Positions 1-27,452 of a stretch of DNA of 27,452 bases are shown here, piece after piece (the stretch's first letter is position 1; the number at the start of each line of letters is the position of its first letter). The stretch is taken from positions 1-27,452 of IMG/VR virus record IMGVR_UViG_3300024346_000409, one strand, 5' to 3'. The notes under the pieces are model-generated. The model had not been told where the DNA came from. It did not search any database and was given only the letters and a program-made list of their open reading frames with translations. The position numbers were made by a program, and so were the translations under genes. The stretch comes from a virus.

Positions 1-222
1 AAACTTTCTAGTAAAGGTATCCGGAGTATCTACCCTAATCTCGTTAAGGATGTCAATAAATAGGCCTTTTAAGCTAGGATAATCAAATACCTTTATATCT
101 CCATCCCATTGGAACGGCATATGCTTAAGAAAGGCTTTTAAAGGGATAGTAAAAATCTCCATATCTCTATTAGTGCAGTATAGTTTTTTGTCCTGAGTAT
201 TTAATCTAAATGTCGTTATCAT
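1..222 (-). CDS. Hypothetical early protein, 3' part beyond window
   Basis: The frame is open from the ATG at 222-220 to the left edge of the window (74 codons), so the C-terminus is missing. The protein begins MITTFRLNTQDKKLYCTN. I see no catalytic motif, membrane segment or low-complexity stretch and do not recognise the family. The start lies 4 nt after the stop of the upstream gene (227-454), so the two are probably co-transcribed. It is the last visible gene of the leftward early group. Confidence 0.6.
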   Translation of the reverse strand, partial: MITTFRLNTQDKKLYCTNRDMEIFTIPLKAFLKHMPFQWDGDIKVFDYPSLKGLFIDILNEIRVDTPDTFTRKF

Positions 223-226
223 CTTT

Positions 227-454
227 CTAGTTGTTTTGTTTTTTTGAATAAATTTCGTGCAGTTGGTCTAGCTCGTTGATTACCTCGTCTTGGATATCCT
301 CAAAGGGAATCTGTGTACTGAAGTTTTTCTCTGCAGCTAGAAATATCTGCTCATTTAAATTGTTGATTGGTTTCTTTTCTATCCCCTCTCTTAAAGATTC
401 GAGATATAAGGCTAAAACCGCTGCCTCCATTTTTTCTAATTGAATGTTTATCAT
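227..454 (-). CDS. Hypothetical small early protein (75 aa)
   Basis: A short, mostly helical, acidic protein beginning MINIQLEKMEAAVLALYLES. Family not recognised. It starts 3 nt after the T-tract of a terminator hairpin that closes the upstream gene, and no TANNTTTG promoter is visible in the short gap. Expression therefore probably depends on read-through or antitermination. It is followed after 4 nt by the partial gene at the left edge, forming a two-gene unit. Confidence 0.55.
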   Translation of the reverse strand: MINIQLEKMEAAVLALYLESLREGIEKKPINNLNEQIFLAAEKNFSTQIPFEDIQDEVINELDQLHEIYSKKQNN

Positions 455-456
455 AA

Positions 457-484
457 CAAAAAAAATAAAGCCTCCGTAGAGGCT
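457..484 (-). terminator. Rho-independent terminator with UACG tetraloop
   Basis: On the minus strand a perfect 6-bp stem AGCCTC/GAGGCT closes a TACG loop (469-484), giving the very stable C(UACG)G tetraloop. It is followed by TTTATTTTTTTTG. It lies just after the stop of the 491-802 gene and its T-tract ends 3 nt before the ATG of the next gene. Confidence 0.85.
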
Positions 485-490
485 GGTTAA

Positions 491-802
491 TTAAAATGGC
501 CCATGCCAATCGTAGTTACTTGGGTCAAGCATCTCATTTCTGAACTCCTCTACTATCTCCTCCTCTTTATCATCGATAACATCTTTGATGATTTCTAATT
601 GTTCAGCAGTATAGTCTTTAGAGTTTTCAACTGTAATACTATAAATATCTAAAACATAGTAAGCAGGCTCCCATCTTGTCTCGGGGTGAGAGTACTCTTT
701 GAAAGAGATGTCTAACAAAGGCATATTGTCAATAATTGCCTGATTTCCCTCAAAGATATCCTCTAAAAATGTGCATTCTGTATTAGCTGTGTAGGTAGTC
801 AT
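491..802 (-). CDS. Highly acidic early protein (103 aa)
   Basis: The protein carries about 25 Asp/Glu against about 6 Lys/Arg, with an acidic run near residues 77-86 (DDKEEEIVEE). No domain recognised. It has its own promoter (851-881), a 5' leader with two AACGACATG elements, and its own terminator (457-484), so it is an independent early transcription unit. Strong acidity, small size and early expression would suit a DNA mimic or a protein inhibitor, but that is inference from composition only. The ATG at 802-800 is chosen because it sits in the same TTTTAACGACATG context as the start of the rightward gene at 1683. Confidence 0.65.
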   Translation of the reverse strand: MTTYTANTECTFLEDIFEGNQAIIDNMPLLDISFKEYSHPETRWEPAYYVLDIYSITVENSKDYTAEQLEIIKDVIDDKEEEIVEEFRNEMLDPSNYDWHGPF

Positions 803-847
803 GTCGTTAAAAGTTTAAAAGTGAATTAATAATTAATCATGTCGTTA
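800..847 (-). promoter_or_regulatory. 5' leader with paired AACGACATG elements
   Basis: The leader between the -7 box and the 491-802 gene has AACGACATG both near the predicted transcript start (838-846) and at the real start codon (800-808). The upstream copy opens a four-codon reading frame (M-I-N-Y, stop at 826-828). The arrangement mirrors the leader of the divergent gene at 1683. Confidence 0.45.
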
Positions 848-850
848 GTA

Positions 851-881
851 CAAAGATAACTATTTTTTCATTCTTTGCAAA
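851..881 (-). promoter_or_regulatory. Bacteroidota-type promoter for the acidic protein
   Basis: On the minus strand the -33 box TTTG (881-878) and the -7 box TATCTTTG (858-851, matching TANNTTTG) are separated by 19 bp. This matches the Bacteroidota sigma-factor consensus. The -33 box is one half of a TTTGCAAA palindrome (874-881), so a protein bound there would block RNA polymerase. Confidence 0.75.
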
Positions 882-914
882 TTATTTGCAAAGATATTTA
901 TATTTATTTGCAAA
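874..914. promoter_or_regulatory. TTTGCAAA operator array, left copy
   Basis: Three perfect TTTGCAAA palindromes lie at 874-881, 885-892 and 907-914. Their centres are 11 and 22 bp apart, so all face the same side of the helix, with one slot left empty near 899. The first contains the -33 box of the leftward promoter; the last ends one base before the stop of the RusA gene. A matching array lies at 1568-1609. Probable binding sites of an early regulator; the protein is not identified. Confidence 0.6.
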
Positions 915-915
915 T

Positions 916-1272
916 TTATTCCACGTCCTCTATTATTATCTCTACTCGCTGGTCTACTCTTTTGCTCTTAATCTGTTGGGGCAAGAACTTAGTAACTATA
1001 GATGGCTTATCATCGACGATTACTCCTAAATCTACAAGAGCATCCCCTATATGCTTAAAGCTTGCACTAAAGTTATCCCAATCCATCAGAATAGATTTAT
1101 AGCCTATGTAATGGATAATAACTTTGCCCGGATGTTTGTTTGGATTCTGCTCTCTACATAATATCGTATATAGATTTTTTCTTTTCTTGGCATTTCGGAA
1201 GTGCTCTCGTATTAGTCCATGCTTGCCATTAAGTCCGGGCACTATTCCCTTAATCGTTATTACTGTTCTCAT
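916..1272 (-). CDS. rusA: RusA-family Holliday junction resolvase
   Basis: A 118-aa protein of normal RusA length. The family core is visible: an acidic pair in MDWDN (D64, D66, N67), a lysine at 73, D77 in GDALVDLG, and a second acidic pair at D87-D88 in IVDDKP. These match the metal-binding aspartates of RusA endonucleases, which cut four-way junctions. In phages they resolve recombination or branched replication intermediates before packaging. The gene overlaps the end of the upstream 87-aa gene by 23 nt, so the two are translationally linked. It complements the ERF and exonuclease genes on the other side of the control region. Confidence 0.8.
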   Translation of the reverse strand: MRTVITIKGIVPGLNGKHGLIREHFRNAKKRKNLYTILCREQNPNKHPGKVIIHYIGYKSILMDWDNFSASFKHIGDALVDLGVIVDDKPSIVTKFLPQQIKSKRVDQRVEIIIEDVE

Positions 1273-1513
1273 GTTGTATTATTAGGTAATCTCTACCATC
1301 CCTATAATATGCAAGCTCAAAAAAATCTAATAATCTCCTCTGTGTTGTAGCACTAAAAGACATTCCATCATTTTTTTTGTGGCTGGCCTTGATGCTGTTT
1401 ATTGTTCTCCAGGAGACAGGAAAGGGATTCGGCGTAGAAAGGTTAGTAATGTTGTGGTCTTGCATATAGTCTACTATACGTTCACAGATTACCTTTTTGG
1501 TACATTTTTTCAT
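1250..1513 (-). CDS. Small putative helix-turn-helix protein (87 aa)
   Basis: A basic N-terminal half (MKKCTKKVICERI) is followed by predicted helices with a turn around residues 32-45 (VSWRTINSIKAS) and a helix near 54-68 (ATTQRRLLDFFEL). The layout recalls compact Cro/C1-type DNA-binding domains, but the match is weak and is my inference. It is the first gene of the leftward unit driven by the promoter at 1546-1576, immediately beside the operator array. That position fits an autoregulatory early switch protein. The downstream rusA gene overlaps it by 23 nt. Confidence 0.6.
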   Translation of the reverse strand: MKKCTKKVICERIVDYMQDHNITNLSTPNPFPVSWRTINSIKASHKKNDGMSFSATTQRRLLDFFELAYYRDGRDYLIIQHENSNND

Positions 1514-1545
1514 TTTATTTTGTGTTTTGGTTATTGAATACCCTA

Positions 1546-1576
1546 CAAATATAGCTATTTTAAACTATTTTGCAAA
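1546..1576 (-). promoter_or_regulatory. Bacteroidota-type promoter for the HTH-rusA unit
   Basis: On the minus strand TTTG (1576-1573) and TATATTTG (1553-1546) are 19 bp apart, an exact match to the Bacteroidota consensus. The -33 box lies in the first palindrome (TTTTGCAAAA, 1568-1577) of the operator array. The distance from palindrome centre to -7 box is the same as at the 851-881 promoter. Confidence 0.75.
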
Positions 1577-1609
1577 AAAGATGCAAATAAATTGCATAAA
1601 ACTTGCAAA
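1568..1609. promoter_or_regulatory. TTTGCAAA operator array, right copy, between divergent promoters
   Basis: Four TGCA-centred sites lie at 1569-1576 (TTTGCAAA), 1580-1587 (GATGCAAA), 1591-1598 (AATTGCAT) and 1602-1609 (CTTGCAAA). Their centres are exactly 11 bp apart each time. The first covers the -33 box of the leftward promoter and the last covers the -33 box of the rightward promoter. Occupancy of the array would therefore control both directions. The same palindrome is repeated at 874-914. Confidence 0.65.
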
Positions 1610-1633
1610 ACATTGTAAGATATATTATCTTTG
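1602..1633 (+). promoter_or_regulatory. Bacteroidota-type promoter for the rightward early genes
   Basis: CTTG (1602-1605) and TATCTTTG (1626-1633) are separated by 20 bp. The -7 box is identical to that at 851-858. The -33 box is weaker (TTG rather than TTTG) and lies in the fourth palindrome of the operator array. It should drive the rightward early genes from 1683. Confidence 0.7.
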
Positions 1634-1648
1634 ATACTATCAAACGAC

Positions 1649-1678
1649 ATGAATATTTTTTCTCACTTAAAAATTTAA
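1649..1678 (+). other. Possible nine-codon leader ORF
   Basis: The first AACGACATG of this leader, about 15 nt after the -7 box, opens a reading frame M-N-I-F-S-H-L-K-I that stops at 1676-1678, four nt before the real start codon at 1683. The second AACGACATG provides that real start. Such an upstream ORF could tune translation, but no Shine-Dalgarno or conservation can be shown here. Confidence 0.3.
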
Positions 1679-1679
1679 C
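1655..1679 (+). repeat. Leader repeat, copy 1 (25 bp)
   Basis: An exact 25-bp direct repeat with core CTCACTTAAAAATTTAAC, shared with 2024-2048. Each copy sits directly before a start codon (1683 and 2053). A diverged copy with an ACTTAAAAAC core precedes the gene at 2322. An antisense relative lies at 3579-3605. Probably a common translation-initiation or regulatory leader. Confidence 0.7.
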
Positions 1680-1682
1680 GAC

Positions 1683-2000
1683 ATGAATAAGTCTAAAGTA
1701 ATGACTATCGCTCACTCTGTAAAATCTCACTTCCCTACATTTGCCGATGCACTTCGTTTTGCTTGGGCCAAAGTAAAAATCTCTACTAAGCTTGCTAAAG
1801 GCTTGTGCTTCTTTACATTCACTAAAAAGAGCACAGGAGAGGAAAGAGATGCTCTAGGTACTACTAACTTTGACTACATCAACTACGAGTACAAAACTTG
1901 CTACTATCGTACAAAATGGTATCTACAGACCTTTTGGGATACCAACAAAAACGATTGGAGATGTTTAGATATCCGTACACTAAACGTTATCCATTGGTAG
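1683..2000 (+). CDS. DUF2693-like protein with SH3-type fold (105 aa)
   Basis: The N-terminal helical segment VMTIAHSV...FADALRFAWAKVK and the later beta-rich part with FTFTKKSTGEERDALGTTN resemble the DUF2693 family, common in Bacteroidota phages and mobile elements. These are predicted small beta-barrel proteins of unknown function. The C-terminal half is rich in Trp and Tyr. It is the first gene after the rightward early promoter. It is followed by a terminator (2003-2030), so it should be made in larger amounts than the genes downstream. Confidence 0.65.
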   Translation: MNKSKVMTIAHSVKSHFPTFADALRFAWAKVKISTKLAKGLCFFTFTKKSTGEERDALGTTNFDYINYEYKTCYYRTKWYLQTFWDTNKNDWRCLDIRTLNVIHW

Positions 2001-2002
2001 TA

Positions 2003-2030
2003 AAGGGAGGAGCAATCCTCTCTATTTTTT
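2003..2030 (+). terminator. Intrinsic terminator with GCAA tetraloop
   Basis: AGGGAGGA pairs with TCCTCTCT (eight pairs, one G-U) around a GCAA loop (a GNRA tetraloop), followed by ATTTTTT. The T-tract is also the start of the second leader repeat, so terminator and leader are merged 23 nt before the next ATG. It probably attenuates the genes from 2053 onward. Confidence 0.7.
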
Positions 2031-2048
2031 CTCACTTAAAAATTTAAC
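2024..2048 (+). repeat. Leader repeat, copy 2 (25 bp)
   Basis: Identical to 1655-1679, 369 bp downstream. Here its T-run doubles as the U-tract of the terminator hairpin at 2003-2022. No promoter with TANNTTTG is visible before it, unlike copy 1. Confidence 0.7.
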
Positions 2049-2052
2049 AATA

Positions 2053-2274
2053 ATGGAAATGCAAATATATTTCAACTCCCCTAACAACATAGATGCTCAA
2101 GAAAGAATCTGCGAGCAAATCTTAAACCATATGCAGATAGAATGGGCCTGGCACGACCTACCATCCGACCATATTGCTATAGATATGGTAAAGATGATAG
2201 ATTATGATGTCTATAAAGCTTTAGATATTTTTCAAAAACTAGGCATAGAATTCTCCTATAAACAGGAGGATTAG
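2053..2274 (+). CDS. Hypothetical early protein (73 aa)
   Basis: A small acidic protein beginning MEMQIYFNSPNNIDAQERIC, with no recognised domain, membrane segment or cysteine motif. It lies between the DUF2693-like gene and the recombination genes, and its start follows the leader repeat. A weak hairpin (CTCCT/AGGAG, 2253-2268) overlaps its last codons but lacks a T-tract. Confidence 0.55.
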   Translation: MEMQIYFNSPNNIDAQERICEQILNHMQIEWAWHDLPSDHIAIDMVKMIDYDVYKALDIFQKLGIEFSYKQED

Positions 2275-2321
2275 TATATTTACCAAACGACAATTATTTT
2301 TTTTACTTAAAAACATTCAAA

Positions 2322-2912
2322 ATGGAGATTATCAAATTAACGCCACAACTATGGCAAACATTAGAAATTAGCGAGCTATCTAAAGCACTTATTAGCTTTG
2401 CTCAAGACTTTCAGAAAGCATCCCTTAAGAAAGATGCTAAGAATCCGCACCTCCGTAACAAGTATGTATCCTTAGATGGTCTACTCAATACAGTTAGACC
2501 TATCCTAACTAGACACAAACTTGCAATCACTCAAGACCTAGCAGGAGAATACATTGTTACTACGCTTATGCACGAATCTGGGCAGTACAAAGGTAGTGCT
2601 ATGCCGTTTAATCCTATGTCTGGGAACAAAGGAACTAACAACTTGCAGCAGATAGGAGGAGGCATAACCTACGCTAAACGTTATGCTATCTCTGCGCTCC
2701 TAGCTATCTCCGTAGATACGGACGATGATGGGAATAGCATGAACGGTCAATCTCTGAATGTTAAAAAAAAGGCTAAGCTGCCTGTAGGTATGTATGGAAT
2801 GGCCGGAAAAGCTTTTAAAAGAGATGGCAATTTTAATGCTGTCGAAAAGCAATATACCCTAACCGATGATATCAAAAAAACTATTCTATCTAACTTAGAA
2901 AACTCTAAATAA
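2322..2912 (+). CDS. erf: ERF-family single-strand annealing protein
   Basis: A 196-aa protein with the ERF pattern: an N-terminal region with YVSLDGLLNTVRPIL (about residues 49-63), the central HESGQYKGSAMP segment, and the hallmark QIGGGITYAKRYAISALLAI followed by DTDDDGN (about 110-137). ERF proteins anneal complementary single strands. Here it is directly followed by a YqaJ-type exonuclease, whose ATG comes immediately after this stop. The pair forms a two-component recombination module like lambda Bet/Exo. The C-terminal 60 residues are basic and less conserved. Confidence 0.88.
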   Translation: MEIIKLTPQLWQTLEISELSKALISFAQDFQKASLKKDAKNPHLRNKYVSLDGLLNTVRPILTRHKLAITQDLAGEYIVTTLMHESGQYKGSAMPFNPMSGNKGTNNLQQIGGGITYAKRYAISALLAISVDTDDDGNSMNGQSLNVKKKAKLPVGMYGMAGKAFKRDGNFNAVEKQYTLTDDIKKTILSNLENSK

Positions 2913-3578
2913 ATGGAATGGATTAATATGGAGCAGAATAGTCCTGATTGGTTTAACATCCGATTAGGACTATTCACTAGCTCACAAATATACAATCTCT
3001 TTGTAAAAGGCAAAGGAGGAGGATTGTCTAAATCTGCAGAAACATACATAACACAAAAGGCTATAGAATCTATCTATCCAATAGAAGTAGAGGGATTTAG
3101 CTCTAAAGCTATGGCTTGGGGCACAGAACACGAGGATAGTGCCAGGAACGTATATGAGGTTATGTCTGGAAATGAAGTAACAAATGGAGGATTCTATGTG
3201 TTTGATGAGAATACCGGTAGCTCTCCAGATGGTCTTATTGGAAATGATGGCATAGTAGAGATTAAATGCCCTTATACTAGAATAAATCACATCAACAATG
3301 TTATCAATCTAAGGGATGATGTAGACCTATATAAGATGTACAAGCAATACTACTATCAAGTGCATCATCAGATGTTTTGCTCTGGCCGTTCGTATGTAGA
3401 TTTTATGTCTTTTGACCCACGTTTGTTAGAACATAAGAACTTTTTACACGTAATCCGCATTGAAAGAAATGAGGATTTAATGGATAGGATGGCAGAAGTT
3501 ATCTACGAGGCTGGAAAAAATAAAAATGAAATTATAGATAAATTCAATTCCATTAGGAATAACATCTCTTTCTCCTAG
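2913..3578 (+). CDS. YqaJ/lambda-type viral recombinase exonuclease
   Basis: A 221-aa protein with the usual family length and motif order: WFNIRLGLFTSS (13-24), AMAWGTEHE (66-74), SPDG with D106, and the VEIKCP core with E116 and K118. D-ExK forms the metal centre of this PD-(D/E)XK nuclease. It degrades one strand of double-stranded DNA ends to expose single strands for the ERF protein encoded just upstream. The stop and start codons are adjacent (TAAATG), which supports coupled translation. Confidence 0.88.
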   Translation: MEWINMEQNSPDWFNIRLGLFTSSQIYNLFVKGKGGGLSKSAETYITQKAIESIYPIEVEGFSSKAMAWGTEHEDSARNVYEVMSGNEVTNGGFYVFDENTGSSPDGLIGNDGIVEIKCPYTRINHINNVINLRDDVDLYKMYKQYYYQVHHQMFCSGRSYVDFMSFDPRLLEHKNFLHVIRIERNEDLMDRMAEVIYEAGKNKNEIIDKFNSIRNNISFS

Positions 3579-3605
3579 TTTTTAAGTGAAATTTCATGTC
3601 GTTAT
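3579..3605 (-). repeat. Antisense relative of the early leader
   Basis: Read on the minus strand this stretch has AACGACATGAA, then TTTCACTTAAAAAC, the same order as the leaders before 1683 and 491-802. No promoter or obvious gene follows it on that strand. It may be a leftover of an inverted duplication or a binding site for the same factor. The rest of the gap up to 3686 holds the terminator at 3616-3648 and AT-rich sequence. Confidence 0.4.
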
Positions 3606-3615
3606 TTAATTTCAC

Positions 3616-3648
3616 AGGAGAGGCTTTAATTAGTCTCTCCTTTTTTTT
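3616..3648 (+). terminator. Rho-independent terminator after the recombination genes
   Basis: AGGAGAGGC pairs with GTCTCTCCT (one internal mismatch) around a short A/T loop and is followed by eight T. It closes the ERF-exonuclease unit. The next rightward gene starts 38 nt later with no clear promoter in between. Confidence 0.85.
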
Positions 3649-3686
3649 GTATATTTATATCATTACATAATTAAACATAACTAAAA

Positions 3687-4031
3687 ATGAAAGGCATAGA
3701 TAACCTAAAAAAAGTAGTCCGTTGGAATACTGACTTAATCGATGAAATCTTTTCACTTATCGAAAAAAAGAAAGGCAAGAAAGTTACAGGATGGGTAGCT
3801 CTTAAGTTCTTAGACAACATCTTTGCTCTGTTCCCTATCTTATCAAACTACAAAGAGATAGGAGCTGAATGGGTAGATTTAGACGAGGCAGAAAAGCAAG
3901 AGATTAAAGCACTTGTTAAGGCTGAGCTAGATATTAAGGATGATTTCTCGGAGGAGCTTGCAGAACGTTTGTTCTATATCATCATAGAGCTAGGTGATTT
4001 TATTGCATTCGTAGTAGAAGCTAAGAAATGA
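3687..4031 (+). CDS. Hypothetical protein (114 aa), partner of the endolysin gene
   Basis: A mainly helical protein with a lysine-rich N-terminal third (IEKKKGKKVTGW) and an acidic C-terminal half. Two moderately hydrophobic stretches (about 39-52 and 95-108) are too broken by charge to be convincing membrane segments. It overlaps the start of the amidase gene by 4 nt (ATGA), so the two are translationally coupled. That makes a role in lysis or host-wall processing possible, but no family is recognised. Confidence 0.6.
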   Translation: MKGIDNLKKVVRWNTDLIDEIFSLIEKKKGKKVTGWVALKFLDNIFALFPILSNYKEIGAEWVDLDEAEKQEIKALVKAELDIKDDFSEELAERLFYIIIELGDFIAFVVEAKK

Positions 4032-4939
4032 GAGTATTATTAAGCAAAGGTAGTAGAGGCTCTCAAGTAAAGGAGCTACAGATAAAGCTAAACAAGATTC
4101 TAGGTAATACTGTTTCAGTAGATGGTATCTTTGGAGATGGCACAAGCCAAGCAGTAAAACAATTCCAAGCAGATTACGGATTGAAAGTAGATGGAATTGT
4201 AGGGAATTATACTTGGGTAGCTATTGACCTGGAGAGCAATAAAGAATCCAATAATCTTATGACCTTTGCCAAAAGTCGGTTTGTAGTTTTTGTAGATGCT
4301 GGACATGGTGGCATAGATATGAATGGCATCTACGCTACAGCCGGTAAACGTGCATTCCATCCAGAATATGAGCTACACCAAAATGGCCATTATTTTGAGG
4401 GATATGAAAATAGGATAGTAGCTGAGATGTTTATAGAAAAATGCACACAAGCAGGAATCCAAACAATAAGAACCTACCATCCCTACAAAGATACTCCATT
4501 ACTAGAAAGAGCTAGTTTAGTTACCGATTATCTGCATAGAGGATATTACGGATATATGCACTCTTTCCACTCGAATGCTATATCTAGTAGCAACAGCAAA
4601 GATAAGCTCGAAAACACCAAAGGATTTAGCGTATATACTACTACAGGGCAGAACTATTCTGATAAGATTGCAGATGTTCACTTTAAGCATATGAAAACTG
4701 CTCTCCCCGATTGGAAATTTAGAACACAAGACAAAGATGGAGATGCTGATTATGAATCCAATTTCTATATCCTAAGACATACAGACTTAGAGCATTTTAC
4801 TAAGTTCGGAGCTATCTTAGAGGAATTTGGATTCCATACATCAGGTCAAGACTGTGAATTTATAGTGAATCACAGAAAACAAAGAGTACAGGCTGCATTA
4901 GCTACAGCTATTTGGACAAAGATAAAGATGCAGTATTAA
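4028..4939 (+). CDS. Endolysin: N-acetylmuramoyl-L-alanine amidase with peptidoglycan-binding domain
   Basis: Residues 5-67 form a PG_binding_1 domain (SKGSRGSQVKELQ...VDGIFGDGTSQAVKQFQ...VDGIVGN). Residues 84-300 form an Amidase_3-type catalytic domain with zinc ligands H93 (DAGHGG), E127 (GYEN) and H181 (SFHSN), and a likely catalytic glutamate at 265-266 (LEEFGF). It would cut the amide bond between MurNAc and the stem peptide to lyse the host. No signal peptide is seen, so it probably needs a holin. The holin-like gene lies just beyond, on the opposite strand. Confidence 0.9.
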   Translation: MRVLLSKGSRGSQVKELQIKLNKILGNTVSVDGIFGDGTSQAVKQFQADYGLKVDGIVGNYTWVAIDLESNKESNNLMTFAKSRFVVFVDAGHGGIDMNGIYATAGKRAFHPEYELHQNGHYFEGYENRIVAEMFIEKCTQAGIQTIRTYHPYKDTPLLERASLVTDYLHRGYYGYMHSFHSNAISSSNSKDKLENTKGFSVYTTTGQNYSDKIADVHFKHMKTALPDWKFRTQDKDGDADYESNFYILRHTDLEHFTKFGAILEEFGFHTSGQDCEFIVNHRKQRVQAALATAIWTKIKMQY

Positions 4940-5043
4940 GAGGCTTTTTTTAAGGCCTTTTTTTCTTTTATCCTTTCGGCTTTATCCTTAATCTTTTGTC
5001 TAATACCTTTAAGCTCTCTCTGAATCTCTTTTATATCTCTCAT
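4936..5043 (-). CDS. Small lysine-rich coupled peptide (35 aa)
   Basis: The ATG at 5043-5041 overlaps the TGA of the holin-like gene (ATGA). The frame runs 35 codons to a TAA at 4938-4936, which shares a TTAA with the amidase stop on the other strand. The peptide begins MRDIKEIQRELKGIRQKIKD, is very rich in Lys, Arg, Glu and Ile, and should form one charged amphipathic helix. Too short for confident assignment, but the start overlap is the same type used elsewhere in this operon. It may be a cationic partner in lysis; this is inference. Confidence 0.45.
   Translation of the reverse strand: MRDIKEIQRELKGIRQKIKDKAERIKEKKALKKAS
4938..4965 (+). terminator. Probable terminator after the endolysin gene
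   Basis: AAGAGGC can pair with GCCTTTT (seven pairs with one G-U) around a T-rich loop, followed by further T residues. It lies at the junction of the rightward and leftward transcription units. Part of it also encodes the end of the 35-aa peptide on the other strand. Confidence 0.5.
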
Positions 5044-5306
5044 AAGACTGTTGATATTTTCTCCATCTTTTCATCGATAGAATTCATAATAACGGATAAG
5101 CTATTAAGGGTCTCAATATGTTCTACCTCTCGCTCTCTTACATAAGTATTAAGCTCCTGTATCTTTTGCTCGTGCTCCTTACGCTCTGTACGTACTAAGG
5201 CCTTTTCCTCCTTATACATCTTTAGCAGCTGCCAGATGATAAGTCCACAAAGAATTATTAAGGGAGATTGCTCAGCAAATCTCTGAAATAAAATATTAAC
5301 ATCCAT
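5040..5306 (-). CDS. Holin-like membrane protein (BhlA/UviB type)
   Basis: An 88-aa protein with one N-terminal membrane segment (about residues 14-29, SPLIILCGLIIWQLLK). A long charged coiled-coil tail follows (30-88, YKEEKALVRTERKEHEQ). This single-span plus coiled-coil layout is typical of BhlA/UviB-type holins. Position at the end of the late operon, next to the endolysin gene, supports a lysis role. A spanin-like or other membrane role cannot be excluded. It is followed by the overlapping 35-aa peptide gene. Confidence 0.65.
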   Translation of the reverse strand: MDVNILFQRFAEQSPLIILCGLIIWQLLKMYKEEKALVRTERKEHEQKIQELNTYVREREVEHIETLNSLSVIMNSIDEKMEKISTVL

Positions 5307-5307
5307 A

Positions 5308-5901
5308 TTAGTATATTCCGTTTTCTACTATTTGTTCAAAACAATTTTCTAAAGTTTCTGTATAATAAGGCTTAGCTAAAAAGCCATCAACAGAATGAAA
5401 CCATACTATGATTGCATGGTCATTTACATTAATAAAACTCTCAAGCATCAAAGCTACTGTAGTAAATAAATCTACTCTATCTGCTACAGTCATTAGATAT
5501 CCCATGTGTATCTTTGCTGCATCTACTCTGTCTTGTCTACATACTATAGATGCATCTGCGTGATTAGAGAAATTACTCTCATCTTGTGGTTTTGTGTATA
5601 CTTGTAGCCTTAGAACCTTATCATCTATAATCATCCTCTTAGCTAGACATCTCATTTCATCTAGTGTACATTGGGCCCATTTGTCTGCCTCTGTTTCTCC
5701 TGGCAAAGCCTCAAACAATAAAGCCATCTCTTTGGTAGCTCTTACATAATCTGCAGCATAACCACCATACAAGTCATTATCTATTATGCTTGTGATATCA
5801 AACCATCCTATTAATGGAATATCACTATATTGATATGGATACACTCCACTAACTTGCTCGTTAATAAATGGAACTCCTATATCTTTTCTGTATAAATTCA
5901 T
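5308..5901 (-). CDS. Hypothetical late protein (197 aa)
   Basis: A soluble protein with mixed helical segments, beginning MNLYRKDIGVPFINEQVSGV. It has no recognised motif. It starts 3 nt after the stop of the upstream 193-aa gene and ends 1 nt before the holin-like gene, so it belongs to the same late unit. It follows the fibre-like gene, which would fit a minor tail or fibre-associated protein, but this rests on position only. Confidence 0.6.
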   Translation of the reverse strand: MNLYRKDIGVPFINEQVSGVYPYQYSDIPLIGWFDITSIIDNDLYGGYAADYVRATKEMALLFEALPGETEADKWAQCTLDEMRCLAKRMIIDDKVLRLQVYTKPQDESNFSNHADASIVCRQDRVDAAKIHMGYLMTVADRVDLFTTVALMLESFINVNDHAIIVWFHSVDGFLAKPYYTETLENCFEQIVENGIY

Positions 5902-5904
5902 TTT

Positions 5905-6486
5905 TTAAGGTTTTTCAGCATCAATTATTTTCCATCTCTCCTCTATTCCATCATAATAAATCACAATAGCACTATACTTTTTTGTGTTATTTGTTGACCT
6001 TTCAATAGGAAAGATTCTATTTTCAGGCAAGCTATTAGCGTTATTGTATAGATAGGATAATATATCACTTGATTCATTTCTAAGTATTTTAAAATCTCCA
6101 CCATAAGTACGTTGTAATCCGCTTATGTAACGTGTACCACTACCCTCAATATTGACTATTTTGGCATTATAAAACCCTGTAGGATTATAATTATGTGATG
6201 TGGTTGCTACAGGTATATCTGTTATAACTGTGTACATAGTGCCGTACAAAGGTAGTAAAGTCATAAACACTCCATCATCTTGGTCTTTAATACTTATGTC
6301 TTTTGCTTGCAACAAAGTCTCTAGCTCTGCATTAGATTCTACATCCTCCATACTGAATCCACCATTAACATCAGCAAACATATCGATATCTACTGCACCA
6401 TTAGATAACACGAAATTATCTAGGCTAGTAATTGTAATAGCTGAACCTGAAAGATTAGTAATTTTAAACTCGGTTAAATTTATCAT
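5905..6486 (-). CDS. Hypothetical late protein, possibly fibre-associated (193 aa)
   Basis: The first half is beta-rich with Ser/Thr-rich strands (ITNLSGSAITITSLDNFVL) and resembles phage fibre or baseplate decoration proteins in composition. No specific family is recognised. The gene overlaps the end of the fibre-like gene by 4 nt (ATGA-type), indicating translational coupling to it. Confidence 0.6.
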   Translation of the reverse strand: MINLTEFKITNLSGSAITITSLDNFVLSNGAVDIDMFADVNGGFSMEDVESNAELETLLQAKDISIKDQDDGVFMTLLPLYGTMYTVITDIPVATTSHNYNPTGFYNAKIVNIEGSGTRYISGLQRTYGGDFKILRNESSDILSYLYNNANSLPENRIFPIERSTNNTKKYSAIVIYYDGIEERWKIIDAEKP

Positions 6487-7466
6487 ACTTTAGTTATTTG
6501 TACATTTGCCTCAAAAATCCTAGCACTACCATTACCATTGTTAGATAGCTGTAGCTGTATTGTGTTTACTCCTGCAGATAATGCCACTCGTTTAGATATA
6601 GACTCGTAAAATATCTCATCATTATCCTTTCTTTCTCTTTTGTATGGCTGGCTAAAAATATCAGTAGAGTTTACTTGTGGATTTACTACTATCCTACCAT
6701 TGTTAGAAGTACAAAAAGCTAGAAAGCTAATCTCAAAATAGTAAGTACCACCACTAACAGTTATAGTGTTTGTTATCTCTGTGCCTCCTTGAACAAAAGT
6801 AAAGTATTCTATATCTACTGCTGTAGTATTATTGATTGTCTCTATCCTTTCTAGGTAGAACTGCTCTGGAGCTCCTGCACTATTAGTAACTGTGATATCT
6901 GTTCCTGTAGAGGATAAAGATATTCCACTACCAGCTACCAAGCTTTTAAACTCTAAGTCTTGTGCTGTCTTTTGTGCAAACACTCCCTCTCCTGCTCCTA
7001 AGTTACTTGCTGTATTTACCTCTCCTACTCCTGTAACATCTAGCGTTAAATCATCAGTATTATTAGTGATTGTAAGATTATTGCCAGCAATTAAGCTTTT
7101 AAACTCTAAATCGATTCCATTCTTTTGCTTGAATACACCAGAACCACCACCAACATTACTAGCAGTATTAGCCTCGCCTCCTCCTCCTGGAGTAGTAGCA
7201 TCTCTTGTTACACTTGTTCCTCTAACTACAACAGATTTACTAAGATACTTAACAACATCTTGCAGATTGCCTATTGTTGTACCGGATTGATTCTGTATGT
7301 TAGCTAGTTTATCTGTTCTAAATACTGTCCTATCCTCATTGTTAAATATAGTAACATCATCATTCTCTATCCTATAGATTGCTTTGTTTCTAGGGATATT
7401 TAATAAAGGCTGTGATGTTTGGTCTATCTCTACAGTATCGCCACTTATGTATACTTTCATTGCCAT
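6483..7466 (-). CDS. Tail fibre-like protein with two tandem repeats
   Basis: A 327-aa protein with a short N-terminal domain (1-80), a PGGGG linker (93-97), and two repeats of about 51 residues (starting at residues 97 and 148). Each repeat has GExNTASN, GVFxQK, DLEFKSLxAG and a Thr/Asn-rich strand pair. Such repeats are known from trimeric phage fibres, where they form a stalk. The C-terminal part (about 200-327) looks like a beta-sandwich head (NGRIVVNPQVNST) and could bind a host receptor. Its place after tail-tip genes fits a receptor-binding fibre. Confidence 0.7.
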   Translation of the reverse strand: MAMKVYISGDTVEIDQTSQPLLNIPRNKAIYRIENDDVTIFNNEDRTVFRTDKLANIQNQSGTTIGNLQDVVKYLSKSVVVRGTSVTRDATTPGGGGEANTASNVGGGSGVFKQKNGIDLEFKSLIAGNNLTITNNTDDLTLDVTGVGEVNTASNLGAGEGVFAQKTAQDLEFKSLVAGSGISLSSTGTDITVTNSAGAPEQFYLERIETINNTTAVDIEYFTFVQGGTEITNTITVSGGTYYFEISFLAFCTSNNGRIVVNPQVNSTDIFSQPYKRERKDNDEIFYESISKRVALSAGVNTIQLQLSNNGNGSARIFEANVQITKV

Positions 7467-7468
7467 AA

Positions 7469-8782
7469 TTAACAGTTGATTTTTCTATCATCCTCAGTCC
7501 TATCTGAGAAAGTAAGGTTAACATTTACACCCCTATCAGTAACAAAATATTCAGTACCAGCATTACCCTCAAGTTTAACAGGAAAAACTTCATACTTGTA
7601 GCTATGGTTATTGCCATTGTAGTCAGATACAAATAGCTCTTTACCAAACAACATAAAATCAAACAGCTCCTCTGTGATACAATCAGGTAGCTGTAGAGCT
7701 TGATACTTGTACTCTTTCTTGCTGCTCATTGTATTCTGCTTAAAGCTATAATCTCTCTGCGCTATATTGTCTTGCTCATAGCTGTACTCTGGATTGCCAA
7801 AGTATCCTCTAACTCTTAGAGATGTAGTGTATCCGCTATTTAAAAAGTCAGTATCTATAGCTACTAGCTTGCCATCAATAATACTATCTAGTCTTACTGT
7901 GCCATTGGCTTTCTGGATGCTAAAAGATTCTAAACTATAGGTATCACTAAGCAAGTCTACAGATAATCCGGCTATCGTTAGCTCTTTCTTTATCTGATAT
8001 ACTCCCTCTCCTAGTAAGATTAAAACTTTTCTCCAATCTACAGTATAGTAGCTTAAATCATTCTGCACTCCTCCAAAGTCTTGGAACGTTCCATAGGTAG
8101 CATCATTCAAGGCATATTCTGTAGTAGTTACTACATCTACAAGCTTAAAATCTACTGTACTGTTTGGCGTTTCTCGTTTAAAATAGCTGCCTGTAAAGTC
8201 ATTTTTGTAAGGGTCTGCATCTGCAATATCTGCTAATACTAGGTTTTTGTAACAGCACTTACTAAACCCTCTATCTACAGGAGCTTGCTCAGGTAGCTTT
8301 ACCTTTACTGCATAGCCTAATGTACGCTCTGATGTAGGGCATAAATCTTGCTCTCTACTATCTAAGCAATCCTCACAATTAGTATAACTATTAAATGCTG
8401 TAGTAACTACCTCGTCTGCTCTGCTCTCCTCACCTACAAATGTCCAGCAATCACATTCGCCACTAATTTTAAAAGTGCCAGGAGCAGCAGCAGTAGGAAA
8501 GCCAAAGATACGCTCTACTCCTGTTTCACAATTCCTATACTTAAATATGTCATAACTAGGAGAGCATGTGTTCTCTGTAGCTACTCTTAGAACAGGAATA
8601 GTGTTAACGCATTTGGACGTATCTTGTCCTGTATAAACCAATGTATAGGTATCTAATGGATTAGCACCATCGATATAGACTACTAATAAGTTATATGGAT
8701 GTGATGGTGTATCCCAACATAGATTAACTATATCTGGATAGCTCGACGGATTGCAACTGTTTAAACTGTATAAGAATGCCAT
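7469..8782 (-). CDS. Cysteine-rich structural protein, probable baseplate or tail tip
   Basis: A 437-aa protein whose first 180 residues carry more than a dozen cysteines, including CDCW (109-112), NCEDC (135-139) and CC (176-177). The rest is beta-rich with few cysteines. This pattern suggests a metal-binding or disulfide-bonded N-terminal domain joined to a virion domain. No catalytic motif. It is encoded between the 849-aa structural protein and the fibre-like gene, so it is probably part of the tail tip or an adsorption apparatus. Confidence 0.6.
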   Translation of the reverse strand: MAFLYSLNSCNPSSYPDIVNLCWDTPSHPYNLLVVYIDGANPLDTYTLVYTGQDTSKCVNTIPVLRVATENTCSPSYDIFKYRNCETGVERIFGFPTAAAPGTFKISGECDCWTFVGEESRADEVVTTAFNSYTNCEDCLDSREQDLCPTSERTLGYAVKVKLPEQAPVDRGFSKCCYKNLVLADIADADPYKNDFTGSYFKRETPNSTVDFKLVDVVTTTEYALNDATYGTFQDFGGVQNDLSYYTVDWRKVLILLGEGVYQIKKELTIAGLSVDLLSDTYSLESFSIQKANGTVRLDSIIDGKLVAIDTDFLNSGYTTSLRVRGYFGNPEYSYEQDNIAQRDYSFKQNTMSSKKEYKYQALQLPDCITEELFDFMLFGKELFVSDYNGNNHSYKYEVFPVKLEGNAGTEYFVTDRGVNVNLTFSDRTEDDRKINC

Positions 8783-8788
8783 TTTTTA

Positions 8789-11338
8789 TTATTTACACCC
8801 CTCTCTACCAGTAATCTTGTATCGAGTAGCATCTATTAATTTATTCGGGTCTACTAAGCAAGAGCATAAAAGAACTGTAGGAGATATAATTTGTACATCT
8901 AACAAAGTGCCTCCGGGCAAAGGTAATAAAGGATTATCAATCTCTGGTAAATAGATAGAGCTTAATTGTCTATACTCTAAGAAACCAGCACCACCATCTA
9001 CCTCTATTGTGTTTAACGCATAAATATCCTTTAAGTTGGTAAAACTACTAGGAATTGAGCTAGTGTACTCAATTTCTATCCTTACTAGCTCATTGTCTAG
9101 TATAACTCCTAAGTCTCCTCCTGTTATTGGGTCTATACCACCATTTAACAATGTATTATCTGATTGTCTGTAATAGCGAATAACTGTAGATATTGCTGCA
9201 TTTTCATCATAATCATTGAATCCGATAGGTAAAGTATTCTTATACCTTACGTTATTGCCATTTAAAATAGCATTAGTATACACCACAAAACTAAAAGTAT
9301 ATCCAGCATTGCTAAACCATTGATACCAATCATTATTAATACCATTGTTAAGCTCTGTATTATCATAGAAATCTTGTACAATCTCTGCAGGAACATTGAT
9401 TCTCTTTAGCCAATCCTCCCATCTAATCTTATATCCATATAAGCCTCGTACTCCTTTCTCTGTTCCGCTATCTAATGGGGCCCAATAATCTACCTTGATA
9501 AAGTTTTTGTTATTGCCAGGAGCTAACTTAAATCCTCTACTCGCATTAAAGTTAAATTGTGTCGGGTCTGGATATTGAGTTAGGTCTACTTGGAATGTCT
9601 CTAGCTCATAGGTCAATCCATCACTATCTCGCTCAACAATAAACCCATAGGTAAGAGCTGTAGGGATTGGTATAGTAGGAGATACTGCAGTATCAATAGT
9701 AAAAAATACACGAGCTAACAAATCATCCTCTATCTTGTTGTTTGTTCCACAAGGAGATGCTACATCTGTCTCGATTTTTGGATGGTCTAGCATCTCTATA
9801 GTTAAACCCTCATAAGGCCCAACAGGAGGAACAAAAGTCTCCATCTGATTGTAGTCTAACAAAATACTTACTCTATTGCTAAAGTTAGTAGTTAGGTTTT
9901 GGTCTGCTATACTAAACCACAGAATATAATTTCGTTCTATCTCGTCTTTTGCATCGAAAAAGGTAGTAAAATTGGCATTAGGTACAAGAGTAAGCTCTAA
10001 AGTTACTTGTTTTGCGCCTGATATTGATGCTTTTAACCATTGAACATCCATCCTTGCATTGTCGCTTGAATAACCTCTAGCAAATGGGATAGCAGATGAT
10101 GGAGTAAATCGATAGGCATTGGATAAGTTGAATACATCTTGGAAGTTTTCTGCATCTCCTCCTGTATTCATTTTGGTATTTTTGTAAAAAGGATATTGAT
10201 TCTGTCTATAATCTGTCTCCTCAATAGGGATATAAGCAAATCCATATGCATATTTCGTTTGTCCAGATAGGTTTTCTACCCCATCAATAACGGCAGTTAC
10301 CTTGATTGCATTCTGATAGTCTAGCTGTGTTACTGTAGTTGTACCTGAACTCTGCGTTAAATCCTCGTGCTTTTGATAGGTAATAGAGCTGATAGTAAAA
10401 TCATTATCTAATCCATTGTAGTTTTCGTCAAACCATCCGGTATTACCTAGCTTATCAGTATTCTCTAAAAAGTTTTGTATCGTAATATTGGGATTATTGT
10501 ATGTAGGGAATCCTTGTATCAAAAAGTTATCGGTTAAGGATGCAGAATCAAAGGTCTGACTAGGAGATACTCTATCCTCAAAGTTAGTAACATCCTCAAA
10601 GAAAGAGCTAAGCATATAAATTATCTCTATCTCGTAGTTCTGCTTGATATTAAAAAATGATGGCCCAATGTACTTAATATTTACATTTGCTATACTCATC
10701 CCCGACTGATTGCCTAATGGCTGCATCTGTATTGTCTGACCTATCGTAAGAGTATCTGTATTTTCAGCTAAAAACTCTGTTAGTGTACCATCAATAAAGC
10801 TACTAAGGTTAGCAGATTGGCTGTTACTATTCTCTAAATGTCCATAGGTTAACTGTATTCCTTGTGGCCTTTTTAATGCGTAAATTACAACATCAACTAT
10901 GTTGAACTGTCCACTATTTACAGGGAGAATCTGTGACCAAGCACCTATCCCACCTATTGGCTGACCATTAGGCTGCACTATAAATGCTTTGTTATCCTCA
11001 ATCTTGCCGATAAACATTTGGTCTCCAGGATAAGGAACTCTATTCAAATTATCTACAGGAGAGCTAGGATTTGATATGTCTCTATGTATCCATTGCAAAA
11101 CGATATCATCTCCCTCTGAGAATCCGTAATCATTCCAGCTCTTGCCATTGGTTAGGGTTAATTGGTCTGGCTCATCAATAAAAAGGCTATTGGTAGTATC
11201 AAACTCTATAAATACACCAAAACTAGCCTCTACTGTTAGCCTCTGCCAATCTCCTGTATTGCCTAATAGCCAATTTACATTAGAATCTAAAGGTCTATAT
11301 GGATTTGTATACTCCCTTTTGTTAATCTCTACTCCCAT
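8789..11338 (-). CDS. Large tail-tip or baseplate protein (849 aa)
   Basis: The largest gene of the window: a soluble, Asn/Thr/Ile-rich, beta-dominated protein with no membrane segment. It lies in the position after the tape measure and distal tail genes where siphoviruses encode central tail fibre or baseplate components. I recognise no catalytic signature, for example no lysozyme or peptidase domain. The start overlaps the end of the upstream 84-aa gene by 17 nt. Structural role inferred from size, composition and order. Confidence 0.6.
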   Translation of the reverse strand: MGVEINKREYTNPYRPLDSNVNWLLGNTGDWQRLTVEASFGVFIEFDTTNSLFIDEPDQLTLTNGKSWNDYGFSEGDDIVLQWIHRDISNPSSPVDNLNRVPYPGDQMFIGKIEDNKAFIVQPNGQPIGGIGAWSQILPVNSGQFNIVDVVIYALKRPQGIQLTYGHLENSNSQSANLSSFIDGTLTEFLAENTDTLTIGQTIQMQPLGNQSGMSIANVNIKYIGPSFFNIKQNYEIEIIYMLSSFFEDVTNFEDRVSPSQTFDSASLTDNFLIQGFPTYNNPNITIQNFLENTDKLGNTGWFDENYNGLDNDFTISSITYQKHEDLTQSSGTTTVTQLDYQNAIKVTAVIDGVENLSGQTKYAYGFAYIPIEETDYRQNQYPFYKNTKMNTGGDAENFQDVFNLSNAYRFTPSSAIPFARGYSSDNARMDVQWLKASISGAKQVTLELTLVPNANFTTFFDAKDEIERNYILWFSIADQNLTTNFSNRVSILLDYNQMETFVPPVGPYEGLTIEMLDHPKIETDVASPCGTNNKIEDDLLARVFFTIDTAVSPTIPIPTALTYGFIVERDSDGLTYELETFQVDLTQYPDPTQFNFNASRGFKLAPGNNKNFIKVDYWAPLDSGTEKGVRGLYGYKIRWEDWLKRINVPAEIVQDFYDNTELNNGINNDWYQWFSNAGYTFSFVVYTNAILNGNNVRYKNTLPIGFNDYDENAAISTVIRYYRQSDNTLLNGGIDPITGGDLGVILDNELVRIEIEYTSSIPSSFTNLKDIYALNTIEVDGGAGFLEYRQLSSIYLPEIDNPLLPLPGGTLLDVQIISPTVLLCSCLVDPNKLIDATRYKITGREGCK

Positions 11339-11576
11339 TATTTATACTTTTTGCTATGTTCGATATATCTGCATCTACATTCTCGCCTCTTTTCGCTTTT
11401 ACCAATAAGCTTTTTACAGATATAATATGCTTTTGTACAATCTGTAGTTCATCTGGATTAGCGTTTTTCATAAGGCTATCCATTGTGTCATTAATAGTCT
11501 TTTCTGTAGCTTTAATCATACTATTAGCTTGCTGTACTGTAGCTTTTAAGTTGTCTAAACTGTCTTGTAAACTCAT
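11322..11576 (-). CDS. Small coiled-coil late protein (84 aa)
   Basis: An almost fully helical protein (MSLQDSLDNLKATVQQAN) with a Lys/Asp/Asn-rich C-terminus. It overlaps both neighbours: 4 nt with the upstream 587-aa tail protein (ATGA) and 17 nt with the downstream 849-aa protein. It may be an assembly factor or linker between the two; no family recognised. Confidence 0.6.
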   Translation of the reverse strand: MSLQDSLDNLKATVQQANSMIKATEKTINDTMDSLMKNANPDELQIVQKHIISVKSLLVKAKRGENVDADISNIAKSINNGSRD

Positions 11577-13336
11577 TGTAAAAATGTAATTTGAAAGTTA
11601 TCATCATAAAGACGATTAACCTTGTAGTTTATGGTAGCAAAGTTATCCCATATCTGCCACTCTAAAGATTCTATCTGCGCTGGCTCTCCTGCCTCTGTCT
11701 CTACTTGATTATTGTCTAGTAAAGTTACGAAATCCTCAAAACAAAATGGTATTTTTTGCTCTCTGTATAGCCAATATTGGTTATGCTTGCCATCTATAAT
11801 CTTAAAGCTATTGATAAAGTGATAATTATCCCATAATTTAGATGCAGCTAGTATCTGTCTCTGATTCTTTTGCAATGTGCTTCCTGCCATCACTACCATT
11901 CTGCACCCACTACTAAAATGGCTAGAGCTAGACATACTACCGATTCTATTGGTAATCTTACCGGATAAACTTTGTGGATTCCCTAGCTGTCCTGTCAAAG
12001 CATCTGCAGCACTTACTAAAGCTCTGACTATCTGCTCGATAACTGTTAAGCTATCTTTTCTAATCGCCAAACTTATAGGTATACTCACCTCTTTTAACCC
12101 TGTCAAGGTAGTAAGCTTAGGATTGATAGTTACTTTAGGCTTTAATACTGCCTGGAATACTCTACCATTTTGGTTATCTAGTGTATTTAGGTCTTGATTA
12201 TCGAATGCCCAATTAATATTATAGTTAGCTCTAATCTCGTCTGTGTTAAAGCTATTTGTATCTATGAGCTTCTCTTGGTCTATAAAGGTATCAGGGATAA
12301 CATATCCTGTAGTCTTTTCAAAAAAATCTCTACGCTCAAAAATAAACACCCCATCTTTGAGCTGAAAATCTGCATTAAATACATCCTTGAATGTTCTTAC
12401 TACTCCTGCAAAAGTATTTAATGGGTCTTGTGCAGATGGTACGCCTGTCTCTCTCCAAGAGTTATCAGCTCCGGTTGGTTTCTCTCCTCCTCTGTGATTC
12501 TTTGCAGGGATAACTACCCATTTATTACCACTAGCATCTATACTGTCTAGTAATGTGCTCTGTAGGGTTAAATCTAGGTATTCACAAGCTTTAGCAAATA
12601 GGCTTTTAACAGTCATCCCCTTATGGAATCTCTTAGGAGGCATAAGCTGTTCTATAATCTGCTCTATTAATTTTACTATAGCAATTACTACAGCCACTAG
12701 ATAGGCAATCTGTGCTATAAGCTTAATTGCTGTTAATATTACCTGGCCTATATTAAGACCGATAGGAACAATAGGAGTAGCTCCTGCAATGATATCTCCT
12801 ATCTGCTCTGCTAAACTCTTAATGTTGTCGATTAGCTCTTTAGTAAGTAAAAATGTAGAGATAGATAATATTAGTAGCTGTGCTCCATCAGGAATATAGT
12901 TGATAACATAAGGTACAGATATAAAATCTGCATCAGTTATTATGCCTTGATTCTCTAAGTATCGATAACTAAACCCATCGGCCACTTCGTTTAACCAATC
13001 ATTCCCCTGCTCTCTCTTTAATGTACATTCTACCTCGCATTCATCAATAAAAGATACACCACTACTAAAGTCTAGGAATCCCTCAAAGCTTGCAGGGTTA
13101 TTCAACTCTCCTACTTCTATTCTGTATGGCTCTCCCTCAAAGAATCCTACTCCTCCTGTAAGTCCAGAAAGAATCCTATCCCTAAGTGCTTTGCCCTCAT
13201 CCGCTACCAATCTGATAGAATTGATAGTAATATTGGCAGCCTCTTTCTTACCCTCCCAATCCATAACTATCTTGGCTTGGTCAAAGTCTCTAGGATTTAC
13301 TAGAATGCCGTTTCTATAGTGCCTAATATCTGCCAT
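11573..13336 (-). CDS. Tail protein with internal hydrophobic segment (587 aa)
   Basis: It follows the tape measure gene directly, the usual place of the distal tail or baseplate hub protein. The N-terminal 130 residues (MADIRHYRNGILVNPRDFDQ) and the C-terminal 350 residues look like virion domains. Between them, residues 152-165 and 188-232 are strongly hydrophobic (for example IAQIAYLVAVVIAIVKLIEQ), with the character of one to three membrane-spanning helices. That suggests the protein may insert into a host membrane during DNA entry. The stop of the tape measure gene overlaps its start by one base. Confidence 0.65.
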   Translation of the reverse strand: MADIRHYRNGILVNPRDFDQAKIVMDWEGKKEAANITINSIRLVADEGKALRDRILSGLTGGVGFFEGEPYRIEVGELNNPASFEGFLDFSSGVSFIDECEVECTLKREQGNDWLNEVADGFSYRYLENQGIITDADFISVPYVINYIPDGAQLLILSISTFLLTKELIDNIKSLAEQIGDIIAGATPIVPIGLNIGQVILTAIKLIAQIAYLVAVVIAIVKLIEQIIEQLMPPKRFHKGMTVKSLFAKACEYLDLTLQSTLLDSIDASGNKWVVIPAKNHRGGEKPTGADNSWRETGVPSAQDPLNTFAGVVRTFKDVFNADFQLKDGVFIFERRDFFEKTTGYVIPDTFIDQEKLIDTNSFNTDEIRANYNINWAFDNQDLNTLDNQNGRVFQAVLKPKVTINPKLTTLTGLKEVSIPISLAIRKDSLTVIEQIVRALVSAADALTGQLGNPQSLSGKITNRIGSMSSSSHFSSGCRMVVMAGSTLQKNQRQILAASKLWDNYHFINSFKIIDGKHNQYWLYREQKIPFCFEDFVTLLDNNQVETEAGEPAQIESLEWQIWDNFATINYKVNRLYDDNFQITFLQ

Positions 13337-15810
13337 TATAATCTTTTTCTCTGTTTACTTACGTTAGTTAGCCTGTTTTGTGTCACTCTTTTACTAATCT
13401 CTACAAAGTAATCAGTCATTTGTACTAAATCAAAGTCTTTTTGTGGCATTGATTGGAACGCTCTACGCATCTCTTTAACCTCATTTTCTAAGGATGCAAA
13501 GCTATTAGATACAGTCATTCCCTTTTTAAAGTTGTTAGCTTGAGAATCGTATAGGTTTTGCTGTAGAGGAGAATAGAAATAATCACTCATAGCCTCTCCG
13601 AACTCATCACCACTCTTGCCAGCTAATCCAAAACGCTTAACATCGTCTGCAGTAACTACGAACTCTTGGCCATGCACAACTCCTGCAATCTGCTTAGTAC
13701 CATTGTCTCCGGTATATCCTCCCTCCTCAAATCCTAACCCTGTCTCTAGTGCTTTAAGTAAGCTGAAATCAACCAGGCCTCTAGCTAAAGCATTGGTATC
13801 TCCTGATGCAGCATAGCTTGAGACCAAATTCAGGAGCGTTATAAATTCTGCTGCTTGCTTAGCTTTCTTTTCTGCTCGGATTCTTTCTGCTTCTCTTTCT
13901 GCTAGTTGTTGCTGTTCAAAAGCTAGAGTATTTTCTAATCCTTGCTCTGCTCTTTGTCGCTGGCTTTCTACTGCTTCTGCTTGCTCCTCAACTAAAGAGG
14001 ATGCTAGGTCTAATTGCTTCTCAAATCCAGCATTAATAGCAGCACCTATTTTTTGTGCAGTAGCAGATATACCCTCTAATAATTCCTTTTGTCTTTCTGC
14101 TCTGTCTTTAGCTTTATCAGCTCGCTCCTTGTCTACTCGCTCTTGTTCTCCCTCTATCGATTTGATAGAATCTCTTTGTAGTTGTTCGTTCTTTGCTTGG
14201 TCATCTTTGACTAGCTTAAATGCTTTTTTAACAGTATCATCAATCTCTTTAATCCTAGCTTTGTTGCCATCTTGAATAATCTTTAGCTTTCTAGCCTCTG
14301 ACTCTTTAAGCTGTAGCTCGGATAACTCCTGATTCTTAGCCTCTACAAGCAATAACTCTTGACCAGCCTCTGCTCTAAAGGCTATTACCTCTGCACTATT
14401 CTCTCCATAAAAAGCAATTAACTCCTCCTCTTGTTTCTCAAGGAGAGCTACAAAAGCATCAAATTGTTTCTCCCTCTGCTCGTTAATAGCCTTAGCTTTT
14501 AGCTCCTCTAACCTTAGTAGTCGTTCTTGTCCATCCTCTATAGCATCGGCCTCCGCTTTTACAATTTGGTTTTGTATCGATATAATAGCAGCTACTCTAT
14601 TACTTATGTTTTGCTGTATGTTCTGTTGTAATACTAATAGCTCATTTTGTTTTTTTAATGCTGCTGCTTTTCTCTTTTCTGCTGCTGCTTTTCTTTTTTC
14701 TGCTCTTTCGTCTGCTAGTTCATTATCTTTCTGTTGCTTGGTAAAGTCCTCTTGTGCTTTTAATGTTGCATCAAATGCCTCGTTAAATGCCTCTGTTACT
14801 GTTTTCTGGTCATCATTAATACCCCTAATCTGTGCTCTTAACTGCTCTATGTTTCTTGTGATATCCTCTTGGCTAGAATTACTAAAAGGATTGGCTCTGT
14901 TGATGTTCTGGAATGCTATCTGTGCCTGTAAGCTAAACCTTTTAAATCCATTGGCAATATTGGTAAAGAATTGCTGTGCTCCTGCTGCAGTACCAGAAAA
15001 GAAAGCAGGCAATTTAGCTAAAGCCGATGTTACAAGATTGATAGCCGGAGCTAAAAACTCTAGTAGTTTTGTTCCTGCAAATGATAGAGCATTAGTTACT
15101 CCATCAAATCCTTTTCCTACTCCAGCTAATGTGCTGTTGAATTCCTTGTTTTTGTCTACTAGGTTTGTAAAAAACGAACTGATTCTACGCAAGCCATCAA
15201 CCAAAGACCTACCTAAAAAAACAGCAGATGCAGCCTTGCCTAGTTTACCTAATGAGGATGTATAGTTACCTACATTTCTACGAGTATCTCCTGTCTGTTT
15301 CTCAAGTCTTTTAAGCTCGTCTGTTAGTCTTTTCTTGGTCTTTATAAGGTCTTTACCTCGTTTAGTGTTTTCTAGCTCGTTTTTGCTTAGCTTTTTCCAC
15401 TCTAGGGTAGTTAGTGATAGCTTTGCTCTAAGCTTTTCTATCTCTCCAGACTCCTTATTTAAGAGTATTACTTGCTGTTTAGCAATTTGTATACGCTCTC
15501 TGTTAGCTAGTTTTAGCTTTTCTCTCTGGATTAGCTCCTCATTAGTAAGCTCATTTACCTTTTTTCTGGTCTTTACTGCCTTTTTTCGCTCCGTTTCTAG
15601 CTGTTTACTAGCTTTAGTAAGCTTTTCAACTTGGTCAGTAGCTTTCTTTAATCCCTTTTCGTCATTAGGATTTATAATATCTAAGTCCTTTTGTGCCTGT
15701 TTAGATAAATCAGTCAATTCTTTTTTTAACCTATCAAGATTGGCAAAGATATCATCAAATGTATCATCCTTGCCTATCAGGTCACTATAATTAATTACAC
15801 TATCAGCCAT
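13336..15810 (-). CDS. Tape measure protein
   Basis: An 824-aa protein with long coiled-coil regions (about 20-180 and 320-660) rich in Lys, Glu, Ala and Gln, with hydrophobic helices between them (about 190-290). Near the C-terminus (about 695-730) it has the pattern EEGGYTGDNGT...GVVHGQEFVV, which recurs in tape measure proteins. Length and position immediately after the tail assembly chaperones fit. The protein sets tail length and helps DNA exit. It overlaps the end of the chaperone frameshift extension by 8 nt. Confidence 0.88.
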   Translation of the reverse strand: MADSVINYSDLIGKDDTFDDIFANLDRLKKELTDLSKQAQKDLDIINPNDEKGLKKATDQVEKLTKASKQLETERKKAVKTRKKVNELTNEELIQREKLKLANRERIQIAKQQVILLNKESGEIEKLRAKLSLTTLEWKKLSKNELENTKRGKDLIKTKKRLTDELKRLEKQTGDTRRNVGNYTSSLGKLGKAASAVFLGRSLVDGLRRISSFFTNLVDKNKEFNSTLAGVGKGFDGVTNALSFAGTKLLEFLAPAINLVTSALAKLPAFFSGTAAGAQQFFTNIANGFKRFSLQAQIAFQNINRANPFSNSSQEDITRNIEQLRAQIRGINDDQKTVTEAFNEAFDATLKAQEDFTKQQKDNELADERAEKRKAAAEKRKAAALKKQNELLVLQQNIQQNISNRVAAIISIQNQIVKAEADAIEDGQERLLRLEELKAKAINEQREKQFDAFVALLEKQEEELIAFYGENSAEVIAFRAEAGQELLLVEAKNQELSELQLKESEARKLKIIQDGNKARIKEIDDTVKKAFKLVKDDQAKNEQLQRDSIKSIEGEQERVDKERADKAKDRAERQKELLEGISATAQKIGAAINAGFEKQLDLASSLVEEQAEAVESQRQRAEQGLENTLAFEQQQLAEREAERIRAEKKAKQAAEFITLLNLVSSYAASGDTNALARGLVDFSLLKALETGLGFEEGGYTGDNGTKQIAGVVHGQEFVVTADDVKRFGLAGKSGDEFGEAMSDYFYSPLQQNLYDSQANNFKKGMTVSNSFASLENEVKEMRRAFQSMPQKDFDLVQMTDYFVEISKRVTQNRLTNVSKQRKRL

Positions 15811-16554
15811 TTTGTTGCTTTTTCTTTATGTAGTCTAAAAGACTGTAAAATCTAAAGGTAGTAATCTTATCTAAGTCCTCTGTTGTATGCTCTTTAACAG
15901 CCAACATAAACTCCTCAAACCCTAACTCTATTTGTTTCTCTGCTGAATTATCTCTACTTAAATTCCAATATGTAGGATTTATAAGCTTTAACAAATCATT
16001 ATTTGCTTGTTTCCTCTCTTGCTCTGCATCCTCCTCCCCAATTATTACGGCTAATTGAGTTTTTAGTTTCTTGATTAATGCCTGATTATAGATGATATTT
16101 TTTCCCTCAAATTGGAGAGGAAAGAATATCCTAAGCTCTTGCTCGACTTTTTTTTTATCGATTCTGCATTACCATCTACCTCTTTCTTAGTTACTCCTAT
16201 TCTTTGGAGTACCTCTAATGTATTCTTTAGACCGGATGTAGTAATATCCTCTACCTCTACTCCGTTTATGCTCTTAACCATTGCAGCTAATGCTAATCCC
16301 TTTGGCTCTAGCTCTGCTTGTGAATAGTTATAAGCCATTCTAGCATTGGATAGCTCTTTCATAGCTTTGTCTGCCTCATTGGCCCCAATAAATCCCATCG
16401 CTCTATCTATCCTCTTAATCACATCTGTAGTAGTGTTGCCTACTTCATTTGCTCTCATCATCTCCTTATTGAATTTCATGTATCGTCTATGAGGCATCTC
16501 CTCTATAGAATCATAAAATATTACCTCTGCTTTGTTTTTTTTGAATGATATCAT
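15803..16554 (-). CDS. Tail assembly chaperone, -1 frameshift fusion product (GT-like, about 250 aa)
   Basis: The first 136 codons are those of the 16075-16554 gene. At the A9G run (16156-16147), a -1 slip leads into a frame open for 114 more codons, down to the stop at 15805-15803. This extension has no ATG before its late internal methionine and only a TTG at 15994, so it is hard to explain as a separate gene. Its sequence is protein-like (VEQELRIFFPLQFEGKNIIY after the slip). The layout just before the tape measure gene is that of lambda gpG/gpGT, in which a minor frameshift product recruits the tape measure protein during tail assembly. Confidence 0.8.
16075..16554 (-). CDS. Tail assembly chaperone (G-like, 159 aa)
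   Basis: A mainly helical protein beginning MISFKKNKAEVIFYDSIEEM. It occupies the place of the lambda gpG-type chaperone, upstream of the tape measure gene. Residues 134-136 (KKK) are encoded by the slippery run, after which the normal frame continues for 23 codons (SSKSLGYSFLSN...). Start and upstream stop overlap by 4 nt (ATGA). Direct sequence similarity to known chaperones is not obvious by eye; the assignment rests on order plus the frameshift architecture. Confidence 0.72.
   Translation of the reverse strand: MISFKKNKAEVIFYDSIEEMPHRRYMKFNKEMMRANEVGNTTTDVIKRIDRAMGFIGANEADKAMKELSNARMAYNYSQAELEPKGLALAAMVKSINGVEVEDITTSGLKNTLEVLQRIGVTKKEVDGNAESIKKKSSKSLGYSFLSNLREKISSIIRH
16147..16156 (-). 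other. Programmed -1 frameshift slippery site (A9G)
   Basis: Codons read ATA AAA AAA AAG in the chaperone frame, which contains the classic A-AAA-AAG heptamer. A -1 shift changes from the 159-aa frame to the frame that ends at 15803. A short possible hairpin, TCCTC/GAGGG, lies about 30-50 nt downstream and could stimulate slipping, but it is weak. Confidence 0.75.
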
Positions 16555-16814
16555 CGTTTTAATATGTTTGAAAGTGCTGCTGACATTGGAGCATATAGTA
16601 GGAGCAAATGGTTTTGCTCTATAACTGCCAGGATTATGGCTAGTAGTGTAGCTGTATGTGATTCCATGCAGAACTCACAGTTAGTTAATTCGTCTATAAA
16701 CTTTGTGCTAAACCTATTGTATAGCTTTGTAGGTAGATTAACCTTGTATATAATAAGCATTAACCACCAAAAAAACAAAAAAAAGCAGATAAAATCTATA
16801 ATATTGATGTCCAT
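16551..16814 (-). CDS. Small membrane protein with CxxC motif (87 aa)
   Basis: Residues 5-23 (IIDFICFFLFFWWLMLIIY) form a clear membrane segment. A second hydrophobic stretch (about 54-77) follows a short loop with CEFC (46-49) and a histidine. A hairpin membrane protein with a possible metal-binding or redox CxxC is the simplest reading. It is embedded in the tail gene cluster and overlaps both neighbours (19 nt upstream, 4 nt downstream). Function unknown; candidates are superinfection exclusion or an aid to DNA entry. Confidence 0.6.
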   Translation of the reverse strand: MDINIIDFICFFLFFWWLMLIIYKVNLPTKLYNRFSTKFIDELTNCEFCMESHTATLLAIILAVIEQNHLLLLYAPMSAALSNILKR

Positions 16815-17032
16815 TGTGTAGTATGTAGCTGTTCTAAAATAGCATCATGGTCATACTCGGTATAATCTGCCAAAAACTCATAATCACTATGGTCTCCTTG
16901 ATGCAATTTAACAACTAGCATAGTATCATCAATAGAGTATCTCTGACTTTCAACAGTACCTACAACAACATGGTCTATCTTATCCATGTTCGGGTCATCT
17001 GCATTAATGATAAAGTATCTGTTATGTGCCAT
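16796..17032 (-). CDS. Hypothetical late protein (78 aa)
   Basis: A small soluble acidic protein (MAHNRYFIINADDPNMDKID) with alternating strands and many Asp and His residues. No family recognised. Its ATG overlaps by one base the stop of the 32-aa membrane peptide (TAATG), and its end overlaps the next gene by 19 nt. It is therefore part of a tightly packed set of three small genes between the connector and chaperone genes. Confidence 0.6.
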   Translation of the reverse strand: MAHNRYFIINADDPNMDKIDHVVVGTVESQRYSIDDTMLVVKLHQGDHSDYEFLADYTEYDHDAILEQLHTTQWTSIL

Positions 17033-17130
17033 TATAGTAGTTTTATAAATTCTATCAAAAAAGCTATCAATGCTGCAATAATGCCTATGGCTGTAATGAT
17101 AGTAGTTCTATATTTCTTAATTAATTTCAT
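17032..17130 (-). CDS. Small single-span membrane peptide (32 aa)
   Basis: A 32-codon frame starts at the ATG 17130-17128, overlapping by one base the TAA of the upstream 437-aa gene. It ends with a TAA (17034-17032) overlapping by one base the next ATG. The peptide has a basic N-terminus (MKLIKKYR) and then one hydrophobic helix (TIITAIGIIAALIAFLIEF). The two TAATG junctions argue that it is a real translated gene in a stop-restart chain. Function unknown. Confidence 0.6.
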   Translation of the reverse strand: MKLIKKYRTTIITAIGIIAALIAFLIEFIKLL

Positions 17131-18443
17131 TAGCTAGGGCATTCATCTACTCTATCTGACTCCTCCATATTTACAGATGTATAGCCTCCTGTTGTTCCTG
17201 TAAGGTCTGGAATAGTCCATTGTGTTCCAAAGCTACCATTAGCTATATCGGTATCTAGGATTAAATTGCCTGACTGTACAGGAGTATTCTGTATCACTCC
17301 TCCATTCCATTGGGTATTAACATCAGATGCACTAAGCTCTACATCCCACATACGAGTTTTAGCAATCTGTGCAGCACTAAAGAAAGTATCTTGACCACCT
17401 ATTTGTAATGGCTCTGTGTTTATTGATACTCCGCTCAAGCTATTGCTCTGAATTGTTTTTGGTGTGAGAGTATTATCAATATAAAAGTTCACATTATTAG
17501 CATCAGTTGCACCACCATAAGTAACAATAATATGATTCCAAACGCCTGTATTTAGTGCAGTATTAGAATCTACAATTATTAGATTAGTGCTAGAGCTTCC
17601 AAATAAAAAACGTAAAGTATTATTACGGCTTCCTACATAATACGCTCTTACATCGTTAGGTATTGGTCTTGCCCATTTACTTAAAAGAAATCTAAGGCCT
17701 GTTAAATTATCAAATTTTACCCACGTTTCAATACTGAATGCATTAGCTCCATTAAAGTCAAATGCTGAATTATTAGTACAATCTAAGAACTCATTAATCC
17801 CATCAAAAATAAGGCTTCTACATTCGACTACAGGAGGAGCAATAGTAGGTACAGGGCAAGCCTCCGGAACTTGAATAGTAACATTGAATCTAAAATGTGA
17901 TAGAGGAGCTTTCTCTAACTGTGTAGCATCCGCTAGGTCAAACTCACTAAATACATTCTCAAACAAAAAGTCTACACTACTGATAGTAAGATTGTAGTTT
18001 ACTCCTAAAAGCTTGCGAGTAAGTACATCCCTAGCCTGTGCTACTAAGTTCTGTTGGAATATCTCTGTTTCTAAGATAGTAGAGTTTATCAAATCCATAT
18101 TCACACTAAAAATTATAGCAGTATCATAGGATAGATAGCTATACTGATTAGTGTTAAACTGCAAAATGTTCTCCCTAAATACATAGAAAAAACATTGGCC
18201 TTGCTTATCATTATCAGGAGAGATGTTTACATATCGCTGGCTATTGTTCTGTGTACCTAAGTATACCTCTGGATAGAATACAGTAGTACCATTCCTAGAA
18301 TCTAGGTTTTTGTATGTTCTGCCATAACCATTAGTAAGCCAAGTAAGATTACTTTCTAACTTGGCCTTTATATCTAAGATTGCAGCATCTATCTCTACAG
18401 GATTTGTAGGAGTAGGTACGCTAGGATTTTGCAATAATATCAT
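17130..18443 (-). CDS. Tail completion-like protein fused to a LamG-type lectin domain
   Basis: Residues 1-200 begin with a helix (VEIDAAILDIKAKLESNLTW) and continue with mixed alpha/beta, as in tail terminator or connector proteins. The gene position just after a gp10-like gene supports this. Residues 209-381 have the pattern of a LamG/concanavalin-like jelly roll: SLIFDGINEFLDC, then AFSIETWVKF, then WNHIIVTYGG, VNFYIDN and LQIGG. The final 55 residues are a Gly/Thr-rich tail. Such added domains often bind sugars and may decorate the virion neck. It overlaps the upstream gene by 23 nt. Confidence 0.65.
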   Translation of the reverse strand: MILLQNPSVPTPTNPVEIDAAILDIKAKLESNLTWLTNGYGRTYKNLDSRNGTTVFYPEVYLGTQNNSQRYVNISPDNDKQGQCFFYVFRENILQFNTNQYSYLSYDTAIIFSVNMDLINSTILETEIFQQNLVAQARDVLTRKLLGVNYNLTISSVDFLFENVFSEFDLADATQLEKAPLSHFRFNVTIQVPEACPVPTIAPPVVECRSLIFDGINEFLDCTNNSAFDFNGANAFSIETWVKFDNLTGLRFLLSKWARPIPNDVRAYYVGSRNNTLRFLFGSSSTNLIIVDSNTALNTGVWNHIIVTYGGATDANNVNFYIDNTLTPKTIQSNSLSGVSINTEPLQIGGQDTFFSAAQIAKTRMWDVELSASDVNTQWNGGVIQNTPVQSGNLILDTDIANGSFGTQWTIPDLTGTTGGYTSVNMEESDRVDECPS

Positions 18444-18873
18444 CGAAATTCTTTTTAATTGTTGGTATAGTGTACTCTGCTAAAAACTTTGTCCAGCTCT
18501 CCTCGTCTAGTCCTAAGATGTCAGCATATTTGCTCACTAAAAATACAGAATAGCTGATAACTGTCCTAATTACTGCATTGTTTTTTCCTGCTATTACCTC
18601 TAAACTCCTATAGAAATCACCACTATCAAACAATGTTACTCTATCTGTAGGCAATCCCTTTCTACGCTTTATCTTGATAGTTGAATTAGCATAGGCTGGT
18701 TTAATGTCTACACCTTTACTGTTTTGCCCCTGAAATAACTGCTCTTGTGTCTGTAGCTGTTTTATCTCGTCTTTATTCTTATTTATACTCTCTTGGATGC
18801 TATCATTTACAGAACTCTGTAGCTGTTCTACTGTCCTCTTTAGATTGTCTAGTATAGAATTATTGATAGCCAT
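18421..18873 (-). CDS. Head-tail joining protein, HK97 gp10-like (150 aa)
   Basis: The start is placed at the ATG 18873-18871 (MAINNSILDNLKRTVEQLQS), one base overlapping the upstream TAA. The frame stays open for 15 more codons upstream, but that stretch lies inside the previous gene and is Cys-rich and unlikely. The core LFDSGDFYRSLEV (about 80-92) is typical of gp10/gpZ-like proteins that join head and tail. It is coiled-coil rich at the N-terminus. It overlaps the LamG fusion gene by 23 nt. Confidence 0.65.
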   Translation of the reverse strand: MAINNSILDNLKRTVEQLQSSVNDSIQESINKNKDEIKQLQTQEQLFQGQNSKGVDIKPAYANSTIKIKRRKGLPTDRVTLFDSGDFYRSLEVIAGKNNAVIRTVISYSVFLVSKYADILGLDEESWTKFLAEYTIPTIKKNFDDIIAKS

Positions 18874-20012
18874 TATATTGCTCCATAGCTTGCACCTTTG
18901 CGAGCACATGGAACACATACACTATTAACATTGGCTTGGTCTAAATTAGTAGCTTTTACAGCTCTTTCTACTTGGGCCCAGAAAGGAACTTGCCTAGTAT
19001 CCGAATCTCCCTCTAAGTCTCGGATAATGTTGATTTGTACATTCTGCTCAATAGCTGATACTTGACTACTAGCTTTCATCATTTGCAGAACCTTTAACGC
19101 TACAATCTTGCCTAGAGCATTCGTCATAGTTAATCGATTGTCTATCCAGAACTGTGTAAGATTGCACTTGATAGAGATGTTAAAGTTGAACCCATAATTA
19201 TTATCATAGGTATACACCATATCATCAGTATCAAAGATAGTACCGACTGCAGGAACATTGCTTGCATCGATGTAGAAAGGAGACATCTGTACATATCTAG
19301 CTACGCTGTTATACTTGCTAGACCTACGACCACCATCACAAGTACGGCAGTATCCATTTTTCCAATTCAAAGAATCATACTGTATAGCTTGCCCCACTAA
19401 ATCATCTTGATAATAACCTAGATACCATATACCTCCCTCTGTTCCTGTACCATCTGAATAGTCCAGGATAATATCAGTAGCTAACCATGTAAAGCTATTG
19501 GCATTGGTAGAGCTAAAGGTATAGGTAGCTACGGCTTGTTCTTGTAAGCTATTGTATAAGTATAAGGTTAATGATGGCTGTGCAGAAGTAAGGTATAATC
19601 CTACTCTATGAATCATCGCTCTAAGTCCTATAGTAGAATCCATATAGAACTCTACCCCAACAAATCTACTCTCGTTGATAATCGGCTTATCCTTTAGAAC
19701 ATTATCATAGATTAGGTTATTCCTTGCTAAGTCCATCCCTGCATTGTTGAGCTTTTTCTCTTGTACCATTTTCTCTAACAACTGATTGATAGCTGTAGTC
19801 TCAATGTCATCTAAAAAGGTCTGTAATGCGTAATTTGATGGTAGTAATGCCTGAATGTAATCAAGTCTTACAGATGGATGATACTCTTGGTAATATTGCC
19901 CGGATTCTGTATCTGTCAAAGATGTAGGCAAAGCAGGAATCTCTGCAGTATCCCAATGGTCTTTCCATCCTATAACTTTCTTAAGTTCTGTAATAACTCG
20001 ATTATCAAACAT
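18873..20012 (-). CDS. Head-tail connector or neck protein with inserted beta domain (379 aa)
   Basis: The N-terminal 110 residues (MFDNRVITELKKVIGWKDHW) and the C-terminal 130 residues are helical and resemble a head-tail adaptor. Between them, about residues 115-225, lies a beta-rich insert (GLYLTSAQPSLTLYLYN) followed by a CRTC pair and a basic GGRRSSK segment. The C-terminal end has another CVPC pair. The domain reading is inference. The gene begins 12 nt after a terminator hairpin that follows the major capsid gene. Confidence 0.55.
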   Translation of the reverse strand: MFDNRVITELKKVIGWKDHWDTAEIPALPTSLTDTESGQYYQEYHPSVRLDYIQALLPSNYALQTFLDDIETTAINQLLEKMVQEKKLNNAGMDLARNNLIYDNVLKDKPIINESRFVGVEFYMDSTIGLRAMIHRVGLYLTSAQPSLTLYLYNSLQEQAVATYTFSSTNANSFTWLATDIILDYSDGTGTEGGIWYLGYYQDDLVGQAIQYDSLNWKNGYCRTCDGGRRSSKYNSVARYVQMSPFYIDASNVPAVGTIFDTDDMVYTYDNNYGFNFNISIKCNLTQFWIDNRLTMTNALGKIVALKVLQMMKASSQVSAIEQNVQINIIRDLEGDSDTRQVPFWAQVERAVKATNLDQANVNSVCVPCARKGASYGAI

Positions 20013-20023
20013 AGCTTTATATT

Positions 20024-20060
20024 AAAAAGGGGCAGTAGCTCAGCAGGATACCACTGCCCC
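20024..20060 (-). terminator. Leaky terminator after the major capsid gene
   Basis: On the minus strand GGGGCAGT pairs with ACTGCCCC, extended past one mismatch by a further G-C pair, with a 12-nt loop and then TTTTT. It lies between the capsid gene and the next gene in the same direction, with its T-tract 12 nt before the ATG. No new promoter is visible, so it should cut expression downstream of the capsid gene rather than stop it. The same DNA read on the plus strand resembles the 5' part of a tRNA (see findings). Confidence 0.75.
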
Positions 20061-20090
20061 CAAAACATTCAAAAAAAAACGAGGTCTTTA

Positions 20091-21134
20091 CTATGGCAAG
20101 TAATCAAATTTCTTGATACCACCGTTAGTGCCTGTGTTGTATGGAGTAAGTATTGCTACTGACATTCCCATTTGATAAGACTTAACAAGTGCATTTGTAT
20201 CATCAGCATTGCCAGTGATAGCAGAAACATCTGCACACTCATCTTTAATCATCAAAGACATTGGAATACCCATCAAATCAGACTGCTCTACGCTCCAACG
20301 GATTCCATCACTCATAGACTCTCTGTTAGCAGCAGCATCAGGAGATACTTTTGCAACAATCCCTACTGAACCGGCTGGCATAACATATCCTGTAGATACG
20401 GCAGCAGCAGAAGTAGCAACTGTGTTAGAGTAAGTGAATGTATAACCATTGAATTGGAATGCAGTATTAGTGCCATTGCCAGAACCTTGATTAACATACT
20501 GAGATACAAAAGATGCTAACTGTGCATCTCCAATAACCTCTAGTCCGTTACGGCTAAAGTCATCAGCTTGCATGATAGACTTACCATCGTTCAAGAAAAA
20601 GTCTACATCTGCAGCAGCTACTTGTAAAGCATCAGCTAATAAAGGATATTTAGCAGCAGCACCAACAAAAGCAGAATTGTAAGTAGTAGCTTTAGCAGCA
20701 TCTACAGCAGCAAGAATCTGTGCTTCTAAAAAGTTAGCTAATCCCTCCTCTGCATCACTAAATTGACGCATAAAGTCTTGCGCTTCTGTTACGATATCAG
20801 ATTGGTCTGTCAATCTAGGGATAATACGGAACCCTGTATGTGCTTGTACGAAAGTTACGTTAACAAGTGCAGCATCAGCATCCTTACTAGGAAAAGTACA
20901 AGTCATTGTACCAACTGTAGCAGCAGTAACATTCTTAGAGAATACAGGAATCTGAGTAGCAGGAGCTCCCCAAGATTGTCCAATTACTCCTTGATTAACA
21001 CCAGAAAGAATGCCACTAGTACCTCTAAGTGCCATATCAATAAATCCGTACTCTTGTTGTCTCAATTCTTGTCTATCTAATAACGAGGGATAGACACCTC
21101 TGGCATTTTGCTTTTTTAAATTTACTATACTCAT
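20091..21134 (-). CDS. Major capsid protein
   Basis: A 347-aa Ala/Gly-rich protein without cysteine clusters or membrane segments, beginning MSIVNLKKQNARGVYPSLLD. It follows the scaffold-like gene by 18 nt and is closed by a terminator, the typical place and setting for the most abundant virion protein. Codons are regular and the gene is the least AT-rich in feel of its surroundings. The fold is not provable by eye; an HK97-like fold is likely for a tailed phage. Confidence 0.75.
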   Translation of the reverse strand: MSIVNLKKQNARGVYPSLLDRQELRQQEYGFIDMALRGTSGILSGVNQGVIGQSWGAPATQIPVFSKNVTAATVGTMTCTFPSKDADAALVNVTFVQAHTGFRIIPRLTDQSDIVTEAQDFMRQFSDAEEGLANFLEAQILAAVDAAKATTYNSAFVGAAAKYPLLADALQVAAADVDFFLNDGKSIMQADDFSRNGLEVIGDAQLASFVSQYVNQGSGNGTNTAFQFNGYTFTYSNTVATSAAAVSTGYVMPAGSVGIVAKVSPDAAANRESMSDGIRWSVEQSDLMGIPMSLMIKDECADVSAITGNADDTNALVKSYQMGMSVAILTPYNTGTNGGIKKFDYLP

Positions 21135-21152
21135 TGTAATAAAAGTTGATTA

Positions 21153-22046
21153 TTAGTATTCTCTTAAGGTTGATACATTATAACGCTCAAAAGCCTCCCA
21201 ATAAAGTTTATTGTATTCATCGCCCTTAGGAATCCCTTTCCTTTGTGCTATTTTGTCAAACTCGGTCAAAAATTGTTCCTGAGTTTTGAATGTGGCCTCT
21301 TGTACGATAACTTGAGAGCCATTAAAGTTACCACTAGAAGTAGGAGTATTCCCTGCTCCTCCTCCTTGTGTGTTTTTATGTAATACAGACTGTAGCTCAT
21401 TTTGTAGGATTGTCTCTAATGAGGCATTAAGGATACCATCCTTGTAAGCAGTACCATCCGGCTTGCACCAAATAGTCTTACCATCCTCCTCTACAGCATT
21501 CGCTATTAATGTCTGGGTTTTCAGTTTTATAATGTCATTAATCAAAGCTTGGTCCAAACCTTTGTTGAACTCTAGCTTGCTCAATGAACCATTAATCTCT
21601 GTGCTCATTGTTAGATTACGCTCCTTTGTCTTTAAGCTCTGGATTAACTGCTCTCTCTCTTGTATCTGCTGTTGTGCAGTAGTAGTAAGTTCAGCCTTTT
21701 CCTTTTTGTGCTTAGCCTTTAGCTCCTCTAACTTTTTTAACGTTTCATCTGGATTAGTGTTGCTCTTAAGGCTTTCTAATTTATCAGATAATTCCTTGTT
21801 TTGCTCGGCTATCATCTTGGCCCAATCCGATGTCTTAACTCCAGATGGCTTCTCTAGTCCTACAGATGTTAGAGCATTGTCCACAAAGTCATAAATCTTT
21901 TTATGCTCCTGGCTAATGTTCTCCTCAAAATAGTTTTTAGCTATTGTCTCTGCATAGGCTTTACCTACATTTGTGCCTTTTAGAATGTCTAATACTTGTG
22001 CCTGTAATGACTCGTCCTCTGCTAATTTTGCTTTTAAATCGTCCAT
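21153..22046 (-). CDS. Scaffold-like capsid assembly protein
   Basis: A 297-aa protein with a central coiled coil (about residues 85-145, rich in Lys, Glu and Leu), a Gly/Asn/Ser linker (about 230-245, GGGAGNTPTSSGNFNG), and a short helical C-terminal part ending in NVSTLREY. This matches capsid scaffolds, which sit immediately upstream of the major capsid gene and guide shell assembly. No protease motif is visible. Confidence 0.75.
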   Translation of the reverse strand: MDDLKAKLAEDESLQAQVLDILKGTNVGKAYAETIAKNYFEENISQEHKKIYDFVDNALTSVGLEKPSGVKTSDWAKMIAEQNKELSDKLESLKSNTNPDETLKKLEELKAKHKKEKAELTTTAQQQIQEREQLIQSLKTKERNLTMSTEINGSLSKLEFNKGLDQALINDIIKLKTQTLIANAVEEDGKTIWCKPDGTAYKDGILNASLETILQNELQSVLHKNTQGGGAGNTPTSSGNFNGSQVIVQEATFKTQEQFLTEFDKIAQRKGIPKGDEYNKLYWEAFERYNVSTLREY

Positions 22047-22074
22047 ATGTCCCTATATGTTTGAATGTTTATGT

Positions 22075-22455
22075 TTATAAATACTTTTCTACTTGCTCTA
22101 ACTCTAATCCTAAATCCTCTGCAATAACATCGGCACTAGCTCCATCTGCAGCCATATCCTCAATCTTTTTCTTTACAGGAGGAGTAACTCTCTTTTTCTT
22201 TTTAACCTCCTCTATTGGCGCAGGCTTAAAAGTAGGATTGTGTATCATTATAACTGTGTGGTAATTCCCAAGATACTTAGGACTTTTAAATTCGTCTTTC
22301 AGGGCCATCCAATCACTTGTGCTCTTACAGAATTGGTGTATCTGTAGGTTTTGTGTTAGGCCATTGTTTTTAGCTCGTACTCCAATAAAGCAATAAGCTC
22401 CTGCATTGTGCTCCGGTATTAAAACAGGAAAGTCATAGCTAGGATATTGGAGCAT
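22075..22455 (-). CDS. Hypothetical head protein with C-terminal HTH-like segment (126 aa)
   Basis: Start set at the ATG 22455-22453 (MLQYPSYDFPVLIPEHNAGA), which overlaps the portal gene by 17 nt like other junctions here. An ATG 63 nt earlier would give 147 aa but an 80-nt overlap. Residues 80-95 are Lys/Pro-rich, and the last 30 residues (DMAADGASADVIAEDLGLEL) look like a helix-turn-helix. Its place between portal and scaffold suggests a head-associated role; function unknown. Confidence 0.55.
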   Translation of the reverse strand: MLQYPSYDFPVLIPEHNAGAYCFIGVRAKNNGLTQNLQIHQFCKSTSDWMALKDEFKSPKYLGNYHTVIMIHNPTFKPAPIEEVKKKKRVTPPVKKKIEDMAADGASADVIAEDLGLELEQVEKYL

Positions 22456-24181
22456 CACTTGCTCCAGCTCCTTGCTCTTGCTGACTAGATTCCCCTGTAT
22501 CTGTTTGCTCGGTTTCATCTTTTACGTAAGTTTTGAATGTGTTATAAATAATATCAATCTTTTGCTCAAACGTGATATCAGTACCAAAGTCTACTAGACT
22601 GCCATTTTCTCGCTCAAACCTCTGTACAAATTTAGTAAAATTTGCCTTAATATACAAATCCTCTAACTGCATAACTCCCATTTCTAGCTTTTTGTAGCAC
22701 TCCTCTAATGTGCTATATGGAGCTGGATTGAGATTGTTTTCTATCATTAGCTTTCTTACTGTCTGTGGGTCTCCCTTGTACTTAGTCTCGATTAGCAGTT
22801 TATATAGCTGGTCAATCTCTGATTCAGGCATTCCTGCAGTCTTGGCCCCAACAAACAACTCTTGCAACTGTGCCTCTGTCAGTAAGAACCATTCAGTACC
22901 ATAGTTAGCATGAACCATTACATCTACATCTACAGCCAACTTGATAGCTGTGCTAACCATCCACTTGTGTAATCTGTTACATATCCCTGCGAGCTTTAGT
23001 AATGGTTTCTTTCTGTCCTCCATCAACGAACGAACTTGGTCAGCATTAACAGCCTCCTTATTCATCATATCATTAAAGCCTGTGGTGTTGACTTTAATAA
23101 AGTTCTCTCTTTGGTCTTGCTTTGTCTGTTCAAACGCTAGGTTTTCCGTAGGAGGAGAAATGAATCTGAAATAACCGGATACATCATTCTCGTCATTGTC
23201 AATCTTAGGATTAATCTTGATAGCTGTTCCTGCACCGCTAAACTTGTTAGCTGTACAAGTCTTACAAGCCGTAGGAGTAGACATCTCCCCATTCTCCATA
23301 GGTACAGATACTAAACCATTAACACAATACTCATCCTCACATACAGGAGCAGCATATTCAACAACAGGAAAAACTCCATAATGCTCAGCATAGTAGCTGT
23401 ATGCATGGAACTGTTGCCATTCGCTCATACTTCCAAGCACAGCAGATAATGGAGCATATCTTTTTGTAGTATCCTTAGAGTTTAATGGAATATCAATGAA
23501 CCATCTTGCCGGGCAATAGCCTAGATTGTGCGGAGATTCTAGTACAATAGAATATGCTCCATCTCTCTTTTCGATGACTCTATAGAACTCATCATCATAG
23601 AATGCTATTTTTTTGTATGCTCCCTGCTCATCGTGGCCATCACTATGATGAAAGACGATATACTTAAAGTATTGCTTGCATGGAGTAAGCTCGTAGCTCA
23701 TAAGCTTGTCTAGCTCCACAGTAACATAGTAAGGAACACCGGCCTCATCTTTATCCACTACTACAATGGTTTGAGGCTTACATTTAAAGGCTTTTCTCCC
23801 TACCTTTTCAATGTAATTTCTAGTATCCAGGTTAATTAGCATCTGGGCAGATTGCTGCTCTGCTCTTTTGTTGGGATATTGGATACTAAAGTTAGCATTT
23901 CTGCCATTAAAGACTCTGTTTAAATCGCCTAATATATCATCGGAGATAGAAACGATAGCCAATGGATAGCTAAAAAAGTTTAGCACCCTTTGGTATTTAT
24001 CTTGTGTTACGCTGTTGTAAATGGCACGTTTAATCTCATCCCATCCTACCTCAGACTCTAGCTCGCTGAAAAATAATGGCTCGGACATAACTTTGAGCCT
24101 ACTCTCGTAGGACATCATATAGCCTATGTCACTCTTTTTCTGCTTTACTAGCTTTATTACTTGGCTTTCGTTTAATAACAT
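22439..24181 (-). CDS. Portal protein with cysteine-rich insert
   Basis: A 580-aa protein of usual portal length lying between the terminase and scaffold genes. The C-terminus is acidic and Gln/Ser-rich (DTGESSQQEQGAGASD), as in many portals. Residues 281-309 hold two Cys pairs (CEDEYC and CKTC), a possible zinc knuckle. The portal ring forms the DNA channel and terminase docking site. The start at 24181 overlaps the upstream 67-aa gene by 53 nt; a second start at 24118 would leave a 10-nt gap, but the longer N-terminus (NESQVIKLVKQKKSDIGYMM) looks protein-like. Confidence 0.8.
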   Translation of the reverse strand: MLLNESQVIKLVKQKKSDIGYMMSYESRLKVMSEPLFFSELESEVGWDEIKRAIYNSVTQDKYQRVLNFFSYPLAIVSISDDILGDLNRVFNGRNANFSIQYPNKRAEQQSAQMLINLDTRNYIEKVGRKAFKCKPQTIVVVDKDEAGVPYYVTVELDKLMSYELTPCKQYFKYIVFHHSDGHDEQGAYKKIAFYDDEFYRVIEKRDGAYSIVLESPHNLGYCPARWFIDIPLNSKDTTKRYAPLSAVLGSMSEWQQFHAYSYYAEHYGVFPVVEYAAPVCEDEYCVNGLVSVPMENGEMSTPTACKTCTANKFSGAGTAIKINPKIDNDENDVSGYFRFISPPTENLAFEQTKQDQRENFIKVNTTGFNDMMNKEAVNADQVRSLMEDRKKPLLKLAGICNRLHKWMVSTAIKLAVDVDVMVHANYGTEWFLLTEAQLQELFVGAKTAGMPESEIDQLYKLLIETKYKGDPQTVRKLMIENNLNPAPYSTLEECYKKLEMGVMQLEDLYIKANFTKFVQRFERENGSLVDFGTDITFEQKIDIIYNTFKTYVKDETEQTDTGESSQQEQGAGASDAPIS

Positions 24182-24332
24182 TATCCTTGAATTGAAATCT
24201 TTTACTAACTAACTCCCAATCATCCCTATTCTGAGAGGCTTGCAACTGTAAGACTGCTTGAGCATGTGTCAAGGTTAACTCAACACATGCTCCAGTCTTA
24301 GTTTTTAGCTTTACTGTTGTAGGCTTAGCCAT
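24129..24332 (-). CDS. Hypothetical small basic protein (67 aa)
   Basis: A short protein with a beta-like N-terminus (MAKPTTVKLKTKTGACVEL) and a basic C-terminus (NVIKRKPSNKASKAEKE). Family not recognised. It starts 2 nt after the stop of the 220-aa virion protein gene and overlaps the portal start by 53 nt. It could be a chaperone or a minor head component. Confidence 0.55.
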   Translation of the reverse strand: MAKPTTVKLKTKTGACVELTLTHAQAVLQLQASQNRDDWELVSKRFQFKDNVIKRKPSNKASKAEKE

Positions 24333-24334
24333 AC

Positions 24335-24997
24335 TTATACAGTTAAAGCATTGAAATCTGTAGGAGTAACAGCATATTTGCTCTCATCCCAATCAAACTT
24401 CAGTTGAAATGTAAGAGTATTGTTATCTCTTGTGCCAAAGCCAGCGTTAGACATAGAACCTAATACTACATTTGTAGCATCAAAGCCTGTAAGCAAATCG
24501 CCAACCTTACTGCCCCAAATTTTACCCTCTTGAGAGATTAGGTATACCTCTAGGCCATTACCCTCACAAGCTAGTTTACGGAATGCAGCAATCTGTGCTC
24601 CGGTCAAGGAATCAAAACGAGCTGAACCATCAGTAGGATTGATGCCGTTCACTAATGTTTCTCCGTTCAAAGTCGAGTTATCCCCACCACCCTGGGTGAT
24701 TGTGGTTCCTGCTGTCAAAACTGACTCACCGCCTATTAAAGGAGATTTAACAACGTGCGAGCTATCAGCAGCAGCAAAAAGAATGTTCCATCCTGCAGCT
24801 ACATCTACAGAATTACCAGCAATAGTAGCAGGTAAATTGTTTGCAGGAGTAGCAACATCCCAAATAACTTCACCTTTACGGACAAACCAAAAACGCTGAA
24901 TCTGACCAATGTTCTCAGGACAAGCACTTGATGGAATATCTGCTAATGCTGGGTCTAATGGACAACAGTCTAACAAAAATAAATTCTTAAGTAACAT
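24335..24997 (-). CDS. Putative virion protein, candidate major tail protein (220 aa)
   Basis: A soluble, beta-rich, Gly/Asn/Thr-rich protein beginning MLLKNLFLLDCCPLDPALAD. The last part (TLTFQLKFDWDESKYAV) has strand patterns like tail tube subunits. No other good candidate for a tail tube protein lies upstream of the chaperone and tape measure genes, where one is expected. This gene, placed between terminase and portal, is therefore my best guess. A head decoration protein is the main alternative. Confidence 0.5.
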   Translation of the reverse strand: MLLKNLFLLDCCPLDPALADIPSSACPENIGQIQRFWFVRKGEVIWDVATPANNLPATIAGNSVDVAAGWNILFAAADSSHVVKSPLIGGESVLTAGTTITQGGGDNSTLNGETLVNGINPTDGSARFDSLTGAQIAAFRKLACEGNGLEVYLISQEGKIWGSKVGDLLTGFDATNVVLGSMSNAGFGTRDNNTLTFQLKFDWDESKYAVTPTDFNALTV

Positions 24998-25007
24998 AAT
25001 TAATTAA

Positions 25008-25640
25008 TTAAATAGTAATAAAATCAGGGATTGACACAATGCTTGCCCCTGTTGAATCTTTAAAGTTTATTGTTAAATCATAGGTCTCTCCTGTAGGGTC
25101 AGTAACAAAGTCAACCCACAAGTAACTGTATACGCTCTTACCATTAACACACCCTAGAGGATTTAGAGTTACAGGGTTAACAGTTAGTGCAGGAGCTGTA
25201 GCTACAGGCACAAAAGTTACTTCGATATTGAACACATCACAAGTAACGGTATCTGCTAAGTTTAGCCTAAACTCTTTCTCGAATGTTGCACTACCTACCC
25301 TATCATTAACCTCTTTTGTGTATGATGCTAATGTAGGAGTATCTGAACCACAACAATTAAACGATGGTAGAGGCTGTAGATATTCTCTAATTACATTAAG
25401 CACAGTCTTTTCTGCTGCCGTTAGTAGAGATTGGTCTAGCTCCAAATCGTATAACTCTTGTAAGAAAGTATCAAAAGCCTGCGTATCAAATGAAGTTACT
25501 TGATTAAGCTCTAATGCTGTCTTTACTGCAGGAATTGTAAAGGGAGATACTAAGGTTATCTGTCTCAAACTCTCCAGGAGCAAAGCAGTATTGCTCTGTA
25601 GTCCTGATAAAAATTGAGATGGTAGTAAAACGTAAGCCAT
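25008..25640 (-). CDS. Putative virion protein with C-terminal Ig-like domain (210 aa)
   Basis: The first 95 residues are helical (MAYVLLPSQFLSGLQSNTAL). A CC pair at 96-97 and then a beta-rich C-terminal half follow, with strands such as FNIEVTFVPV and YDLTINFKDS that look Ig-like. No family recognised. It is the first gene after the large terminase gene, in the same late unit. It may be a head or tail decoration protein. Confidence 0.55.
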   Translation of the reverse strand: MAYVLLPSQFLSGLQSNTALLLESLRQITLVSPFTIPAVKTALELNQVTSFDTQAFDTFLQELYDLELDQSLLTAAEKTVLNVIREYLQPLPSFNCCGSDTPTLASYTKEVNDRVGSATFEKEFRLNLADTVTCDVFNIEVTFVPVATAPALTVNPVTLNPLGCVNGKSVYSYLWVDFVTDPTGETYDLTINFKDSTGASIVSIPDFITI

Positions 25641-25649
25641 GATTATATT

Positions 25650-26834
25650 TTATTTGCCGTAAGATACAAGTTTATTTGTATTTTTCCTAATCCCTTGTTC
25701 CCCATAACGATAAGCATCCCATATATGGTTAAATCCATCCAATGGTTTATTTAATGCTCTGCCATCCTTACGGTCTACTTTCCATACGTATTTTTGCTGT
25801 TCTTGTTTCCATAATTCATTAGAAACTAAATTTACTGCACCATAACTTTTGATATTGTCTATGCCACTACGTATAGAATCTGCTCCTTTCTTGCATCCCT
25901 TAACTCTATAGCCTAGATTCCTTAGCTCCTTGATGCTCTTTGGCTCTGCACTATCTGCCATCACTAGAGCACCACTCTTTAAACCCTTTTTAACCCCTAA
26001 TCGTTCAAACTCTTTAGCTATATCTTGATTGGTTAACCCTGTCTTGTAGAGTAGTAGCTCTCCATATAGCTGGCCCTGACTAAGAACGCATCGAACTAAT
26101 GTTGTCGGGTCATTCGTATAGCCAAAGTCCATCCCATAGCAAGCTCTCTTAATGCTCTCTGTAGGTAGTTTAGGTATCCAATTAACTGCAGGGAATACAG
26201 CTCCCTCCACTTGACCGGTCATCCCTAGTCCATATACCCTCCATTTGTTAGGGTCTTTGTACTTGAGCTGTTCTATCTTTTCCTTGATGCTATCTTTTAG
26301 AAAAGGATTATGGGTATAGTTGGAGATAAGTAGCTCTACATTCTCTGTGCCAATTAGCTTATCGTGTACCCAAAATGCAAATGTAGGGTTATAATCGATG
26401 AATACTTGCTTTGTAGTTCTTATCTGTAGCTGGTCATAGATGGAGTAAGGTATACCATTGGCCTCATTCATAAACAGATAATCTCTTTTACCACTCTTAG
26501 CATCTTGCTCATTGTCAAATGACTTAAACTCCATTATGCTCCCATTGTGGAATCGATATTCTCTGTTTGTAATGTTGATTCCCTTAATCATTGACCTAAA
26601 AAAGTCATTATTCAGGATGCTCTCAAAATCTCGTATGGCTCCAGCCTTTAGATTAGGTATGTCCTGCCCAACAATAGTAATCACTTGGTTAGGTTTCTCT
26701 GCAGCCTTGCAGGCAAGTACCTGGAGCAAAGAGTAAGTCTTACCCGATGATGTGCCACCTTGATTGACTACTACTTGCTTAGTAGAACGGATATTCCACT
26801 CAAAGATTGGGGATATAGGGAAAGGATTAATCAT
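25650..26834 (-). CDS. terL: Terminase large subunit
   Basis: A 394-aa protein with Walker A GGTSSGKT (26-33), Walker B YLFMNEAN (119-126) with catalytic E124, and a nuclease domain with D236 in MDFGYTNDP, D294 in MADSAEP and D373 in HIWDAYRYG. The length and motifs match the PBSX-type terminase group (Terminase_3 and its C-terminal domain). It translocates DNA into the procapsid and cuts it. It overlaps the small-terminase-like gene by 8 nt. Confidence 0.95.
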   Translation of the reverse strand: MINPFPISPIFEWNIRSTKQVVVNQGGTSSGKTYSLLQVLACKAAEKPNQVITIVGQDIPNLKAGAIRDFESILNNDFFRSMIKGINITNREYRFHNGSIMEFKSFDNEQDAKSGKRDYLFMNEANGIPYSIYDQLQIRTTKQVFIDYNPTFAFWVHDKLIGTENVELLISNYTHNPFLKDSIKEKIEQLKYKDPNKWRVYGLGMTGQVEGAVFPAVNWIPKLPTESIKRACYGMDFGYTNDPTTLVRCVLSQGQLYGELLLYKTGLTNQDIAKEFERLGVKKGLKSGALVMADSAEPKSIKELRNLGYRVKGCKKGADSIRSGIDNIKSYGAVNLVSNELWKQEQQKYVWKVDRKDGRALNKPLDGFNHIWDAYRYGEQGIRKNTNKLVSYGK

Positions 26835-27147
26835 CTATGAACTCTGATTCGCTATGGATAGGCAGAACCTTAGTGCTTTCAAATTTAACCTCGATTAGAT
26901 TGGTATGCACATCTGCATCCATTTCTATCTTTTGCTGTTTAGGCATAACGAACTCTAAAGCCTTAAGATAAGCATTAATCTTGTCCTTATCTGCTAGGTC
27001 TGGACTATCAAGTAGTTCAAAGAAATATCCTAGCCTATCTATGAGACCAGATTTTAGCTCCTTTTTGAACCCACTTAACTCCTTGTTCTTACTGCCTTTA
27101 GGTCTACCTGTGTTACCTTTTACAAACTTACCGTTATTATCCCTCAT
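26827..27147 (-). CDS. Terminase small subunit-like protein (106 aa)
   Basis: Starts MRDNNGKFVKGNTGRPKGSK. The GRPKGSKNK element is an AT-hook-like DNA-binding motif, and NGKFVKGNxGRPKGSKNK is common at the start of phage DNA-binding proteins placed before the large terminase. The middle part is helical and the end acidic. Its overlap with terL supports a role in DNA recognition for packaging. DUF5681-type naming is an alternative. Confidence 0.7.
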   Translation of the reverse strand: MRDNNGKFVKGNTGRPKGSKNKELSGFKKELKSGLIDRLGYFFELLDSPDLADKDKINAYLKALEFVMPKQQKIEMDADVHTNLIEVKFESTKVLPIHSESEFIDD

Positions 27148-27185
27148 AACCGTTTTTTGTCCGTATTTAAACGGAATTAATAAAT

Positions 27186-27317
27186 CTACTTCTTTTTTTT
27201 CTTAGTCTTAATCTTGGCCTTAGTCGTTTTGACTCGCATTCCTCTCTTTGGATACGCATAATTATCTATTTTTTGATTTTTTACCCTCACAATTCCAAAG
27301 CATCCGGGCAAAGTCAT
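27186..27317 (-). CDS. Candidate small basic ORF (43 aa) in an open -1 frame
   Basis: From an ATG at 27317-27315 the frame runs 43 codons to a TAG at 27188-27186 and ends in a run of lysines. The same frame is open back to 27374, past an A7 run in the partial gene at the right edge. Its residues (GIVRVKNQKIDNYAYPKRGM) look more protein-like than chance. It competes with the overlapping 26-aa ORF; which is real cannot be decided here. Confidence 0.35.
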   Translation of the reverse strand: MTLPGCFGIVRVKNQKIDNYAYPKRGMRVKTTKAKIKTKKKKK

Positions 27318-27342
27318 TGGGCCCTGCTCCTCGCTTAGCCAT
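27262..27342 (-). CDS. Candidate small ORF (26 aa)
   Basis: The ATG at 27342-27340 overlaps the last codons of the partial gene at the right edge (ATGGCTAA), and the frame stops at 27264-27262. The product is basic (MAKRGAGPNDFARMLWNCEG). The overlap style resembles other junctions in the operon, but the ORF is very short and overlaps another candidate. The 27148-27185 stretch before the small-terminase gene holds no gene; it contains repeats of CCGT/ACGG. Confidence 0.3.
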   Translation of the reverse strand: MAKRGAGPNDFARMLWNCEGKKSKNR

Positions 27343-27452
27343 CTAATCCTATTTTTTTCTTTAAGTCTAAAAAGTCATGATGCATATTGACGAGTTTTGT
27401 TACTTGGCTCATTGCACCTACTTTATATTTTAACGGATGTTTGTAGTCAAAA
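27335..27452 (-). CDS. Hypothetical protein, C-terminal end only
   Basis: The frame is open from the right edge to a TAA at 27337-27335, giving 39 codons (YKHPLKYKVGAMSQVTKLVN and on). It lies upstream of the terminase genes in the same direction. An A7 run near its end (27352-27358) would, with a -1 slip, lead into the long frame that ends at 27186. Family not recognised. Confidence 0.45.
   Translation of the reverse strand, partial: FDYKHPLKYKVGAMSQVTKLVNMHHDFLDLKKKIGLDG

Follow-up and report, generated by a model that had tools for sequence, protein, structure and literature searches.

Phased TGCAAA repeats over early promoters of a Bacteroidota-type phage as candidate operators of a small regulator

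The closest described system to the locus analysed here is that of Apl from coliphage 186, an HTH protein of 87 aa that recognizes 6-bp direct repeats at 10–11 bp, seven of them at pR–pL and five at attP, and represses early promoters (PMC7498355). The repeat cores at 186 pR–pL, read from the phage sequence, include TTGCAAA and TGGCAA. Upstream of its promoter, Alt of TP901-1 uses four direct repeats of imperfect sequence between −76 and −32 (PMC13123087), the lambda CII tetramer reads a direct TTGC repeat about one turn apart near −35 (PMC9986795), and P2 C is a small HTH phage repressor acting on direct repeats, not palindromes (PMC4752584). BldC (PMC5859096) and RdfS (PMC11963761) form head-to-tail oligomers on DNA with about one turn per subunit, BldC doing so on direct repeats. 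For the early-gene switches of Bacteroidota phages, little experimental work was found in the literature searched.

The window, the whole stretch of DNA analysed, is a 27,452-base virus record whose left end holds an early-type region and whose minus strand carries the structural genes; the host group is Bacteroidota-type bacteria. From the left end, a 103-aa gene, array 1, rusA, an 87-aa gene and array 2 are followed on the plus strand by WYL_2, ERF, YqaJ and amidase genes (Table 1). The 87-aa gene and rusA had been called correctly in the original prediction, with rusA backed by phrog_1682 (E 2e-7), and the two are probably co-transcribed.

Table 1 Features of the early-type region at the left end of the window
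Feature	Position	Strand	Basis
103-aa gene, no assigned function; first of leftward operon served by array 1	491..802	−	Pfam/PHROG searches
−7 box, TATCTTTG on minus strand, array 1 leftward promoter	851..858	−	Promoter pattern
Array 1 site 1, TTTGCAAA, overlaps leftward promoter −33 box (CAA 878–880)	874..881	+	Exact match
Array 1 site 2, TTTGCAAA, about −44	885..892	+	Exact match
Array 1 vacant in-phase position, ATTTATAT	896..903	+	Intact site here in relative G001/L005
Array 1 site 4, TTTGCAAA, about −66, just 3′ of rusA stop	907..914	+	Exact match
RusA-like Holliday junction resolvase	916..1272	−	phrog_1682, E 2.3e-7
87-aa putative regulator, NPFPVSWRT family, proposed array binder	1250..1513	−	Array-bearing homologues, HTH_3 link, AlphaFold
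−7 box, TATATTTG on minus strand, leftward promoter of 87-aa gene and rusA	1546..1553	−	Promoter pattern
Array 2 site 1, TTTGCAAA, on leftward promoter −33 box	1569..1576	+	Exact match
Array 2 site 2, GATGCAAA	1580..1587	+	In-phase TGCA; kept in L005, L006
Array 2 site 3, ATTGCATA, weakest site	1591..1598	+	In-phase TGCA; L006 reads TTACGTAA
Array 2 site 4, CTTGCAAA, on rightward promoter −33 box (TTG 1603–1605)	1602..1609	+	In-phase TGCA
−7 box, TATCTTTG, rightward promoter of WYL_2/ERF/YqaJ operon	1626..1633	+	Promoter pattern
WYL_2, SH3-like, 105 aa; first gene of rightward early operon	1683..2000	+	PF10902, E 1.4e-10
ERF annealing protein and YqaJ exonuclease genes, rightward operon	2322..3578	+	PF04404, PF09588

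The sequence shows directly where the sites lie, how they are phased and oriented, that they are conserved and overlap promoters, and that they co-occur with the gene. Seven palindromes had been proposed; four are exact copies of TTTGCAAA, whereas sites 2–4 of array 2 share the TGCA core only. Counting the palindrome through the rest of the window, as the original prediction had suggested, turns up none beyond the four exact array sites (expected 0.89, s.d. 0.89; 4 was reached by 0 of 100 shuffles of the window). The proposed spacings of 11 and 22 bp in array 1 and of 11, 11 and 11 bp in array 2 hold, with the TGCA cores of array 2 starting at 1571, 1582, 1593 and 1604 in exact 11-bp steps, and the phasing that places the sites on one helical face is both present in the window and kept in relatives. 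TGCA pairs at 11 bp number 5 in the window, against a dinucleotide-shuffle mean of 0.62 (maximum 5, 300 shuffles), and in-phase TGCA triples arise in 2 of 300 dinucleotide shuffles of the window. Within a wider set of 124 sequences (0.9 Mb, in which the window and one relative are represented by overlapping copies), scanned at spacings from 6 to 33, constant-spacing TGCA triples at 11 bp are confined to the window and that relative; the sole other constant-spacing triple is one match at 30 bp.

Each of three intergenic promoters has its TTG within one of the sites, as had been claimed. The leftward promoters of array 1 (TTG-N19-TANNTTTG, 880 to 851) and array 2 (TTG-N19-TANNTTTG, 1575 to 1546) share the same offset, and the rightward promoter of array 2 reads TTG-N20-TANNTTTG (1603 to 1633). 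With a TANNTTTG −7 box, a TTG near −33 and spacings of 19, 19 and 20, all three have the form of Bacteroidota sigma-A promoters; the −7 motif of flavobacterial sigma-A reads TAnnTTTG (PMC9723704). Across related contigs, each promoter carries a site on the −33 box and more at about −44, −55 and −66. The array 1 sites of the window fall at about −33, −44 and −66, with −55 vacant, and all four are present in the relative G001.

Besides the window, four viral contigs encode homologues of the regulator, at 74% identity in G001 and about 52–57% in G005, G006 and G012 (55% in the best segment for G012), and a fifth contig, G002 (L006), appears to begin inside the regulator gene, with array 2 alone visible. 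The records of this phage group are all metagenomic and possibly incomplete, and the genomes are few. Throughout six related contigs, the unit is a TGCAAA direct repeat in one orientation, recurring at steps of 11 bp, sometimes of 10, within two arrays. Both arrays of G001 (L005) consist of four TGCA sites at exactly 11 bp; in G012 (L127) each of the two arrays numbers five sites, in steps of 10, 11, 11, 11 and 11, 11, 11, 10, with one site reading CGCA; the arrays of G005 are shorter and partly degenerate, and G006 shares with G005 its array-1 pair and its array-2 promoter pair. TGCA occupies 32 of 38 in-phase positions in nine arrays. When the −33 sites are left out, an A is kept 3′ of TGCA in 34 of 38 cells, versus 18 of 38 for the mirror T on the 5′ side (Fisher p 1.5e-4, the related genomes not being independent). 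Because the 3′ A is kept far more than the 5′ T, the repeats are directional and the unit is better written TGCAAA; what had been described as palindromes are better seen as same-direction repeats, of which the TTTGCAAA palindromes are a subset.

The promoter geometry is also shared. In each of the five relatives compared, 22 bp separate the right −7 box from the site on the right −33 box. The predicted divergent −33 boxes would be 33 bp apart in the window, G001 and G002, 22 bp in G005 and G006, and 44 bp in G012, which suggests that this spacing always changes by whole 11-bp units among relatives. At the left −33 box of G012, CTTG is retained although TGCA is lost there, and an extra site lies within the right −33/−7 spacer of the same contig. 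A search for phased sites at early promoters of related phages, proposed earlier as a check, finds both arrays and spacing conserved. This conservation among relatives is stronger evidence for real phasing than the chance statistics.

The 87-aa regulator has no credible direct match in Pfam or PHROG. It is probably an XRE-type HTH protein, for which the best evidence is an indirect profile link through G014: the syntenic protein of that contig matches both HTH_3 (E 2.2e-5, score 24.9 against a cut-off of 23) and the regulator family profile (E 1.9e-5, probability 77.6%). AlphaFold models of the regulator (pLDDT 82–83) have the order alpha–alpha–alpha–beta–beta, a winged-helix-like arrangement that fits the HTH_3 link uneasily. 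Two such models gave no solved structure at E ≤ 0.001 in Foldseek, and a PDB sequence search was uninformative. INPHARED yielded zero matches, both at the DNA level with window positions 1–8000 and in tblastn with the regulator, and a regulator-profile search of genome contigs yielded no confirmed relative. More small proteins akin to the regulator profile, some with NPFP, are encoded in G001 (5353–5806), G003, G004, G011 and G013.

Arrays and regulator gene occur together: contigs with an 87-aa-type gene beside rusA carry arrays, and contigs without the gene carry none, which supports the earlier interpretation as regards the adjacent small HTH-like gene. In G003 and G004, which have rusA and ERF (seen in the G003 locus L008), we found no rusA-adjacent regulator, no WYL_2 and no pair of TGCA at 11 bp anywhere. 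As these two contigs have lost both WYL_2 and the regulator gene, the co-occurrence rests on few genomes. G014 has rusA and WYL_2, with a diverged HTH protein in the slot before rusA and no array there; its single TGCA pair at 11 bp lies elsewhere in the genome. WYL_2 was considered as the array binder and is disfavoured, because it is present without arrays in G014.

Similar repeats are found in other viral contigs. Among the matches listed, four TGCA at 11 bp fall in simple tandem repeats, coding sequence, replication-initiator genes and Alt-like late promoters, and with matches of so many unrelated kinds the bare pattern cannot alone identify the system. A stricter scan of the viral collection, coupled to a −7 box, returned 16 stretches, with three matches in G001 only. 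Genes of the Alt-like (phrog_2198) or phrog_248 kind have four TGCA at 11 bp directly 3′ (L243 1692, L256 11446, L168 5584, L257 2278, L193 2297), and these arrays are probably late-promoter operators. Repeats of TGCA at 11 bp inside replication-initiator or primosomal-like genes (L154 6613, L162 8175, L164 1171, L209 3445) are probably origins. G001 also contains four 11-bp direct repeats of GAGCAACCATC type within a DnaD-like helicase-loader gene (L259 7545–7597), which may be a replication origin distinct from the TGCAAA arrays. In L297 (4666–4740 and 4792–5154), an HTH_19-like gene precedes an integrase gene and has four TTGCAACA-type repeats at 10–11 bp on its upstream side; this locus may be an independent instance of such a design. 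Beside a Bacteroidota-type −7 box, L301 (10), L303 (4674) and L305 (minus strand, about 1577–1628) each have three TGCAAA-type repeats spaced by 11 bp, which in L303 and L305 lie upstream of a 143–155-aa gene of no assigned function. In L298 (3608), three TGCAA repeats spaced by 11 bp stand where a HicA toxin gene starts and are possibly its operator.

Our main reading, to which we give a rough probability of 0.57, is that the arrays are cooperative operators of the 87-aa protein, which would regulate its own and the flanking early promoters, probably as a repressor. The operators would be made of short directional TGCAAA sites, one per helical turn, and the protein, encoded between the arrays, would bind several adjacent sites cooperatively on one DNA face. 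Its targets would be its own promoter (HTH–rusA), the divergent recombination operon (WYL_2–ERF–YqaJ) and the next leftward operon, so that three promoters, two arrays and one small candidate regulator would form a compact operator system. We infer the identity of the binder, the cooperativity of binding and the sign of the regulation. Bound protein would block RNA polymerase; occlusion seems most likely because the promoters are otherwise complete and the outermost sites of the arrays coincide exactly with their −33 boxes. As a negative autoregulator resembling Cro or Apl, the protein would lower early transcription once it had accumulated, and negative autoregulation is favoured by the array over its own promoter, by the separate −33 box of G012 and by the G012 spacer site. 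Of the original prediction of a regulator that shuts or opens the early region, the sites at three promoters are confirmed; the sign cannot be read from sequence. If the protein does bind, repression would be the probable outcome, activation a distinctly weaker prospect and a combination of both unlikely.

Activation is a serious rival because the four direct repeats bound by Alt, at −76 to −32, have nearly the same geometry. The same protein and sites would then recruit RNA polymerase from the −33 to −66 repeats, with positive autoregulation, as for Alt or lambda CII. Site number and position match the description of Alt (PMC13123087), the array 1 sites all lie on or upstream of the −33 box, as is typical of activators such as Alt, and among the matches listed 11-bp arrays of four TGCA do stand directly 3′ of Alt-like and phrog_248 activator genes. 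In all three promoters, however, TTG and TANNTTTG are already present and normally spaced, the sites coincide with the −33 bases, one G012 site is inside the right promoter spacer and the regulator's own promoter is covered by an array, and we consider activation unlikely. A different question is the binding mode, compatible with repression or activation: each adjacent TGCA pair could be one operator of an XRE dimer, with half-sites one turn apart, four sites making two lambda-like operators. In favour of this, XRE dimers place their recognition helices about one turn apart, TGCA is self-complementary, the regulator is linked to HTH_3, and the HTH_19-like gene of the L297 phage sits beside four repeats at 10–11 bp. 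Paired half-sites are nevertheless a doubtful proposition in view of flanks conserved on one side and in one direction at all sites, with no alternating inverted half-sites, and of arrays with three and five sites.

Intrinsic DNA curvature caused by phased A-tracts, or binding by a host regulator, in place of a phage protein site would suit the A-runs that follow most TGCA cores at 11-bp steps, but the TGCA letters are kept across diverged relatives and the arrays are missing from relatives without the regulator gene, which makes it very improbable. An iteron-type replication origin, named earlier as the main alternative, seems more improbable still: the repeats are short, phased and in AT-rich DNA, and many other matches with four TGCA, among those listed, are inside replication-initiator genes, yet here there are two separate arrays, both on −33 boxes. 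Iterons would lie in or beside an initiator gene, whereas the DnaD-like gene of G001 is far from the arrays and has its own four repeats. Least probable of all, the repeats would be the att-arm sites of a recombination directionality factor such as Apl, Cox or Xis, with a secondary promoter role. The arrays are indeed one-turn direct repeats of the Apl/Cox/Xis kind, with the same geometry as those of 186 Apl (PMC7498355; L289), but no homology to Apl is detectable, and tyrosine integrase (PF00589) was found in 0 of 10 and serine recombinase (PF00239) in 0 of 9 of these possibly incomplete records.

The reading of the arrays as cooperative operators of the 87-aa protein can be extended. It is conceivable, at odds well short of even, that a small XRE/HTH_3-related family of Bacteroidota-type phages polymerizes head-to-tail on one-turn repeats; with the −33 boxes themselves as terminal operators, the whole early region would be tuned by counting 11-bp units (22, 33 or 44 bp from one divergent promoter to the other). 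Whole-turn changes in promoter spacing are a directly testable rule.

Compared with known systems, the locus most resembles that of 186 Apl (and of the P2 Cox and lambda Xis type), with which it shares a protein of 87 aa, one-turn direct repeats, two arrays and similar site letters. Direct homology of the regulator to Apl was rejected (hhalign probability 0.1%). No integrase was found in the group of the window, and the 186 promoters are face-to-face with sites between them, whereas those of the window diverge and have their sites on the −33 boxes. TP901-1 Alt has nearly the same four-repeat geometry, and Alt-like loci carry four TGCA at 11 bp, but the Alt promoter is a late one, as opposed to early-type promoters that include the regulator's own; the regulator had no match to phrog_2198, phrog_248, DUF722 or the Alt/ArpU/RinA-like families. 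Lambda CII, an activator of lysogeny genes with no homology detected, has the site TTGCN6TTGC, that is, two repeats 10 bp apart instead of four or five at 11 bp. We regard Apl, Alt and CII as functional parallels without detectable homology. P2 C differs in having just two 8-bp repeats, 22 bp apart, and BldC and RdfS are winged-HTH proteins of the MerR/RDF kind, unrelated to the regulator in the searches made. Like lambda Cro and XRE repressors, the regulator is predicted to head one of two divergent early operons and to control its own expression, and it is indirectly linked to HTH_3, whereas Cro operators are inverted repeats of 14–17 bp in place of same-direction TGCAAA repeats. The original suggestion of a distinct design is not supported by this comparison, as one-turn direct repeats are already present in 186 Apl, TP901-1 Alt and lambda CII, and similar arrays of four TGCA occur in unrelated phages. 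With no integrase found and no detectable homology, the one-turn direct-repeat design of coliphage 186 recurs here: the layout is real and kept in relatives, and its kind is already known from other phages.
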